From Flavobacteriales bacterium (GTDB lineage Bacteria; Bacteroidota; Bacteroidia; CAIKAF01), in assembly GCA_018401695.1 (NCBI GenBank), contig JAGYKD010000001.1, forward strand, positions 189,651 to 253,650: a DNA stretch of 64,000 nucleotides, in the 5' to 3' direction. The first letter of the stretch is position 1; the number at the start of each line of letters is the position of its first letter. Under the pieces are notes generated by a model. It saw only the letters and a list, made by a program, of their open reading frames with translations. It did no database searches and was not told the DNA's origin. Shown here piece after piece: positions 1 to 64,000 of this stretch. Both the position numbers and the translations under genes were made by a program.

Positions 1-621
1 TTTATGTATGGCGTCGGTGGGGCATGCATCAATGCAGCGGGTGCACGTTCCGCAATAATCAGGCACCTCAACATCGGGAGCCATGGGCATATCTATCAGT
101 AATTCGGCAATAAAAAACCAACTGCCCAATTTGGGAGAGATTAAATTGCTGTGCTTTCCAATCCAACCTAAACCGGCCTTTTTGGCCCAAACTTTATCCA
201 TTACCGGAGCCGAGTCCACAAACACTCTGCCTTCTACAGGCCCTAATTGGCTTGAGATTTCCTGCAGTAGGCTTTTGAGTTTGGGTTTGAGGACATGGTG
301 GTAGTCTTTTCCCCAAGCATACCTGGAAATTTTTGGAGCTCCTTGAGGCTGTTGACGGCGGGTTTCGGGAAAATAGTTATAAAGCAAAGATACCACGGTT
401 TGGGTGCCCGGCACCAGCTTTCTGGGGTCAAGTCGCTTATCGAAATTTCGTTCCATATAGCCCATTTCGCCGTGTAATCCGCGCTTGAGCCAATCGCTTA
501 ATCGAGGGGCTTCTTCTTGCAAAAAGTCGGCTTGAGCTATTCCACAGGCCAAAAAACCGGCCTGCAGTGCTAAGTCTTTTACGACCTTACTTCTATGAAA
601 GTAGGTCTCAGGCAGACTCAT
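1..621 (-). CDS. queG: Epoxyqueuosine reductase QueG (3' end beyond window)
   Basis: QueG reduces epoxyqueuosine to queuosine in tRNA, the last step of queuosine synthesis, using cobalamin and two 4Fe-4S clusters. The 207 visible codons run off the left edge. They end in the first ferredoxin-type cysteine cluster ([16 protein letters not shown]), and the family signature around [20 protein letters not shown] is present upstream of it. The ATG at 621 lies inside the end of ruvB (14-base overlap), so the two genes are probably cotranscribed. The C-terminal second Fe-S cluster and HEAT-like part are outside the window. queA, which makes the QueG substrate, lies about 11 kb away. Confidence 0.93.
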
Positions 622-1654
622 AATTATCGAACAAACCCGGTGAATTGCCGCTTTTAAAAGGCGATCTGCCCAAATGATGGTAGGCCTTTTCCATAACTAC
701 TCGACCTCTGGGCGTTCGAGCCAGGAAACCTTCCTGAATCAAATAGGGCTCGTAGACTTCTTCTATGGTTCCCGGGTCTTCTCCGACGGCAGTGGCTATG
801 GTTGTAAGCCCAACGGGGCCTCCCTTAAATTTATCGATTAGGGTCAATAAAATTCTATTGTCCATTTCGTCGAGGCCGTAGGCATCCACATGCAAGGCTT
901 GTAAAGCTACCTGTGCAATGTTTTTTTGAATGGTGCCGTCGCCTTTGATTTGGGCAAAGTCGCGTACCCGGCGGAGCAGTGCATTGGCAATTCTTGGGGT
1001 GCCTCTGCTCCGTCGGGCAATTTCTTCAGAGGCACTGTCGTGGATTTCTACGCCTAAAATATGTGCCGATCGGCGAATAATACCGGCCAGGATTTCGGTA
1101 CTGTAGTATTGCAGGCGTGCATTAATGCCAAATCGGGCCCGCAAAGGAGCCGTAAGCAATCCGCTGCGGGTAGTAGCACCCACCAGAGTAAATGGATTAA
1201 GACCAATTTGGACGGAGCGGGCACTGGGGCCGGAGTCGATAAGGATATCTATTCTAAAATCCTCCATGGCCGAGTAGAGGTATTCCTCTACGGTGGCATT
1301 GAGCCGGTGGATTTCATCGATAAAAAGCACATCGTGGTTATCGAGGTTGGTTAGCAAACCGGCCAAATCGCCGGGCTTTTCCAAAACGGGGCCGGAAGAA
1401 ATTTTAATACCCACGCCCATTTCGCGGGCAATGATATGGGCCAAGGTGGTTTTTCCTAAACCCGGTGGGCCATGCAGGAGCACATGGTCGAGGGCTTCTT
1501 TTCTTTGCCGGGCGGCTTCGGCAAACACTTTTAGATTATCTACCACTTGATCTTGTCCGGCAAATTCTTTAAAACCTTCGGGGCGCAGGGCTTTTTCGGC
1601 CTCGCGATCCCCTGAACTTAAGTGTTCGGGTTCCGGGTCAAGGTGTTCGTTCAT
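608..1654 (-). CDS. ruvB: Holliday junction branch migration ATPase RuvB
   Basis: RuvB is the AAA+ motor that drives RuvA-bound Holliday junction migration during recombination and repair. The 348-residue protein has Walker A (GPPGLGKTT, residues 62-70), Walker B (FIDEIH, about 111-116), the sensor motif GATTRSG, and a C-terminal winged helix ending with [21 protein letters not shown]-like sequence. The reading frame stays open upstream to 1876, but that stretch is the folded repeat element at 1691-1870. The ATG at 1654 ([10 protein letters not shown]) gives the normal family length and is chosen as the start. The 3' end overlaps queG. Confidence 0.95.
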
Positions 1655-1690
1655 AGGGTAAAAATAGCCATAAATTAAGATTCGGAGCGT

Positions 1691-1870
1691 GGGCAAAGGG
1701 ATGGAACGGGCAGCCCCTATGGGCGGCTTGCATGCTGCGCACCCGGAGCCTGGTGGAGCGCCAGCAAACCCCGGCGACGGGTTTGGAAGACCCCTTTCTA
1801 CATGGAACTTGAGCGCAGCTTCAAGCCGCACATAGGGCTGTGAGTGACAGCCCGCCCCGCAGGGGGCCCC
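1691..1870 (-). repeat. Dispersed folded intergenic element, copy A
   Basis: GC-rich element between coxC and ruvB, 12 bases after the coxC stop and in the same orientation. The closing pair is GGGC (1691-1694) with GCCC (1866-1869). A long stem joins 1711-1730 with 1822-1840, extended by GCTGCGC/GCGCAGC (1734-1740 with 1813-1819). The apical part holds a separate AAACCCC/GGGTTT dyad at 1766-1784. Read on the minus strand, the 3' module is GGGGCTGCCCGTTCCATCCC, matching the other copies loosely. It is the longest and most divergent member. The open frame across it looks incidental. Confidence 0.7.
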
Positions 1871-1882
1871 AAACAAAAAAAC

Positions 1883-2515
1883 TTAAAAAGTGAGGACGAA
1901 ATACAAAAATAAGACCATCCACAAGGCGTCTACATAATGCCAAAACCGAATCACTATGTCGAGTTTGCGTTTTTCAAACGGATTGGTTACCAGCAAAAGT
2001 TCGCTCACCGGGTCTTTGCTTTTGTTCCAAATGGGCAATATTCCATAGACCAAAAGGCCAAGAGCCATAAGCACATGCAGGAAATGAATGCCGGTAATTA
2101 CAAACACATAAGAGCTGGCCACATTTACCGTAGGAAAGCCATAGCCCAGCATAAAAAACTCGCGCCAGCCGAGCACCTGCAAAAACGCAAAGGTCAGTCC
2201 CGACACACCGGAAACAAACAATAACGAAAGGGTTCGTTTGACTCGGTCTTGTTGAAAACTTATGCGTGCCCTGTGCATCAAACCGGAGGAGAAAAGCAAG
2301 ACTACCGTGCTGATCATAAACGCCCTAGGCACTTGAATTTCGAGCAATGCATTTTGGCCGTGAAAGCGTTGGGCCGTATACAAACCCAGCATTACCAAAA
2401 ACAGGAGCGCACTGGCCGCCATACTAAAGTAGAGCATAGTTTTGAAGGGGTGCAATTTGCCTACCTCCGATAATCCAAAAAAATGCGTAGACTGTTTTTT
2501 TTCTCGTTCTAACAT
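1883..2515 (-). CDS. Cytochrome c oxidase subunit III (heme-copper oxidase)
   Basis: Membrane subunit of an aa3-type respiratory oxidase. It is 210 residues long with about five hydrophobic helices. Family landmarks include a GIHFLHV motif around residue 143 and the C-terminal WHYVDALWMVLFLYF segment. It is a short, five-helix type of subunit III. No other oxidase subunit is adjacent, so the rest of the complex must be encoded elsewhere. The start at 2515 is only 9 bases after a TATCTTTG promoter box (2525-2532). Confidence 0.85.
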   Translation of the reverse strand: MLEREKKQSTHFFGLSEVGKLHPFKTMLYFSMAASALLFLVMLGLYTAQRFHGQNALLEIQVPRAFMISTVVLLFSSGLMHRARISFQQDRVKRTLSLLFVSGVSGLTFAFLQVLGWREFFMLGYGFPTVNVASSYVFVITGIHFLHVLMALGLLVYGILPIWNKSKDPVSELLLVTNPFEKRKLDIVIRFWHYVDALWMVLFLYFVLTF

Positions 2516-2524
2516 ACCTTATAT

Positions 2525-2532
2525 CAAAGATA
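2525..2532 (-). promoter_or_regulatory. Bacteroidota -7 box upstream of the oxidase subunit III gene
   Basis: TATCTTTG on the minus strand matches the TAnnTTTG consensus of the Bacteroidota housekeeping sigma factor. It ends 9 bases before the ATG. No clear -33 TTTG is seen. Confidence 0.5.
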
Positions 2533-2577
2533 CCATTCCCTGCCGTTTGGTTGCCAGAGGCGGCATATTTTTTGTTT

Positions 2578-2722
2578 GGGGGGCATACGGGCCTTCCCCT
2601 TTACTCGATTTGGTCCAAGGCTCACCGCTCTATGGTTCGGCGGGAGCTCACTGCGTTCCGCTACGCCGAAACAAAAGCGGATGGCCTTAGCCCAAAACGG
2701 GTATCGGCTCAGTCCCTGCCCC
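2578..2722 (+). repeat. Dispersed folded intergenic element, copy B
   Basis: The closing pair is GGGGC (2580-2584) with GCCCC (2718-2722). The main stem is 2609-2629 with 2676-2696 and is imperfect. An inner stem TTCGGCG/CGCCGAA (2636-2642 with 2664-2670) closes a loop that contains GCGTTCCGC. The 5' module GGGCCTTCCCCTTTACTC and 3' module CGGGTATCGGCTCAGTCCCT match copy C. It points toward the TPR gene. Confidence 0.75.
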
Positions 2723-2846
2723 TTAAGCTTCGTGGGGTGCTTGCTTTACCAAATGAGGCAAGGAAAGCTTCGAATATTAGACAGGAATCCGTACCCAAAC
2801 CCTACCAACTGAACTGATTCCACCGTCAAATTGTTTAGCATTGCAT

Positions 2847-3512
2847 ATGGAAAGCAAGGAATTGGAAAAATGGGAGGCCATGCTGCGCCAGGGTTCCTAT
2901 GAAACACTATTAAAGAGCACCGAAGGATTCAAGGCAGGTGAACCCAAGGTTTTGTTTTTGCGGGCTATGGCTACCGCCAGGTTGCGCAAGCTTTCTGAAG
3001 CTCTGGAGTTATTTAATGCCTTACTGGACATGCAGCCGGATCGTGCCGAAGTACTAAGTGAACGCGCGGTAGTGTACCTGCATTTAAAAAAGAAGTCTTT
3101 GTGCCTCATAGATTTTAACCGGGCCGTGGATTTGCAACCCCAAAACCCTTACCGCTATGCTTCCAGAGCTTATGCCAGGGAGTCGTTTGGAGATATTGAG
3201 GGAGCTATAGGCGACTATGAAAAAGCATTAGCCCTAGATCCGGAAGATGCTGTATCTCATAACAACTTAGGGCTGCTGCAAGAAAAGCTGGGCTACAAGC
3301 TAAAAGCAGAAAAGAACTTTTCTAGGGCTGACAAACTCAGCCAGATGCTCAGTGATTGGGACAAAAAGCTGCCGGAAGCGGATGGGGAGAAAGAAGAGCC
3401 GCCCAAAGAAGTTCCAAATACTTCTTCGAAGCAGTTGTGGCAAACGGCTTGGCAGACCATAAAACACAAAGAAAGCCGAGCCGAATTTTGGCGTTGGTTG
3501 CGAAAAAAATAG
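2847..3512 (+). CDS. TPR-repeat protein
   Basis: 221-residue soluble protein. From about residue 35 to 155 it contains tandem tetratricopeptide repeats (for example an AVYLHLKKKSLCLIDFNRAV unit and a GDYEKALALDPEDAVSHNNL unit). TPRs mediate protein-protein contacts; the partner is unknown. The charged C-terminus lacks repeats. No signal peptide is visible, so it is likely cytoplasmic. The ATG at 2847 is preferred over a TTG two codons earlier. It converges with the DUF2797 operon. Confidence 0.8.
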   Translation: MESKELEKWEAMLRQGSYETLLKSTEGFKAGEPKVLFLRAMATARLRKLSEALELFNALLDMQPDRAEVLSERAVVYLHLKKKSLCLIDFNRAVDLQPQNPYRYASRAYARESFGDIEGAIGDYEKALALDPEDAVSHNNLGLLQEKLGYKLKAEKNFSRADKLSQMLSDWDKKLPEADGEKEEPPKEVPNTSSKQLWQTAWQTIKHKESRAEFWRWLRKK

Positions 3513-3520
3513 TCTGTAAG

Positions 3521-4324
3521 TCAATAGCTTAGTTGAACTACCAGCCCTGAGGAACTCCGAACATTGAATACCGTGCCATCTTCGAACAACAGGTATTGAC
3601 CACGCATACCCCGGAGTCGTCCGGAGTAATAGGATTGCTTTTGGAGGTTAAGCGAGCTCACCTTTTCGGAATAACTTTGAATGGGATACTTCAAATGCAA
3701 GGCTTGTTCTTCCGGCAGAAAATACCGTTCAAAACTAGGGCCTAGGGCTTCAAAAGCCCTACTACGGGCTTCCGCCAGAGAAAGCTCGGAACTATCCAAG
3801 CCTTTAACCATGGCCTGCCAGCTGGTTTTGTCGGTAAATAATTGCTTTAGGGCCACTTCTATTAATCCGGCCAACTTCCTGTAAGGGACCTTAGCAATGG
3901 CGATTGCACGTTCGGCGCCTTGGTCTATCCAGCGGTCAGGAATTTGGGTGGATCGGGTTACGCCCACTTTTATGGATTGTGTGGCCGCGAGGTATACAAA
4001 ATGGGGTTGCACATGGTGCGCCATTTCCCAAGCAGGATCACGGCCTAAACCCAAATGACCCATGCAAAGTTCCGGCTTTAGGATACAATCGGCAGCGGAG
4101 GGTGCACTAACAAAACACTCATAGCAATATCCTTGACGAAACACCTTTACTTTTTTGTGGCAATTCAGGCATTGCATTTGGCCTGAAAACTTTAGGGAAA
4201 GCTCATGCCCAAGCAAGGGGTTCATATCTAAGTGGTCGTCCTGTTCGGCTCCCACCAATCGGTATTGGATGGGGTCAGCCAAGCGCACTTCCATTTTTTG
4301 CAAGACCGTAGTAAAGTGCTGCAT
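3521..4324 (-). CDS. DUF2797 family protein
   Basis: 267-residue protein of the uncharacterised DUF2797 family. A treble-clef-like cysteine pattern lies at C52-x2-C55 and C67-x2-C70. It is followed by the conserved core KPELCMGHLGLGRDPAWE and the KVGVTRSTQIPDRWIDQGA segment, which resembles GIY-YIG-like arrangements. The function is not known. The ATG at 4324 comes 2 bases after the stop of the upstream membrane protein. That favours this start over one 14 codons earlier and makes it the last gene of a three-gene operon. Confidence 0.8.
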   Translation of the reverse strand: MQHFTTVLQKMEVRLADPIQYRLVGAEQDDHLDMNPLLGHELSLKFSGQMQCLNCHKKVKVFRQGYCYECFVSAPSAADCILKPELCMGHLGLGRDPAWEMAHHVQPHFVYLAATQSIKVGVTRSTQIPDRWIDQGAERAIAIAKVPYRKLAGLIEVALKQLFTDKTSWQAMVKGLDSSELSLAEARSRAFEALGPSFERYFLPEEQALHLKYPIQSYSEKVSSLNLQKQSYYSGRLRGMRGQYLLFEDGTVFNVRSSSGLVVQLSY

Positions 4325-4326
4325 GG

Positions 4327-4770
4327 TCAATCGAGTTCGGGATAAAAAAAGCGTCGGGCAAACCAAGGGCCCAAGCGACTCATAATAAAAGCTGCGAGCA
4401 AAAGAAAAAGAGTAAGCAGTTGGTGGTTACTCCATCTGGGGGCCCAAAACATAAAAGCTTGCCATCCAAATTCCGGGTGAAAAAGAGCGGAAGCCATGGC
4501 GGGCAAGCTCAACCAGAGGGCCAAGATTTTGGTACTGGGCAAGGGTAAGGGTATTTTGCACCAAAACCAAGCAGCGACAATAGTTCCAAAAAGCATTAGG
4601 GAAATAAAGAAGAGCAAAAAAAGGGCCACATCGGGGCCCATAAGGTCTATGCGGTATATGAAGGGAAGCAAAAAGCCCGCAGGAATGGCCATGGCAAGCC
4701 AGCCTACAAAAAAACCTGTCCAAAGTTTGGCTTTGGGAGATTGGGAATCTTTTTGTGCGCTAGATGCCAT
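4327..4770 (-). CDS. Small integral membrane protein, unknown function
   Basis: 147 residues with about four hydrophobic segments (roughly residues 17-38, 46-70, 80-95 and 115-132) and a positively charged C-terminus (ARRFF). I recognise no domain. Its first 11 bases overlap the end of the gene upstream, and its stop lies 2 bases before the DUF2797 start, so it is translated as the middle gene of a tight operon. The function may relate to its partners, but nothing in the sequence shows it. Confidence 0.7.
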   Translation of the reverse strand: MASSAQKDSQSPKAKLWTGFFVGWLAMAIPAGFLLPFIYRIDLMGPDVALFLLFFISLMLFGTIVAAWFWCKIPLPLPSTKILALWLSLPAMASALFHPEFGWQAFMFWAPRWSNHQLLTLFLLLAAFIMSRLGPWFARRFFYPELD

Positions 4771-5119
4771 AAGGCTGAAAAATAAAGTGAGCTTCTTGCG
4801 GATTGTCCGGAATAATAAACAAACACATGTATTTGTCTACGGGTTTATAGGAGGCCACAAACTTTTTTGCTTTATCCATGGGAATTAAACCAAATCGAAT
4901 AAAATCTTCGGTAGAGGCAGCATAAAGTGCAAAGTGGGTTTGGGCATCGTCTTGGTTGGCCAGTAAAGTTCCGGCAGGAAAAGGAGGTTTACTCAACACA
5001 AAGATGGGATACTGGGTAAGTTCCTTGTTACGCATGGTTTCTGCGCTTTCTTTAATAAGCTCCTCGAGCACCTCTAGGTCTTTTTTGACTGACCTTAGGA
5101 TTTCTGCCTTTGCATCCAT
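4760..5119 (-). CDS. Conserved hypothetical cytoplasmic protein
   Basis: 119-residue soluble protein with a charged helical N-terminus (LRSVKKDLEVLEELIKESAE) and an alpha/beta-looking C-terminal half ending FIFQPYGI. No named family is recognised. The ATG at 5119 is chosen because a TACCTTTG promoter box sits only 5 bases upstream, beyond which the two-codon longer start would fall at the transcription start. It is the first gene of the operon with the membrane protein and DUF2797. Confidence 0.65.
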   Translation of the reverse strand: MDAKAEILRSVKKDLEVLEELIKESAETMRNKELTQYPIFVLSKPPFPAGTLLANQDDAQTHFALYAASTEDFIRFGLIPMDKAKKFVASYKPVDKYMCLFIIPDNPQEAHFIFQPYGI

Positions 5120-5124
5120 GAGCA

Positions 5125-5132
5125 CAAAGGTA
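5125..5132 (-). promoter_or_regulatory. -7 box TACCTTTG for the DUF2797 operon
   Basis: Perfect TAnnTTTG on the minus strand, 5 bases before the ATG at 5119. The mRNA would be nearly or fully leaderless. No good -33 element is visible. Confidence 0.5.
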
Positions 5133-5158
5133 AGAAGGTTCCTAAAGCTCCGGGGAGC

Positions 5159-6124
5159 TTATTCAAGGATTTCGAAAAGGGCGTCGAGCTTAGGAGTTAA
5201 AATGATTTCTGTTCTGCGGTTTTTTGCTTTGTTATCCGGGCTATCGTTGGGTGCTACCGGAACAAATTCTCCCCTTCCTGCGGCAATAAGTCGGTCGGGA
5301 GCCACTCCGGGATTTGCGGTAAGCAATCGAACAATGGAGGTAGCGCGAAGCACAGAAAGGTCCCAGTTATCGGCAAAACGAGCACCGGAACGCAGGGGTA
5401 CGTTGTCGGTATGTCCTTCAATCATTACTTGAATGGTAGAGTCTTTGGATAATACGTCTGCCAGCTTTTGGAGTGCGTCTTTGCCTTGACTTCCCACTTC
5501 GGTGCTACCCGAGGCAAAAAGCAGCTTTTCGTCCATAGAAACATAGACTTTTCCTTGACGGATATCAATACTTAGTCCGGAACCTTCAAAACCTTTAAGT
5601 GCTGCCGCCACCCGTTGCCTCAATTGTTCTACGTCTTTGTCTTTTTGGTCCAAAATGGCTTGGAGTTCTTCCATTTGAGCGGCCTTACGTTCAAGGGTAG
5701 TTGCCAGGCTGTTGAGGGAGTCTTCTCTATTTTGGAGTCGCTCTCGGGTACTTCTGAGTTCGGCCATCAAAGCGCTGGTTTCAGACTCTCGACCTGCCAA
5801 GAGTTTGCTGTAATTTTCTTCTAAGAGGCTGTTTTGCTTTCTTGCATCCAGGAGCCTGTGTTGGTTTTGCCTAAAGGCAAGCCCTTGCTGTGTTGTATCT
5901 GCCAGCAGTTGGTTCAATTGCTTACTTAGCTGGCCATTTTGTTGGCGTGCATCGGCAAGATCTGCCCCGCAGTTTTGAGCCATGGTTTGCAAACTATCGG
6001 CTCTGCGTTGTTGATCTTCTTTTTTTGCTTCCAGCTCTTTAAACTGGCGAGAAGAAACACAGGAGCACAAAAACATAAGTCCTAAAGCCAAACAAACAAT
6101 CCTCATACCGGCATTTTTTTTCAA
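5159..6124 (-). CDS. OmpA-family peptidoglycan-binding lipoprotein
   Basis: 321 residues. The N-terminus is a lipoprotein signal with lipobox LCSC (Cys about residue 22). Residues 25-170 form a long coiled coil rich in Gln, Glu and Arg. The last 120 residues form an OmpA-like domain with IEGHTDNVP, the NWDLSVLRA helix and KNRRTEIIL, which bind meso-diaminopimelate in peptidoglycan. It probably tethers the outer membrane to the wall. A perfect small dyad (AAGCTCC/GGAGCTT) overlaps the stop codon. Confidence 0.88.
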   Translation of the reverse strand: MKKNAGMRIVCLALGLMFLCSCVSSRQFKELEAKKEDQQRRADSLQTMAQNCGADLADARQQNGQLSKQLNQLLADTTQQGLAFRQNQHRLLDARKQNSLLEENYSKLLAGRESETSALMAELRSTRERLQNREDSLNSLATTLERKAAQMEELQAILDQKDKDVEQLRQRVAAALKGFEGSGLSIDIRQGKVYVSMDEKLLFASGSTEVGSQGKDALQKLADVLSKDSTIQVMIEGHTDNVPLRSGARFADNWDLSVLRATSIVRLLTANPGVAPDRLIAAGRGEFVPVAPNDSPDNKAKNRRTEIILTPKLDALFEILE

Positions 6125-6206
6125 AAATAGCAGTCTTGTAGGCGGCTAAAGGAGGGCCAAGTCCAAATTTATGAACATTGGGCTTTTGATGGTTTCTCTC
6201 AAGGAA

Positions 6207-7712
6207 TTAAGGAGCCAGGTAAATTTTTTCGAAAGCGCAAGTGCCGTTTTGGTCGCAAAGTTGCCAAAGGCTGAAGCCGGTAGGCAGCTCTATGGATTGG
6301 CTTGTTTCAATATCCCAGGATTGTAGGAGTTTTCCTTCCAAATTATATTGTGCCATATGCAGGCGTTGCCCTTGCGGCATAAGCTGCAAATTAGCTCCAT
6401 TTACCTTCCAAAGGCTAGCACTTCCCTGAGCAGATTTTGAAACGCTCACAGGTGCAAAAATTTCTTGCCGGCCATCAAAGTCTTGTTGAATAAGGCGTGC
6501 ATAAGGCATGTAAAGGCTTGCAAATACCGTGTGCTCATAGGTGCTGCCGTAAGGTAAGGTGCCGCCTCCATTCAACTGAGCAACCCGCTCCCAGTGAACT
6601 AAGTCTTTAGAGACTTCGATAAAATAATACGCGTTATTAAGCTCTGATGCGGTCTCCCATTCAAATTCAAAATCAGCACCGTTGTGCTCCGCGTCAAAGC
6701 TCACCAATTCAATAGGCAGTGGAGTAACACAACCCGGAGTGGCATTTCCTAGGTCAGAGGGAGTGAGTGGGTTGGGAGAACACACATTTACCCACTGGCT
6801 AAAAGAGGCCGGTGCATTAAAAGTGGAGCTGCCTTGAAGGTTAACAAAGGCGCCATTGCCCGGAGTTCCGGCATAACTAAAATCATCGTTTACGGTAGAG
6901 TTTCCTTGAATGGTAAGTATGGTGAAGTTATTGAGCTCAAAGGTACCGCCATTAAATACAAAATCCCCCAACAAATCCATTGAAGCGTAATCGCCAAGGA
7001 AAATATTGGAGTTTATGGTAGTTACCGGGCCCTCCACATTTACTTCGGTGCTGTCGCCCACATTAAAATTGCCTCCGTTTAGGGTCAAACTTCCTGCCAC
7101 ATTAACCAAACTTGCCTCTCCAATATCGACATTGGTATTCAAAGTAAAATTCCCGTCAATATTCATTTGAACAGCATCGCCTACCGCTAAGCCCCCGCTA
7201 TTTACTACAAGAGGTCCGTCGATGCTGATTTGCGCATTGTCTCCAAAAGATGTCAAGGTATTGAGCGTAAGACGTCCATTCGTATTTAAGGTGGCTCCGG
7301 TGTCTACATACAAAGGTCCTGTGTTAACAGCAAAACCTGCGTTTCGATTAAGGTTTAAGGCTCCTCTGTTTACAATCTGAGCGTTGGTACTGCTGATGCT
7401 GTTTCCAAAACTCAAAGAGCCGCCAGGCTCAATTAGAATGATTCCTCCGTTCAGGTTTCCACTATTTATGGTTAAGTCACCACAGACTACCAGTGTTCCG
7501 CCCGCATCGATGCTAATATTCCCTAAATTCCCGTTGGAAGTATACCAATACGTTTCGCCACTATTGATAGTGGTGCTGCTACTTAGCGCTCCGTTTCCGC
7601 CGCTGCACACCCCGCTTGGGGGTATGCCGGGAACAGTGACTTGGGCCTGAACCGAAAAGGCACAAAGAGCCCAGCCCCCTAAAATGAGGGATTTTGCGTA
7701 AATTGCTTTCAT
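6207..7712 (-). CDS. Secreted right-handed beta-helix-like repeat protein
   Basis: 501 residues. A signal peptide ends at VQAQ (about residue 24). Residues 40-330 are made of short Asn/Gly/Thr-rich repeats. In the later part the period settles at 20-21 residues, each starting with Gly and carrying an N-x-(G/N) turn followed by xxVGD and VNV strands, as expected for a solenoid. After it comes the Bacteroidota segment PLPIELVSFDAEHNGADFEF, a fibronectin-like fold often found before type IX sorting tails, then a C-terminal region of sorting-domain size. It is likely cell-surface or secreted. The substrate is unknown. Confidence 0.75.
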   Translation of the reverse strand: MKAIYAKSLILGGWALCAFSVQAQVTVPGIPPSGVCSGGNGALSSSTTINSGETYWYTSNGNLGNISIDAGGTLVVCGDLTINSGNLNGGIILIEPGGSLSFGNSISSTNAQIVNRGALNLNRNAGFAVNTGPLYVDTGATLNTNGRLTLNTLTSFGDNAQISIDGPLVVNSGGLAVGDAVQMNIDGNFTLNTNVDIGEASLVNVAGSLTLNGGNFNVGDSTEVNVEGPVTTINSNIFLGDYASMDLLGDFVFNGGTFELNNFTILTIQGNSTVNDDFSYAGTPGNGAFVNLQGSSTFNAPASFSQWVNVCSPNPLTPSDLGNATPGCVTPLPIELVSFDAEHNGADFEFEWETASELNNAYYFIEVSKDLVHWERVAQLNGGGTLPYGSTYEHTVFASLYMPYARLIQQDFDGRQEIFAPVSVSKSAQGSASLWKVNGANLQLMPQGQRLHMAQYNLEGKLLQSWDIETSQSIELPTGFSLWQLCDQNGTCAFEKIYLAP

Positions 7713-7745
7713 AAACTAGTGCCCGACTTGGGTTCTCGAACACTG

Positions 7746-7753
7746 CAAATCTA
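7746..7753 (-). promoter_or_regulatory. -7 box TAGATTTG for the beta-helix protein gene
   Basis: Matches TAnnTTTG on the minus strand, 33 bases before the ATG at 7712. No well-placed -33 TTTG is seen. Confidence 0.4.
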
Positions 7754-7904
7754 CGCTAGCCCAAATCAATTAATGTTCGAAGCTTGGAAAAGCTGTTCCA
7801 CCATTTGGAATAGAAAACGACCCATTGATTGCCAACGAGTAAATACAATGAAAAAGTGTTAAAACCTTTTTGAGTGTCAAACAAAACACCCAAAAAGGTA
7901 CCTA

Positions 7905-8660
7905 TTAGGCCTGCTTTCCAAATTTTGGCCACAAAGCCCCCCTCTGTTTGGGGTACTTCTGGAAGGTTTTTTGATACCAAGCGTGGTGCGCCAAGGCTCT
8001 TGGGACCAAATTGGCCAAAGTCCACACCCAAAAACTCCATGCCGCCCAATCCCATACCATTAAGGCAAAACCTAGCCATTCCACCATCTCTCCAAACAAA
8101 TTGGGACAAGACATCCATTCAAATAGTCCACCTCTTGGAATTTTGTATCCAGACTCACCATCACTTCTTAGTCCAATAAGTGTGTAATCCGACCAAACAT
8201 TAATAGTCGCTCCCAAAAAAAACAAGATTCCCCCTACAACAAAGGGAGCACTTAAATACCAGTCGGTTGCATACTGCCTGTGGGCAAAATGATAGGATAA
8301 AAAGCCTCCATTTACCGAATTAAAAAGTAGGGCCGAAAGCATAATCAAAATCGGCATCTGCTTGCCTTTGCTCCTTATTCGAAAAGGAAACACAAAAGAG
8401 CGATGCACATAATGCAGGCTAAATAGCAGCAGCAACCCTACTCCCGGGCCGTTTACTTGGGCACCCCAAAAAAACAATCCACCATACAAAACCACCAAAA
8501 CCCAAGATTCCATCAATACCCATGCCCACCGGTTTGACATTTGAGGCCCCCATCTGCCCCGGTTATGCCTTCCGTATGGAGCTGCTTGCTTTAACAGATA
8601 AAAAAAGGTAAGGACACCTAAGCCCATCCAAGTCAAAACCATCCACTGAAAAGTACTCAT
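7905..8660 (-). CDS. 3-oxo-5-alpha-steroid 4-dehydrogenase / DUF1295-like membrane reductase
   Basis: 251-residue polytopic membrane protein, about 6-7 helices. It carries the C-terminal signature of the steroid 5-alpha-reductase family: YKIPRGGLFEWMSCPNLFGE followed by EWLGFALM and an ANLVPRALAHHAWY region that binds NADPH. The family reduces a C=C bond next to a keto group in steroids or other lipids; the bacterial substrate is not known. The ATG at 8660 overlaps the epimerase stop as ATGA, which fixes the start and indicates translational coupling. Confidence 0.82.
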   Translation of the reverse strand: MSTFQWMVLTWMGLGVLTFFYLLKQAAPYGRHNRGRWGPQMSNRWAWVLMESWVLVVLYGGLFFWGAQVNGPGVGLLLLFSLHYVHRSFVFPFRIRSKGKQMPILIMLSALLFNSVNGGFLSYHFAHRQYATDWYLSAPFVVGGILFFLGATINVWSDYTLIGLRSDGESGYKIPRGGLFEWMSCPNLFGEMVEWLGFALMVWDWAAWSFWVWTLANLVPRALAHHAWYQKTFQKYPKQRGALWPKFGKQA

Positions 8661-9652
8661 CGCTTCCATACTTGTTCTTGTTTCCACCATTCTACCAAAT
8701 CCCTTAGGCTTTCTTCCAAGGGCCTGTTGGAGTAGTCAAGCTCCTTTTTAGCCTTTTCCGAAGAAATCCTTCGGGGGCTATGTTTCAAAATATGTAATGC
8801 TTCTTTGCTAAATACAGGAGCTTTTCCGGCCAAACGCCCCCCGAGTTCTACCAAAGGAACGGTCCACTCCCCCACCCAAAAGGGCAAGGCTTTAGGCCGC
8901 TTTGGGGAGCCTGCCAAATCCATCAAAACAGCCGCTAAATCATGCATGCTGTACCATTTTCCTGCCAACAAATACTCAGAACCCGGCACTGCACGTTCTA
9001 CAGCCTGCACCGTTGCCTGAGCTACATCGCGGATATCACAAAAATCAAAGCCCCCCGGAAAAAGTGCCGGCACTTTGCCATGTGCCATACGCCATAAAGC
9101 ATTTCCCAATAGGGATGGTTTGTAATCGGGTGGCCCCAGCATAGAACTTGGGCTTAATACAACTACCTCCATGGAATCCCCGGCTTTGGCCTGAATTCTC
9201 AAATAATTGTGGGCCGCAGCTTTGGATTGATCGTACAATCCCCCGCTAAAATTAAGAGGCCTTCGCTCATCCAATACTTCATGGGTCGGAAAAGGGCGGT
9301 AGGCATGTACGGAGCTTATATGTACAAAACGCCGCACGCCTAAACCGGAGGACAGCTTAAACAACCTTTGGGTGGCTTCCACATTAACCCCAAATATATC
9401 TTCGGGCTTACCACGACCCACGGCAATATAAGCCGCTGCATGGAGTACTACATCTGCACCTTTTATAAGGGAACGCAACGATTCGGCATCCTCCAAACTC
9501 CCCGCCACAGGTTCCAAACCTTCTAAGTGTTCAAAAAAGACAGGGAGCTCTTTTCTGACCAACAATCGAACCCTATAGCCTTTGTTGAGGAGTAAAGGCA
9601 CCACATGTTGCCCCAAATGGCCGGTTCCTCCGGTTACCGCAATGCAAGGCAT
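8657..9652 (-). CDS. NAD-dependent epimerase / 3-beta-HSD-like extended SDR
   Basis: 331-residue extended short-chain dehydrogenase. It has the Rossmann motif TGGTGHLG (residues 7-14), the catalytic Ser region HISSVHAY and the active-site Y140-x3-K144 (YDQSK). It is closest in style to dihydroflavonol reductases and 3-beta-hydroxysteroid dehydrogenases that oxidise a hydroxyl to a ketone. It is coupled by ATGA overlap to the steroid-reductase-like gene, so both may act in turn on one lipid. The start at 9652 is used; longer versions run antisense into ybjQ. Confidence 0.88.
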   Translation of the reverse strand: MPCIAVTGGTGHLGQHVVPLLLNKGYRVRLLVRKELPVFFEHLEGLEPVAGSLEDAESLRSLIKGADVVLHAAAYIAVGRGKPEDIFGVNVEATQRLFKLSSGLGVRRFVHISSVHAYRPFPTHEVLDERRPLNFSGGLYDQSKAAAHNYLRIQAKAGDSMEVVVLSPSSMLGPPDYKPSLLGNALWRMAHGKVPALFPGGFDFCDIRDVAQATVQAVERAVPGSEYLLAGKWYSMHDLAAVLMDLAGSPKRPKALPFWVGEWTVPLVELGGRLAGKAPVFSKEALHILKHSPRRISSEKAKKELDYSNRPLEESLRDLVEWWKQEQVWKR

Positions 9653-9695
9653 ATCCAATTTTTTATCATAACTTTCCGAAAATACGAATTGCTTT

Positions 9696-10010
9696 ATGAT
9701 CCTAGTTACCAGCCCCGAAGTTCCCGGCAAAAGAATAACCGAAGCCCTTGGTATTTGTGAAGGAAGCACCGTAAGAGCTCGGAATATTGGCCGCGATATT
9801 TTTGCCGGTCTTAAAAATATTGTAGGTGGAGAAATCTCTGAATATACCAAGCTTCAAGAACAAGCCAGAGCCCAGGCTATCCAAAGATTGGAACAACGCG
9901 CCAAAGTTATGGGGGCAGATGCAGTCGTAAACCTTAGAATTACCACTTCGGTCATTACCCAAGGTGCTGCCGAAATCCTAGCCTATGGAACAGCCGTTAG
10001 GTTGGAATAA
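9696..10010 (+). CDS. YbjQ/UPF0145 family protein
   Basis: 104-residue protein covering the full UPF0145 (DUF74, heavy-metal-binding-like) domain: GSTVRARNIGRDIFAGLKN, then GGEISEYTKLQEQAR and a C-terminal GADAVVNLRITTS strand. The biological role is unsettled; some relatives form pentameric rings. It is divergent from the SDR gene (43-base gap) and its stop lies one base from the murF stop. Confidence 0.9.
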   Translation: MILVTSPEVPGKRITEALGICEGSTVRARNIGRDIFAGLKNIVGGEISEYTKLQEQARAQAIQRLEQRAKVMGADAVVNLRITTSVITQGAAEILAYGTAVRLE

Positions 10011-10011
10011 T

Positions 10012-11322
10012 TCAAAAAACACCCCAGGCTTCCAGTAATTTTTCTAAAGCAAAACCTCGGCTACCTTTTACCAACCATTCTAAGGGCCTTAACGCTTCCT
10101 GATTTAGTTTTTCCAGGGCTTCTTGAGTCGTTGAGAAATAAAGGGCGCCCGGCAATACGTCTCGGCATTGGGCCCATTCGGCTCCAATGAGCATAATTTT
10201 TTCAGCCCCACTTTTGGATAACTTTTCAGCTATGCGTCTATGCTCTCTCTCCGAAAAACTTCCCAGCTCCAGCATATCTGCCAACAAAAATCCGAAAGGA
10301 GCAGAGGCATGCTGCAAAAAACTATCCACCGCCTTTTCCATACTGCTTGGATTGGCATTGTAAGCGTCCAACAATATCTTCCAACCTTTGCTTGCTATCC
10401 ACTGCGAACGCATTAGGGCAGGCTTATAACCTGCCAAACCTTTCCTCACCGCATCCATGGAAGCACCGGCCCAAACCGCTGCCGCTGCAGCATGCATCAT
10501 GTTCTCCGCATTAAAATTGCCGGCAAGTTGAGACCAAACCGGGCCTTCCCAACCCTGCAATTGCAAACCGGGTTGGTGCCCTCGCTCCAAGGCTCTTCCC
10601 TGAAAATCGGAGCTAGATTCCCAACCATATACCCAACGGGCCTGATGGGCACTGTCTTCCATTAAATCGGAATGAAAATCAGGAACCAAAGCAATGCCAT
10701 CATGTTTGGCTAACCATGCATACAATTCGGCATTGGCTTTGCGCACTCCGGCTTCATCCCCAAACCCTTCCAAGTGGTCTTTACCGTTGTTGGTCACTAA
10801 ACCAACCTCCGGCTTGGCCAATTCGGCCAAAAATGCGGTTTCGCCTTCATGATTGGCACCAATCTCTACCAAATACCACTCCGTTTCTGTAGAAAAGGAC
10901 AGCAAACTAAGGGGCACTCCTAAATGATTATTGAAATTCCCTTTTGTACACTCGGTTCTAAACGCCTCCGAAAAGCAAGCATAGAGTAATTCTTTTGTAG
11001 TAGTTTTTCCGTTGGAGCCGGCCACGCATAGCACCTTCCCCTTAAAATGTTGCCGGTGCCATGATGCCAATTGCTGCAAACCAAGCACCGCATCAGAACA
11101 GGTCCAAACCTTCGGATGGTTCGCAAACGCATGAGTTTCGCACAAAACCCAGGCAGCTCCCAATCGAAGGGCCTCACCAACAAACGTATTGCCGTCCACC
11201 CGACTTCCCTTTAAGGCCACAAAGCCATCGCCGGGAGCAAGCTTTCTATGGTCGGTACAAACCCTGGGATGCGCCAAATAGTGCTGGTATAAGGAGGAAA
11301 TCCAGCTTGTGTCTGTTTCCAT
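10012..11322 (-). CDS. murF: UDP-N-acetylmuramoyl-tripeptide--D-alanyl-D-alanine ligase MurF
   Basis: MurF adds D-Ala-D-Ala to the UDP-MurNAc tripeptide in the cytoplasm, completing the peptidoglycan precursor pentapeptide. The 436-residue protein has the Mur ligase P-loop GSNGKTTTKE (about residues 102-111), GANHEGETAFL in the central domain and the LDAYNANPSSMEKAV motif starting the C-terminal domain. The ATG at 11322 gives the family N-terminus. Unlike many bacteria, it is not in a mur/fts cluster here. It is divergent from queA across 50 bases. Confidence 0.95.
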   Translation of the reverse strand: METDTSWISSLYQHYLAHPRVCTDHRKLAPGDGFVALKGSRVDGNTFVGEALRLGAAWVLCETHAFANHPKVWTCSDAVLGLQQLASWHRQHFKGKVLCVAGSNGKTTTKELLYACFSEAFRTECTKGNFNNHLGVPLSLLSFSTETEWYLVEIGANHEGETAFLAELAKPEVGLVTNNGKDHLEGFGDEAGVRKANAELYAWLAKHDGIALVPDFHSDLMEDSAHQARWVYGWESSSDFQGRALERGHQPGLQLQGWEGPVWSQLAGNFNAENMMHAAAAAVWAGASMDAVRKGLAGYKPALMRSQWIASKGWKILLDAYNANPSSMEKAVDSFLQHASAPFGFLLADMLELGSFSEREHRRIAEKLSKSGAEKIMLIGAEWAQCRDVLPGALYFSTTQEALEKLNQEALRPLEWLVKGSRGFALEKLLEAWGVF

Positions 11323-11372
11323 GCGTTCAAATTTGCTCGTTCTTATGAGTCTGTTCAAGGCAATACCTACCT

Positions 11373-12554
11373 TTGGAGACCAAAATAAGCAACGTGGCCG
11401 AAGAATTGCTCATTTCTGAATTTATGTATGATTTGCCCAACGACAGAATTGCAAAATTCCCGGTCAAGCCAAGAGATCATGCACGCTTGCTTCAATGGAA
11501 AAACGGATCCATAGACCATCACCACTTTTTCGATTTGCCCCAAATTTTGCCCCAGAACGCACTATTGGTTGTAAACAGATCCCGCGTTATTGCAGCAAGA
11601 TTGATTTTGCGCCGAAAAAGTGGAGCTAAAGTTGAGGTGTTTCTATTAAAACCTTCGGAAATAGCCACTGAAGAAGCCATGCAAGCTCATGGTATACTCA
11701 CTTGGGAGGCCATGGTGGGCAATAGAAAACGTTGGGCAGAAGACGAATCCCTACTTCTTGATGGACCCGTGCCGGCCCGCTTCTTTTGGGTAAACAAAAA
11801 CCTAAATCTGGTGGGAGTGGAGCTCACCAACCCTAAGCATAGGTTCAAAGATTTGGTAGATCAAGCCGGAAAAATGCCCCTTCCTCCCTACCTCAACAGA
11901 GAAGCCGTGGACAGCGATAAAGTAGATTACCAAACGGTTTACAGCAAAGAAGAAGGTTCTGTAGCTGCCCCCACTGCCGGCCTGCATTTCACCGAGGAGG
12001 TAATTGCACGACTAAAGGACAAAGGCATTAGTATGCAAAGCTTGGTGCTGCATGTGGGAGCCGGCACCTTTCAACCCGTCACCACCGAAAATGCCAAAGA
12101 CCACCACATGCACACCGAATCTTTCCGGGTGGAGGCAGAAGTGCTAAGGACCTTGGCCACACACCAAGGCCCCATTATACCGGTAGGAACTACTGCGCTA
12201 CGCACCTTAGAAAGCTTGTTTTGGGCGGCTCAATTAGACCGCCTTTCCATTCCTTCCCATGCGCCTTACCAACAAAAAATACGCCGCGCAAGCAGGCAAG
12301 AGGCCATGCACCATTTGCTCCAAAAATACCCAACAGGCATTACAGGGGATACGTCCATATATATCTACCCCGGCTATAAAACCCAAATGGCCGATGCCAT
12401 CATCACCAATTTCCACCAACCCGGAAGCACCCTTATGCTCCTCATTGCAGCATTGGTTGGAGACGCCTGGAAAAGCATCTACACGGAGGCTTTAACCAAC
12501 TCCTACCGTTTCTTAAGTTATGGCGATGCATCTTTATTGTGGCGTGGCGAATAA
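11373..12554 (+). CDS. queA: tRNA preQ1(34) S-adenosylmethionine ribosyltransferase-isomerase QueA
   Basis: QueA transfers and rearranges the ribosyl part of SAM onto preQ1 in tRNA, giving epoxyqueuosine, the substrate of QueG (whose gene is at the window start). Typical motifs are DLPNDRIAKFP, VVNRSRVIAARL, APTAGLHFTEE, HVGAGTFQPV and the C-terminal ITNFHQPGSTLMLL. There is no ATG before the conserved N-terminus. TTG 11373 and GTG 11394 are the candidates, while the first in-frame ATG (11424) would cut into the domain. I give the TTG, with moderate certainty for the exact start. Confidence 0.93.
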   Translation: METKISNVAEELLISEFMYDLPNDRIAKFPVKPRDHARLLQWKNGSIDHHHFFDLPQILPQNALLVVNRSRVIAARLILRRKSGAKVEVFLLKPSEIATEEAMQAHGILTWEAMVGNRKRWAEDESLLLDGPVPARFFWVNKNLNLVGVELTNPKHRFKDLVDQAGKMPLPPYLNREAVDSDKVDYQTVYSKEEGSVAAPTAGLHFTEEVIARLKDKGISMQSLVLHVGAGTFQPVTTENAKDHHMHTESFRVEAEVLRTLATHQGPIIPVGTTALRTLESLFWAAQLDRLSIPSHAPYQQKIRRASRQEAMHHLLQKYPTGITGDTSIYIYPGYKTQMADAIITNFHQPGSTLMLLIAALVGDAWKSIYTEALTNSYRFLSYGDASLLWRGE

Positions 12555-13771
12555 GCATATGGCTCTTTTGGCTTCTGCAACCTGCAGTTTCGGCTCAAGA
12601 TTTCTCTAATGATAGCACTCATTATGAGCTGCTTAGGCATAGATTTCAAGGCCTTTTCCTTCGGCAAAGCCCCGGACCCGGTTATGGGCTTCCGATAGCA
12701 AGAATTCGGCTTGGGACTTCCTGCACACATGCCTATTGGTTCGATGAGGCCTGCGGTGGACAAGGTAAAGTTCCCGGAGCACGTAATATTTTTGAGTTTG
12801 AAGACGCAACCGCTCATTTGGGATTCCGAATGCTTCTATTGGGACTTGAATTTCATGGAAATTGGAACCCTCAAAGGGCGCAAAGTGAATTAACAGAGTG
12901 CCTCAACACCATAGACCGGCTTGACTCCCTTGCCGGAGCATGGTACGGCACCTCTACCCAACTCGATGGATTCATCTTACGCGACGACGCCTTAATTTCG
13001 AACGCATGGCCCGATACCGCAGGCTGTATGCGCAGCGGTTGGACCTGCCGCAAAAAGCCCGGACTGGGCAATCTTATGAGCCAAGACCAAATGGTTTACC
13101 TTAGCTTGGGCTATTACAGTTGGCTTGTGCAACCTACTTGGTTTCCCGAACGTGAACGCCTAACAAAACAGTGGCAAAGGCTTTTGCGCCGACTTACAAG
13201 CAACGAGTGGGTCATCAAAGATCCCTTGGGAAAACAGGTACACATTGGCGGATGGATGCTTCCCGGAGCTTTGCCCCTTAGAAAAGCCGCCCTTAGAAAA
13301 AAAATAGACCTGCCCTTTGACTTCCAAACCGAGCTACTCGGACGATGGCTCTGGTATGCTTGGCAGTTGCCCGATATGAGCAAAAAACCCCCGCTCCATC
13401 ATGAGGTTAATCGATGCATGCAGTTGGCCTTGGCCTCCCTTGATGCCGGGTTTCCAAAAACAAAAATACAGCGCTTTGCCCAAAAGGCCGATCTTGAATT
13501 ATATGCACTGCTTTGGTGGCTGTGGCACGAAACGGAGCCACTGCCGCAAAGCTTACTAGAAAAACAAAAGGAGCTGAGCCAAGGTCTTTGGTCGCTTCCA
13601 CAATGGAAAGTGCCCGGCCATACCAACCCTCCTCCGGGCTGGCGTTGCGAAAATCGTTGGCTGCATCCGGATCGAAAACCCGGCGTGGAATGGGAAGAAA
13701 ACTGCCTGTTTAATGGCTTAGACAGGCTGCTTTGGTGGCAGGTAACGCATCAATTAAAGAAACGAAAGTAA
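12539..13771 (+). CDS. Secreted Trp-rich protein of unknown function
   Basis: 410 residues starting with GTG inside the end of queA (16-base overlap). The N-terminus is a signal peptide ending VSAQ (about residue 20). The mature part is unusually rich in Trp, Leu and Gln and alpha-helical in appearance (for example LLGRWLWYAWQLPDM and LYALLWWLWHE), with two Cys in GCMRSGWTC. Alternating helices and aromatic residues could fit an alpha/alpha-toroid hydrolase, but I see no known catalytic motif. The function is unknown. Confidence 0.65.
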   Translation: MAWRISIWLFWLLQPAVSAQDFSNDSTHYELLRHRFQGLFLRQSPGPGYGLPIARIRLGTSCTHAYWFDEACGGQGKVPGARNIFEFEDATAHLGFRMLLLGLEFHGNWNPQRAQSELTECLNTIDRLDSLAGAWYGTSTQLDGFILRDDALISNAWPDTAGCMRSGWTCRKKPGLGNLMSQDQMVYLSLGYYSWLVQPTWFPERERLTKQWQRLLRRLTSNEWVIKDPLGKQVHIGGWMLPGALPLRKAALRKKIDLPFDFQTELLGRWLWYAWQLPDMSKKPPLHHEVNRCMQLALASLDAGFPKTKIQRFAQKADLELYALLWWLWHETEPLPQSLLEKQKELSQGLWSLPQWKVPGHTNPPPGWRCENRWLHPDRKPGVEWEENCLFNGLDRLLWWQVTHQLKKRK

Positions 13772-14085
13772 GCTTAGGGCGCCCGGGCGGGCCCTCCCTT
13801 CTACTCCGCCCTCGGGTTTGGGGGCAAAACCATACAGCCGGGGCGTTCCGCAAAGCTACACACCCGGCTGCATGCTTTGCCAACCCAAACCCAAGGGCGG
13901 GGTATCCGTGCCGGTCCCTGGCGCAGAGAGATACTGCTAAAATCTTGATTTATGTGTTCCCATAAGCTTGTACCACCTACCTAACCAAAGTTATGGCCCC
14001 AATAGATGCCTTGGCACCGGCGCAAAGCTAAGCCTGGAACAACATAGCGTTTTCAAATAAGAATGGGAGAAACAAGCCTATTGGC
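13772..14085. other. Convergent intergenic region containing repeat copy C
   Basis: 314 bases between convergent genes. Apart from copy C there are about 160 bases of ordinary sequence with no hairpin-plus-T terminator that I can find. Confidence 0.5.
13777..13924 (+). repeat. Dispersed folded intergenic element, copy C
   Basis: Starts 5 bases after the stop of the Trp-rich gene, same orientation. The closing pair is GCGCC (13779-13783) with GGCGC (13920-13924). The outer stem CCGCCCTCGGGTTTGG (13806-13821) pairs with 13885-13900. The inner stem 13823-13841 pairs with 13862-13881. The loop carries GCGTTCCGCAAAGC. The 3' module is GGTATCCGTGCCGGTCCCTG. No U-tract follows, so it is not a classical terminator. 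Confidence 0.8.
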
Positions 14086-14808
14086 TTAGAATGAAATTCC
14101 AAACAATCCACCAATTTGGAGCGTCTGATGACGTATGCTGTACATGGTCCAGTTGCCAATGGTGCAAGCTCCAAAACGGAAGTTAAACTGTCCCATTGGC
14201 CCATGGGTAAATGGACCGGCATCGGCAAAATCGGTTCCGGGCGCAATGGCAATCATATACCCACCACCTATACCTATACCGGCGCCACGAACTCCTGCCT
14301 GAGCATTTCGTCCATAGTTAAAGTTGACTGTTGCCGGAATAAAGAAGCTCATGTCCATGGGACCAATATCGTTGATTCGAGTAACGGCAAGACCATCACT
14401 TGCAGTTCCTGTAGCCGAAGAGACTAGGGGTATTCCTAAGTGGAAAGGGAAATCTGCACTCAAAGAGGCTTTATAGCCAATGGGTAAAAAGTTCCACCGC
14501 AAGTGATAGTGTAAATCGGCCATCATAACCGTACCGCTAACCGAAGCGGTAACATTATTGGCTACCAAGCTAAAGGTATTAAATCCTACCGAGGAACCTA
14601 TGGCTATTTTATGCACTAAGTCAGCGGAGTAGCCTGTCTTGGAGCGACCGGTTACAAAGTCCTTCGTGGCTTTGTTGGGTGTTCCCAAAGTTGCACGACG
14701 ATACGCCTTGATTTTCTTAGCATAGTGATAAGAACAAGACTGAAAACCACCGGCCAAGGTGAAGAACACAAGAAGGTACGTGGTTATTTGTCTTAGCATT
14801 GACGACAT
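14086..14808 (-). CDS. Exported protein, putative outer-membrane beta-barrel or lipoprotein
   Basis: 240 residues. The N-terminus is hydrophobic and ends at a possible lipobox (GGFQSC, Cys about residue 25). The rest alternates short Gly- and aromatic-rich strands (SSVGFNTFSLVANNV, GIGIGGGYMIAI, QIGGLFGISF) and ends with Phe, as outer-membrane beta-barrels often do. I recognise no named family. A start three codons later (14799) is also possible. Confidence 0.6.
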   Translation of the reverse strand: MSSMLRQITTYLLVFFTLAGGFQSCSYHYAKKIKAYRRATLGTPNKATKDFVTGRSKTGYSADLVHKIAIGSSVGFNTFSLVANNVTASVSGTVMMADLHYHLRWNFLPIGYKASLSADFPFHLGIPLVSSATGTASDGLAVTRINDIGPMDMSFFIPATVNFNYGRNAQAGVRGAGIGIGGGYMIAIAPGTDFADAGPFTHGPMGQFNFRFGACTIGNWTMYSIRHQTLQIGGLFGISF

Positions 14809-14910
14809 TTTGTACTACTAAAGTAGGAAGAAAAAACGAGTTTTCCCCAAAACAACGTTTAAAACAAAAAGAATATGAAACTTTTCTATGTTTATAACGT
14901 CGAAATAAAA

Positions 14911-15252
14911 TTAACTATTGTCTTCGCCCAAGACTTTTACCTGAAGATTGGGCAGGTGCATGGCGTCGATTTTTAATTGGCAACTGAGCCGGGAGGTGTC
15001 GGTAAGCACCGGCAAAGACTCCAACATATCCAGTTCATCGTCTGAGGCTTCGGGCAGCTGATCATAGCCTTGCAGCACCTGCACATGACAGGTAGCACAC
15101 AACGCCATACCTCCACAAGTGGCCAAAATAGGAAAATCTTCGCCCTTGAGTACTTCCATTAGCGAAAGTCCCATGCCTTTGGGGACTTCAAAATGGGCTT
15201 TACGGCCATTGAGGTCTTCAGCTTCTATGGACACAAAAGATTCGTCCATCAT
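14911..15252 (-). CDS. 2Fe-2S adrenodoxin/plant-type ferredoxin
   Basis: 113-residue electron carrier. Cluster ligands are visible as C46-x5-C52-x2-C55 in ATCGGMALCATCH and C91 in RLSCQLKI, which is the adrenodoxin/ISC-type spacing. It directly follows the ferredoxin reductase with a one-base TAATG overlap, so the reductase is its likely electron donor. The upstream desaturase is a likely acceptor. There is a second Met one codon later. Confidence 0.9.
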   Translation of the reverse strand: MMDESFVSIEAEDLNGRKAHFEVPKGMGLSLMEVLKGEDFPILATCGGMALCATCHVQVLQGYDQLPEASDDELDMLESLPVLTDTSRLSCQLKIDAMHLPNLQVKVLGEDNS

Positions 15253-16268
15253 TAAAAGGCATTAACTCCGTTTACGGTGGTGTATTTAAAGCTGAGCTTT
15301 TGGTCGGGGTAAACGAATGTAAAAGCAGATTGTGCCATAAGTGCCGCTTCGTGAAAGCCGCAAAGAATAAGCTTTAACTTTCCCGGGTAAGTGTTTATAT
15401 CGCCAATGGCAAAAACCCCGGGCACACCGGTGCTGTAGTCAAAGGTGTCGACTTCTATGGCGTTTTTATCTATGCTCAAGCCCCATTCGGCAATAGGTCC
15501 TAACTTTGGAGTTAGGCCAAACAAGGGAATAAATGCATCGGTATTTAATTCCTGAATTTCTTTTTGTTTGTTGGTAACCGTTACGGTTTGCAAATGCCCA
15601 TTACCGGATATTTGGGTAACCTCACTTTCCAACAATAAATTCAGCTTTCCGGCCTTGGCCAAGTCAAACACCTTTTCCGCACTTTCCGGGGCACCTCTAA
15701 AGGTATTGTTACGGTGCACCAACGAAAGTTCTGATGCCACATCCGAAAGAAAAATAGCCCAATCCAAAGCGGAATCACCACCTCCGGCCAAAACCACCTT
15801 TTGGTCTCTGTATTTTTCAGGGTCTAGAACCATATAAGACACCCCCTTCCCTTCGAATTTTTCTAGGTTTCCAACGGCAGGCTTTCTTGGCTCAAAGCAG
15901 CCTAATCCTCCTGCAATCACTACCACTTTGCAAGCAATTTGCGTACCTTCTGAGGTGGTTACCACAAAACTGTCGTCTGCCTGCCGCGCTAGGGCTTCGA
16001 CCCGTTCACCTAAAGTAAATCCCGGTTTAAAAGGAGCAATTTGCTCCATAAGTTTATCTACCAATTCACCTGCTAAAACCGAGGGATAGCCGGGAATATC
16101 GTAAATAGGTTTTTTGGGATAAATTTCGGAGAGTTGGCCGCCCACCTGGGGTAGCGCATCTACCAAATGACAACGCATTTTAAGCAGACCGGCTTCAAAT
16201 ACGGCAAACAGACCTACCGGGCCGGCCCCTACGATGCAAATATCGGTTTGTATTGCAGATTGTTCCAT
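15252..16268 (-). CDS. Ferredoxin--NADP(+) reductase, thioredoxin-reductase-like type
   Basis: 338-residue flavoprotein with an FAD-binding GAGPVG (residues 14-19), an NAD(P)H-binding AGGGDSA (161-167) and the C-terminal FAIGDINTYPGKLKLI. It lacks the CxxC redox pair of thioredoxin reductase, which places it in the YumC/FNR2 type that passes electrons from NADPH to ferredoxin. The ATG at 16268 is 8 bases after a TATTTTTG box; the frame upstream is just open. The neighbouring ferredoxin is its probable partner. Confidence 0.9.
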   Translation of the reverse strand: MEQSAIQTDICIVGAGPVGLFAVFEAGLLKMRCHLVDALPQVGGQLSEIYPKKPIYDIPGYPSVLAGELVDKLMEQIAPFKPGFTLGERVEALARQADDSFVVTTSEGTQIACKVVVIAGGLGCFEPRKPAVGNLEKFEGKGVSYMVLDPEKYRDQKVVLAGGGDSALDWAIFLSDVASELSLVHRNNTFRGAPESAEKVFDLAKAGKLNLLLESEVTQISGNGHLQTVTVTNKQKEIQELNTDAFIPLFGLTPKLGPIAEWGLSIDKNAIEVDTFDYSTGVPGVFAIGDINTYPGKLKLILCGFHEAALMAQSAFTFVYPDQKLSFKYTTVNGVNAF

Positions 16269-16276
16269 GACGCGCA

Positions 16277-16284
16277 CAAAAATA
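16277..16284 (-). promoter_or_regulatory. Possible -7 box TATTTTTG before the reductase gene
   Basis: Fits TAnnTTTG and sits 8 bases before the ATG, between desaturase and reductase genes. It could give separate transcription of the reductase-ferredoxin pair. Confidence 0.35.
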
Positions 16285-16311
16285 GTAAGCTTCCCAAAAA
16301 CGAAAAGCCTT

Positions 16312-17286
16312 TTAAGCGTTTTGAGGCGCTTTCTTTCCGTCAATGCGTTTATCACTGAATTTAACCTCTTCAGGAACCCCACGAATATCACTAACTATGC
16401 CAAAGAAAGAAAGGAACTTGAGTACATAAAAACTAGGGTCGATTTCCCACCAGAAAAAACCTTGGCGGCAAGAACCTTGATAATAATGGTGGTTGTTATG
16501 CCAACCCTCTCCCATGGTTATAAGGGCTAAAACAAAGTTGTTTCGGCTATGGTCTTTGGTACGATACCTGCGCTTGCCAAATTTATGCATTAAGGAATTA
16601 ATCGTAAAGGTTCCGTGATACAAAATCACAGTAGATGTGAGGAACCCTACCACCAAAGTAGACCAACCCGCATTCCAATCGGTCCAACCGGTGCCATTGA
16701 GTTTGTTGCCCAGGAAATAAATGGCTGCCGCCATAATTAGAGGAGGTACCAAGAAAAAATTATTCAAAAACCTCAGCTCAGGGTATTTGGCAAAATCTTG
16801 GATTAACTCGTACCGGGTTTTTTGGTAATCGGGCCCCATAATCCAACCCATGTGGGCATAAAAAAAGCCATAGATATTGGCGGAGTGTGGGTCCTTTGGC
16901 GTGTCGCTGTAGCGGTGATGCACCCTGTGGGTAGAAGCCCACCAAAGCGCCCCTTTTTGTACACTGGTTTGAGCAAAAAAAGCAATCAAAAACTGGTAAA
17001 TCCGACCTGTCTTGTATGTTTTATGCGCAAAATAGCGGTGGTAGCCCGAACTAATAAAAAACATTCGGAAATAGTACATAAACAAACATACCAACCAATC
17101 TTTCCAAGTGAATCCTGTCCAAATCATGAGCAGCGGAGACAAATGGATTAAAGCAAATCCCATTTGGTCTACCACCCTTGGTTTGTTGCGGCTTTCCTTT
17201 TCCAACTCCTGAGGCGCAGGCCCTTCAGGGGAAGTGTAACTCGGTTTCTTTAGGGCTTGCGCCGAAGAAATGTGCTCTGTATTCAT
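16312..17286 (-). CDS. Acyl-CoA/acyl-lipid delta-9 desaturase
   Basis: 324-residue membrane diiron enzyme that introduces a cis double bond into fatty acyl chains. The three histidine boxes are HRYFAH (83-88), HRVHH (120-124) and HNNHH (263-267), with four hydrophobic segments between them. It needs an electron donor: the ferredoxin reductase and ferredoxin genes follow within 43 bases on the same strand. An ATG six codons upstream (17304) is an alternative start. Confidence 0.92.
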   Translation of the reverse strand: MNTEHISSAQALKKPSYTSPEGPAPQELEKESRNKPRVVDQMGFALIHLSPLLMIWTGFTWKDWLVCLFMYYFRMFFISSGYHRYFAHKTYKTGRIYQFLIAFFAQTSVQKGALWWASTHRVHHRYSDTPKDPHSANIYGFFYAHMGWIMGPDYQKTRYELIQDFAKYPELRFLNNFFLVPPLIMAAAIYFLGNKLNGTGWTDWNAGWSTLVVGFLTSTVILYHGTFTINSLMHKFGKRRYRTKDHSRNNFVLALITMGEGWHNNHHYYQGSCRQGFFWWEIDPSFYVLKFLSFFGIVSDIRGVPEEVKFSDKRIDGKKAPQNA

Positions 17287-17324
17287 GGGCAAATGTATAG
17301 CCAAGACGAAAAGTAGTATTAAAT

Positions 17325-17603
17325 CTAAATGTTTCCGGAAATTCGATTTCCGGTGATTTGCCGCTGTGCCTTACTTTTAAAGGTTCCGGCTGTAAAACTT
17401 CTAAGCTTTAAGTGTTTGGTAGAACGACCTTGGACTCTTCTCCTCCATCGTTTGAAAGAATTTGGCTTTAATTGGTTTTGCATAAGCCGAATGACTTCCG
17501 CTTCAGTAAGGGAAAACTGATAATAAATGGCCTCGAAAGGAGTTCTGTCCTCCCAGGCCATTTCTATTATACGGTCCATTTCAATATCTGATACAGCATC
17601 CAT
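17325..17603 (-). CDS. DUF2805 / TIGR03643 family small protein
   Basis: 92-residue basic protein. The N-terminal half (RIIEMAWEDRTPFEAIYYQF, then LTEAEVIRLMQ) looks like a helix-turn-helix. The C-terminal half is strongly positively charged (FKRWRRRVQGRSTKH), typical of this uncharacterised family. It may bind nucleic acid, but this is inferred only from charge and fold. The start at 17603 is preferred over an ATG six codons earlier. Confidence 0.82.
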   Translation of the reverse strand: MDAVSDIEMDRIIEMAWEDRTPFEAIYYQFSLTEAEVIRLMQNQLKPNSFKRWRRRVQGRSTKHLKLRSFTAGTFKSKAQRQITGNRISGNI

Positions 17604-17648
17604 AAGATGATTTATGACCAAACGTATGCCGGAGGACTAAAGTTCGAA

Positions 17649-19040
17649 TTAAAAGACAACTTGAGCGTCTTTGGCCGCTTTTGGCTTGTTATCTTGAAAC
17701 TTACGCTGCCCCTTTGGTCTAAATCCACCCTGATTTCGATCAGCATTGAAACTATCCTTTCTGGGCGGTCTTGAATTCCCGCGGCCACCTTTGTTTAGGC
17801 CGGAAGCAGAAAGGCCTTCGTTGCCCTCCACAATAGTAAATGCACGTCCCATATTTCCTGCTCTACCGGTTCGGCCAATTCGGTGAATATAGCTGTCGTA
17901 GGTTCTAGGAATTTCGACATTAATTACGTCGGAAACCAAAGGGATATCTAGTCCACGGGCTGCTACATCGGTAGCTACTAAAACCCGAATCCTGCCTTTC
18001 TTAAACTTATCCAAAGCTCGGTTGCGGTAATTCTGTGACTTATCGCCATGAATTTCGTCTACCGCAACTCCTGCCTTCTTAAGGCGTGCAGTGATTTTGC
18101 TTACCCCGCGCTTGGTTTCAGAAAACACCAATACGCGATCGCCGCCCTTTTCCTTGAGCACATCTACCAGCGTATCGAAGCGGGTGCTTCCCTCGGGCAC
18201 ATGTACCACTTCTTGTTGCACACTCTCATTGGGCTTGTCGCCTTTGTTTACTTCAACCCGTACCGCAGGTGCGCCGTCCAAAATGCGTTTAATTTCGGGT
18301 TCAATTCTGCCCTGAACCGTAGCCGAAAAGAGCAAGGTTTGCTTGCGCTGAGGCATGGCAGAAGCAATCATATGCACATCGTCCACAAATCCCATGTCCA
18401 ACATGCGGTCGAATTCGTCGAGAATCAATACCGAGAAACCCCTCAAATCCATATGTCCTCTTTCCAAAAGGTCCATTAAACGGCCGGGAGTACCAATAAC
18501 AATTTCGGGTTTGCGATGCAGGTGGCGAATGTCGTTGAGCATATCTGTACCTCCGGTAAAGCAAGACGCTTTGATGTTGGTACCTGCCACCAATTTATTG
18601 GCATTGGCCCCAATTTGTCCGGCCAATTCACGGGTTGGACTTATTACCAAAGCTTTGAGCCCTGACTCACCGTCCATTTTACGCTGAAGCAATGGCAACA
18701 AAAACGCCAGAGTTTTGCCTGAGCCCGTGCGTGCCAAGCCTAGCACATTCTCGCCTTCCATGAGCGGATCCCAAGTTCCTTCCTGAATCTCGGTCATGCG
18801 TTCGATATTTTGGCTTTTAAGGTTTCGGGCAAAGCCGTGGTAAAGTGCCAAAGAATCGAAACTGCGGGTTTGCATTTGCTCCTCTTCGGTGGGCGCTTTG
18901 GCATCCTTTTGAAGCATGTCTAGAGAAATAAAATCTCTGCTGCCTTTTTTGTTGTTTCTAGATCTTGGTTTTTGAGGGCGGTAATGGTTTTTCTCTTGAT
19001 TCCCGCGCTTCCCATCGGAAGCCTGATTTGATTTATGCAT
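17649..19040 (-). CDS. DEAD-box ATP-dependent RNA helicase (RhlE-like)
   Basis: 463 residues. After a basic N-terminal extension (1-50) come the Q-motif region (ALYHGFARNL), motif I ARTGSGKT, Ia PTRELAGQ, motif II LDEFD, motif III SAT, and motif VI HRIGRTGR in the second RecA domain. Motif II reads DEFD instead of DEAD. The C-terminal tail is Arg/Gly/Lys-rich (GGRGNSRPPRKDSF) and probably binds RNA. Likely role: remodelling rRNA or mRNA structure, especially in the cold. Confidence 0.92.
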   Translation of the reverse strand: MHKSNQASDGKRGNQEKNHYRPQKPRSRNNKKGSRDFISLDMLQKDAKAPTEEEQMQTRSFDSLALYHGFARNLKSQNIERMTEIQEGTWDPLMEGENVLGLARTGSGKTLAFLLPLLQRKMDGESGLKALVISPTRELAGQIGANANKLVAGTNIKASCFTGGTDMLNDIRHLHRKPEIVIGTPGRLMDLLERGHMDLRGFSVLILDEFDRMLDMGFVDDVHMIASAMPQRKQTLLFSATVQGRIEPEIKRILDGAPAVRVEVNKGDKPNESVQQEVVHVPEGSTRFDTLVDVLKEKGGDRVLVFSETKRGVSKITARLKKAGVAVDEIHGDKSQNYRNRALDKFKKGRIRVLVATDVAARGLDIPLVSDVINVEIPRTYDSYIHRIGRTGRAGNMGRAFTIVEGNEGLSASGLNKGGRGNSRPPRKDSFNADRNQGGFRPKGQRKFQDNKPKAAKDAQVVF

Positions 19041-19249
19041 ACATTGAATTTGTACACCCCGCGCTGGCCGGTGATAACGGCTCTTCAGACCTGATAGAAT
19101 CGTAAAAATTGGGTTGCAGGTGCGGGATGAGATATTGAATTATGGCACAAATATAGGTAATTTCTTTGGCTTGCAATTTTTTAAACCGAAGCGTATTCTT
19201 GGAATGCGATCTATTGATGAACCATAGGTAGGGTTCCGGAGCAAAATCT

Positions 19250-19395
19250 GCGGCAGGGACCGCTGTGAAAAGCCCGGAACAGGCAAGGCACTGTGGCTTA
19301 ACCGGCGGAGGCCCCTCGACCCTTCGGGGGCCCCCGTACGGTTTAGCCACAGAAACTTGCCTGTGAGGACTTGCAACAAGGGCCCGCCCGCCGCC
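19250..19395 (-). repeat. Dispersed folded intergenic element, copy E
   Basis: Minus orientation, pointing to the helicase gene. The closing pair is GCGGC (19250-19254) with GCCGC (19390-19394). The main stem is 19280-19304 with 19339-19363, nearly perfect. An apical hairpin pairs GGCCCC with GGGGCC. On the minus strand the 5' module reads GGGCCCTTGTTGCAAGTCCT and the 3' module CGGGCTTTTCACAGCGGTCC. Confidence 0.8.
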
Positions 19396-19414
19396 AAAAT
19401 CCTAAACCTGAAAA

Positions 19415-19443
19415 TTTGCATCCTGCAAAAATCAATACATTTG
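19415..19443 (+). promoter_or_regulatory. Bacteroidota promoter for the TM2 lipoprotein gene
   Basis: TTTG (19415-19418), 17 bases, then TACATTTG (19436-19443). Both the boxes and the spacing fit the Bacteroidota -33/-7 consensus. It lies 24 bases before the ATG at 19468, and just outside repeat copy E. Confidence 0.65.
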
Positions 19444-19467
19444 CACTTGTAATTTAATTCCTTAACC

Positions 19468-20277
19468 ATGCGAATTTTTGTTTCACTCTTAGCCTTTTTG
19501 TTCGTTTTTGTATCCTGCCAAACCACAGATGCGGTCAGCAATGGGCGCATGGCACAAAAAAGGAAATACAACCCCGGCTATGCTTGGCGCATGGCAAAAA
19601 CCATTAAAGCAAGCTCGGACACAAAAATCAGCAAGGTGGAGCCCGGGCATGCCATGGTAGCTACCACAGGCGCAAAAACAGAAGTAATAAACGTCACTTC
19701 AAAGCTACCTGCGTCGGAGCCCATTTTGCCATTGCGGGTTTACATGAATGAGGACTGCGATCGCATCCTATTTATAGATGGAACAGAAAAGGAAGTGCAT
19801 GTGGTGGAGGTACGCGAGTCTGGGGTTGCCTACAAGAATTGCGGGCAAATGGAAACCGGAGATATTATTGTTGAGCCTTTAGAAAGGGTGCACCGCATTG
19901 TTTACGCCAAAGGCACCAGCATGTTATTTAACGATTTGATAGAACCGGAAGTGCCTGAGCAAGAAAAAGAGGAGGAAGAACAAACCCTCATTGACAAGGC
20001 TAGAAGCGACCGTTCGGACGACACCGAACCGGCCAATAGTTCAGAAAATCAGGAGCAGGAGCCCTATGTGGGGCTCAGTCAACTGGTGGCGGCGCTACTT
20101 TGCTTTTTCTTAGGGGCAATGGGTGTGCATAGATTTTACTTGGGTTATACCGTTATAGGTCTAATTCAATTGTTTACCTTAGGCTGTTGTGGGATTTGGG
20201 CCTTGGTAGACTTTATCCGCATCCTCACGGGCGATTTAAAGCCTGCCAATTATGAGGACTATGAAGAAAAGCTTTGA
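19468..20277 (+). CDS. TM2-domain lipoprotein
   Basis: 269 residues. A lipoprotein signal ends at lipobox FVSC (Cys about residue 18). The central part (about 20-150) is a beta-rich region of unknown type, followed by an acidic linker (EEEEQTLIDKARSDRSDD). The C-terminus is a TM2 domain: two hydrophobic helices with FFLGAMGVHRFYLGY and IWALVDFIRIL between and after them. The role of the domain is not settled. The last 26 bases overlap the DUF2752 gene. Confidence 0.78.
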   Translation: MRIFVSLLAFLFVFVSCQTTDAVSNGRMAQKRKYNPGYAWRMAKTIKASSDTKISKVEPGHAMVATTGAKTEVINVTSKLPASEPILPLRVYMNEDCDRILFIDGTEKEVHVVEVRESGVAYKNCGQMETGDIIVEPLERVHRIVYAKGTSMLFNDLIEPEVPEQEKEEEEQTLIDKARSDRSDDTEPANSSENQEQEPYVGLSQLVAALLCFFLGAMGVHRFYLGYTVIGLIQLFTLGCCGIWALVDFIRILTGDLKPANYEDYEEKL

Positions 20278-20599
20278 CGGCCAAAGCCTCAAAGCCCTTT
20301 TCCTAGTTTTAAGGCCTTTGGTTGCCTTTGGCATAGTCCTATATATATGGAGTCTTCCGGCCGACTATTTTGACGTGGGCGAACCGGTGTGTATTTCGGT
20401 GCGTTTGTTTCATGTGGAATGCTGGGGCTGCGGACTAACCAGAAGCATACAGCATTTAATACATGGTGAGTGGCAAGAAAGCTTGGATTACCATCCATTG
20501 GGTTGGCTGGTTTTCATATTGTTGGGTGTGTTGCTGCTGCATTGGTTTCGAAAAGGATTTTATAGCTGGAAAAAATTAAGGCAAAGGGAGGGCAAATAG
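20252..20599 (+). CDS. DUF2752 membrane protein
   Basis: 115 residues (112 if the ATG at 20261 is used). It has two to three hydrophobic helices and the family core CWGCGLTRSIQHLIHGEW, with the conserved Cys-x-x-Cys-Gly. The function of DUF2752 is unknown. It overlaps the end of the TM2 lipoprotein gene, and the two are a common Bacteroidota pair. Confidence 0.8.
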   Translation: MRTMKKSFDGQSLKALFLVLRPLVAFGIVLYIWSLPADYFDVGEPVCISVRLFHVECWGCGLTRSIQHLIHGEWQESLDYHPLGWLVFILLGVLLLHWFRKGFYSWKKLRQREGK

Positions 20600-20600
20600 T

Positions 20601-20632
20601 TTTGGCAATTCGGCAAACAGCACTTAACTTTG
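20601..20632 (+). promoter_or_regulatory. Promoter of tRNA-Leu
   Basis: TTTG (20601-20604), 20 bases, then TAACTTTG (20625-20632). It lies 17 bases before the tRNA, right after the DUF2752 stop. It may also serve tig. Confidence 0.6.
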
Positions 20633-20649
20633 CCCCCTCAATTTAGCAC

Positions 20650-20731
20650 GCGGATGTGGCGTAATTGGTAGCCGCGCCAGACTTAGGATCTGGTGCCGAA
20701 AGGCGTGGGGGTTCGAGTCCCTTCATCCGCA
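20650..20731 (+). tRNA. tRNA-Leu (anticodon UAG)
   Basis: The 7-bp acceptor stem GCGGATG (20650-20656) pairs with CATCCGC (20724-20730), discriminator A. The anticodon stem CCAGA/TCTGG encloses CTTAGGA with anticodon TAG at 20684-20686. The long variable arm (TGCCGAAAGGCGT) and GGTTCGAGTCC T-arm fit a class II leucine tRNA. CCA is not encoded. It lies 22 bases before the trigger factor ATG. Confidence 0.96.
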
Positions 20732-20752
20732 CTACTTCTTTTAGAATACTTC

Positions 20753-22132
20753 ATGAACATTTCCCAGGAAAAACAAGAGGACCTCGTACTGAAGGTCTCT
20801 ATTGATGTGGTTCCCGAAGACTACAGCACGCAAGTAAACCAAGCCCTTAAAGATCTTCGCAAACGGGTGAATATGCCCGGGTTCAGGCCGGGGAAAGTGC
20901 CTCCCGGATTGGTAAATAAAATGTATGCTTCCTCCGTAAGGGCAGACGAAGTGGGAAAGCTGGTTAGCGAAAAACTCTTTGAATTTCTTAGAGATAATCA
21001 AATTGATTACTTAGGGGAACCTATTCCGGAAATTCAGGATGCCATGGATTTTGCCAGGGAATCGGAATACTCCTTCGCCTACTCGGTAGGTTTAATGCCT
21101 GAGGCTAACGTAGAAGTGCCCCAAAAACACAACTTGCAACGTTTGGTGATAGAAGTTGCCGAAACACAAATAGACGAAGAGCTTAAAAATTTGCGCAAGC
21201 AATACGGCAAAACCGAAAGCCCCGAGGTTGCCGAACAAGGCGATATGGTTTCCGGCCAAATGTCCTACCACGAGGATATCGAAGACCCCGAAACCTTTAA
21301 AACAGTAAAAGGCTTGTTTATTCCTACCGATCGGCTCCAAAAAGAAGAGGACAAAGAGTTGTTTGTGGGTTTAAACAAAGGCGACGAGTTCTCCTTTAAC
21401 CCCCACACTCTGTTTGAAGATAAAAAAGCGGCCTCTATTTACCTGGCCACGGACGAAGACGCGCTGGATAGCCTTCCCAACGAAGTCCTTTTTGAAGTGG
21501 TGCACATTACCCGCATGACCGATGCCGAACTCACCCAAGAGTTTTACGACAAAGTTTTTGGGGAAGGAGAAGTATCTAATGAACAAGAAGCCAGATTGCG
21601 CCTTAGCGACTATTTGAAATCCACCATTCAACCTCGTTTGGACGGAAAACTGCTCGGTGAACTTAGAGAGGCAGTAATCGACGCCAATCCTGTACCCCTT
21701 CCCGAAAGCTTTTTGAAACGTTGGTTGGCGCTCAAAGAACAAAACCGCAGCGAAAACAAAGAGCAGGACTTCTTAAGTTTGGCCGAGGATATGTTCCAAA
21801 ACGACCAACGCTACATACGCTGGCAAGTGCTAAGAGCCAAGGTAGAAAAGGACAATAATATTGAGGTAAGTCAGGAAGAATTGAACCAAGAAGCCGAAAC
21901 TACTGTCCGCAGGAGGCTCCGCGACATGGGCTACCCATTACCTGAGGAACAAATGCAAGCCGTGGTGGCACGCTTTAAAACCGACCGGGAAGAAATGGAG
22001 CGCATTTACACCAATATGGTGGAGTTCAAAGTGCTTCAACATCTTAAGGACCAGATGTCCATACCGGAACAAAACCTGCCTTGGGAAGAAGCAGAAAAAG
22101 AAATCCAACAAGCCGAGACTCCGCTGGCTTAA
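20753..22132 (+). CDS. tig: Trigger factor (ribosome-associated chaperone)
   Basis: 459 residues. The N-terminal ribosome-binding domain carries the signature GFRPGKVPPGLV (about residues 43-54). It is followed by a middle FKBP-like region with a GDMVSGQMSY start and a long helical C-terminal chaperone domain. It binds nascent chains at the ribosome exit tunnel. The ATG at 20753 is chosen; reading further upstream would translate the tRNA. It is followed by a terminator and clpP-clpX, the usual gene order. Confidence 0.93.
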   Translation: MNISQEKQEDLVLKVSIDVVPEDYSTQVNQALKDLRKRVNMPGFRPGKVPPGLVNKMYASSVRADEVGKLVSEKLFEFLRDNQIDYLGEPIPEIQDAMDFARESEYSFAYSVGLMPEANVEVPQKHNLQRLVIEVAETQIDEELKNLRKQYGKTESPEVAEQGDMVSGQMSYHEDIEDPETFKTVKGLFIPTDRLQKEEDKELFVGLNKGDEFSFNPHTLFEDKKAASIYLATDEDALDSLPNEVLFEVVHITRMTDAELTQEFYDKVFGEGEVSNEQEARLRLSDYLKSTIQPRLDGKLLGELREAVIDANPVPLPESFLKRWLALKEQNRSENKEQDFLSLAEDMFQNDQRYIRWQVLRAKVEKDNNIEVSQEELNQEAETTVRRRLRDMGYPLPEEQMQAVVARFKTDREEMERIYTNMVEFKVLQHLKDQMSIPEQNLPWEEAEKEIQQAETPLA

Positions 22133-22151
22133 GTTTTTTTAAAGTCTAAGG

Positions 22152-22184
22152 CCCCAACCTTTCTGCCGGGTTGGGGTTATTTTT
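22152..22184 (+). terminator. Rho-independent terminator of tig
   Basis: CCCCAACC (22152-22159) pairs with GGTTGGGG (22169-22176) around a 9-base loop, followed by TTATTTTT. It separates tig from clpP. Confidence 0.85.
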
Positions 22185-22209
22185 GATACCTTGTTTTAAA
22201 ATTTAAGCT

Positions 22210-22887
22210 ATGATTCCGCACGACGAATTCAAAAAATATGCCGTTAAGCACCGGGGCATCTCTAGCATGCACCTGGAAAACTACATGTCTTCGGTTCAAG
22301 GCATGACCCGCACCGTAATCGAAGAACGGCCGGTGAATTTTAGAGAAGTCGATGTATTTTCTCGCCTCATGATGGATCGAATTATTTTCCTAGGTACACC
22401 CATCGACGATTATATTGCCAATATCATTCAAGCACAATTGCTTTTCTTAGAAAGTGCCGATAGCAAAAGAGATATCCAAATATACATCAACTCCCCAGGA
22501 GGGTCCGTGTATGCCGGCTTAGGGATTTACGATACCATGCAATGGATTGGCCCGGACGTAGCCACCATTTGCGTAGGAATGGCCGCCTCAATGGGTGCCG
22601 TATTGCTTTGCGCAGGGACCGCCGGAAAACGCACCGGATTGCGCCACTCCAGGGTAATGATTCACCAACCTATGGGCGGGGCTCAAGGGCAGGCTTCGGA
22701 CATCGAAATCACCCACAGGGAAATCCAAAAACTCAAAAAAGAACTCTATCAAATCATTGCCGACCATAGCGGCAATCCTTTCGATAAGGTAGAAAAGGAT
22801 TCTGACAGAGACTACTGGATGATTGCCCAAGAAGCCAAAGAGTACGGCATGATTGATGAAGTGCTCGTACGCACCAAAAACGACTAA
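22210..22887 (+). CDS. clpP: ATP-dependent Clp protease proteolytic subunit ClpP
   Basis: 225-residue serine peptidase forming the double-ring proteolytic chamber. Catalytic Ser127 is in GMAASMGA and His152 in VMIHQPMGG; the Asp is in the [10 protein letters not shown] segment near residue 200. An N-terminal extension of about 30 residues precedes the family core. It is followed by clpX after 13 bases; together they form ClpXP. Confidence 0.96.
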
Positions 22888-22900
22888 ATAATCTTGCCTT

Positions 22901-24133
22901 ATGGCTAAACCACAGCGCGAAGACTACTGCTCCTTTTGCTTAAGGCCGCGGTCGGCAGTCGATATGCTTGTAACCGGGCGTGAAGCCAATATTTGTAACG
23001 ATTGCCTGGAGCAAGGCCTGGCTATTCTTCGGGAAGAAAAAGAACGGTTTCAAAAAGAAAGCTTGGAAACCGACCTCACTTGGCTAAAACCATCGGCCAT
23101 AAAGTCTTACCTAGACGATTACATTATTGGGCAAGACGAAGCCAAAACCACCTTGGCCGTGGCCGTTTATAACCATTACAAAAGGGTAATGGCCCCTGCG
23201 GTTGCTCAAGAAGAAGCCGTAGAGCTTGAAAAAAGCAACGTAATGCTCGTAGGCGAAACAGGCACCGGCAAAACCTTAATTGCACGTACCATTGCACGTA
23301 TGCTCGACGTTCCATTTTGCATTGCCGATGCCACCGTACTCACCGAAGCAGGCTATGTAGGAGAAGACGTGGAAAGTGTGCTTACCCGTTTGCTGCAGGC
23401 CGCAGATTACCAAGTAGAAAAAGCCGAAAGGGGCATTGTTTTTATCGACGAAATCGACAAAATTGCCCGCAAAGGCGACAACCCTTCATTAACCCGCGAT
23501 GTTTCGGGCGAGGGCGTGCAACAGGGCTTACTTAAGCTTTTGGAAGGGAGTGTTATAGGTGTTCCTCCCCAAGGCGGAAGAAAACACCCCGAACAAAAAC
23601 TCATTCAGGTAGACACCCGCAATATCTTGTTCATTTGCGGTGGAGCCTTTGAAGGCATTGAACACCGCATTGCTTCTCGGCTTTCGAGGCAATCCATTGG
23701 CTTTAGCGCCGAAGAAAGAGCCAATCCGCAAACCCAAAATTTGCTGCAATTTATAACTCCACAAGACGTAAAGTCCTTTGGGCTTATTCCTGAACTCGTG
23801 GGCCGAATTCCCGTGGTTACCCATTTAAACCCACTCAACGCAGAAGCCCTAAAACGTATCCTTACCGAGCCCAAAAATGCACTTATTAAACAGTACCAAC
23901 GTTTACTCAGTATTGACCACAAGCAGCTCACCATTGAGCCCGATGTCTTGGACTTAATAGTGGAAAAGGCCATGGAATACAAATTGGGGGCTCGAGGCCT
24001 AAGATCCCTTTGCGAAGCCATTATGAAAGATGTGATGTACCACGCTCCCGATTCGGAAGAAAAAGAGTTTGTCGTGAGCCTTGAATTTGCCAAAGCCCAA
24101 TTGGCCAAAAGCAGCTTTGGTTCAGCCGCATAA
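22901..24133 (+). CDS. clpX: ClpX ATPase/unfoldase
   Basis: 410-residue AAA+ unfoldase that recognises substrates and feeds ClpP. The N-terminal zinc-binding domain has C10, C13, C32 and C35. The AAA+ module has Walker A GETGTGKT, pore loop GYVGED, Walker [13 protein letters not shown] and the ClpX segment [16 protein letters not shown]. An IGF-type loop for ClpP docking is represented by SIGFSAE. The stop is 2 bases before rlmB. Confidence 0.96.
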
Positions 24134-24135
24134 GC

Positions 24136-24882
24136 ATGGATAAGCAGCTCATTTGCGGCATTCATCCGGTATTAGAGGCCTTGGAAACCGGAGTAGCTCT
24201 GGACAAAGTCATTCTAAAAAAGGGTGGCGTGGGCCAAGCGCGCGCTCAAATTATTGATTTTTGCGCCGCCGCTTCTATTCCCTGGCAAGAAGTACCCGTT
24301 GAAAAACTCAACAGAACAGTGAATGCCCGGCACCAAGGAGTGGTAGCCTGGAAATCCATCATTCAGTACCAAGACCCTGTGGAACTGGTCACTCAAGCCT
24401 TTGAACGGGGAGAGCAGCCTTTGTTGGTAGCCTTAGATCGGGTAACCGATGTTCGCAATTTAGGAGCACTTTCCAGAAGTGCGCTATGCTTTGGTGCTCA
24501 CGGCCTTTTGGTGCCTTCCAGGGGTACCGCACCCATTCAGGAGGGGGCCATTAAATCTTCTGCCGGTGCATTACTCCATTTGCCCGTTTGCCGTGCTTGG
24601 AACCTGAAAGACAGCCTGCTCGAACTACAAAACAGTGGATTACTAATCATTGCCCTCTCCGAAAAAGCCAAGACCCCATTGCACCAATGTCCGCTAACCG
24701 GACCTACCCTATTGCTTATGGGCTCCGAAGAAGACGGTATTTCGCCTGCTTATTTGGACTTGTGTGACCATAAAGCAGCCATACCTCAAGTACAAGGCCC
24801 TGTAGGCTCCCTCAATGTTTCCGTAGCCACCGGGATTGCCCTTTACGAATGCGCCCGCCAACGCCATGAGCGCCCCCTTTGA
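24136..24882 (+). CDS. rlmB: 23S rRNA (guanosine-2'-O-)-methyltransferase RlmB/TrmH type
   Basis: 248-residue SpoU-family 2'-O-methyltransferase with a deep knot. The N-terminal substrate-binding domain starts ICGIHPVLEALE. The three SpoU motifs are LDRVTDVRNLGALSRSA, LLMGSEEDGIS and GSLNVSVATGIALYE. It most likely methylates G2251 of 23S rRNA. The exact target (RlmB versus a tRNA-acting TrmH) cannot be decided from sequence alone. It overlaps the next methylase by 17 bases. Confidence 0.88.
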   Translation: MDKQLICGIHPVLEALETGVALDKVILKKGGVGQARAQIIDFCAAASIPWQEVPVEKLNRTVNARHQGVVAWKSIIQYQDPVELVTQAFERGEQPLLVALDRVTDVRNLGALSRSALCFGAHGLLVPSRGTAPIQEGAIKSSAGALLHLPVCRAWNLKDSLLELQNSGLLIIALSEKAKTPLHQCPLTGPTLLLMGSEEDGISPAYLDLCDHKAAIPQVQGPVGSLNVSVATGIALYECARQRHERPL

Positions 24883-26185
24883 AATCCCCAAAAACTATGC
24901 CGAATTAGCCGGCAAACGCTGGGGAGAAACCACCGCCAAGCAACGATTGGAGGCGCTAAACACCCCCTCCTTAACCAGCATCCGATTTCACCCTCAACGG
25001 CCCTTTCCTCATCCTTTTTCCAACACCCAAAAGGTGCCTTGGCATCCAAATGCCCAGTTTCTGCAGCAAAGGCCCAGTTTTACCCTAGACCCCGCCTTTC
25101 ATGCAGGCGCATACTACGTGCAGGAATCGGCTTCCATGATACTAAAAGCCATTTTAGATCGACTCCCCCCCTTGTTGCTTTGGCTTGACCTCGCTGCCGC
25201 GCCCGGAGGTAAAAGCACCTTGCTCCTGGAACAACTTAACCACCAAGGCTGGCTTTTGGCCAACGAACCCGACGGAAAGCGTTTCCCCATTTTACAGGAC
25301 ACCATGGCCCGCTGGGGTTATGCCAATCAAATGCTGTGCAGAGCTTGGCCCAAACAACTTGCCGATGCCCTTGGCCCCTTATTTCATGGCATTTTATTGG
25401 ACGCACCCTGTAGTGGCGAAGGCATGTTTCGCAAAGAAACGCATGCACGCAAGCAATGGAATCCGGAACTCGTTCAAAGTTGTGCCCAAACCCAACATGG
25501 CATTTTAAAAGAAGCCATACGGCTTTTGGCCCCTGGCGGATACCTCATCTACTCCACCTGTACCTTTGCTCCGGAAGAAAACGAAGGGCATGCCCAAGAG
25601 CTTTTGCAGCAGGGGCTTGAACCGGTCAGGCTTAAATTTCCTGAAAATTGGGGCTTGACTTACACCGACCCAAATGGATTTTATGCCTATCCGGACCAAA
25701 TGCCGGTGGAAGGCCTCTTTTTCATGGTTTGGAAAAAACCGGGGCAGCAGCCTCCATACCCAGAACCTTCACCCTCAAAGATGGAGCCCATGGATTTACC
25801 CATGCCCGTTCCGGACGCATTTAGCCACCGAATGGTGCACCAAAACACCTATTTTGGCAGCCTAGGGCCTTTGCCCCATTTTTGGCCTCAAATCCCCAAC
25901 CTACGGTCACTTGGCACACCCATAGCCTACAACAAAAATGGACGCTGGCTTCCCCACCATGGCCTGGCCCTAAGCCTCCATGCCCAAAAAACACCATTGC
26001 TGCCCTTAGAAAACCAAGAAGCCCTTCGCTACCTTCGCGGCGAAAACCCAAGCTATCGCGAAGTGGAGCAAACGTGGATTTCGGCAAGTTACCAAGGCCT
26101 TCCCTTAGGCTGGCTCAAAAAAGCCGGAAAAAGGTTCAACAATCACTACCCGGAGGCGCTGCGCATACGGATGCAAGGGAGTTGA
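24866..26185 (+). CDS. RsmF/YebU-like rRNA m5C methyltransferase (NOL1/NOP2/sun family)
   Basis: 439 residues. The SAM-binding motif is DLAAAPGGKSTLLLE (motif I). The two catalytic cysteines are in LLDAPCSGEGMFRK (motif IV) and YSTCTFAPEENE (motif VI). The C-terminal third, with HGLALS and YLRGE, is a PUA-like RNA-binding domain as in RsmF. It methylates cytosine in 16S rRNA, or possibly another RNA. The ATG at 24866 overlaps rlmB. Repeat copy D starts one base after its stop. Confidence 0.88.
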   Translation: MSAPFEIPKNYAELAGKRWGETTAKQRLEALNTPSLTSIRFHPQRPFPHPFSNTQKVPWHPNAQFLQQRPSFTLDPAFHAGAYYVQESASMILKAILDRLPPLLLWLDLAAAPGGKSTLLLEQLNHQGWLLANEPDGKRFPILQDTMARWGYANQMLCRAWPKQLADALGPLFHGILLDAPCSGEGMFRKETHARKQWNPELVQSCAQTQHGILKEAIRLLAPGGYLIYSTCTFAPEENEGHAQELLQQGLEPVRLKFPENWGLTYTDPNGFYAYPDQMPVEGLFFMVWKKPGQQPPYPEPSPSKMEPMDLPMPVPDAFSHRMVHQNTYFGSLGPLPHFWPQIPNLRSLGTPIAYNKNGRWLPHHGLALSLHAQKTPLLPLENQEALRYLRGENPSYREVEQTWISASYQGLPLGWLKKAGKRFNNHYPEALRIRMQGS

Positions 26186-26186
26186 T

Positions 26187-26339
26187 GGGGCCCTGCAAAG
26201 CACCGGGCCCTCCCTCCAAGCCCCGTTGCCAAAACCTCATGCGTGCGCGGGCTTGCGGGGCGTTTGCTGCGCGCCACGCCCACAAGCCCGCACGCATGGG
26301 CTTTGGCTGCCGGGGGCTTTCCGTACCGGTCCCTGGGCC
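26187..26339 (+). repeat. Dispersed folded intergenic element, copy D
   Basis: Starts one base after the methylase stop, same orientation. The closing pair is GGCCC (26189-26193) with GGGCC (26335-26339). The main stem contains CATGCGTGC (26238-26246) with GCACGCATG (26290-26298). The loop GGGCGTTTGCTGCGCGCCA is closed by GGGCGT/ACGCCC. The 3' module is GGGCTTTCCGTACCGGTCCC. It is nearly identical to the inverted copy at 35750-35901. The terminator of the opposing gene abuts it. Confidence 0.88.
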
Positions 26340-26371
26340 AAAAAAAACTCCGTTCCAAAATGAAACGGAGT
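26340..26371 (-). terminator. Rho-independent terminator of the DUF4412-like gene
   Basis: On the minus strand ACTCCGTT (26371-26364) pairs with AACGGAGT (26354-26347), followed by a run of eight T. It abuts repeat copy D. Confidence 0.85.
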
Positions 26372-26395
26372 CCTTCTAATCCATTAAGTGGATTA

Positions 26396-27079
26396 TTATT
26401 CTCCCATACGCATAAGCGAAGGCAGTCCCGATTCACGCTTATAAGAGGCGGGAATACTAAGCACATTCTCCTCCAGTTCCGCCAAAGGCTGAATTTTAGT
26501 AACGGTCATAATCATAAACAAACCGTCCATGCCCGGCACGGGCAACTCCGTCTCTACTTTCATAGGGAAACCGGGCAAATCGAGCCCCGAAGCATTGGTA
26601 GCACCGGATTTACCCTGGGTAGCAGGCTTAAAATCCTCCGTAATCCAATACTTGGCTTTCATCACTTGATCACCCTCGGTAATTTCTACCTCATAGAGGC
26701 GACATTTGTAGCCCATAATGGTGGCCTTTTCTTTAGCCTTGGTTACCTTGTTCTTGGGCGTATCGTTATCATCTTCCATCTCCGAAGCAGAAACAGTATT
26801 GATTTTTTCAGATCCGTGATTGATGATAAAAATGCTGTCCGTGGCTTTATCGTACAAAATATCTCCTATCATTGCCGCTTGCATGCCACCAATCATTCGA
26901 GTCAATGCTCTTTGTTTGGACACAATATTTTCAGAGGCATTAGGCAGCATACCCTCAGCTCCCGGAATATCTTGACTATAGGTAATGGAATAGTGAATCA
27001 GACCTTCAAATGCGTTTTGGGCTTGCACACCTAATGCTGCCAAAACCATAAAGCCAAAAGAAAGAAGAAAACGTTTCAT
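26396..27079 (-). CDS. Exported DUF4412-like / GLPGLI-like protein
   Basis: 227 residues. A signal peptide ends at VQAQ (about residue 18). It starts its mature part with EGLIHYSITYSQDIPG, then has a DKATDSIFIINHG strand pattern and the motif ATIMGYKCRLYEVEI, which resembles DUF4412-type periplasmic proteins of Bacteroidota. The function is unknown. It is followed by a strong terminator and preceded by a TATCTTTG box. Confidence 0.7.
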   Translation of the reverse strand: MKRFLLSFGFMVLAALGVQAQNAFEGLIHYSITYSQDIPGAEGMLPNASENIVSKQRALTRMIGGMQAAMIGDILYDKATDSIFIINHGSEKINTVSASEMEDDNDTPKNKVTKAKEKATIMGYKCRLYEVEITEGDQVMKAKYWITEDFKPATQGKSGATNASGLDLPGFPMKVETELPVPGMDGLFMIMTVTKIQPLAELEENVLSIPASYKRESGLPSLMRMGE

Positions 27080-27096
27080 ATTATACATTTAGTGAA

Positions 27097-27104
27097 CAAA
27101 GATA
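27097..27104 (-). promoter_or_regulatory. -7 box TATCTTTG for the DUF4412-like gene
   Basis: TAnnTTTG on the minus strand, 17 bases before the ATG at 27079 and 5 bases downstream of the gldE-gldD stop. Confidence 0.5.
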
Positions 27105-27109
27105 CATGG

Positions 27110-29014
27110 TCAGGGTTCCCAACGAAGCGAATTAACCATTGTTTGGATATCTCCATGCAAAAAAGATACCACGGGGGCCAAACTATCGTAATTGGCAGTA
27201 AAGTTAAAGTATAAGCTACCCCTTAAAAAGTGTCGGCTTGAGTCGGTCAAATAAAATTGAAAGGGAGTCGCTGCCTTTCCTTCCAATTTAAACAAAGTAC
27301 CAAACACCGCTTCCTTTGGCCTCCGAATTATCTGCTGTCCTATGGCTGAGGCCATCATGGAGTGGCCACTAAACACTTGCTGGTGGGCATCATCGATCAA
27401 GTCACCCAAAGACTCCGGTGAAGTTATAGGCAAATAGGTAAGGTAGAGTGCTGCATTAAAGCGGGGATAATCCAAATTAAACCAACAGGGATTTGCCATT
27501 TCGCTGTTGCCCACGTAGGGGCGGACCTTAGCTCCCTCAAAATGGTAAAAAACAAAAGGGCAATCGCCGGCAAAGGGTACTGTATCGTGCGGGGGAAGTG
27601 TTATGGAAGGATAACCCCTGGGTTTAGGCACCGAAGGCGTTTCTCCACAAGAAAAAATCCAGAAAGCCAATAAGATCAACAAGAAAAGCATAGGGAAACG
27701 CTGCTCCTTTAATTGATTGGGAGCGCTCAGCTGCACTTTAACACGCTTAATTCTTCGTGTATCGGCCGATTCTACGGTAAACGTTATGCCCTTTAGTTCC
27801 ATTTGCTCCCCTCTTAGGGGCATTTTGCCGTGCAAATGCAGCAGTAAGCCGGCCAAGGTATCGGCCTCTTGCCCTGCTTCACCCAAATGATCAAAAGGAA
27901 TATCTAAAATCCTACAGAGCTGGACCAAGGTGGTTTTCCCCTCAAAAACGTAGTTGAGGTTGTCCAAACGGGAATAGACCACCTCCTCGTCGTCGAATTC
28001 ATCGTTGATTTCTCCTACAATCTCCTCAATAACATCCTCAAGAGTAATGATTCCGGAGCTTCCGCCATATTCATCTACCACAATGGCCATGTGCATTTTC
28101 TTTTCTTGAAACTCCTTTAGCAGGTCATCGATGGGTTTATTTTCCGGAACAAAAAAGGGCTTTCTTACCAAATTAGCCCAAGGAAAGGATGCCGGCTGGT
28201 CCAAGTGAGGCAGCAAATCTTTAATGTATAAAACCCCCTTGATTTGGTCAAAAGAGTCGGTATATACCGGAATGCGTGAGTAACCTGATTGAAGAATGGT
28301 TTCCAGTACCTGCATGAAATCAAGGCTGGAATCCAGGGCCACTACGTCTATCCGAGGTTTCATGGTTTCGCTCACCGAAATTTGGCCAAACTCCACAATG
28401 CCCTTCCAAATTTTCCTTTCTTCATCCGACACGGAATCGTCGTGAGTCATATCAATAACGGCCGATAATTCATCGGGACTAAGCGCAGCCGGACTACGTT
28501 GTAATTTTCGGTCAAAAATACGTCCCGAAGCTAGTAGTATGGTGCTTAGCCATCGGGTTAAGCGTTCTGTTACAATCAAGGGGCCTGTCATAGCACGAAT
28601 AAGCACCAATGGGCGTTGGGTAGCAAAAACTTTGGGAAGGATTTCGCCAAATAATAAAATCAAAAAGGTTACCGCTACCACCTGAAAAAGAAACACAGCC
28701 CAATATGGCCAAAGATTGCTTAACCTCAACGAATCGGTGAGTAAACCGGAAATAATAACAATAGCAATATTTATAAAATTATTGGCAATAAGAATGGTGG
28801 CCAGCAACCTACGGGGGTGGCCAAGGAGCTTTCGAACGCGTAGTGCCAATCCCGGTTTTTCTTGGTCTAAGGCATCCAGACCTTTAGCAGAAAGACTAAA
28901 AAAAGCCACTTCAGAGCCAGAAATAAGGGCGGAAAGTAATAATAAGACAGGCAGAATAAACCACCAAATCAAACTAAAAGGGTCGTCGTTACCGTTGGCT
29001 AAGGGAATGTCCAA
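27110..29014 (-). CDS. gldE-gldD: GldE-GldD fusion, gliding motility-associated membrane protein
   Basis: One uninterrupted 634-codon frame covers what are normally two adjacent genes. Residues 1-441 are GldE: an N-terminal DUF21 membrane part (about 15-140), CBS domains with YSRIPVYTDSFDQIKGVLYI and MAIVVDEYGGSSGIITLEDV, then a CorC_HlyC domain. Residue 442 begins MLFLLILLAFWIFSC, a typical lipoprotein signal with lipobox, followed by GldD features (PKPRGYPSITLPPHD, CWFNLDYPRFNA, FYLTDSSRHFLRGSLYFN). GldD is needed for gliding and type IX secretion in relatives. Either this is a true fusion with an internal membrane anchor, or gldD is also translated from its own ATG at 27691. ssb precedes it, the conserved order. 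Confidence 0.88.
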   Translation of the reverse strand: MDIPLANGNDDPFSLIWWFILPVLLLLSALISGSEVAFFSLSAKGLDALDQEKPGLALRVRKLLGHPRRLLATILIANNFINIAIVIISGLLTDSLRLSNLWPYWAVFLFQVVAVTFLILLFGEILPKVFATQRPLVLIRAMTGPLIVTERLTRWLSTILLASGRIFDRKLQRSPAALSPDELSAVIDMTHDDSVSDEERKIWKGIVEFGQISVSETMKPRIDVVALDSSLDFMQVLETILQSGYSRIPVYTDSFDQIKGVLYIKDLLPHLDQPASFPWANLVRKPFFVPENKPIDDLLKEFQEKKMHMAIVVDEYGGSSGIITLEDVIEEIVGEINDEFDDEEVVYSRLDNLNYVFEGKTTLVQLCRILDIPFDHLGEAGQEADTLAGLLLHLHGKMPLRGEQMELKGITFTVESADTRRIKRVKVQLSAPNQLKEQRFPMLFLLILLAFWIFSCGETPSVPKPRGYPSITLPPHDTVPFAGDCPFVFYHFEGAKVRPYVGNSEMANPCWFNLDYPRFNAALYLTYLPITSPESLGDLIDDAHQQVFSGHSMMASAIGQQIIRRPKEAVFGTLFKLEGKAATPFQFYLTDSSRHFLRGSLYFNFTANYDSLAPVVSFLHGDIQTMVNSLRWEP

Positions 29015-29035
29015 AGATGAGGCGCTTAGTTAAAC

Positions 29036-29527
29036 TTAAAAGGGTAAATCATCGGTTCCGTCACCCGAAGGCGGAGGAGGTGGATTAGTTGCGTGGTGCG
29101 AGGCTTGCGCAGAGACGCCTTCGTTGGGATTTGGAGGGGCAGATGTAGTTTGCTCGCGAGCCGCCGCATAAGCACCTTGCTCATTTCCCTCTTTTCTTGA
29201 ATCCAACATGGTCATTTGGTCGGCTTCAATTTCGGTGATATACCTTTTTTGGCCTTGTTCGTCGTCCCAGCTTCTGGTTTTGATACGACCTTCGATATAC
29301 ACCTTAGAGCCTTTGCGTAAGTATTGTCCGGCAATTTCGGCCAAGCGCCGCCACAACACCACATTGTGCCATTCTGTTTGTTCTATTTGAGCACCTTCTC
29401 TATTCTTATACGTTTCACTGGTGGCCAGAGGAAATCGACATACTTGGGTACCATCACCAAAAGTTTTGGTTTCGGGGTCTTTACCTAAATTGCCTATAAG
29501 AATTACTTTATTTACGCTGCCTGCCAT
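29036..29527 (-). CDS. ssb: Single-stranded DNA-binding protein
   Basis: 163 residues. The OB-fold domain covers about 1-110 (NKVILIGNLGKDPETK, TEWHNVVLWRRLAEIAGQYL, YIEGRIKTRSWDD). A low-complexity linker with Asn/Pro follows and the acidic tip DDLPF ends the protein, which recruits repair and replication partners. It lies 21 bases upstream of gldE-gldD, the arrangement seen in other gliding Bacteroidota. A TATCTTTA box at 29546-29553 is a weak promoter candidate. Confidence 0.95.
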   Translation of the reverse strand: MAGSVNKVILIGNLGKDPETKTFGDGTQVCRFPLATSETYKNREGAQIEQTEWHNVVLWRRLAEIAGQYLRKGSKVYIEGRIKTRSWDDEQGQKRYITEIEADQMTMLDSRKEGNEQGAYAAAREQTTSAPPNPNEGVSAQASHHATNPPPPPSGDGTDDLPF

Positions 29528-29569
29528 ATAGAATTTCCTTAACGGTAAAGATACAAAAAAGCTTAGGCT

Positions 29570-30805
29570 TTACCAGCTGATGCTTAAGGTTCCATTTCCT
29601 GAACGAACGCCTTGGCTGTGGGTAATATTGCTGGAGCCGTTGCTTGTTACATAACTTGAGCCTCCCCCGGCACCATTAATTTGCATTCCCCCGCCGCCAT
29701 ACCATCCGCCACCGCCACCGGTTCCGTAGCAGCAACAGGCCGAATTCGACAATCCATTTCCTCCAATACCAAACACTCCGGAAGGAGCAAAAGCTTGACC
29801 CGGAGAGCAGCCCCCATTGTTGTACATTCCTCCGGCGCCACCGGAGCTTTGGGTGCCCCCTTGTGCCCAAACGCCGTTTCCATTGGTAGACCCCTGTCCT
29901 CCGGTCAATCCACCTCCGGCACCTCCATTGCCTTGGGCACCACCGCCGCCGCCACCGGCTACTAAAATTCGATCGCTAAGGCCCGTACCGTTTCTACGGA
30001 TATCGGTAGCTCCGCCACCACCGGCTCCTGTACCAACGCCGGCACCTCCCCCGTTCCAACCTGCGGCGGGACTCGCTCCTGCTCCACCCACGTTTATTTG
30101 CAGTACTTCTCCCGGTGTCACGGTTAAAGTTGCCTGAACCCTGCCGCCCAAGCCACCTGCTCCTCCCGAAGTGCCTGAGCCACCTTGGGCGCCATAGGCA
30201 TCTACCTGTATGCTGGTTACACAAGCCGGCACGGTAAAGCTCTGGGCAGCTCCTGTGAAATTAAAAGTTTGAGAGCCACTGGGCGCACATTGACTTACCG
30301 TAATGCTGGTGGTATCTATGGTACTGCATCCGTTGGCATCGGTGATGGTTAAAATCACCTGAAACGTACCTGTGTTGGCCCAGGTAACCGATGGGTTTTG
30401 CACGTTGGAACTGGCCGGCGTACCTGACTGAAACTGCCAGGCATAAGTTGCGCCCGTGGTTGCAGGAGAAAAAACTACCGACTGAGTAGTAGAAGGGTTT
30501 GCCGGGCTGCTGGTATAGCTTGCCGTGGGAAAGCTTTGACACGCACAAGCCATTTGTGCCCAACCCGTAGGAAAGTAGGTTTCCATACATTGGCTGGTGG
30601 TGTTGTAAATGGTTAGCCCATGCGCCGGATTACCAATGCTGTTCCGCTGCACAGTAGTTAAGCGTGGAAAAAGCAAGCCTTTGTTGGAAGAAAAAACATC
30701 TAAAACGGCCGATGGATCCGGATTGGCAGTATTTATCCCTACTTGCTGGGCATTTAAAACTATGCTAAAAAAAGCACAGAACGCTAAACAAACGATAGGT
30801 TTCAT
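29570..30805 (-). CDS. Secreted glycine-rich protein with PKD domain
   Basis: 411 residues. A signal peptide ends LNAQ (about residue 20). It is followed by the Bacteroidota surface-protein segment VGINTANPDPSAVLDV, a PKD-like Ig domain (about 90-170, ATYAWQFQSG and NTGTFQVILTITDANGC), and a large glycine-rich domain from about 175 to the end. That domain contains GGGGATDIRRNGTG and GGGGGGAQGNGGAGGG, a pattern like the glycine-rich region of ALK-type receptors that also occurs in bacterial adhesins. Several CC pairs occur near the C-terminus. No obvious type IX sorting tail is seen. Probably surface or extracellular. Confidence 0.72.
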   Translation of the reverse strand: MKPIVCLAFCAFFSIVLNAQQVGINTANPDPSAVLDVFSSNKGLLFPRLTTVQRNSIGNPAHGLTIYNTTSQCMETYFPTGWAQMACACQSFPTASYTSSPANPSTTQSVVFSPATTGATYAWQFQSGTPASSNVQNPSVTWANTGTFQVILTITDANGCSTIDTTSITVSQCAPSGSQTFNFTGAAQSFTVPACVTSIQVDAYGAQGGSGTSGGAGGLGGRVQATLTVTPGEVLQINVGGAGASPAAGWNGGGAGVGTGAGGGGATDIRRNGTGLSDRILVAGGGGGGAQGNGGAGGGLTGGQGSTNGNGVWAQGGTQSSGGAGGMYNNGGCSPGQAFAPSGVFGIGGNGLSNSACCCYGTGGGGGWYGGGGMQINGAGGGSSYVTSNGSSNITHSQGVRSGNGTLSISW

Positions 30806-30865
30806 AAACAAGATTTATCCAAGCAAATTAGCCATTGTTTACACAGTAAAAAAAGACTTTTATCT

Positions 30866-30888
30866 TTAAATTGCCTTTGGAGGGCAAT
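30866..30888 (-). terminator. Possible terminator hairpin after lspA
   Basis: Perfect 8-bp stem AAATTGCC (30866-30873) with GGCAATTT (30881-30888), 7-base loop, just after the lspA stop. The downstream T-run on the minus strand begins only about 13 bases later, so termination is uncertain. Confidence 0.35.
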
Positions 30889-30901
30889 TTCTTTTGGGCA
30901 A

Positions 30902-31489
30902 TTAAATCTTTTTGCGGATAGATAACACTACCAAAATAGAAACCCCAATGGTTATGGCGGTGTCTGCAAAATTAAAGATGGGCCTAAAGATAGGGTCGCC
31001 GCCAAGATAGGGTACCCAATCCGGCCAGTGCACCGTAAAGTGCAACATGTCCACAACTTTACCTTGAAGAAAGGGAGCGTAGCCACCTTCGGGAGGAAAA
31101 GCTTCTGCCAATTGAAACACATGACTTTCGCTAAAAATAATTCCGTAAAACATAGAATCTAAGATATTCCCTAAAGCTCCTGCAAAAATGAGGGATAAGC
31201 TAATCACCAACCAGCGGTTCTTTTTTTTGCGCACCAAGTCAAACAGCAGATATCCAATGAGGCTAACCGCAACAATTCTAAAAATGCTTAGAAAGAGCTT
31301 TCCGGTGCTGCCACCTAGCTCAATCCCCCAAGCCATTCCATTGTTTTCAATAAAAAACAGCTCAATAAGCCCTGGAATTAAACGTACACTTTCCTGTAAC
31401 TCAAAATGGGTTTTGATGTAAATCTTGGTCCATTGGTCAAAAACCAATATGCCAAAGATCAACAGCAATGGAAGGCGTAGGGCTTTCAA
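30902..31489 (-). CDS. lspA: Lipoprotein signal peptidase II
   Basis: 195-residue inner-membrane aspartyl protease that removes signal peptides from prolipoproteins. It has four hydrophobic helices, the FFIENNGMAWGIE segment, GALGNILDSMFYG with the first catalytic Asp and PIFNFADTAITIGV with the second. It is slightly longer than the E. coli enzyme, with an insertion around residues 130-150. The ATG overlaps the stop of the DksA-like gene as ATGA. Confidence 0.95.
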   Translation of the reverse strand: MKALRLPLLLIFGILVFDQWTKIYIKTHFELQESVRLIPGLIELFFIENNGMAWGIELGGSTGKLFLSIFRIVAVSLIGYLLFDLVRKKKNRWLVISLSLIFAGALGNILDSMFYGIIFSESHVFQLAEAFPPEGGYAPFLQGKVVDMLHFTVHWPDWVPYLGGDPIFRPIFNFADTAITIGVSILVVLSIRKKI

Positions 31490-31875
31490 TCCGGGCGATT
31501 TTGGGAAGTTTTTGCTTCCATACTCAAAGTAGCATGGGGCACTGCACGCAACCTTTCTTTGGGGATTAATTTTCCGGTCACCCTACAAATGCCGTAGGTT
31601 CCGTTTTTAATGCGCAAAAGGGCATTCTCCAAATTCTGGATAAACTTCTTTTGACGTGCTGCGAGCTGCCCAATTTCTTCTTTGGAAGAAACTTCTGCAC
31701 CATCCTCCATGAGCTTAAAGGTTGGAGAAGTGTCGTCGGTGGTATTACCGTCTTTGTGAGAAAAGGCGTCAATGAGCAATTCCAGCTCCTTCTTTGCTTT
31801 TTCCAACTTTCCATGAATAAGTTCTTTGAACTCCTCTAATTCTTCGTCTGAGTATTTTACTTTTTCAGCTGCCAT
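31486..31875 (-). CDS. DksA/TraR-type C4-like regulator with degenerate zinc finger
   Basis: 129 residues. The N-terminal coiled coil (5-100) is followed by the DksA-like segment NGTYGICRVTGKLIPKERLRAVPHAT. Only one of the four expected zinc-binding Cys remains (GIC); the others are Val/Thr, Ser and Lys positions, as often seen in Bacteroidota members. It probably contacts RNA polymerase through the secondary channel, but zinc is unlikely to be bound. Translationally coupled to lspA and preceded by ileS. Confidence 0.85.
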   Translation of the reverse strand: MAAEKVKYSDEELEEFKELIHGKLEKAKKELELLIDAFSHKDGNTTDDTSPTFKLMEDGAEVSSKEEIGQLAARQKKFIQNLENALLRIKNGTYGICRVTGKLIPKERLRAVPHATLSMEAKTSQNRPD

Positions 31876-31885
31876 AAATGCATGT

Positions 31886-34800
31886 TTAAAGTAAGGGTTC
31901 TATTTGGACATTGGCCTTGAGTTCATTTTCCAGTTCTAAGGTATATACCTTAGAACTCGGGTTCTCGCTGGCGTAATCGTGTAGGTCTGCTGCTAAAACT
32001 TCGGCGCAAATATACGCTTTATTCAAACGCAATGCGTCCTGTACTTGTTGCGTTGCCTGAACGTTAATACAGATGCGTTGTCCTACTTCCAGGCCTAAAT
32101 CCTTCCGAAGGTTTTGTACTCTGTTTACAAAATCTCTGGCCAAGCCTTCGGCCTTTAATTCTTCATCCAAGGCAATGTCTAAGGCCACGGTAAGGTCTCC
32201 GTCTACGGCCACCTGCCATCCGGGAACATCCTCGGATACCACTTCTACCTCCTCCAAACTAATGGACTCCATGCGCCCTTCATCCAATTCAATATTTAGG
32301 GCGCCCTTTGTTCTCAGCTCTTGAATTTGACTTTGTGAAAGACTTTGAACGCGTTGATTCACCAATTTCATATCGGCCCCAAAACGAGGGCCCAGTTTTT
32401 TAAAATCAGGCTTGGCTTTAAGTACCAAGAGCTCTCCTATATCGGTCAAAAACTCGAGTTGCCTCACATTAACCTCGTTCAAAAACAAGGGAATAACCTT
32501 CTCTAAAAGCTCTTTTTGACGGCTATCCATAACCGGAACCAGGACTTTTCGTAGGGGCTGACGCACTCGAATTCGCTGCTTTTTGCGCAGAGATAATACC
32601 AAAGAGGTGGCTCGTTGGGCCAAATCCATAGCGTCCTCAAGCGATTCATCTCTTTTTGCTAAGCCTGTTTGCGGCCAATGAGACAAATGAACAGAAGTAC
32701 TTCCCTGCCTTAAATCTCTATACAATCGGTCGGCATAAAAAGGTGCCAGAGGAGCCATAAGGCGTGCAACGGTATCCAAACACCAATGCAAGGTGCTGAA
32801 TGCAGCCTCTTTATCACCGGTCATGCTGCCTACCCAAAACCGCTTGCGTGAAAGACGCACATACCAGTTTGATAAGGATTCGGTAACAAAATCTTGAATT
32901 AAGCGACCGGCTGCAGTTAAGTCAAATGCCTCATAGGCTTGGGTAACTTCTTGCTTGAGGCCCTCCAGCCTTGACAAAATCCAAACATCCAATTGAGCGG
33001 GTTCTTTGGGCAATTCCGGGGAGCTTTTGCACCAACCGTCCACATTGGCATACAAAGCAAAAAAGGCGTAGGTATTGTATAAGGTGCCAAAAAAGCGGCG
33101 GCGCACTTCCTCAATGCCTTGCTCATCAAACTTAAGATTATCCCAGGGAGCTGCATTGGTGAGCATATACCATCGGGTGGCGTCGGCACCAAACTTTTGC
33201 ATGGTCCGGAATGGATCCACAGCATTCCCCAGACGTTTGGACATCTTTTGCCCATGCTTATCGAGCACCAAACCATTAGAAATGACAGACTTATAAGCCA
33301 CCGAATCCATAATACCGGCAGCTATAACGTGCAGGGTAAAAAACCAGCCTCGGGTTTGATCTACTCCCTCAGCAATAAAATCAGCGGGGAAAGCGGCGCC
33401 CTGCTCAATTTTTTCTTTGTTCTCGAAGGGATAGTGCCATTGGGCAAAAGGCATAGAACCGGAATCAAACCAAACATCAATCAAATCGGGTTCACGGTAC
33501 ATGGCTTGTCCGGAGGGAGAAACAAGCACCACCTCATCCACAAAAGGGCGATGCAGGTCGATGGAAGCATAGTCCTGACTATCCTTAATGTCGCCATAGG
33601 GGTTTTTATGCATTATTCCGGCACCCACGGAGGCCTCAATAGCCTCCAGGAGTTCGCTTACCGACCCTATGCAACGTTCTTCTTTTCCATCTTTGGATCG
33701 CCAAATAGGCAAAGGAATGCCCCAATATCTGGAGCGGCTTAAATTCCAGTCTTGTAGGTTCTCCAACCATTGGCCAAACCTTCCGGTTCCTGTGGAAGGC
33801 GGACGCCAGTTAATTTCTTTGTTTAGTTCCAGCAACCGCTCTTTCATGGCGGTAGTGCGCACAAACCAGGAGTCGAGCGGGTAATACAAAACAGGTTTAT
33901 CGGTGCGCCAGCAGTGCGGATAGGTGTGCTCGTATTTCTCAATCTTAAAGGCTTTGCCTTCTTGCTTCAGTTTTACAGCAATCCTTACATCGACCGATTC
34001 GTATCCCTCAGGCTTTTCCTCCACATTTAGATAGGCTTCTTTCACATACTCTCCGGCAAAATCGCTTACCTCTTGGGTGAAACGACCTCTGCGGTCCACT
34101 AAAGTAAGTGCACCAATCCCGTGTTCTTTGGCCGTTTTAAAGTCATCTGCACCAAAACTGGGGGCCAAGTGCACCATACCCGTTCCGTCTTCGGTAGTAA
34201 CAAAATCGCCTGAAATTACCTGAAATGCCTTACCTTCCTCAGGTTGGGCATAAGGCATCAATTGCTGGTACCGCAGGCCTTGTAGTTCTATTCCCTTAAA
34301 GCTTCTAAGCACTTCCCAAGGAACTTTTCTGGATTTGTCTTCAGCTTTTTCCCAAGCCTTGTTCCATTCGGCATCAAAATAGGCCTGAAGTCGGGCCTCT
34401 GCCAAAATAACGTACTGAGCTTCCCTTGTATAAGGATTGAGGGTTTTCACCAAAACGTAATCGATGTTGGGCCCCACACCAAGCGCTGTATTGGAGGGTA
34501 AGGTCCAAGGAGTAGTGGTCCAGGCTAAGCCAAAAGTACGTTCGGGAAGGGACTCACCGGCAACGCTTTGCCCAGGTTCCAACAAAAACTGAGCAACAAG
34601 GGTGGTGTCGCTTACCATTTTATAGGTGCCCGGTTGATTGAGTTCGTGGCTCGACAATCCGGTTCCTGCGGCAGGGCTAAAAGGCTGAATGGTATAGCCT
34701 TTGTAAATGAGCCCTTGATCGTAAAATTGCTTAAGAATCCACCATACCGTTTCCATGTATTTGGTTTGGTAGGTAACGTAAGGGTCGTCCATATCTACCC

Positions 34801-35224
34801 AATAGCCCATGAGTTCGGTGAGCTCCTGCCAACTGCCGGTAAATTTCATAACCGACTTACGGCATGCCGCATTGTATGCTTCAATACTGATGGACTTTCC
34901 AATATCCTCCTTGGTGATTCCTAATTCTTTCTCTACCTGCAATTCTACCGGAAGGCCATGGGTATCCCATCCGGCTTTGCGCTCTACCCGGAACCCTTGC
35001 AAGCTTTTGTAGCGGCAAATGGAGTCTTTAATGGCACGAGAAAGCACATGGTGTATTCCCGGCATGCCATTGGCGGAGGGAGGGCCCTCAAAAAAAGTAA
35101 AGCTGGGGCTATCGCCTTTGCGAATGCTTTGTACAAAGGTTTTCTTTTCCTTCCAATCCTGTTGGATTTCGACTTGTCTTTCGGCTAAGTTCAGTTCCTT
35201 GTATTCGGGATAGGCTTTGCTCAT
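31886..35224 (-). CDS. ileS: Isoleucyl-tRNA synthetase
   Basis: 1112-residue class I synthetase, cytosolic eukaryote-like type by length. The HIGH equivalent is GIHH in SANGMPGIHHVLS and the second motif is QKMSKRLGN. The tryptophan/editing domain motifs TWTTTPWTLPSN-like (AWTTTPWTLPSNTALG) are present. It charges tRNA-Ile and edits valine. The start at 35224 (MSKAYPEYKE) is preferred to one 13 codons earlier. It lies 10 bases before the DksA-like gene, so ileS-dksA-lspA form an operon. Confidence 0.96.
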   Translation of the reverse strand: MSKAYPEYKELNLAERQVEIQQDWKEKKTFVQSIRKGDSPSFTFFEGPPSANGMPGIHHVLSRAIKDSICRYKSLQGFRVERKAGWDTHGLPVELQVEKELGITKEDIGKSISIEAYNAACRKSVMKFTGSWQELTELMGYWVDMDDPYVTYQTKYMETVWWILKQFYDQGLIYKGYTIQPFSPAAGTGLSSHELNQPGTYKMVSDTTLVAQFLLEPGQSVAGESLPERTFGLAWTTTPWTLPSNTALGVGPNIDYVLVKTLNPYTREAQYVILAEARLQAYFDAEWNKAWEKAEDKSRKVPWEVLRSFKGIELQGLRYQQLMPYAQPEEGKAFQVISGDFVTTEDGTGMVHLAPSFGADDFKTAKEHGIGALTLVDRRGRFTQEVSDFAGEYVKEAYLNVEEKPEGYESVDVRIAVKLKQEGKAFKIEKYEHTYPHCWRTDKPVLYYPLDSWFVRTTAMKERLLELNKEINWRPPSTGTGRFGQWLENLQDWNLSRSRYWGIPLPIWRSKDGKEERCIGSVSELLEAIEASVGAGIMHKNPYGDIKDSQDYASIDLHRPFVDEVVLVSPSGQAMYREPDLIDVWFDSGSMPFAQWHYPFENKEKIEQGAAFPADFIAEGVDQTRGWFFTLHVIAAGIMDSVAYKSVISNGLVLDKHGQKMSKRLGNAVDPFRTMQKFGADATRWYMLTNAAPWDNLKFDEQGIEEVRRRFFGTLYNTYAFFALYANVDGWCKSSPELPKEPAQLDVWILSRLEGLKQEVTQAYEAFDLTAAGRLIQDFVTESLSNWYVRLSRKRFWVGSMTGDKEAAFSTLHWCLDTVARLMAPLAPFYADRLYRDLRQGSTSVHLSHWPQTGLAKRDESLEDAMDLAQRATSLVLSLRKKQRIRVRQPLRKVLVPVMDSRQKELLEKVIPLFLNEVNVRQLEFLTDIGELLVLKAKPDFKKLGPRFGADMKLVNQRVQSLSQSQIQELRTKGALNIELDEGRMESISLEEVEVVSEDVPGWQVAVDGDLTVALDIALDEELKAEGLARDFVNRVQNLRKDLGLEVGQRICINVQATQQVQDALRLNKAYICAEVLAADLHDYASENPSSKVYTLELENELKANVQIEPLL

Positions 35225-35250
35225 GACTCCATGCTTTGCAATTGGGCTGG

Positions 35251-35258
35251 CAAAGATA
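35251..35258 (-). promoter_or_regulatory. -7 box TATCTTTG for the ileS operon
   Basis: TAnnTTTG on the minus strand, 26 bases before the ileS ATG, inside the 55-base gap to ridA. Confidence 0.5.
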
Positions 35259-35279
35259 ACCAAAAGAAGCGGCTAAGGC

Positions 35280-35696
35280 TTATTTGCCAACATAGGCAAT
35301 GGCCTTTACCTCTATGGCAATAGGGGTAGGCAGGCTACAAATTTCGAGTGTGGTTCGGCAGGGCTGATGTTCGGCAAAATATTCAGCATACACGCGGTTG
35401 TAGATAGCAAAATCGGCCTTCATATGGGTTAAAAACACGGTAATATCTACCAAATCACTCCAAGAGGCACCCGATTCTTCTACCACCATTTTAAGGTTAT
35501 TGAATACCGATCGGCACTGGGTTTCGATATCGTAGCTAAGGATATTGCCCTGGGCGTCGAGCTCCACTCCGGGAATTTCTTTAGTGCCTCGGCTTCGAGG
35601 TCCCATTCCGCTGTAATAAATAAAATCGCCTGCTTTGCGGGCATGTGGATAAGCGCCCACAGGTTCAGGCGCCCGATTGGAATCTATACGGCTCAT
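35280..35696 (-). CDS. RidA family enamine/imine deaminase
   Basis: 138-residue RidA (YjgF/YER057c) protein. It has the family core YPHARKAGDFIYYSGMGPRS, the QCRSVFNNLKMVVEESGASW helix and C-terminal RTTLEICSLPTPIAIEVKAIA. The usual catalytic Arg is at CRTTLE. RidA enzymes hydrolyse reactive enamines from PLP enzymes. Members with an insertion after the first strand, as here, may act on other substrates. The start at 35696 is used; the frame upstream is repeat D'. Confidence 0.88.
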   Translation of the reverse strand: MSRIDSNRAPEPVGAYPHARKAGDFIYYSGMGPRSRGTKEIPGVELDAQGNILSYDIETQCRSVFNNLKMVVEESGASWSDLVDITVFLTHMKADFAIYNRVYAEYFAEHQPCRTTLEICSLPTPIAIEVKAIAYVGK

Positions 35697-35749
35697 AGTT
35701 TCGAATATTTTGGAGTATAAAGAAAAACAAAAGAAAACGTTTAAACCAA

Positions 35750-35901
35750 GGCCCAGGGACCGGTACGGAAAGCCCCCGGCAGCCAAAGCCCATGCATGCA
35801 GGCTTGTGGGCGTGGCGCGCAGCAAACGCCCCACAAGGCTTGGCATGCATGAGGTTTTGGCAACGGGGCTTGGAGGGAGGGCCCGGTGCTTTGCAGGGCC
35901 C
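35750..35901 (-). repeat. Dispersed folded intergenic element, copy D' (inverted near-copy of D)
   Basis: The closing pair is GGCCC (35750-35754) with GGGCC (35896-35900). Almost all differences from copy D lie in the central stem. CATGCATGC (35791-35799) and GCATGCATG (35843-35851) stay complementary although copy D has G and C at the matching position, a compensatory change. It points toward ridA and lies just after the terminator of the endonuclease operon. Confidence 0.88.
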
Positions 35902-35902
35902 A

Positions 35903-35938
35903 CAAAAAAAAAGCCGATTCCCAAAAGAATCGGCTTTA
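35903..35938 (-). terminator. Rho-independent terminator of the endonuclease operon
   Basis: On the minus strand AAGCCGATTC pairs with GAATCGGCTT around a short TTTTGG loop, followed by nine T. It is 20 bases after the endonuclease stop and adjoins copy D'. Confidence 0.88.
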
Positions 35939-35957
35939 TGCATATTGTTTGACCTAT

Positions 35958-38279
35958 TTAAGGATGCAACACTTTAAAGGTAGATTCAAGGCCATCTTTT
36001 TCGATGCGGAGAATGTACATTCCTGTGGGCCAGCTTCCCAAATCAAGTTGGCCTTCGGTGCCTTGCAGCTCGGTGCGCATCAGTTCGCGACCTGCTATGT
36101 CGGTAGCCGAAAGCCGGAAGCTGCTTCCATTGCCGGGCATGCTCCAGTTCAGCACTTGATGGGCAGGGATGGGCCAGATCTTAGCTTGAAGTGGGTTTTG
36201 TGCATCCAAGCCCACGGTAGCGCAAGGAATGGTGGGATTGGCAATCCAGGTCATGGTGGTAAAATCGATGTAGCAAGCCCAATTGGGGTTATCGACAAAA
36301 GGATTACGATTGCCCTGCAAGCTGTCTAAAAAGTCGTTGCGAGCAACATCGAAATTGTTGGGCGGGTGGTTGAAATGCCAGTCGAGCAATAGTTGTTGGT
36401 CTTGTGGGTAGTTGATTGGGTTTCCGTTGCAGTTTTCGCCGATTGGGGCGTTTAGATTCCAGCCGTTTCCGTCCACGCTGTTGTAGCAAATGGTCATGTA
36501 CATGAGGGCTCGGGCTACGCGTCCTTTGTGGGCTTCGGTGGGTTCAAAAACTCGATTTCCGAGGGTATTCAGCCCCAAAGTTCCCAGTCCACTTTGCAGG
36601 ATGGGCGTTTCCACCTCGCCAAAGGGGTAGTTGCAGCGAATTTCGTTGATGTTTTGAAACACCGGGTACAAATTGTGTTGGTCGCTGTATTCGGGACGTT
36701 CGGGGCTGCTGGCATTAAAAGTAGGCATCCAGGAGTGGCTAAAGGAGTGCTCGCGGCTGGTGCCGGTAGAGCCAAACTGGTAAGGTTCTTGGAAGAGGAT
36801 GGGTGCACCGCTGTAAGGGCAGTCCAAGACCCTGTCGTTTATGATTTGGCCACTTACCACAAAAGTGTCGCGGATTTGAAATCCACTCACCATGGTTTCT
36901 ATGTAGTTGCTGTAAAAAATAGCGGTGTGTGGGTTTACCACGTTGTGTAAGTCGGCCACAAAAGTGGCGTTGGTCTCCGACACGCCACTGTAGTAGGTGG
37001 CATCCAACATGGTTTGTGGGGTGGTGGTGGAGGCCGTGACCGCTGTGGCGGCATAGTTGGTGAAGGTGCCCAAACCATTGTAGCTGTATACGGCAAACTC
37101 GTAATTGGTATTGGCCATAATCCAGTTGGGAATAAAACTCAAGCTACTTCCTGAGGGACGTCCCACATAAATCACCTTGGCATTACCAATGGTCATGCCG
37201 CGTTGGTAGGTTTGGCCGTCGACCGGTTGTGCGCTAAGCGCCTGGCCTTCGGCACGAAGAATTAGGTATCCTCCATAGGCATCGGGTCCTGTTTGGGGAA
37301 GGTTCATATTGAGGTGGTACCTAAAGGTTTTGAGGTTGGTAACGTTAAAATTAGAAACAGCGAAGGTGGGGTCGGAGGCTTGGTTACCACCAATTCCGTA
37401 CAAGCGCAAAGTAAACACCGAATCTACGGTATGATCGTTGCTGTAAATAGTCAGCAGGGCCTCGCGGCTTCCTGCAGCGGCAGGCGTAAAAGTCATTTGT
37501 AGGGTGAGGCTGTTGCCGGGCGCAATATTGTTAGGCAAAGCGGGTCCTGTGATGTTAAAATCGCCGGGATTTGGACCGGAAAGCACGACAGAATCAATAT
37601 TTAGGCCACCGGCCATGGCAATATTGGCCATGCCCAAGTTAAAGCTGGTGGGGCTTGCTACGGCAGTGCCAACAGGGTTGCTGTTTCCGCCATTGAACAT
37701 TACGTCGCTGCCTTGAGTTAGCTCTAACTTTTGGCTGGTGAAAGGAGGTTGAAGAATAAAGATATTGTCCAACTTAACGTTTCCACCTCCGGAAGAGGAA
37801 TTTCCGCTCTGTTTATCCTGATAAAAGAATCGTATAAACCTTGAGTTAGGATCGGTTGGAAAAGCCGTATCCTGTATGCAAATCTGGTTGTCGGATTGGT
37901 CAGGAATGGCTTGTGCACCTGTGTAGGTTTTAATGGTGTTCCAGGAAGCACCGTTTGGGGACTCTTGCACAACAAAAGTGCCGTTCCAATAAGGAGCGGA
38001 ACCGGTTTGCCCACCAATTTCATAGGCTACAGGCCCGGGTTGTGCGCCTACTTCGATTTGCAAAAACCTTCCGGTAAAGTCTAGCTTGAAAGACCTGGGG
38101 TTAGGTACGCTAAAGTCGCACGTAGAACTGATGTAAAATTCAGAACCGGAGGCCATGTTGCTGGTCCATCCGGCGGGTAATCCGGTTTCGCAATCCCAAC
38201 TGGTGGGCACGGGAGCCACTTGGGCTTGAAGACCCCAAAGCGGTAAAAAAAATAAGGAGAGGAAGTGTGCACGTTTCAT
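35958..38279 (-). CDS. Exported endonuclease I with type IX sorting-like tail
   Basis: 773 residues. The signal peptide ends LQAQ (about residue 20). Residues 25-180 look like a jelly-roll carbohydrate- or surface-binding part and 185-295 like a choice-of-anchor domain (NFNLGMANIA, NDHTVDSVFTLRLYG). The endonuclease I domain follows (about 445-690), with the His-Me finger core REHSFSHSWMP, DQHNLYPV and the AHKGRVARALMYM helix. The last 75 residues (IWPIPAHQVLNW to LRIEKDGLESTFKVL) form a T9SS-type sorting domain. It likely degrades extracellular DNA. ATGA overlap with the lipoprotein gene. Confidence 0.88.
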   Translation of the reverse strand: MKRAHFLSLFFLPLWGLQAQVAPVPTSWDCETGLPAGWTSNMASGSEFYISSTCDFSVPNPRSFKLDFTGRFLQIEVGAQPGPVAYEIGGQTGSAPYWNGTFVVQESPNGASWNTIKTYTGAQAIPDQSDNQICIQDTAFPTDPNSRFIRFFYQDKQSGNSSSGGGNVKLDNIFILQPPFTSQKLELTQGSDVMFNGGNSNPVGTAVASPTSFNLGMANIAMAGGLNIDSVVLSGPNPGDFNITGPALPNNIAPGNSLTLQMTFTPAAAGSREALLTIYSNDHTVDSVFTLRLYGIGGNQASDPTFAVSNFNVTNLKTFRYHLNMNLPQTGPDAYGGYLILRAEGQALSAQPVDGQTYQRGMTIGNAKVIYVGRPSGSSLSFIPNWIMANTNYEFAVYSYNGLGTFTNYAATAVTASTTTPQTMLDATYYSGVSETNATFVADLHNVVNPHTAIFYSNYIETMVSGFQIRDTFVVSGQIINDRVLDCPYSGAPILFQEPYQFGSTGTSREHSFSHSWMPTFNASSPERPEYSDQHNLYPVFQNINEIRCNYPFGEVETPILQSGLGTLGLNTLGNRVFEPTEAHKGRVARALMYMTICYNSVDGNGWNLNAPIGENCNGNPINYPQDQQLLLDWHFNHPPNNFDVARNDFLDSLQGNRNPFVDNPNWACYIDFTTMTWIANPTIPCATVGLDAQNPLQAKIWPIPAHQVLNWSMPGNGSSFRLSATDIAGRELMRTELQGTEGQLDLGSWPTGMYILRIEKDGLESTFKVLHP

Positions 38280-38728
38280 TCGATCAGTTTTTCGAAGGTC
38301 ATGTAAATATTAGCATCGTCGTAACGCCGCAAAGTAAAGGCGTTTTCTTGAAGATTTTCGACAAAAAATCGACGTAATCTCCAAAGGTTGTTGTAGTGCA
38401 ACAGATCCGGGGCAGGCTGAAGAGTCGAACTTACCGGGTCTAATTCGTTCGCTTTTAGCACATATTTAAAGGTATCGACCCGCAAAAGGCTATCTAAAGG
38501 AGCATAACGTAGGGCTAAGGCAAAGGAGCAATTGGCCGTGTAGGCATCGTCGCAAGGCAAAAACTCTATTTGGTATTCCAAAGTATCTACAAGGCCAAAA
38601 GCGGATGTGTCTTGCGGATGAATTTGGGTAATTTCCCAACGGCCTTCCAAATCAGCGGCCAAGCGGTTCTCCTTGTAACATGCCGAGAGCCAAACCGTAA
38701 AAAAAAGAATGGGTACTATAGATTTCAT
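38276..38728 (-). CDS. Lipocalin-like lipoprotein
   Basis: 150 residues with a lipoprotein signal ending at lipobox LSAC (Cys about residue 17). The mature part opens LEGRWEITQIHP, has many alternating beta strands and ends with a YMTFEKL strand, similar in layout to lipocalin-like domains. No binding residues can be named. It sits between the TonB-dependent receptor (9-base gap) and the endonuclease (ATGA overlap), so it is probably an accessory of that system. Confidence 0.72.
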   Translation of the reverse strand: MKSIVPILFFTVWLSACYKENRLAADLEGRWEITQIHPQDTSAFGLVDTLEYQIEFLPCDDAYTANCSFALALRYAPLDSLLRVDTFKYVLKANELDPVSSTLQPAPDLLHYNNLWRLRRFFVENLQENAFTLRRYDDANIYMTFEKLIE

Positions 38729-38737
38729 GCAAGGCAA

Positions 38738-41569
38738 TTAAAACGTGGCCATTAAAGAGAACATCCACCGGGTGCCCAAGCCGGCATATACGGTAGCTGA
38801 GCCGGCATTATAGGTAGACCCGCCCAAACCGTTGTTGCTGGCATCGGTAATAAAAAATCCATTGGTTAAGTTAAGGATATTTCCGCGTGCATCCATACGT
38901 ACCTTACCAATATAAAAATGGTAGCCGGCATGCAGGTTAATAAAGTAGTAATCGGGCATTCGCCAAGCTTGCCTACCTAAGTTAGGACCGGTTCCGCTTT
39001 CTAAATCGGTAACCTGATAATCTTCGGGCCTAAAATCTGCATAATTGTGGGTAAACACATTAATTTCCGGCATGATGTATAAACGCTTGATGGGCATAAA
39101 CCTCAAACTTAGGGCATAACTGTGCTGGGCGGCATCTCCCACCTTTACTCCGGTGGGGTCAAAAATAATCTCCCCGGCGGCTTCTCCATTTAGATTAAAA
39201 AATTCACCACGTGCCACACGGTTCCATTGCCAATCTCCCCAGCTGGCCATACCTTCAACGGTGAGCATTTTGTGGGCTTTCCAAGCAAAATCTACTTCCA
39301 AACCCATGTGGCGGGCTCCCATATTGGCTATATTCACCAAAACAGGTTCACCATCAATGGTTACCGTGGCCGAAGTAGGTTTATTGAACCATTCGGTATA
39401 ATATACATTGCCGTTTATGGTGAAAGAAGGACTGCGGTAACTGTAGCCCATTTCTGCGCTAAACAGCTCTTCGTTTCGAGAATCCCTAACCAAGGTGTTG
39501 TTGGCACGAACCAAAGCCGTAAAATAAGGCACCCTACTAAAATAGCCTAGGTTAAAAAAGGCATTTTGGCGCTTGGTGAAATTGTAGTTCATTCCGGCTT
39601 TAACGGTGTAGCCCGGGCGAACCACCCATTCGGTAGCATTGGTTTCCAAGCCTTCGGTTCCTTGGGTGTAGGTTTGCCCTTGGTAATCTAGGGTGTCGCC
39701 AAAGCCAATGTTTAAGGTAGTATCTCCTACTTGTAAGGTCTGCTCCAAAAAATGGTTGTATTGTCTGTAGCCGTTAATGGCGCCGCTAAGGTTAACAAAG
39801 GCTGAAATCTTTTCGCCTTTGAACTCGAGCATAGCAAAGGTTCCGCCCCAAAGGATATCCCGCTCGATATGCTGCCGCAAGGTATCCCCTTCAAAAATCA
39901 ATCGATTGGCCATTCGGTTGTTGTCGTCGGAGGCCGTATACACGTCGCCACCAAGCAAATCGTCCATGGTGCTATACACTCTGCCGTTGTAATATCGCGC
40001 ATCGGCTCCACCGCTTAGGCTAAGTCCTGCAGGGAGTTTCCAATCAAAAGTACTGAGCAACCCATACCAGCTATGGTCGTTGTGGTCGCGCTGAATAAAA
40101 TAGGCCGAGCGGCGCAGGGTTGTTCCTTGGTTTTCTACGGTAAAAGAGGGCGCGGGGTTAAATGCATTTTGATCGTACATAAGTTGCAGATTGATTTGCC
40201 CGGCACTATCGGCCGAATTCACGCCTACAGTGCTTCCATTCACCATAGCTCGGGTGCCTCCACCCTGTCCAAAAGAGGCATAGGCCAAATTGTTTAGGTA
40301 AAATTTAGGACTTGCTCTCCACCTATGGTTAAAACTAATTACCGGCTTATGAAACCTGTTTTCGGTAGTGTTGATGAACTCACGTTCCAAATTATTATTG
40401 GCAGCATGTGCGTCAAGGCCTACTATATTGTTGGCATACAGGCTATCTTGAACGGCATTCCCGGTGCGGGTCCGCACCAAATGATTCCATCCAAAATAGT
40501 ACCTGTTTCCACGTTCCACTACATTCGTACTGGTATCAATTCCCAAAGCCAAGGCCTGTTCTTTCGACAATTGTTCAATGCTCTGGTCGTAATAAAAGCT
40601 GCGCTGTCCACTACGCTGCGGCGCGCCAAAAGCACTCAAAGAAAAAGTATGGTTGCCCAATTCTTTGTTGATTTTGGCGAAATAAAAAAACATTTGACTT
40701 CTTAAACCGTCCACATAGCCCTCGTTGCTCCTAAAGGATAAGGCACCTTGCAAATTCCAGTTGCCCTTGAGCCTACCGGTGGATCCGGTGAGCACGGTTC
40801 TAAAGTTAAGGTCATTGCCCACTTCTTGCTTTACCGAAAAGCTGCGCTCCATGCCCATGCCCTTGGTCATAATATTTATGGTACCGCCAATGGCCGGAAT
40901 GGCCAGCTTGGAAGCCCCTAAACCCCGCTGCACTTGCATGGTACGGGTCATTTGGTCCAAACCAAACCAGTTGGTCCAAAACACACGGCCGTTAAACATG
41001 TCGTTCATGGGCACGCCGTCCACCATGACCAGTACATTCTGAGAATTAAACCCCCGAATACTTACACGGGCATCTCCGTCGCCGCCTCCAACTTGAGTAG
41101 CATACACCCCCGGTGTGGAATTTAGCAGCATGGGTAAATCTTGCGAACCCAGTTTTTCTGCAATTTGTTTGGCCGACACATTGGAGTATGCCACCGGGGT
41201 TTCTCTTGGACGTGCCACGTCGGCAATAATTTCTACCTCTTGCAATTGCACAGGCTTCATGAGCACCTCCAGGGTCAACTCCGGTTGATTCAACTCCACC
41301 GTTCGGCTCACCGGTTCATAACCAATAAAGGAAATGGTGAGGCTATAGGAGCCGTAGGGCAAAGGCAAAGAAAAACGTCCGTCCAAGTCGGCAGCAACCC
41401 CTTTTCCTTCGCCATAAACCACGGCAGCCCCAATCAAGCTTTCGCGGGTTTCGGCATCCAGCACCTGACCGGAGATTCTTCCGGTTTGGGCCAAAAGTAT
41501 GGAGCCCAAGAAACAAAAGCTTGCGGCGAAAAACCACCGCAAGCTTTGACAACTTAAATACGGATTCAT
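38738..41569 (-). CDS. TonB-dependent outer-membrane receptor
   Basis: 943 residues. After a signal peptide (to LLAQ, about residue 28) comes a carboxypeptidase-regulatory-like domain (GQVLDAETRESLIGAAV). The plug domain follows with VSIRGFNSQNVLVMVDGVPM and a GGTINIMTKG motif, then a long 22-strand-type beta-barrel ending in a final Phe. It imports a bound substrate using energy from ExbB-ExbD-TonB, whose genes are about 5 kb away. No SusD partner is nearby. The operon context suggests a DNA-derived substrate. Confidence 0.92.
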   Translation of the reverse strand: MNPYLSCQSLRWFFAASFCFLGSILLAQTGRISGQVLDAETRESLIGAAVVYGEGKGVAADLDGRFSLPLPYGSYSLTISFIGYEPVSRTVELNQPELTLEVLMKPVQLQEVEIIADVARPRETPVAYSNVSAKQIAEKLGSQDLPMLLNSTPGVYATQVGGGDGDARVSIRGFNSQNVLVMVDGVPMNDMFNGRVFWTNWFGLDQMTRTMQVQRGLGASKLAIPAIGGTINIMTKGMGMERSFSVKQEVGNDLNFRTVLTGSTGRLKGNWNLQGALSFRSNEGYVDGLRSQMFFYFAKINKELGNHTFSLSAFGAPQRSGQRSFYYDQSIEQLSKEQALALGIDTSTNVVERGNRYYFGWNHLVRTRTGNAVQDSLYANNIVGLDAHAANNNLEREFINTTENRFHKPVISFNHRWRASPKFYLNNLAYASFGQGGGTRAMVNGSTVGVNSADSAGQINLQLMYDQNAFNPAPSFTVENQGTTLRRSAYFIQRDHNDHSWYGLLSTFDWKLPAGLSLSGGADARYYNGRVYSTMDDLLGGDVYTASDDNNRMANRLIFEGDTLRQHIERDILWGGTFAMLEFKGEKISAFVNLSGAINGYRQYNHFLEQTLQVGDTTLNIGFGDTLDYQGQTYTQGTEGLETNATEWVVRPGYTVKAGMNYNFTKRQNAFFNLGYFSRVPYFTALVRANNTLVRDSRNEELFSAEMGYSYRSPSFTINGNVYYTEWFNKPTSATVTIDGEPVLVNIANMGARHMGLEVDFAWKAHKMLTVEGMASWGDWQWNRVARGEFFNLNGEAAGEIIFDPTGVKVGDAAQHSYALSLRFMPIKRLYIMPEINVFTHNYADFRPEDYQVTDLESGTGPNLGRQAWRMPDYYFINLHAGYHFYIGKVRMDARGNILNLTNGFFITDASNNGLGGSTYNAGSATVYAGLGTRWMFSLMATF

Positions 41570-41581
41570 CTACTTAGATAC

Positions 41582-42613
41582 TTACTGGCGCAGCAATTTT
41601 TTGGCTGCAATTTTACCGTTGGCCCATTCCAATTCCACCACATACGCACCACTTGCCAAATCGGCCACCGAAAAGCTAAGCTCTGTTACCTGATTGAGAC
41701 TCAATTCACGAATCAGTGCTCCATTCAAGCTGCGTAAACGCATAGCTACCAAAGGCATTTCCGAACGCAAATTCACCACGTCTTTGGCCGGATTAGGAGC
41801 CATTTGGGTATAAGCTTCAGGGGCATCTTCTAAACTAAGGGTGTTGCAATCGCAGGTATGTGTACCCAAACTATCGAAGGTGTTCTCAGGAATAGAATCC
41901 CATTCCACCGAAGGATTAAAGGTTTGAGGGGCCGGATTGACAGTAACCCCTTGAGTTACCGATGGCTTGCGCACCAAGGTTTGGTTTTGTGTCCAGTATT
42001 GCAAAAAATAAGGTCCATCTACATTAGAATCGTAATTCACAGGCATGGAGCTGTAGGGAGCAATGGATGTCCAACCGGCCGTGGGACTAAATGCCCCCTG
42101 ATTGTTGGAAGGACGTTCGCCTACCGAAGCAAAAATGTCTACATTTTGCCAATTGGTGCCTCCATCGGTGGTTTTTTGCAAACACAAGGCATCGTCTCCA
42201 TTAAAACACATGGCGCGGCAGTCGGCGGTTTGCGGATTACAGCCATTGCAGAATAAAGTATCGGTTTTAGCCTGCAATGCGGGATCGATGGGCTGGTCTT
42301 GCCCTGTTCCGGCAGGATTGGTCAAATTCACGGCGAAAACAACCACGTCCTTGGCAGCTACAGTAAAACCGGCAGGAAAATTCAATACTTTATCCGGAGT
42401 AACCAATTCGCTACCAAAGTCAGAGCCATTATCGTAGCGTATCAAGCGATAATCTCCCAAATCAATTGGGTCGTTGGTTGGGTTGTACAACTCCAGAGCC
42501 TTGTTGTTACCCGAACCTTCTACGTATTCAGAAATAAATACATCGGAGCAGTTCTGTGCAGTCAAACCCGCACTTAAAACAGCCATTGAACAGATTGTAA
42601 ATAGTTTACGCAT
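41582..42613 (-). CDS. Secreted lamin-tail-domain protein with type IX sorting tail
   Basis: 343 residues. The signal peptide ends LTAQ (about residue 19). A lamin-tail (LTD) domain follows, with DVFISEYVEGSGNNKALELY and the PTNDPIDLGDYRLIRYDNG continuation. Cysteine pairs occur in FCNGCNPQTADCRAMC. The C-terminal 70 residues (MAPNPAKDVVNL to AAKKLLRQ) match a type IX sorting domain. LTD domains are often linked to secreted nucleases. It is the first gene of the operon; the ATG at 42613 follows a clear promoter. Confidence 0.85.
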   Translation of the reverse strand: MRKLFTICSMAVLSAGLTAQNCSDVFISEYVEGSGNNKALELYNPTNDPIDLGDYRLIRYDNGSDFGSELVTPDKVLNFPAGFTVAAKDVVVFAVNLTNPAGTGQDQPIDPALQAKTDTLFCNGCNPQTADCRAMCFNGDDALCLQKTTDGGTNWQNVDIFASVGERPSNNQGAFSPTAGWTSIAPYSSMPVNYDSNVDGPYFLQYWTQNQTLVRKPSVTQGVTVNPAPQTFNPSVEWDSIPENTFDSLGTHTCDCNTLSLEDAPEAYTQMAPNPAKDVVNLRSEMPLVAMRLRSLNGALIRELSLNQVTELSFSVADLASGAYVVELEWANGKIAAKKLLRQ

Positions 42614-42640
42614 AGTAGTTTTGCTTGATTCTACAGGCAT

Positions 42641-42673
42641 CAAAGGTAAGGAAAGAAGAACCTGAGCCACAAA
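42641..42673 (-). promoter_or_regulatory. Promoter of the LTD-receptor-endonuclease operon
   Basis: On the minus strand TTTG (42673-42670), 21 bases, then TACCTTTG (42648-42641). Predicted start about 20 bases before the ATG at 42613. Confidence 0.6.
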
Positions 42674-42741
42674 CGAAGGGTTACTTTTTTATTAAATGAG
42701 GCGATATCTTACATAAACACTATTATCTATTGGTCTGCTAT

Positions 42742-42883
42742 GGGGGCCTTAGGGGCCATTCGCTATAGTCCTCCAAGGCAAGCCAAGGGAGCCTAAGCCC
42801 TGCGTGGGCTTCCTGTGGTCGCCTACGCCGTCTAAGGCTCCCTAAGCTTGCCTTGTGCGGGCTGCCGCTGCTGTCCCGGGCCC
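42742..42883 (+). repeat. Dispersed folded intergenic element, copy G
   Basis: The closing pair is GGGCC (42744-42748) with GGCCC (42879-42883). The main stem is 42774-42793 with 42836-42855 and is nearly perfect. The apical part has an AGCCC/GGGCT hairpin and the loop GTGGTCGCCTACGCC. The 5' module contains TATAGTCCTCC and the 3' module is CGGGCTGCCGCTGCTGTCCC. It points toward the polyprenyl synthase gene. Confidence 0.78.
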
Positions 42884-42956
42884 ATCCTCTTCCAAAAAGG
42901 CTTCTTTTACCTTGCAAGAGTTCCTGTGGCTTCCGCCCGGCTGACTATCTTTACGC

Positions 42957-43934
42957 ATGTTTTCTTCGTCCCAACATCAAGCCCTTTTGGCCGACTGGCA
43001 AAAGCAATTCAACCAAGCATTAGAACAATTTTTGAACCAATCAAAAGAGCCTGCCCGGCTTTATGGCCCCATTCAATACTTTATGCATTTGGGCGGAAAA
43101 CGCTTGAGGCCTCTGCTCTGCATGGCCTCCGGACATTTTTGCAGCCAAAAGGCCAAAGAAGCCCTCCCCGCAGCATTGGCCATTGAACTGTTCCACAACT
43201 TTTCCCTGGTGCACGACGACATCATGGACCAGGCGCCCCTTAGGCGAGGACAAGAAACCGTCCACATAAAATTCGGGCTGGCCTCAGGTATTCTCAGCGG
43301 CGACCGCATGCTGGTGCAAGCCTGGCAGGCTTTGGAAAAAGCACCAAACCACGCCATTCCCATGCTGCTTCACCGCTTCAATACCACCGCAGCCGAAGTG
43401 TGCGAAGGCCAGCAACTCGATATGGATTTTGAACAAAGAAAGTCCGTAAGTACCCCTGAATACGAACACATGATTCGTCTCAAAACGGCGGTATTGCTGG
43501 GCTTTTCGCTAGAAGCAGGTGCGCTTTCGGGGGGCGCCGCATCCCAAACCGCACAAGCACTCTATCGCTTTGGCGTGGATATAGGCATTGCTTTTCAAAT
43601 TAAAGACGATTGGCTCGATGCTTTTGGCGCCATTCAAGAGGTAGGAAAGCAAACCGGGGGAGATATTTTGGCCCGTAAAAAAACGTGGTTGTGGATTAAA
43701 GCCTTGGAATGCGACCAAAAAGCCATGCTCGCATTAGACGAGCTTGCTGACCAGGAACGTGTACAAGCCACTCTAGCCCTATTCCGAAAACATGCGCTTG
43801 ACCAAAAAGCCCTGGAATTGGCCGGGCATTGGAAAGAAAAAGCAATGGAAGCCCTTGGCGAAGCAAGGCTTTCTAAGGAAGGAAACGATTTTTTTAAAGC
43901 CTTTGCCGACTTTTTGGTTGACCGCAATTACTGA
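42957..43934 (+). CDS. Polyprenyl (farnesyl/geranylgeranyl) diphosphate synthase
   Basis: 325-residue trans-isoprenyl diphosphate synthase that adds isopentenyl units to allylic diphosphates. The first Asp-rich motif is HDDIMD (D87, D88, D91) and the second KDDWLD (D217, D218, D221). GGKRLRP binds diphosphate. Length and motifs fit an FPP/GGPP-type enzyme; chain length cannot be read safely. It converges with the methylase gene with a 7-base overlap. Confidence 0.9.
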   Translation: MFSSSQHQALLADWQKQFNQALEQFLNQSKEPARLYGPIQYFMHLGGKRLRPLLCMASGHFCSQKAKEALPAALAIELFHNFSLVHDDIMDQAPLRRGQETVHIKFGLASGILSGDRMLVQAWQALEKAPNHAIPMLLHRFNTTAAEVCEGQQLDMDFEQRKSVSTPEYEHMIRLKTAVLLGFSLEAGALSGGAASQTAQALYRFGVDIGIAFQIKDDWLDAFGAIQEVGKQTGGDILARKKTWLWIKALECDQKAMLALDELADQERVQATLALFRKHALDQKALELAGHWKEKAMEALGEARLSKEGNDFFKAFADFLVDRNY

Positions 43935-45112
43935 CGCACCATTCTTGCCATGTAAAAGCCATCGGTTTTTCCGGGCAACAAGGTCTTTTGGTCCTCTAAT
44001 TTCCATTGAGGATTAGCAGCCAAAAAACGTTCTACTTGCAGTTCGTTTTCCTCCGGCCAAATAGAGCAGGTGGCGTATACCATTTTGCCGCCTACTTTGC
44101 ACATGTTGGCATAGTGCTGCAAAATCTCGGCTTGCTTTGCCTGCACCTGGTCTTTAAAATCAGGCCGTAGTTTCCACCGTCCGTCGGGATTTCGACGCCA
44201 AACTCCCATACCGGTGCAAGGCACATCCAGCAACAAACGATCGGCGCTTTGTTTTAATTTTTTGATGGTCTTACCGGATTCAATAAGCCTCGGCTCCACA
44301 TTGCTAACTCCGGCCCTTCTCGATCTGCGTTTAAGCTCCTCGATCTTTTTGGGAAAAATATCCATAGAAATTATTCTCCCTTTGTTCTCCATTAGAGCGG
44401 CCAAGTGCAAAGTTTTTCCTCCGGCACCGGCACAGGCATCGATTACACGCATTCCGGGTTCGGCTTGCAAAAATGGGGCAATGGATTGCGAACCCGCATC
44501 CTGCACTTCTATTAAGCCTTCTTGATAAAGGGGATGTTTAAAAAGCGGGGTGCCGGCAGGCAAGATAAATGCGTCGGGAGCATCCTGCCCAAAGAGTTCC
44601 ATTTCTTCGAACTCCTCGGGAAAACCTAGAGGCATTTTTAAGCGATTCACTCTAAGGTGCAAGGGCGCCGGTTGGTTTAAGGCTTCCATGAGTCCGTCCC
44701 ATTGCTCCCCATAAGCCTTTTCGCCCAGGCTTTGAATCCAGTCGGGAATGGAATGCCACACTGCCGGAGAAACACCAGATTTCCCAACCCTTTCTTGCAC
44801 CTGTTCCAACCCGGGTTGTTTGCACTCTTTGAGCGTAGGTGGGTCCATTTCCTTCCAATGGGCATAGGCGGTTATGCGCCTACCGGTTTCGTACAAAGTA
44901 CCGGCGCCCTCCTTAAGCATGGCCAAATAATTGACCCATCTCCACCAGCGTACCAATTCATAGCTGTGAAAAGCTATGGCCGAGCGGTCTTTACTTCCGT
45001 AATTTTTGTTGCTTTTGAGCACGCGTTCTACCGCTCGATCGGCTTGTTTTCCTTCGTCAAACACACGTACCATTACTTCGTGAATGGCAAACAAATGAGC
45101 GGGTCTTAGCAT
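43928..45112 (-). CDS. RsmB-family RNA cytosine-C5 methyltransferase
   Basis: 394 residues. An N-terminal helical NusB-like region (about 1-120) is followed by the methylase core: motif I DACAGAGGKTLHLA, catalytic Cys in LLDVPCTGMGVWRRNPDG and second Cys in YATCSIWPEENE. It most likely makes m5C in 16S rRNA. It is the last gene of a chain of overlapping genes starting at 47061, overlapping hflX by one base. Confidence 0.88.
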   Translation of the reverse strand: MLRPAHLFAIHEVMVRVFDEGKQADRAVERVLKSNKNYGSKDRSAIAFHSYELVRWWRWVNYLAMLKEGAGTLYETGRRITAYAHWKEMDPPTLKECKQPGLEQVQERVGKSGVSPAVWHSIPDWIQSLGEKAYGEQWDGLMEALNQPAPLHLRVNRLKMPLGFPEEFEEMELFGQDAPDAFILPAGTPLFKHPLYQEGLIEVQDAGSQSIAPFLQAEPGMRVIDACAGAGGKTLHLAALMENKGRIISMDIFPKKIEELKRRSRRAGVSNVEPRLIESGKTIKKLKQSADRLLLDVPCTGMGVWRRNPDGRWKLRPDFKDQVQAKQAEILQHYANMCKVGGKMVYATCSIWPEENELQVERFLAANPQWKLEDQKTLLPGKTDGFYMARMVRQ

Positions 45113-46323
45113 CAGTACAAAAAGTTATTGTAGGGGTACCTGCGTTTGTGCAAATCGGCCACTGTTTGGTAAAGCCGGCTGCGCAGTTCGTCTACATGCA
45201 GTTTTTCGGTGGCCGAAATAAACAAGCAATTTCCTTGTTCCCTGGCCATCCAGGAGCGCTTAAGCGCCTCCAAGTCCGGAGGTGGAGGTCCTGCTTCCAA
45301 ATCAAAGGGATCGTGCTCCTCCACGGTAAACGCATCGATTTTATTAAAAATCATAAGTACGGGTTTGTCTCCGGCTCCCACTTCGTTCAAGGTTCGATTC
45401 ACCACCTGAATATGGGCTTCAAAATTGGGGTGAGATATGTCTACTACATGCAACAGCAAATCGGATTCCCTCAATTCGTCCAGGGTAGATTTAAAAGACT
45501 CCACCAATTGTGTCGGAAGTTTTCGAATAAACCCAACGGTGTCCGAAAGCAAAAAGGGCAGGTTATCGATGACCACTTTACGCACGGTGGTATCTAAGGT
45601 GGCAAAGAGTTTATTTTCGGCAAACACTTCGGACTTGGCCATCAAGTTCATGAGGGTACTTTTACCCACATTCGTGTAGCCCACCAAAGCTACCCGAATA
45701 AGTTCGCCTCTGTTTTTGCGCTGGGTGGCCATTTGCTTATCGATTTGCTCCAGCTTTTTCTTTAGCAGCGAAATTTTATCGCGTATGATTCGGCGGTCGG
45801 TTTCAATTTCTGTTTCTCCAGGCCCTCTTAGGCCAATTCCACCCTTTTGGCGTTCCAAGTGCGTCCACATTCGGGTTAACCTAGGGAGCAAATATTGGTA
45901 TTGAGCCAATTCCACTTGGGTTCGGGCATGGGAAGTGCGCGCTCTTTGGGCAAAAATGTCCAGAATAAGGTTGGTGCGGTCAAGGACCTTTACATTTTTA
46001 TCAAACTCTTTGGGGTTAAAGAATTTTTCGATGTTCTTGAGTTGTGAGGGGCTTAATTCGTCATCAAAGACCACCATATCGGCTTCCTTAGCTTCTACAT
46101 AAGCTTTTACTTCCTCCAGTTTTCCGGGACCAATAAAGGTGGCCGGGTGAGGCTTGTCGAGTTTTTGACGGAAGCGTTTGAGGGTTTGTGCGCCGGCTGT
46201 TTCTACCAAAAAGCTTAATTCGGCCATATATTCGTCCAACTGCTCTTCGCTTTGTTGCTTATGCACCAAGCCTACTAAAACAGCCCTTTCGTGTTGTTTG
46301 ATTCCTGCCTGGGGTTCAATCAT
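45112..46323 (-). CDS. hflX: GTPase HflX
   Basis: 403-residue ribosome-associated GTPase that splits stalled or hibernating ribosomes. The N-terminal HflX domain includes KPHPATFIGPGKLEEV and the glycine-rich linker GGIGLRGPGETEIETDRR. The G domain has G1 GYTNVGKSTL, G3 DTVGF and G4 NKID. Here it follows a cytochrome gene (8-base overlap) and precedes the RsmB-like gene (1-base overlap), so it is coexpressed with them. Confidence 0.95.
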   Translation of the reverse strand: MIEPQAGIKQHERAVLVGLVHKQQSEEQLDEYMAELSFLVETAGAQTLKRFRQKLDKPHPATFIGPGKLEEVKAYVEAKEADMVVFDDELSPSQLKNIEKFFNPKEFDKNVKVLDRTNLILDIFAQRARTSHARTQVELAQYQYLLPRLTRMWTHLERQKGGIGLRGPGETEIETDRRIIRDKISLLKKKLEQIDKQMATQRKNRGELIRVALVGYTNVGKSTLMNLMAKSEVFAENKLFATLDTTVRKVVIDNLPFLLSDTVGFIRKLPTQLVESFKSTLDELRESDLLLHVVDISHPNFEAHIQVVNRTLNEVGAGDKPVLMIFNKIDAFTVEEHDPFDLEAGPPPPDLEALKRSWMAREQGNCLFISATEKLHVDELRSRLYQTVADLHKRRYPYNNFLY

Positions 46324-46627
46324 GTGTTTTTAACTCTTGCAAGTAGCTGACTAGTTCTATTAAGGTACTATCGTCTAAAAAACTGCCAAAAGCGGGCATA
46401 TTGCCTTGGCCTTGGCGCAAAATATTGTCGGCTTCTTGCCGGCTAAGTGTGCTAAGGGATAAATCGGAAGCTCCGGCCAAGGCTTTTTTTCCATCGGCTC
46501 CATGGCAAGACACGCAGTATTTTTCGAAAGCCTTTTGTCCGACCTGCTCTTTTTCCGACCTTTCAGAAGCACTGCCGCAGGCCAAGACCAAGCACAACAA
46601 AGCTAAGGCCAAGGCCTTTATTACCAT
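46316..46627 (-). CDS. Small c-type cytochrome lipoprotein
   Basis: 103 residues with a lipoprotein signal (VLACG, lipobox Cys about residue 17) and one heme site, CVSCH. The axial Met is probably in GNMPAFGS, as in class I cytochromes of the c553/cbb3 type. It is likely a periplasmic electron carrier anchored in a membrane. The start at 46627 overlaps the upstream membrane protein by 7 bases. Confidence 0.85.
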   Translation of the reverse strand: MVIKALALALLCLVLACGSASERSEKEQVGQKAFEKYCVSCHGADGKKALAGASDLSLSTLSRQEADNILRQGQGNMPAFGSFLDDSTLIELVSYLQELKTHD

Positions 46628-47061
46628 GAACCAAAGGATTTCATAAAAGGCCAGGGAATTTGAGCAAATACAATAAGCAAACCTAAGCCCATCCAAATGG
46701 CTACCCGCACATGCTTGCCTTTATCGGTGCCGGCGCGTTTGGATAAAGAATAACCTAAGGTAATGCATACAATGCCTAGAATCATACCCACCGGATGCTC
46801 TAAGGCTTTGAACCTAGCCTCTGGGTTGCTCATGTCTTGAAGCATTAAGCTGTACATTCCCCATTGGCCCAAATACAAGATCAAGCCCAAGACCAGCTGA
46901 ATGTGGGTAGCAATTAAGGCCCATAAAGTAACTTTACGTTGCCCTTCGGTAAAAGGTTTTTTGCCACTTAGCCCTCGGAAAGCCAAGACCAAAGCAGCCA
47001 CCAACAATAAGAGTACTATGTACCTAAAGCTGCCATGCAAATGTTGAATACCTACCCACAT
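46621..47061 (-). CDS. Four-helix membrane protein, cytochrome-b-like family of Bacteroidota
   Basis: 146 residues with four hydrophobic helices. His residues occur in the N-terminal GIQHLHGSFRY, the ATHIQLVLGL helix, ALEHPVGMI and KGKHVRVAIW, which could hold heme, and the C-terminus has IPWPFMKSFG. This matches a widespread, uncharacterised Bacteroidota family often labelled cytochrome b. Adjacent to a cytochrome c gene, which fits a respiratory role. First gene of the four-gene overlapping chain. Confidence 0.68.
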   Translation of the reverse strand: MWVGIQHLHGSFRYIVLLLLVAALVLAFRGLSGKKPFTEGQRKVTLWALIATHIQLVLGLILYLGQWGMYSLMLQDMSNPEARFKALEHPVGMILGIVCITLGYSLSKRAGTDKGKHVRVAIWMGLGLLIVFAQIPWPFMKSFGSW

Positions 47062-47074
47062 ACAATTCTTTTCG

Positions 47075-47082
47075 CAAAGATA
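47075..47082 (-). promoter_or_regulatory. -7 box TATCTTTG for the cytochrome-hflX operon
   Basis: TAnnTTTG on the minus strand, 13 bases before the ATG at 47061. Confidence 0.5.
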
Positions 47083-47099
47083 GCGAAAAGCAACGGTCT

Positions 47100-47861
47100 T
47101 CAGGGCCCGTAGCCTTTACGAAAGGTGTAGGTAATGATGGCGGTTCGGCAATCGGGAGCCTGAGGGTCTGAGGGAAAAGTAGCTTTTTTTGCCGATTGGA
47201 GTGCGGCATCCCTAAGGGTTTGATCGATGGCAGTGCTTCCTTTGTAATTGGGATCCAAAATGCGGGTGACTTTGCCTTGAGCATTCACGCAAGCCTGAAT
47301 AACTACTTTGCCGTCTTCGTTGCTGCGCACCTGAGGTTTTGGCAAGGTGTAAGCGTCACCGTTTCCAAGGGATGTACCCGAACCGGGATACCCTTTTCCG
47401 GAACCTCCCCCGCCCTCAGCACCGCCGGGTCGTCCATCCGGTCTTCCTTGCTGTCCGGGTCCTTTATTTGGCCCTGAACTGGTGTTGGAACTGTTGTTCC
47501 ACATATCGTTCCACTCGTTGCTTGCCTCGGTATTGGCATTGTTTTGTGGGTTGTTTGGACCGGATTGATTGGAAGGAGCTGTGTTGGTCTGTTCGGTGGG
47601 AGCAGAAACGTCCGATTCTGCCTCAGAGGCAAGGGCAGGTTGAGGACTAGGGTCTCCCCCACCGGATGGAGGCGGATTGCTAATGGGGATTTCTTCTCCA
47701 CCTCCGGTTTGGTCAAAGCCCAAGGCCATTTCCATGCTGCCCTGGTCGGGTTCCATACGTTCGGCCTTGAGAGATAAGAACAACAGCAACAGCAGCAACA
47801 GCAGTAAGTACAATGCAGCTGCGGCATATCCCTGAAGTTTATATTCTGAAGACTGGCTCAT
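47100..47861 (-). CDS. TonB-like energy transducer
   Basis: 253 residues. A single N-terminal transmembrane helix with a run of Leu (about residues 13-29) is followed by a long Pro/Gly/Asn/Gln-rich periplasmic linker and a C-terminal TonB-type domain (KVVIQACVNAQGKVTRILDP, AIITYTFRKG). It would pass proton-motive energy from ExbB-ExbD to outer-membrane receptors. It is the third gene of the exbB-exbD-tonB cluster. Confidence 0.85.
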   Translation of the reverse strand: MSQSSEYKLQGYAAAALYLLLLLLLLLFLSLKAERMEPDQGSMEMALGFDQTGGGEEIPISNPPPSGGGDPSPQPALASEAESDVSAPTEQTNTAPSNQSGPNNPQNNANTEASNEWNDMWNNSSNTSSGPNKGPGQQGRPDGRPGGAEGGGGSGKGYPGSGTSLGNGDAYTLPKPQVRSNEDGKVVIQACVNAQGKVTRILDPNYKGSTAIDQTLRDAALQSAKKATFPSDPQAPDCRTAIITYTFRKGYGP

Positions 47862-47891
47862 ACCTGGTTTACGTTTCAGAACTTAAAAGGT

Positions 47892-48305
47892 TCATCGTTG
47901 GTTTTTGGGGGCGGTCATAAGGGTTATTCGGTATTGCCCTTGCACCCAAACAATATCGGCAAGTTCCACAAAGTATTTATGTGCTACGTTTTCGTCTACG
48001 GCCAATTGCACTTTCACCTCAGGGCCCGGTGGGCCAAGTTTGGCTTGAAGTGCCGGGAGAAGCTGCTCTTTAGGCAGCGCTTCACCATCCAAAGCATATA
48101 CCAGATCTTCGGACAGGGAAATCACCGAAAAATTATCCTGAGGTCGGGTATTAGAGGCGCTTTGGGGCAGGGTAATGTCCATTACATTGTTGTTGGTGAT
48201 TAGGGTGGACAGAATCATAAAGAAAATAAGCAACAGAAACACCAAGTCCGTCATGGAGGACATGTTGAATTCGGTTTGGACCTTATTTCTGCTCTTTAAG
48301 CTCAT
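47892..48305 (-). CDS. exbD: ExbD/TolR family protein
   Basis: 137 residues with one N-terminal membrane helix (FNMSSMTDLVFLLLIFFMIL) containing the conserved Asp, and a periplasmic alpha/beta domain. It works with ExbB as proton channel for TonB. The start overlaps the exbB stop as ATGA. There is a single copy here, so it may equally be the Tol-type system. Confidence 0.9.
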   Translation of the reverse strand: MSLKSRNKVQTEFNMSSMTDLVFLLLIFFMILSTLITNNNVMDITLPQSASNTRPQDNFSVISLSEDLVYALDGEALPKEQLLPALQAKLGPPGPEVKVQLAVDENVAHKYFVELADIVWVQGQYRITLMTAPKNQR

Positions 48306-49009
48306 GCCGGTTCGTTTAGGAGGTCGAGGAATTCAATGGAACGTGCCTCCATTTTATAAATCACCTTTTCTATGCTGGCTACCACAATATTGTAGCAAAT
48401 AAAGGCAATGATACCGACAATAAGTCCTGCGACGGTGGTGACCATAGCCTCATAAATTCCGCCGGCTAAGGCAGAAATAACGACTCCTTGATCGGAGTTT
48501 GCCATATTAAAGAAGGCTTTAATCATTCCAATTACGGTTCCTAAGAAACCAAGCATAGGAGCGGCTCCGGCAATGGTGGCAATCAAAGCCACGCTTTTTT
48601 CGAGACGATACACTTCCAATTTGCCGGTATTTTCGATGGAAGCAGAAATATCTTGCAAGGGTCGACCAATGCGGCTAATTCCTTTTTCAAGCATGCGCGC
48701 TACCGGGGAGTTTGTATTTCTGCATAGGCTTTGGGCGGCCTCAATGCGTCCTGTGGTGATGCAATCGCGGATATTGTTCATAAAATTGGCATCTTCTTTT
48801 CCGGCTTTGCGGATAGTAAGCAAGCGTTCCACAAAAATATACACGGCAATTGCGCTCATGAGCAGCAGTGGAATCATAATCCAACCGCCTTTGAGGGCGA
48901 GTTCCAATACCGAAAGGGTTTTTTCGGGAGCATCGGTAAGGGCAGGCATGGCCTCCCCGGCTTGGGCGGTATCCCCGCCAGTTTGCACAATTTGAAGAAG
49001 TAGGCTCAT
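48302..49009 (-). CDS. exbB: MotA/TolQ/ExbB proton channel family protein
   Basis: 235 residues with three membrane helices; an N-terminal one at about residues 40-62, and the family region GAAPMLGFLGTVIGMIKAFF with following AMVTTVAGLIVGIIAFICYN. It conducts protons with ExbD to energise TonB-dependent import. First of the three-gene exbB-exbD-tonB operon. A nearby TonB-dependent receptor operon may depend on it. Confidence 0.92.
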   Translation of the reverse strand: MSLLLQIVQTGGDTAQAGEAMPALTDAPEKTLSVLELALKGGWIMIPLLLMSAIAVYIFVERLLTIRKAGKEDANFMNNIRDCITTGRIEAAQSLCRNTNSPVARMLEKGISRIGRPLQDISASIENTGKLEVYRLEKSVALIATIAGAAPMLGFLGTVIGMIKAFFNMANSDQGVVISALAGGIYEAMVTTVAGLIVGIIAFICYNIVVASIEKVIYKMEARSIEFLDLLNEPA

Positions 49010-49046
49010 GAGCTTGAATAACTAAGTTAATGCCAGATTTATTGCT

Positions 49047-50273
49047 TTATACCAATTGGTCTAAGGCTATAGTAAAGGCCGTTTGAGCAATTTTATTGGG
49101 TTGGGCTTGCCGCTGACGTACTGCCTCAAGTGCTTTTTCGATGGTGGCGCTAACGTCTTTAAAGATACCGGAATCGCTAATGTCCGGATTTTCCTCCATA
49201 AGAAAAGCAAAAACACGAGCCATACCGCAATTGGCAATAAAGTCAGGGATTAGGGCTACTTTATTGTCGACATACTCGGCAATAGGGCCAAAAAATATTT
49301 CTGAGTCGGCAAAAGGCACATTGGCTCCGGCGCTAATGACTTCCAAGCCTTTGTTCATCATGCGCTCGCATTGGTCGCGGGTAACCAGTCTTGAGGCCGC
49401 GGCGGGGATAAAAATTTCGGCGTCCAAGTCCCAAATGGCGGCGTTAACTTCGTCGAAGACTTGCAGGTCTTGAGCCACCAACTTGTTGCTCTTTTTGTCG
49501 AGGAAAAGTTGCCTCACCTCGTTAAAAGAAATGCCCTCAGGCCGCATGATGCCGCCTTCTCGATCCAAAATACCCACAATGCGTACTCCGTTTTGGGCAA
49601 GGTAGTAAGCGGCCGCAGAAGCCACATTGCCCCAACCTTGAATAATGGCTCGCTTGCCTTCCAATTCGGTGTTCCACAGCTTGTAGAAATGCCTTACGGA
49701 TTCTGCCACGCCATATCCGGTAATTAAATCGGCCACCACGTATTTACGGATGGGATTTGGGGTGTAGCGCACATCTTCTACAATTTTGGAGACCCCAAAA
49801 CGTAGTTGTCCTACTTTGTGAATTTTTTCGTTTTGGCGGGGGATAAAATGACCATTAACAACGCCTTCTTGGGGATGCCACAGTCCGAGGTCTTCGGTAA
49901 TGGGTATGACCTCGTGAATTTCGTCGACATTGAGGTCTCCTCCGGTGCCGTAATAGCTTTTTAGAAGCGGCATTACTGCTTTATACCAGCGGCGAAGGAC
50001 ATCGGTTTTTCGGGGGTCGTTGGGGTCAAAATCTATGCCCGACTTGGCTCCACCAATGGGAGGACCTGAAACGCTGAATTTTATTTCCATGGTTTTGGCC
50101 AGGGACTCCACTTCTCGCCTGTCGAGGCCTTTGCGCATGCGGGTGCCGCCACCTGCGGCCCCACCTCTTAGGGAATTAATAACCACCCAACCTTTGGCTT
50201 CGGTTTCCGAATCTTGCCATTCGAATACAATTTCCGGCGGCTTGTTTTCAAAGGTTTTGAGCAGATTGAGCAT
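49047..50273 (-). CDS. Glu/Leu/Phe/Val dehydrogenase (glutamate dehydrogenase type)
   Basis: 408 residues. The catalytic region includes GGAAGGGTRM and the SGPPIGGAKSGI loop with the Lys that polarises the substrate. The nucleotide domain has IIQGWGNVASAAAYYL. It interconverts glutamate and 2-oxoglutarate plus ammonia, or acts on branched-chain substrates. The start at 50273 is chosen. A TACCTTTG box lies at 50289-50296. Confidence 0.9.
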   Translation of the reverse strand: MLNLLKTFENKPPEIVFEWQDSETEAKGWVVINSLRGGAAGGGTRMRKGLDRREVESLAKTMEIKFSVSGPPIGGAKSGIDFDPNDPRKTDVLRRWYKAVMPLLKSYYGTGGDLNVDEIHEVIPITEDLGLWHPQEGVVNGHFIPRQNEKIHKVGQLRFGVSKIVEDVRYTPNPIRKYVVADLITGYGVAESVRHFYKLWNTELEGKRAIIQGWGNVASAAAYYLAQNGVRIVGILDREGGIMRPEGISFNEVRQLFLDKKSNKLVAQDLQVFDEVNAAIWDLDAEIFIPAAASRLVTRDQCERMMNKGLEVISAGANVPFADSEIFFGPIAEYVDNKVALIPDFIANCGMARVFAFLMEENPDISDSGIFKDVSATIEKALEAVRQRQAQPNKIAQTAFTIALDQLV

Positions 50274-50288
50274 CGCAAAAATTTTGCT

Positions 50289-50296
50289 CAAAGGTA
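50289..50296 (-). promoter_or_regulatory. -7 box TACCTTTG for the glutamate dehydrogenase gene
   Basis: TAnnTTTG on the minus strand, 15 bases before the ATG at 50273. Confidence 0.5.
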
Positions 50297-50463
50297 ACAA
50301 AGAATCATAAGACCGAGGGAAGTCATGGAAGCAGGCTTAATGAAAAGTAAAAATACGCTTGAGGGTGCATTTGGCCGGGGAATCCGGAGGATTAAGTCCC
50401 CAAAAGTCCTAATTTCCACTGGGGAGTTCGTCCTTTTTTGTTTAAGTTGAATGCCCTATGGGC

Positions 50464-50608
50464 GCCGGCCCCCGGGGAGGCAGGGTAGCCCAGAGGGAAG
50501 CTGCCTAGGGGCTGTTGGTCGGCCGCGGCGACCTTGGGAGCCCCGGCACGGCCTACAGCCCCTTGGCAGGGGACCGAGGACTACCCGCCGGAGCGGGAAA
50601 AGGCCGCC
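50464..50608 (-). repeat. Dispersed folded intergenic element, copy H
   Basis: Starts 10 bases after the histidine kinase stop, same strand. The closing pair is CGGCC (50466-50470) with GGCCG (50602-50606). The main stem, about 32 bp with mismatches, is 50483-50514 with 50555-50586. The apical dyad GGTCGGCCGCGGCGACC follows. On the minus strand the 5' part reads GCGGCCTTTTCCC and GTAGTCCTC, and the 3' part TGGGCTACCCTGCCTCCC. Confidence 0.72.
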
Positions 50609-50618
50609 AAATACCCAT

Positions 50619-51680
50619 TTACACCCCGTCCCATTTGGGCAAGGTAAAAGAAAAGGTAGAGCCTTTGCCTACCAAAGATCGGACGTGAATGGACTGGCCG
50701 TGGGCTTCTAAAATGTGTTTTACGATGCTCAGGCCGAGACCGGTTCCGCCTTGGTGCCGACTGCGGCTTTTATCGACCCTGTAGAAACGCTCAAAGAGTC
50801 GTTTGAGGTGTTTTTCTTCGATGCCCGGACCGTCGTCGCTGACTTCGCAGAGGATTACTTCGTCCATGTCGTAAAAGGACATGCGTGTGTAGCCGTTCTC
50901 TTTGCCGTAGACAATGGAATTGACCATGAGGTTGGTGTAGACCTGGCGAATGGCGTCGCGGTCGGCACGGACCCAAATGGGGTTGGTAGAATTGTCTTTA
51001 AATTCCAGCCGGATGCCTTTGTTGAGGGCTTTAAGTTCGAGCATTTCCATGACTTCGGCGACTAAGGCGAGCAGGTCAACCTTGTCGTGTTCCATAGTAA
51101 TACGTCCGGACTCCAATTTATAAATGGTGTCGAGGTCTTCGACCAAGGAAATCATGCGCTCCACATTTCTTTCGGCGTTGAGGAGGTATTTTTCGGCGAT
51201 TTCGCGTTGGTTAAGGCCTCCGTCGACCAAAGTAGAAATATAGCCTTGAATATTAAAAATGGGAGTTTTTAATTCGTGGGAAAGGTTGCCGATAAAATCG
51301 CGTCGAAACTGTTCCATGCGTTGCAGTTCTTCGATTTCGGTGCTTTTGGTACGGGCCCAATCGAGCACTTCGTTGTGCACGTCCCCAATTACATCGCCTC
51401 CACGGCGAATGCGCTCTTTGAGGGTGCTTCCGGGTTGTTTTGCTTTTAGCTGGTGAATGGTTTTGTAAACCAGTTTAATTTTTCGGTAGAGGAAGCGCTC
51501 TAAAGTAAACAAGACCAAGAGGTAAAGGAGAGCACTTAGGCCAATAACCAAAGGGGGTACCAAAAGCCAGGGAGAGGTATTTGGAAAGATAAAAAGTGAG
51601 AGGAGCAAAAATCCGCTTAAGCCAAGCCCCGCGATTACGGCCACATATGCGGCCAGTTGTTTGGTGGTAGCATGCTTCAT
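50619..51680 (-). CDS. PhoR-like membrane sensor histidine kinase
   Basis: 353 residues. Two N-terminal hydrophobic helices (about 8-30 and 40-60) with almost no loop between them, a linker, then a dimerisation/phosphoacceptor H box NLSHELKTPIFNIQGY, N box TNLMVNSIVYGKENG, G1 DDGPGIEEKH and G2 HQGGTGLGLSIVKH. The sensor domain is minimal, so the signal may be a membrane or partner input, as with PhoR. It follows the response regulator gene after 20 bases. Confidence 0.93.
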   Translation of the reverse strand: MKHATTKQLAAYVAVIAGLGLSGFLLLSLFIFPNTSPWLLVPPLVIGLSALLYLLVLFTLERFLYRKIKLVYKTIHQLKAKQPGSTLKERIRRGGDVIGDVHNEVLDWARTKSTEIEELQRMEQFRRDFIGNLSHELKTPIFNIQGYISTLVDGGLNQREIAEKYLLNAERNVERMISLVEDLDTIYKLESGRITMEHDKVDLLALVAEVMEMLELKALNKGIRLEFKDNSTNPIWVRADRDAIRQVYTNLMVNSIVYGKENGYTRMSFYDMDEVILCEVSDDGPGIEEKHLKRLFERFYRVDKSRSRHQGGTGLGLSIVKHILEAHGQSIHVRSLVGKGSTFSFTLPKWDGV

Positions 51681-51700
51681 GGCTGCAAAGGTAGCAGCAA

Positions 51701-52396
51701 TTAAAATTCAAACTTGTAGCCTACTCCCTTAACGGTGCGTATGAAATGGTCGCCGATTTTTTCGCGTAGTTTTCGAATGTGCACATCTATGGTTCGGTCT
51801 CCCACCACCACTTGGTCGCCCCACACTTTACGGAGGATTTTTTCGCGGCTAAACACCTTTCCGGGCTTAGAGGCGAGTAGGGAAAGCAATTCGAATTCTT
51901 TTTTGGGCAATTGAAATGCGTTGCCGGCCAATTCCACTACATAAGCTCCTCTGTCAATTACCAAATCTCCCAAAGTGAGTCTGTCGTTGGAGGTGCTCAA
52001 TTCTTCGGCATCTACTTTTAGACGTCGAAGCAAGGCGCTGACCCTAGAAATAAGCACGCGAGGTTTAATGGGCTTGGTGATGTAGTCGTCGGCACCGGCA
52101 TCAAAGCCGGCGATTTGGGAATAATCTTCGCCTCTAGCAGTTAAAAAAGCGATAAGCGTTTGTTCTAGTCCGGGCTGATTGCGTATGAGTCGACAAGTTT
52201 CTATGCCATCGAGGTCAGGCATCATAACATCGAGCACAATAAGGTGAGGCAGAAAGCGCTTAGCCTCTTCTATAGCCTCTCTTCCGTTGGTAGAAGAAGC
52301 GACCTGATAGCCTTCGTTTTGGAGGTTGAAGCCTATAAATTCGAGGATATCGGGTTCGTCGTCGACCAATAAAATGCGAAACGATGCATTATCCAT
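51701..52396 (-). CDS. OmpR/PhoB-family response regulator
   Basis: 231 residues. Receiver domain with acidic pocket VDDEPD, phosphoacceptor Asp56 in LIVLDVMMPD, and the AFLTARG and DYITKPIKP signatures. The C-terminal winged helix ends RKLREKIGDHFIRTVKGVGYKFE. Cotranscribed with the histidine kinase. The pair resembles phosphate regulators, but no phosphate gene is in the window, so the trigger is unknown. Confidence 0.93.
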   Translation of the reverse strand: MDNASFRILLVDDEPDILEFIGFNLQNEGYQVASSTNGREAIEEAKRFLPHLIVLDVMMPDLDGIETCRLIRNQPGLEQTLIAFLTARGEDYSQIAGFDAGADDYITKPIKPRVLISRVSALLRRLKVDAEELSTSNDRLTLGDLVIDRGAYVVELAGNAFQLPKKEFELLSLLASKPGKVFSREKILRKVWGDQVVVGDRTIDVHIRKLREKIGDHFIRTVKGVGYKFEF

Positions 52397-52633
52397 GCCA
52401 TTTCTTTCTTTAATTCAGTGCAAAGTAAGGGCTTTTTTTAGCGATTCAATGTTAACAATGCTTTAAATATTGTCTAAAGAAATGGCTTAACACATACGAT
52501 AGCTAAGGAATTTTTGGAAGTGAACCAACAAAAGCCCATTTAAAAAAATCTTACAGAACAAATGTTAAGATTTAAGGGCTAAAAAAAAATAAAGAAAAAT
52601 GCGTAATGAGTAAAAAAATGACGGCACAGGATG

Positions 52634-52641
52634 TAAATTTG
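52634..52641 (+). promoter_or_regulatory. -7 box TAAATTTG before the acidic protein gene
   Basis: TAnnTTTG, 37 bases before the ATG at 52679. No -33 TTTG stands out in the A-rich upstream sequence. Confidence 0.4.
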
Positions 52642-52678
52642 TAAGACTTCAAACAGCTGAAGATTGAAAGCAAACCAA

Positions 52679-52912
52679 ATGAACAACGAGCTACACTCCT
52701 GCCGCAGCTATGGCTTAGAAGAGCTTCTGAGTATTTTGCATGGCCAGCCCCTACCTCTTATGTTCAAGGGCTTTTCAGGCGAACCTGAAGACCAAGACGA
52801 AGACGAGGATTTTGATGACTTTGACTTCGACGACGACGACTTGGATTTCCTGGACGAAGAGGACGAGGATTTGGATGATCTGGACACCTACGACGACGAA
52901 GACTTGGTCTAG
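52679..52912 (+). CDS. Small, highly acidic protein
   Basis: 77 residues (82 if a TTG at 52664 is used). The first 37 residues look like a folded segment (LEELLSILHGQPLPLMF). The last 40 are almost all Asp, Glu, Phe and Leu (EDEDFDDFDFDDDDLDFLDE), giving a very large negative charge. It could mimic nucleic acid or bind Ca or basic proteins, but nothing proves this. Supported by a promoter box and a terminator on each side. No family recognised. Confidence 0.65.
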   Translation: MNNELHSCRSYGLEELLSILHGQPLPLMFKGFSGEPEDQDEDEDFDDFDFDDDDLDFLDEEDEDLDDLDTYDDEDLV

Positions 52913-52944
52913 GCTTTTGCCCCCATAGCTTATGAAATTTGCAC

Positions 52945-52967
52945 ACCCCGGAATCCCGGGGTTTTTT
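52945..52967 (+). terminator. Rho-independent terminator after the acidic protein gene
   Basis: CCCCGG pairs with CCGGGG around a short loop, followed by TTTTTT. It lies 33 bases after the stop. Confidence 0.8.
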
Positions 52968-53028
52968 ATGTCCCTAAGAATCTTCTTGAATTCCATTCCA
53001 AGGTTTCCTTCGACTGCCAATCTAAGCC

Positions 53029-53036
53029 TACCTTTG
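53029..53036 (+). promoter_or_regulatory. -7 box TACCTTTG before the LuxE-like gene
   Basis: Perfect TAnnTTTG with only 4 bases before the ATG at 53041, suggesting a leaderless mRNA. Confidence 0.5.
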
Positions 53037-53040
53037 CCTT

Positions 53041-54024
53041 ATGGTGTTTCAGGAATATCAAGAACGAATCTTTGCGATTGAAAGCGAAGAAGACTTTGAG
53101 GGGCTGTGCATGGAGGCCTTTGTCTATCAGGCACGGAATGTTTCTGTCTATTCTGATTTCCTAAAAGCCCTTAACATAAACCCAGCCACGGTTTGCCAAA
53201 GTAGCCAAATTCCATTTTTGCCCATTGAGTGCTTCCGGGTACATGAAGTGTACGATGCAGGGCCACAGCCAGAGCTATGGTTCGAAAGTAGCGGGACCAC
53301 CAAGCAAATACCAAGCCGTCATTTTGTCCGGAAGCCCGAGTTTTATGACCGCTCCTTTATGGCAGCCTTTGAACGGTTTGTTGGCAAACCCGAAGATATG
53401 GCTATTTTGGCGCTGCTGCCCAGCTATATGGAAAGGCCAAGGGCCAGCTTGCTCTACATGGCCTCTGAATTAATCCGCAGAAGTGGGCATGCCGCCAGTG
53501 GTTTTTATCCAGAAGCCAATGCTCTATTTTTACACCATGTACACCAAATACACAACCGGCAAATTCCGCATTTAATTTTAGGGGTAAGTTTTGCATTATT
53601 GGACTGGGCCGAACAGCACCCTATGCCTATGCCCGGATTGCGCATTATGGAAACCGGAGGCATGAAGGGGCGACGCAAAGAATTGGTGCGCGAAGCACTG
53701 CATCAAAAACTACAACAAGCTTTTCATGTGCGCGAGGTTTGGTCGGAATACGGCATGACCGAATTGCTGTCTCAGGCTTATGCCAAAAAGGAAGGCCATT
53801 TTGAATGTCCGCCTTGGATGAAAGTGGTGTTGAGGGATCCGGGCGACCCCTTTTTGTATGGGGTAGCCTCGGGAGGTATCAACGTCATTGATTTAGCCAA
53901 CATCCACAGCTGTTGTTTTATTGCCACCCAAGATTTGGGGCGGCGCCAAAAAAATGGCCAAGTAGAAATACTTGGCCGGTTTGATGCATCAGAATTACGG
54001 GGGTGTAATTTAATGGTGCGTTAA
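53041..54024 (+). CDS. LuxE-like acyl-protein synthetase / acyltransferase
   Basis: 327 residues of the LuxE family. The ATP-binding signature is LWFESSGTTKQIPSRHF (compare SGTTG-type loops of the adenylate-forming superfamily), followed by AILALLPSYMERPRASLLYM and METGGMKGRR, then VWSEYGMTELLSQAY, which resembles the C-terminal motif of acyl-CoA synthetases. LuxE activates fatty acids as acyl-AMP and passes them to a protein thiol. No lux genes are present, so the role here is unknown. Confidence 0.85.
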   Translation: MVFQEYQERIFAIESEEDFEGLCMEAFVYQARNVSVYSDFLKALNINPATVCQSSQIPFLPIECFRVHEVYDAGPQPELWFESSGTTKQIPSRHFVRKPEFYDRSFMAAFERFVGKPEDMAILALLPSYMERPRASLLYMASELIRRSGHAASGFYPEANALFLHHVHQIHNRQIPHLILGVSFALLDWAEQHPMPMPGLRIMETGGMKGRRKELVREALHQKLQQAFHVREVWSEYGMTELLSQAYAKKEGHFECPPWMKVVLRDPGDPFLYGVASGGINVIDLANIHSCCFIATQDLGRRQKNGQVEILGRFDASELRGCNLMVR

Positions 54025-54028
54025 AATG

Positions 54029-54712
54029 CTATTCGATTTTACCGGTAGAGTTGCAGATGAAGTCGTCAGAGACTATAGGTTGAATGCCTTGCCCTCCGGA
54101 AATCACCTCGAATTTATCGATTTTAATACCTAAAAGTCCAGGAGAAACGGAAAGGGAATCAAGGGTTCCAAACCTAAATCCAATGCGGGTGGGACGCGCG
54201 CGGTAGTTTCGAATGATTTGGGCGGTGTCTAAACCGGCCACCGCACGAATTCGTATGGTATTTCCGGTGCGACGTACACTAAATTGGCCATCTATGGCGT
54301 TGGTTTGGCTGTAGATGGTATCGGTTACCGTTGCAACCGCCATGAGCCGGTTATTCATAATGGCAGCCATTACAATGGAAGTATCCAAAATGGTATCGGG
54401 CACCGTGGGGTCGTAAAGTACCAAGCCGGCAAAAGCCAAGGAGTCGGAACTATTTGGTCTGCTGAAATTGGAAAAGTCGGTTAAGAAGTTGAAATCACCG
54501 CTTACGGTGGTTTGGTACACCTCCGCTACCAGGCCGGACGCATCGTCCACCTGCATACTGAGTTGATTTTTGACGGTATCTACCTCAATTTTTGATGAAG
54601 TATTGCGTTGAAGGATGAACCAATTTTTTTCGCAGGAGGCCTCGTTGTCGTCGCAAGAAGCGAAGAAAAGAACGAAAGAGGAAAAAATCAGGGCTATGGG
54701 TACGTATTTCAT
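54029..54712 (-). CDS. Lipoprotein of unknown function
   Basis: 227 residues. The lipoprotein signal ends at lipobox FASC (Cys about residue 20). The mature part is beta-rich with repeats of short polar strands. It contains FILQRNTSSKIEVDTVKNQL and GNTIRIRAVAGLDTAQII. It may be a beta-sandwich domain. The start at 54712 follows a TATATTTG box (54733-54740). Its stop lies 4 bases from the LuxE-like stop. Confidence 0.65.
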   Translation of the reverse strand: MKYVPIALIFSSFVLFFASCDDNEASCEKNWFILQRNTSSKIEVDTVKNQLSMQVDDASGLVAEVYQTTVSGDFNFLTDFSNFSRPNSSDSLAFAGLVLYDPTVPDTILDTSIVMAAIMNNRLMAVATVTDTIYSQTNAIDGQFSVRRTGNTIRIRAVAGLDTAQIIRNYRARPTRIGFRFGTLDSLSVSPGLLGIKIDKFEVISGGQGIQPIVSDDFICNSTGKIE

Positions 54713-54732
54713 GGCGTGGTTTAATCTCTTAA

Positions 54733-54740
54733 CAAATATA
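54733..54740 (-). promoter_or_regulatory. -7 box TATATTTG before the lipoprotein gene
   Basis: TAnnTTTG on the minus strand, 20 bases before the ATG at 54712. Confidence 0.45.
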
Positions 54741-54795
54741 GTTTTATTTAATGAAACGTACATGCAAGGTTTAAGATTGCCTTACCTAAAAGGAC

Positions 54796-55386
54796 TCACC
54801 TGTAAAAACCCATTTCCTCTGCATAAGACCAGGCGGGCTCAGGCATAAAATGGCGCAAATCTTTTCCTGCTTTAATGCCTGCTCGAATAAAACTACTTGA
54901 CACTTCTATATGAGGAGCTTTAACAAAGCGCACGGAAGCATGTTCTTTCCATTTTCCAGCATCAAAGCCCGGACGTGGATATACCAACAACTCCGTGTAT
55001 TTGAGCAAATACTCGTAGTTTTTCCAGCGGTCAAATCCGGCCAAGTTGTCTTCTCCCATAATAAGGGCAAAGGCCTTATCCGGAAATTTTTGGAGCAATG
55101 TTTTAATGGTATAGGCGGTAAAATTGGGTTGCGGTAAGTAAAACTCAATGTCGGAGGCTTTAAAGCGCAAATCGTTGCCAATGGCTCGGTGCACCATTTC
55201 CAGACGCTGTCGGTCCGGGAGCATGGATTGCTTTTGTTTAAAAGGGCTTTGGGGAGTAACTACAAACCATAATCCGTCAAGGTTTGCATAGCTTACCAAA
55301 TAATTCGCCACCGCCATATGCCCAATATGAATGGGATTAAAGGTGCCAAAATATAGTCCTATGGTTTGCTTACCCTGCGCCATCAT
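54796..55386 (-). CDS. nadD: Nicotinate-nucleotide adenylyltransferase NadD
   Basis: 196-residue nucleotidyltransferase for NAD synthesis. The N-terminal nucleotide-binding motif is GTFNPIHIGHM with its HxGH. The C-terminal SSSFIRAGIKAG fits the S/T-x-x-R signature. It adenylates nicotinate mononucleotide. The ATG at 55386 overlaps the stop of the upstream SPOR gene as ATGA. Confidence 0.93.
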   Translation of the reverse strand: MMAQGKQTIGLYFGTFNPIHIGHMAVANYLVSYANLDGLWFVVTPQSPFKQKQSMLPDRQRLEMVHRAIGNDLRFKASDIEFYLPQPNFTAYTIKTLLQKFPDKAFALIMGEDNLAGFDRWKNYEYLLKYTELLVYPRPGFDAGKWKEHASVRFVKAPHIEVSSSFIRAGIKAGKDLRHFMPEPAWSYAEEMGFYR

Positions 55387-55805
55387 GGTTCCTCCCAAGG
55401 CTTCACTTCATCGATTACCACATAGGCCTGAGGAAACATCCCTTTAATTTGTTGACGAAACAAGGTTGCGTCCAATGCGGTCGTAAAATCGCCCACCCTG
55501 AGTTTCCAATTTGGAGCTTCCCATTTTTCGTAAATGGGCCAGTTGGGATATACCTGCAAAAACTGTTTGCGCATACGATGCAGTTCTTCCCGAGCATCGG
55601 TCCCGTTTAAACTTACCAATTGCACCCTAAACCCTTTGGTCTTTTCGTTTTTCCGTGTTTCGTGCCATTGCATATACTGGCTTTTGAGCCCGGGTTCCCA
55701 GTAAACCTGCACCACCGAACTATCGTTTGCAGAGTTGGACGCGCTTTGTGCACATAGCAAAGCCAAGGGAGCCCAACAAATTCCAAAGAGGAGTAAGATT
55801 CGCAT
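55383..55805 (-). CDS. Exported SPOR-domain protein
   Basis: 140 residues. A signal peptide ends LCAQ (about residue 20). The C-terminal part is a SPOR domain: KGFRVQLVSLNGTDAREELH, then WKLRVGDFTTALDATLFRQQ. SPOR domains bind denuded peptidoglycan at division or cell-wall sites. It is a periplasmic protein. The start at 55805 is the Met directly before the hydrophobic signal. Confidence 0.78.
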   Translation of the reverse strand: MRILLLFGICWAPLALLCAQSASNSANDSSVVQVYWEPGLKSQYMQWHETRKNEKTKGFRVQLVSLNGTDAREELHRMRKQFLQVYPNWPIYEKWEAPNWKLRVGDFTTALDATLFRQQIKGMFPQAYVVIDEVKPWEEP

Positions 55806-55982
55806 AGCACAAAATAACCACAAAAATCTTGCCGATGCTAAGCTTAGACCCTTCATTCCTTGCAGAATTAATCAATTTTCTCTCCCATTCAATCTCCCAT
55901 CGAGTGGGCTAAAAGCAAGCCTCCAACCAATAAAAACCAACATTCAAGGATACAAAACCTACCTTAAATACATGCGCTGTTC

Positions 55983-55990
55983 TATCTTTG
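55983..55990 (+). promoter_or_regulatory. -7 box TATCTTTG near the glycosyltransferase start
   Basis: TAnnTTTG. Its last three bases are the TTG that could be read as start codon 55988, so the true start is probably the later TTG at 56003. Confidence 0.5.
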
Positions 55991-56002
55991 AAAAAAAAAT
56001 CC

Positions 56003-56743
56003 TTGAGCATAGCCCTTGTAATTATTCCTACCTACAACGAAATCGAAAACATCCATGCGATGGTGCACAAGGTCATGAGCCTTCCCTCCCGCTTGGAATT
56101 GTTGGTGGTAGACGACAACTCCCCCGATGGCACAGGAAAACAAGTTCAATTGCTTCAAAAAGAATATCCCGACCGACTTCACCTACTCAGCAGAAAAGGT
56201 AAAGAGGGGCTGGGAAAAGCCTACATAGCAGGCTTTGAATGGGCATTAAACCATGGCGCAGAATTTATTTTTGAAATGGATTGCGATTTTTCACATAATC
56301 CCGAGGATTTAGAACGCCTACTCGAAGCTTGCCGGGATCAAGGCGCAGATTTGGCCATAGGCTCGCGGTACGTGACCGGTGTAAATGTGGTGAACTGGCC
56401 TATAGGACGCGTATTGATGTCCTATTATGCCTCCGTATATGTTCGATTAATTACTGGCCTGAATGTGAGAGATGCTACTGCCGGCTTTAAATGCTACCGC
56501 CGAAAGGTGCTTGAATCCATCCGTCTCGACCATATTCGATTTAAAGGCTATGCATTTCAAATCGAACTCAAATATGTAGCCTGGAAGCTGGGGTTTACTC
56601 TAAAAGAAGTACCCATCATTTTTACCGACCGGCAAAAAGGCAGCTCCAAAATTTCCGGAGGGATTGTAAAAGAAGCGGTATGGGGGGTAATTGCCCTTAG
56701 GTTCAGCAATATAAAAAAATACCTAAAACAGAATCAGCCATGA
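56003..56743 (+). CDS. Polyprenol-phosphate mannosyltransferase-like GT2 family enzyme
   Basis: 246 residues, family 2 glycosyltransferase. It has VVDDNSPDGT, the DxD-type EMDCDFSHNPED and the GSRYVTG motif of dolichyl-phosphate mannose synthases. It lacks extra C-terminal membrane helices, like the soluble one-domain type. It would transfer a sugar (mannose) to polyprenyl phosphate. No ATG is near the conserved N-terminus; TTG 56003 fits the family length. It overlaps pyrC by 4 bases (ATGA). Confidence 0.85.
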   Translation: MSIALVIIPTYNEIENIHAMVHKVMSLPSRLELLVVDDNSPDGTGKQVQLLQKEYPDRLHLLSRKGKEGLGKAYIAGFEWALNHGAEFIFEMDCDFSHNPEDLERLLEACRDQGADLAIGSRYVTGVNVVNWPIGRVLMSYYASVYVRLITGLNVRDATAGFKCYRRKVLESIRLDHIRFKGYAFQIELKYVAWKLGFTLKEVPIIFTDRQKGSSKISGGIVKEAVWGVIALRFSNIKKYLKQNQP

Positions 56744-58095
56744 AGCGCAGCTTGATTCAAGGTGGCCTGCTTTTCTCGGAAAAAGGCCGTCTGGAAGCAG
56801 ATATCCTTATTGAAGGCGAAAAAATTTCCAAAATCCTTCCCAGGCCTTACCAAGATGATTCCTTGCCTTCAAACTACGACGCGATCAATGCTACAGGTAA
56901 ATGGATATTTCCCGGTGTAATTGACGACCAAGTACATTTTAGAGAACCCGGCCTCACCCAAAAAGGCACGCTCCTGAGCGAATCGCGCGCTGCGGTGGCC
57001 GGTGGCATTACTTCTTTTATGGAAATGCCCAATACCAAACCACCTGCCATTAGTCAAGACTTGTTGGCGCAGAAATACGCCAAAGCCGCCGAAGGTCTCC
57101 CTGCCAATTACTCCTTTTACATGGGAACCTCTAATGACAACCTCTCCGAAATTCTAAAAACCAATCTGGACGAGGTCTGCGGCCTCAAAATATTCATGGG
57201 CTCTTCGACCGGCAATATGTTGGTCGACAAAAAAGACACACTTGAGGCGATTTTTAAAGAGTTCCCCGGCATCATTGCTCTCCACTGCGAAGACGAACAA
57301 CGAATTCGCGAACGCACCGCCGAGTTCAAACACAAATTCGGCGAAAATGCCCCCATGCACATCCACCCCGAAGTCCGTGATACCGAAGCCTGCTTCCGAT
57401 CTTCTTCACTTGCCGTAGAAATGGCTGCAAAATTTGGTACACGCATCCATATCCTACACATCTCCACCGCCAAAGAAACCCAACTGTTTGAGGCAGCCCC
57501 CCTAGAAAAAAAGCGAATCACCTCCGAAGCCTGTCTTCACCACCTTTGGTTTACCGATGCCGAATACCACAGCCGAGGAGCATTTATTAAATGGAACCCC
57601 GCTGTCAAAAGCTTTGAAGACCGGGCCGCCATACGAGAAGCCCTAATAAAAGACAAAATTGACGTGGTCGCCACCGACCATGCCCCACATACCTTATCAG
57701 AAAAAAAGCAGGGCTACTTTGAATGCCCCAGCGGAGGCCCCATGGTGCAGCATAACTTGGTGGCCATGCTCGAAATGAGCCTTGACGGCTGGATTAGCCC
57801 GGAAAAAATAGTTCAGAAAATGTGCCACAACCCGGCACGCTTGTTTGGAGTTGTAGACCGTGGATTTCTTGAACCCGGTTATTTTGCGGACCTCGTGCTC
57901 ATTGAACCCGAATCTACCTGGCAGGTAACCCGACGAAACCTCCTGTACCATTGCGGTTGGAGCCCGCTCGAAGGACAGTGGTTCAGGCACCGCATTGCAG
58001 GTACCTGGGTCAACGGAACCATGGTATACGACGGCGAACAACTCACCAACCACCTGCCCGGCAAACGTCTGCATTTTTCCGGGAACCGCCGCTAA
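56740..58095 (+). CDS. pyrC: Dihydroorotase
   Basis: 451 residues, amidohydrolase of pyrimidine synthesis that cyclises carbamoyl-aspartate. The metal site starts IDDQVHFREPGLTQKG, where the first His of the usual HxH pair is Gln, a pattern I associate with Bacteroidota enzymes. Other motifs are TSFMEMPNTKP, ALHCEDE, HILHISTAKE and VATDHAPHTL with the catalytic Asp. Start overlaps the glycosyltransferase stop. Confidence 0.9.
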   Translation: MKRSLIQGGLLFSEKGRLEADILIEGEKISKILPRPYQDDSLPSNYDAINATGKWIFPGVIDDQVHFREPGLTQKGTLLSESRAAVAGGITSFMEMPNTKPPAISQDLLAQKYAKAAEGLPANYSFYMGTSNDNLSEILKTNLDEVCGLKIFMGSSTGNMLVDKKDTLEAIFKEFPGIIALHCEDEQRIRERTAEFKHKFGENAPMHIHPEVRDTEACFRSSSLAVEMAAKFGTRIHILHISTAKETQLFEAAPLEKKRITSEACLHHLWFTDAEYHSRGAFIKWNPAVKSFEDRAAIREALIKDKIDVVATDHAPHTLSEKKQGYFECPSGGPMVQHNLVAMLEMSLDGWISPEKIVQKMCHNPARLFGVVDRGFLEPGYFADLVLIEPESTWQVTRRNLLYHCGWSPLEGQWFRHRIAGTWVNGTMVYDGEQLTNHLPGKRLHFSGNRR

Positions 58096-58127
58096 CCAAA
58101 AAACTTGCTTTTGGCTTTGCCTTGAAA

Positions 58128-58135
58128 TACCTTTG
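58128..58135 (+). promoter_or_regulatory. -7 box TACCTTTG before the bacilliredoxin gene
   Basis: TAnnTTTG, 23 bases before the ATG. A TTGC at 58104-58107 is 20 bases upstream of it, near where a -33 element would be. Confidence 0.5.
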
Positions 58136-58158
58136 CAAGTGTTCAAATATCATATATT

Positions 58159-58572
58159 ATGTATCCCAACGAAATCGTTGTTCCTTGCCGAGAGGAACTT
58201 ACCAATAATGGCTTTAGCTCTCTTGAAACTCCGGAGGCGGTTACCGAAGCCATCGAAAACACCAAAGGCTTGCACCTGGTGGTGGTAAACTCTGTATGCG
58301 GATGTGCGGCACGCGGAGCCAGACCCGGGGTAATTAACAGCCTGCAAAACAACAAAAAACCTGCAGCGTTAAGCACCGTTTTTGCCGGAGTCGACGCTCC
58401 TGCCGTCGAAAAAGCCCGCGAATATTTCCTTCCCTACCCTCCTTCATCGCCCAGTATTGCTTTGTTTAAGGACGGCAAACTGGTGCATTTTGTAGAGCGT
58501 TTCCAAATCGAAAGCGCCACCGACGAAATGCTCACCAATCATTTGAAAGCTGTTTTCGACGAATTGGGATAA
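58159..58572 (+). CDS. Bacilliredoxin (BrxA/BrxB family, YphP/YqiW type)
   Basis: 137 residues, thioredoxin-like fold. The active site is C47-G-C49 (VVNSVCGCAARGARP), the CGC motif of bacilliredoxins. They remove bacillithiol from proteins after oxidative stress. Residues PGVINSLQNNKKPAALSTVF and SPSIALFKDGKLVHF complete the family pattern. Repeat F begins 8 bases after its stop. Confidence 0.92.
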   Translation: MYPNEIVVPCREELTNNGFSSLETPEAVTEAIENTKGLHLVVVNSVCGCAARGARPGVINSLQNNKKPAALSTVFAGVDAPAVEKAREYFLPYPPSSPSIALFKDGKLVHFVERFQIESATDEMLTNHLKAVFDELG

Positions 58573-58580
58573 GATACGTT

Positions 58581-58731
58581 GGGCGCCTTTTCCGGTGCGC
58601 CCTTCAAGTCCTCCTTGCAAGCTCATTGCCGCTAAAGGGTGCGTGGGCTATCCCGAAGCTTCGGGATAGCCTCCGCCCCTCAAGCGGCACTAGAGCCTGC
58701 AAGTCCGGGCTTTCCGTTTGCCCCGGGGCGC
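58581..58731 (+). repeat. Dispersed folded intergenic element, copy F
   Basis: Starts 8 bases after the bacilliredoxin stop, same orientation. The closing pair is GCGCC (58583-58587) with GGCGC (58727-58731). The stem is 58617-58633 with 58683-58700. The apical part is a perfect 26-base palindrome at 58646-58671 (GGCTATCCCGAAG and its complement). The 5' module contains CTTCAAGTCCTCC and the 3' module CGGGCTTTCCGTTTGCCCCG. Confidence 0.8.
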
Positions 58732-58817
58732 TGTCTTCCAAAAAAAGATCCGTGCAAGCCAAGCAACAAAAACACAAAACAATTTCGTAGTTGAGTAGCC
58801 GAGTGGCCATGCCTTGC

Positions 58818-59801
58818 TCAGGCAGGCAAGGAACCGAAGCCCAATTTCGCTCTTACTCTGACCAAAACCTGTTGCAAAATGGGTCGAGCACGAGAAGCTC
58901 CTTCTGCCAAAATGGCCTCTAGCTCCTCAGGATGTTCCATAAGGTGTCGGTACCGCTCTCTCGCCTCCGCAAATCGCTCCATTAAGGCATCAAATAATGC
59001 CTGCTTGGCATGGCCATAGCCATAGCCCCCAGCCTCTAAATTTTGCTTCATTTCCAGGGCTCTATCGGCGGAAACAATGCGCGAAAACAGTTGATAAACA
59101 ATACAATTTTCAGCATCCTTAGGATCTTCTAAAGGGGTGCTGTCCGTGGCAATAGCCATCACTACTTTGCGCAAAGACTTTTCGGGCAAAAACACATCAA
59201 TGAAATTGCCGTAACTCTTGCTCATTTTTTGTCCGTCAATGCCGGGAATCACTTCCACATCCTTCTGCACAAAGGCCTCGGGCACAACAAATACATCGCC
59301 ATACCGATGATTAAAGGCACCGGCCAAATCTCTGGTCATTTCCAAATGCTGCCTTTGGTCTTTTCCAACAGGTACCAAATGAGCATCGTAGCCTAAAATA
59401 TCGGCTGCCATAAGCACAGGATAGGTAAACAAACCCGCATTTACATCGGCCAACCGACTCGATTTGTCTTTAAAAGAGTGTGCGTTGGCCAGCATGGGAA
59501 AGGGAGCAAAGCAATTCAGGTACCAGGTCAGCTCGGTAACCTCCGGTAAGTCAGACTGACAGTACAGCCGATTTTTGGAATAATCAAAACCGCAGGCAAC
59601 CCAGGTGGCCGCCACTTGATGCACCCTGTGCCTTCGGTCACCGCCCTCTTTTACGGTGGTAAGCGAATGTAAATCGGCAATAAAAGCAAAAGCCTCATGC
59701 TCCAATTGGTTGCTGAGTTGAACCATGGGTTCAATGGCTCCCAAAATATTGCCCAAGTGGGGCTGATTGGTACTTTGAATACCAGTAAGAATACGCGCCA
59801 T
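58818..59801 (-). CDS. trpS: Tryptophanyl-tRNA synthetase
   Basis: 327 residues, class I synthetase. The HIGH equivalent is QPHLGNILG and the KMSKS motif is QKMSKSYGN. FAFIADLHSLTT and LMAADILGYDAHLVPVGKDQ belong to the tryptophan pocket region. It charges tRNA-Trp. The start at 59801 (MARILTGIQS) is used. It is divergent from the DUF3109 gene. Confidence 0.96.
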   Translation of the reverse strand: MARILTGIQSTNQPHLGNILGAIEPMVQLSNQLEHEAFAFIADLHSLTTVKEGGDRRHRVHQVAATWVACGFDYSKNRLYCQSDLPEVTELTWYLNCFAPFPMLANAHSFKDKSSRLADVNAGLFTYPVLMAADILGYDAHLVPVGKDQRQHLEMTRDLAGAFNHRYGDVFVVPEAFVQKDVEVIPGIDGQKMSKSYGNFIDVFLPEKSLRKVVMAIATDSTPLEDPKDAENCIVYQLFSRIVSADRALEMKQNLEAGGYGYGHAKQALFDALMERFAEARERYRHLMEHPEELEAILAEGASRARPILQQVLVRVRAKLGFGSLPA

Positions 59802-59843
59802 GCGGCAAATTTCGCAAAAATCCCAAAGCCAAGCTTTGGATTG

Positions 59844-59851
59844 TACCTTTG
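59844..59851 (+). promoter_or_regulatory. -7 box TACCTTTG before the DUF3109 gene
   Basis: Perfect TAnnTTTG only 4 bases before the ATG at 59856. Confidence 0.5.
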
Positions 59852-59855
59852 TGGC

Positions 59856-60434
59856 ATGATAGATATAGACGGTGTATGGGTAAGTCCCGATCTTTTCGAG
59901 GAACACTTCCACTGCGATTTATCCCGCTGCAAGGGCGCTTGCTGCGTGGAAGGAGATGCGGGGGCACCCATAGAAGAAACCGAAAAAGCCCATCTGTCAA
60001 AAAATTTGGAGGCTATATTGCCGCTCTTGCCACCATCAGGACAAGAGGCGCTAAGCGAGCAAGGCCCCTGGACCGAAGACCCAACAGACGGAGAAGCGGT
60101 GACCCCTTTGGTTATGGGAAGGCATTGTGCCTATGCCATTTTCAAAGACGGAATTACCCTATGCGGAATGGAAGCGGCTTGGAAAGAAGGTTTGAGCGAC
60201 TTTCGCAAACCCATAAGCTGCCACTTATATCCCATACGCATTCAGAAAATCAAAAGCGGAGATTGCCTACATTACAACCGCTGGTTTATTTGCAGCCCGG
60301 CCTGTGATTGTGGATTACAAAAGAAAATCAAAGTATATGAGTTTTGTCGAGAGGCTTTAGTAAGAAAATACGGAGCCGATTGGTACGGCAAACTAGAGCA
60401 GGCTGCGGCTTGGTGGCTCGAACAAAATATTTGA
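59856..60434 (+). CDS. DUF3109 family cysteine-rich protein
   Basis: 192 residues. The family core is HCDLSRCKGACCVEGDAGAP near the N-terminus, followed by further Cys/His residues in RHCAYAIFKDG and ICSPACDCGL, giving a YkgJ-like metal cluster site. The function is unknown; metal or Fe-S binding is likely. ATG at 59856 preceded by a promoter box. Confidence 0.85.
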   Translation: MIDIDGVWVSPDLFEEHFHCDLSRCKGACCVEGDAGAPIEETEKAHLSKNLEAILPLLPPSGQEALSEQGPWTEDPTDGEAVTPLVMGRHCAYAIFKDGITLCGMEAAWKEGLSDFRKPISCHLYPIRIQKIKSGDCLHYNRWFICSPACDCGLQKKIKVYEFCREALVRKYGADWYGKLEQAAAWWLEQNI

Positions 60435-60866
60435 TTTATATTAAAAGTCTAACTTCTTATTCTTGTCCCAATCATCCGCTGCCAAGAAAGAAAGTAGCAG
60501 GGCTTATCCACGAGGGTTTTAGCCTAAAAATCTTAGGAAATAGCCCTTACAAAATTTTGACCAAAAATATTTAGCAAAGAATGGGCCGCAATCCGCAAAG
60601 CCTGCATTATGCTTTAAACAGGCGGCTGTTAATTTTCATAAAAGCCAACAAAGACAAGGGCTTTACCTTTTCTTAACCCCGACTTAACCATACAAGGTCC
60701 GACCGCCTGTTAATAACTATGCATAAGTGCACAGAACAGGGGTTGGCAAAAAAGAGTTTTTATTCAACTTTTGTAGGGCATTCACACCGATTCTTCTTGG
60801 GAACCCGGCTAGGAACAATCGCAAAGAATCGGATTCATTTATGTATAATCAAAAAATCATTATCCT
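60435..60866. other. AT-rich intergenic region upstream of nrdB
   Basis: 432 bases. It contains an inverted pair AACAGGCGG (60617-60625) and CCGCCTGTT (60703-60711), 77 bases apart, which may be a regulatory signal, and no convincing ORF. A possible promoter before nrdB is not clear. NrdR-type boxes were looked for and not confidently found. Confidence 0.45.
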
Positions 60867-61886
60867 ATGGAAAGGCAGGCATCCGTATCTACTAAAAACA
60901 ACCCCACCGAAGAAGTATTGGCAGGTCAACAAGTAATTGAAGAACCCATTTTGGTTGAAAACCCCAACCGCTTTGTGCTTTTTCCCATAGAACACCAAGA
61001 TATTTGGCAGTTGTATAAAACACAGCAAGCCGCCTTTTGGCGAGCCGAAGAAGTTGACCTTGCCCAAGACAAGGGCGATTGGCAAAACCTAAACGACGAC
61101 GAAAGGCATTTTATTAAGCATGTCCTAGCCTTCTTTGCCGCGTCCGACGGTATTGTAAACGAAAATCTAGCCGAAAACTTCGTGCGGGAAGTCCAGTACA
61201 CCGAAGCCAAAATGTTCTATGGCTTTCAAATCATGATGGAGAACATCCATTCAGAAATGTACTCCCTGCTTATCGACACCTACATAAGCAATCCCAAAGA
61301 GAAAAAAAGTTTGTTTAGGGCCATTGAAACCATGGACTGCGTTAAAAAGAAAGCAGAATGGGCCCTGCGCTGGATTGACTCCCCCCGCTTTACCGAACGC
61401 TTGGTAGCCTTTGCCGCCGTAGAAGGTATTTTCTTTTCCGGAAGCTTTTGTGCCATTTTTTGGCTCAAACAAAAAGGATTGATGCCCGGTCTAGCCACCT
61501 CCAACGAGTTCATTTCACGGGACGAAGGACTCCATTGCGAATTTGCTTGCCACCTCTACACCAAGCATGTGGTCAACAAACTACCCGAAAGTCGTATCCA
61601 CGAAATCATTCGCGATGCCGTTGAAATAGAAAAAGAGTTCATTACCGAAAGCCTTCCCGTACGCCTCATCGGTATGAATGCCGATTTAATGAAACAATAC
61701 ATCGAATTTGTAGCCGACCACTGGTTGTCCGTATTGGGTGTTTCTAAAATCTATAACTCTCCCAATCCTTTCAGCTTTATGGACTTTATTTCGCTGCAAG
61801 GAAAAACCAATTTCTTTGAGAAAAGGGTAAGCGAATACAAAAAAGCAGATGCTTCTGAAGGTTTTAGCCTAGATGAAGATTTTTAA
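60867..61886 (+). CDS. nrdB: Ribonucleotide reductase small (beta) subunit
   Basis: 339-residue class I beta subunit with the diiron/tyrosyl radical site. Predicted ligands are D94, E125 and H128 with radical Y132 ([10 protein letters not shown], four residues after the His, as in E. coli). The second half supplies Glu in VEGIFFSG and EGLHCEF with its His. The C-terminal DEDF tail docks on the alpha subunit. ATG at 60867 follows a long AT-rich leader. nrdA follows after 37 bases. Confidence 0.95.
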
Positions 61887-61923
61887 TCCCCCCATTGTTT
61901 GTCCTATTTAATTGTTGAGCCAA

Positions 61924-64000
61924 ATGCAAGAAGAAAAAGAAATGTATGTCATCAAAAGAGATGGCAGAAAAGAAGCGGTAAAATTCGATAAGATTACAGC
62001 GCGCATCAATAAACTGTGCTACAATCTAAATACACAATACGTCGATGCGGTAAAGGTGGCCATGAAAGTAATTAACGGCATGTACCCCGGCATCTCCACT
62101 TCGGCACTAGACAACCTGGCCGCTCAAGAAGCCGCAGCCATGTCTATTGTGCACCCCGACTATGCTTTGCTCGCCTCCAGAATCGCCGTATCTAACCTCC
62201 ACAAGGACACCGAAAAGTCCTTTAGCAAAACCATAGACGCGCTGTACCACTACAAAGACCCCAAAACCGGTGAGCATGCCTCGCTCATAGCTCAAGACGT
62301 TTGGGAAGTCATTATGACCAATGCCGAATTGCTCGACTCAACCCTTATTTACGACAGAGATTACAACTTTGACTTTTTCGGATTTAAAACCCTCGAAAAG
62401 TCTTATCTGCTGAAAATGAAAGGGAAAGTAGCCGAACGCCCACAACAACTTTATATGAGGGTGGCTATTGGCATACACCTCAATGATTTAGAGGCCGCCA
62501 TAGAAACCTACCACGCCCTTTCCGAAGGATGGTTCACCCACGCTACTCCTACCCTATTCAATGCCGGAACACCCAAACCCCAAATGTCGAGCTGCTTCCT
62601 CCTCCAAATACGCGAAGACAGCATCGACGGTATTTACGATACCATAAAACAAACCGCAAAAATCTCCCAGTCCGCCGGTGGAATTGGACTGGCCATTCAT
62701 AAAATCCGCGCCAAAGGCTCCTACATCAAAGGTACCAACGGCACCTCCAATGGCATTGTGCCCATGCTTCGGGTCTTTAACGACACCGCACGCTATGTAG
62801 ACCAAGGCGGCGGTAAGCGCAAAGGCTCCTTTGCGGTTTACCTGGAACCCTGGCACGACGATATCATGGACTTTTTAGATCTCAAGAAGAATACAGGTCA
62901 AGAAGAATTGCGCACCCGCGACCTGTTCCTAGCTCTTTGGGTTCCGGATTTGTTCATGGAAAAAGTAGAAAAAGACGAGGACTGGCACCTGTTCTGCCCA
63001 AACGAAGCTCCGGGACTCAACGAATGCCATAGCGAAGCCTTTGACCAACTGTATCAAAAGTATGTAGACGAAAATAAGTTCCGCCGTAAGGTAAAAGCCA
63101 GAGAACTCTGGGGCAGAATCATCGAAGCTCAAATCGAAACCGGAACCCCCTACATGCTCTTTAAAGATGCCGCAAACAACAAAAGCAACCAGAAAAACCT
63201 CGGCACCATACAAAGCTCCAACCTTTGTACAGAAATTATTGAATATACCGCACCCGACGAAGTGGCCGTTTGCAACCTAGCCTCCATTGCACTGCCAAAA
63301 TTCGTGCGTGAAGACGGTAGCTTCGACTTTGACCACCTCTTTAAGGTAACCTACATGGCTACCCGAAACCTAAACCGGGTCATCGATCGCAACTTTTACC
63401 CGGTAAAAGAAGCAAGAAATTCAAATCTCCGACACCGACCCATTGGTTTAGGTGTGCAAGGCTTGGCCGACACTTTCGTAATGATGCGGCATCCCTTCGA
63501 TTCGGAAGAAGCAAAACAGCTGAATAGAGACATTTTTGAAACCATTTATTTTGCTGCCTTGTGCTGCTCCAAAGATTTGGCAAAAACAGACGGACCTTAC
63601 GAATCTTTCCAAGGTTCGCCCGCAAGCCAAGGCAAGCTGCAATTTGACCTTTGGGGAGTAAGCCCTAGCAACCGTTGGGAGTGGGATGTGCTTAAAGAAG
63701 AAATTCAAAACTACGGCCTGAGAAACTCCCTTTTGGTGGCCCCTATGCCCACCGCTTCCACCGCACAAATACTCGGCAACAACGAATGCTTTGAACCTTT
63801 CACCTCAAACATGTACATGCGCCGCGTGCTCTCTGGTGAATTCCCCGTGGTTAACAAACACTTGCTACGTGACTTGGTAAAACTTGGGCTGTGGAACAAC
63901 GACATGAAAAACAAAATCATGCACTACAACGGCTCCATTCAGGAAATGGATGAAATTCCACAAAACATCAAAGACCTCTACAAAACAGTCTGGGAAATCA
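61924..64000 (+). CDS. nrdA: Ribonucleotide reductase large (alpha) subunit (3' end beyond window)
   Basis: The 692 visible residues run off the right edge; family length is about 790. The N-terminus ([18 protein letters not shown]) is an ATP-cone-like allosteric domain. The active-site region has [34 protein letters not shown] and NLCTEI with the catalytic Cys. Later comes [15 protein letters not shown]. Reduces ribonucleotides for DNA synthesis with NrdB. The missing C-terminus should hold the thioredoxin-reducible cysteine pair. Confidence 0.95.

Follow-up and report, generated by a model that had tools for sequence, protein, structure and literature searches.

In a Flavobacteriales bacterium of the Bacteroidota, the genes for GldE and GldD are joined in a single reading frame, and this fusion is real, conserved and recurrent. 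Judging from patterns in the sequences, the gene probably encodes a two-protein precursor that would be cut by the lipoprotein signal peptidase LspA into GldE and lipidated GldD, made in a 1:1 ratio. The stretch of DNA analyzed, referred to here as the window, comprises 64,000 nucleotides of contig JAGYKD010000001.1 (assembly GCA_018401695.1). Coordinates are positions within the window, and all features described lie on its minus strand.

One frame spanning GldE and GldD

The fused gene, recognized from its frame and from NCBIfam profiles, occupies positions 27110-29014 as one stop-free frame of 634 amino acids that runs from a TTG start codon at 29012-29014 to a stop codon at 27110-27112; no in-frame ATG precedes the first membrane segment. 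Residues 23-429 match the NCBIfam profile for GldE (TIGR03520) at 507.7 bits, against a curated cut-off of 376, and residues 448-633 match that for GldD (TIGR03512) at 180 bits, against a curated cut-off of 120. Pfam domains follow one another in the order CNNM, CBS, CorC_HlyC and GldD_lipo. The in-frame fusion proposed in a preliminary description of this DNA is thus borne out, with both halves above their curated cut-offs, as is its placement of a lipoprotein signal at residue 442.

The GldE half contains the elements of its family in the expected order. A CNNM transmembrane domain (residues 21-198, 28421-28954; PF01595, E 1.5e-30, with structural matches to the archaeal CorB 7m1t) is followed by a CBS pair (about residues 213-336, 28007-28378; two stretches of PF00571, with matches to CBS pairs in the PDB) and a CorC_HlyC transporter-associated domain (residues 351-429, 27728-27964; PF03471, E 6.4e-17). 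CNNM proteins carry cytoplasmic CBS domains, and from this family knowledge the CBS pair of GldE is placed in the cytoplasm. A hydrophilic linker (residues 430-441, 27692-27727) then leads into the internal lipoprotein signal. The signal MLFLLILLAFWIFSC starts at residue 442 (codon 27691-27689), its hydrophobic segment MLFLLILLAFWIFS spans residues 442-455 (27650-27691), and its cysteine, residue 456 (27647-27649), is the predicted lipid attachment site and the +1 residue of LspA cleavage. The mature GldD domain makes up the remainder (residues 457-634, 27113-27646; PF25593, E 7.2e-53; TIGR03512 above cut-off) and has a dN/dS of 0.07-0.10 between congeners. As is usual for GldD, the protein has a lipoprotein signal and a lipobox cysteine, MLFLLILLAFWIFS-C456; the signal is internal, not at the N-terminus of a separate polypeptide with its own start.

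In both of two AlphaFold models of the fused protein, the GldE and GldD halves are each predicted with confidence, whereas pLDDT drops below 50 at the junction, residues 433-467, the stretch to which the linker belongs. Their pTM is low (0.45 and 0.37), and the relative position of the two halves is therefore undefined. In a structure search of the PDB the GldE half matched solved CNNM/CorC proteins; the best 50 matches were to CNNM/CorC proteins only and are uninformative on the GldD fold.

Directly upstream of the fused gene lies ssb (29036-29527; TIGR00621 above cut-off), and lspA lies about 2 kb upstream (30902-31489; NF011369, 228.6 bits, cut-off 200), so that the peptidase needed for the cleavage model is encoded in the same window. 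GldK, a marker of type IX secretion, is also encoded in the genome and scores above its cut-off. Two predicted secreted proteins with no NCBIfam match are encoded nearby, one of 413 residues with a Gly-rich C-terminal half between ssb and lspA (29570-30811) and one of 230 residues directly downstream of the fused gene (26396-27088). No second gldE or gldD was found in the bacterium's own genome, where the closest sequence is a CNNM paralogue of 29% identity, and a separate extra gldD elsewhere in the genome was rejected on this basis.

Conservation and recurrence of the fusion

The assembly behind the window is a draft in 19 contigs, so the fused frame might be an artifact of sequencing or assembly, or one genome might have lost a stop codon very recently. 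In a search of 119 relatives, however, the uninterrupted fused frame was present in six of six genomes of the genus, with identities to the window protein of 94% in the sister species and 54-56% across the deepest split. Substitution rates were calculated for three congeneric pairs (window/L003, L004/L005 and L006/L007). Synonymous differences reach 0.43-0.69 in the GldE and GldD domains, and dN/dS is 0.02-0.10 in both. The junction of 34-35 codons evolves fast (dN/dS 0.2-0.6) yet contains no indels and no stops in these pairs. Such synonymous divergence without a linker indel or stop, together with the frame in five other congeners, is explained neither by chance nor by sequencing error. With the same open frame also found in other families, an error or a recent stop loss is ruled out, and we give it next to no probability.

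Across a sample of 395 Bacteroidia genomes, the fusion was found without a stop in 26 (counted from the results table), distributed over the families coded f1, f4, f5, f10, f21, f28 and f61. By family search it is present in 8 of 11 genomes of f61, 6 of 8 of f28, 3 of 9 of f10 and 2 of 7 of f4, and the search of f61 yielded two fused genes beyond the 26. Among the matches listed from 396 genomes sampled across the phylum, the window's own genome alone showed the fusion. Most relatives have gldE and gldD as separate, adjacent genes, as the preliminary description had stated. In separate pairs, the gldE stop precedes the first codon of mature GldD by a median of 74 bases, and the two genes share an ATGA overlap in 24 of 95. 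The adjacency and frequent overlap of gldE and gldD, with products that probably cooperate in gliding and type IX secretion, would explain why the fusion has arisen repeatedly. No published report of a GldE-GldD fusion was found in the non-subscription literature searched, which did not include the paper that first described gldD and gldE.

On a protein tree of 123 rows, 27 of them fused, the fused state requires 11 changes, each of which is imposed by branches with good support; a second tree of 59 rows under a mixture model likewise gave 11 changes, 10 of them forced. The fused genes form at least 8 separate groups on these trees, which were built by a quick method and do not by themselves separate fusion gains from splits. 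Some fused genes nest among very close separate relatives, as L015 does beside L228, with end branches of about 0.02. When L015 is compared with L228, L117 and L225, the signal peptide and linker are almost wholly different and the GldE and GldD domains nearly identical, a divergence of the junction that is also seen in separate genes. Since junctions differ while the flanking domains are nearly identical, the stretch of signal and linker appears to undergo unusually fast evolution or exchange.

Start codons and the internal lipoprotein signal

The window contains an ATG at 27691 with the motif AAAGGAG upstream, and the preliminary description had offered, as an alternative, that gldD is also translated from this codon. 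The gene would then produce both the long form and a separately initiated GldD. In the sister species (94% identical), however, the upstream AAAGGAG is unchanged and ATC stands in place of the ATG. A usable ATG upstream of the signal core is present in 5 of 27 fused genes, and so missing from 22, compared with 88 of 95 separate gldD genes (Fisher p 9e-14, a contrast among sequences related by descent, not independent trials, so that the p value overstates independence). In ten fused genes none of the codons ATG, GTG and TTG occurs at a usable GldD start, and fusion is therefore obligatory in those ten; as in a polyprotein, one obligatory frame covers two otherwise separate proteins. Furthermore, initiation at 27691 would yield a signal of 14 residues without Lys or Arg. 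Of 91 signals from separate GldD proteins, by contrast, 87 include Lys or Arg within their first eight residues. Being neither conserved nor followed by a strong signal, the start at 27691 was rejected as a general route to GldD, and joint production of both forms from an internal start of this kind seems quite improbable.

The TTG start of gldE is widely conserved. Of 123 gldE frames, 92 offer TTG as their first available start, mostly with Asp or Glu as the next residue, and 77 frames have no ATG upstream of the first membrane segment; at the same loci, 88 of the 95 gldD genes that stand alone possess a usable ATG. This pattern suggests selection for weak gldE initiation.

The lipobox has been retained in the fused genes. 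In all 27 distinct fused sequences the cysteine is preceded by a small residue (Ser in 16, Gly in 7 and Ala in 4), and the hydrophobicity of the signal core is unchanged at 2.83, compared with 2.93 in separate genes. In contrast, the positive charge in front of the core has faded, the ten preceding residues carrying a net charge of 1.59 in separate genes but 0.26 in fused genes (Mann-Whitney p 6e-9, again overstating independence as the sequences are related). Positive charge at the N-terminus is required of a free signal peptide, but not of a segment placed behind a membrane protein that is already inserted and ends in the cytoplasm. Loss of charge before the core would therefore be expected if the upstream membrane domain, instead of an N-terminus, sets the orientation. 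Thus the predicted internal cleavage site, as expected of a polyprotein, has been kept by selection and persists in 27 of 27 fused sequences, while the charge and start codon that precede it have mostly been lost.

Proposed maturation of the fused product and known systems

In the proposed precursor, GldE, with its cytoplasmic CBS and CorC domains, would insert into the inner membrane as a CNNM/CorC-type protein. From its cytoplasmic C-terminus the chain would run on through the short linker to what was once the signal peptide of GldD, and this segment would cross the membrane in an N-in/C-out orientation. Prolipoprotein diacylglyceryl transferase (Lgt) would then lipidate the lipobox cysteine and LspA would cut at the lipidated residue, leaving a membrane stub at the C-terminus of GldE and releasing GldD as an ordinary lipid-anchored protein. 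A single TTG start would in this way yield the two proteins in equal numbers. We infer the topology, lipidation, cleavage, stoichiometry and joint function from family knowledge of CNNM proteins and from sequence patterns. The arrangement suggested in the preliminary description, with cytoplasmic CBS and CorC domains and a periplasmic GldD, is consistent with this topology, in which an N-in/C-out segment lies between the two.

The main rival to an LspA-cut precursor is a protein that stays whole, perhaps lipidated but uncut. The preliminary description had favored a whole protein, in which the old signal becomes a permanent internal anchor that links GldD in the periplasm to a CBS sensor in the cytoplasm. 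The topology would permit such a product, many genomes have no alternative to the single frame, and a confidently folded domain lies on each side of the segment. An uncut anchor, however, would have no need of the small residue and cysteine that all 27 fused sequences keep and that constitute the signature of LspA cleavage, and in relatives the separate GldD is a free lipoprotein. Retention of the lipobox can also be reconciled with lipidation without cleavage. On this evidence cleavage is favored, and we consider a permanently anchored fusion unlikely.

Going one step further, we would give slightly better than even chances to a broader interpretation of the LspA-cut precursor, in which GldE-GldD is a chromosomal bacterial polyprotein of several independent origins, matured by LspA, whose obligate 1:1 pair ties a CNNM-type ion transporter or sensor to the stability of the gliding and type IX machinery. 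That these two genes have been found fused in several separate lineages is strong evidence of a functional partnership. If LspA does cut the product, the gene would represent a natural bacterial polyprotein of a membrane protein and a lipoprotein, and would provide a clean test of stoichiometry and of the role of the CBS domains in type IX secretion.

The cytochrome bc1 polyprotein of Bradyrhizobium japonicum (fbcH) is a precedent for a precursor of this kind: one chromosomal frame encodes two envelope proteins, and an internal signal sequence is cut by signal peptidase. That enzyme is a type I signal peptidase acting without lipidation, whereas the GldE-GldD protein has a lipobox and a predicted LspA site; by analogy, the difference in peptidase counts against the model. 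With the CNNM/CorC magnesium transporter family (MtCorB 7m1t, CorC 4hg0), the GldE half has in common the CNNM transmembrane domain, the CBS pair and CorC_HlyC, but none of the solved CNNM/CorC matches reaches as far as the lipoprotein signal and the GldD domain at the C-terminal end. The closest counterparts are the separate gldE and gldD systems, such as gldD (Fjoh_1540) and gldE of Flavobacterium johnsoniae, which belong to the same families (TIGR03520 and TIGR03512) and share the order gldE then gldD and the GldD lipoprotein signal. In those systems the two are distinct, often overlapping genes, whereas the fused gene described here is a single frame without a conserved gldD start.
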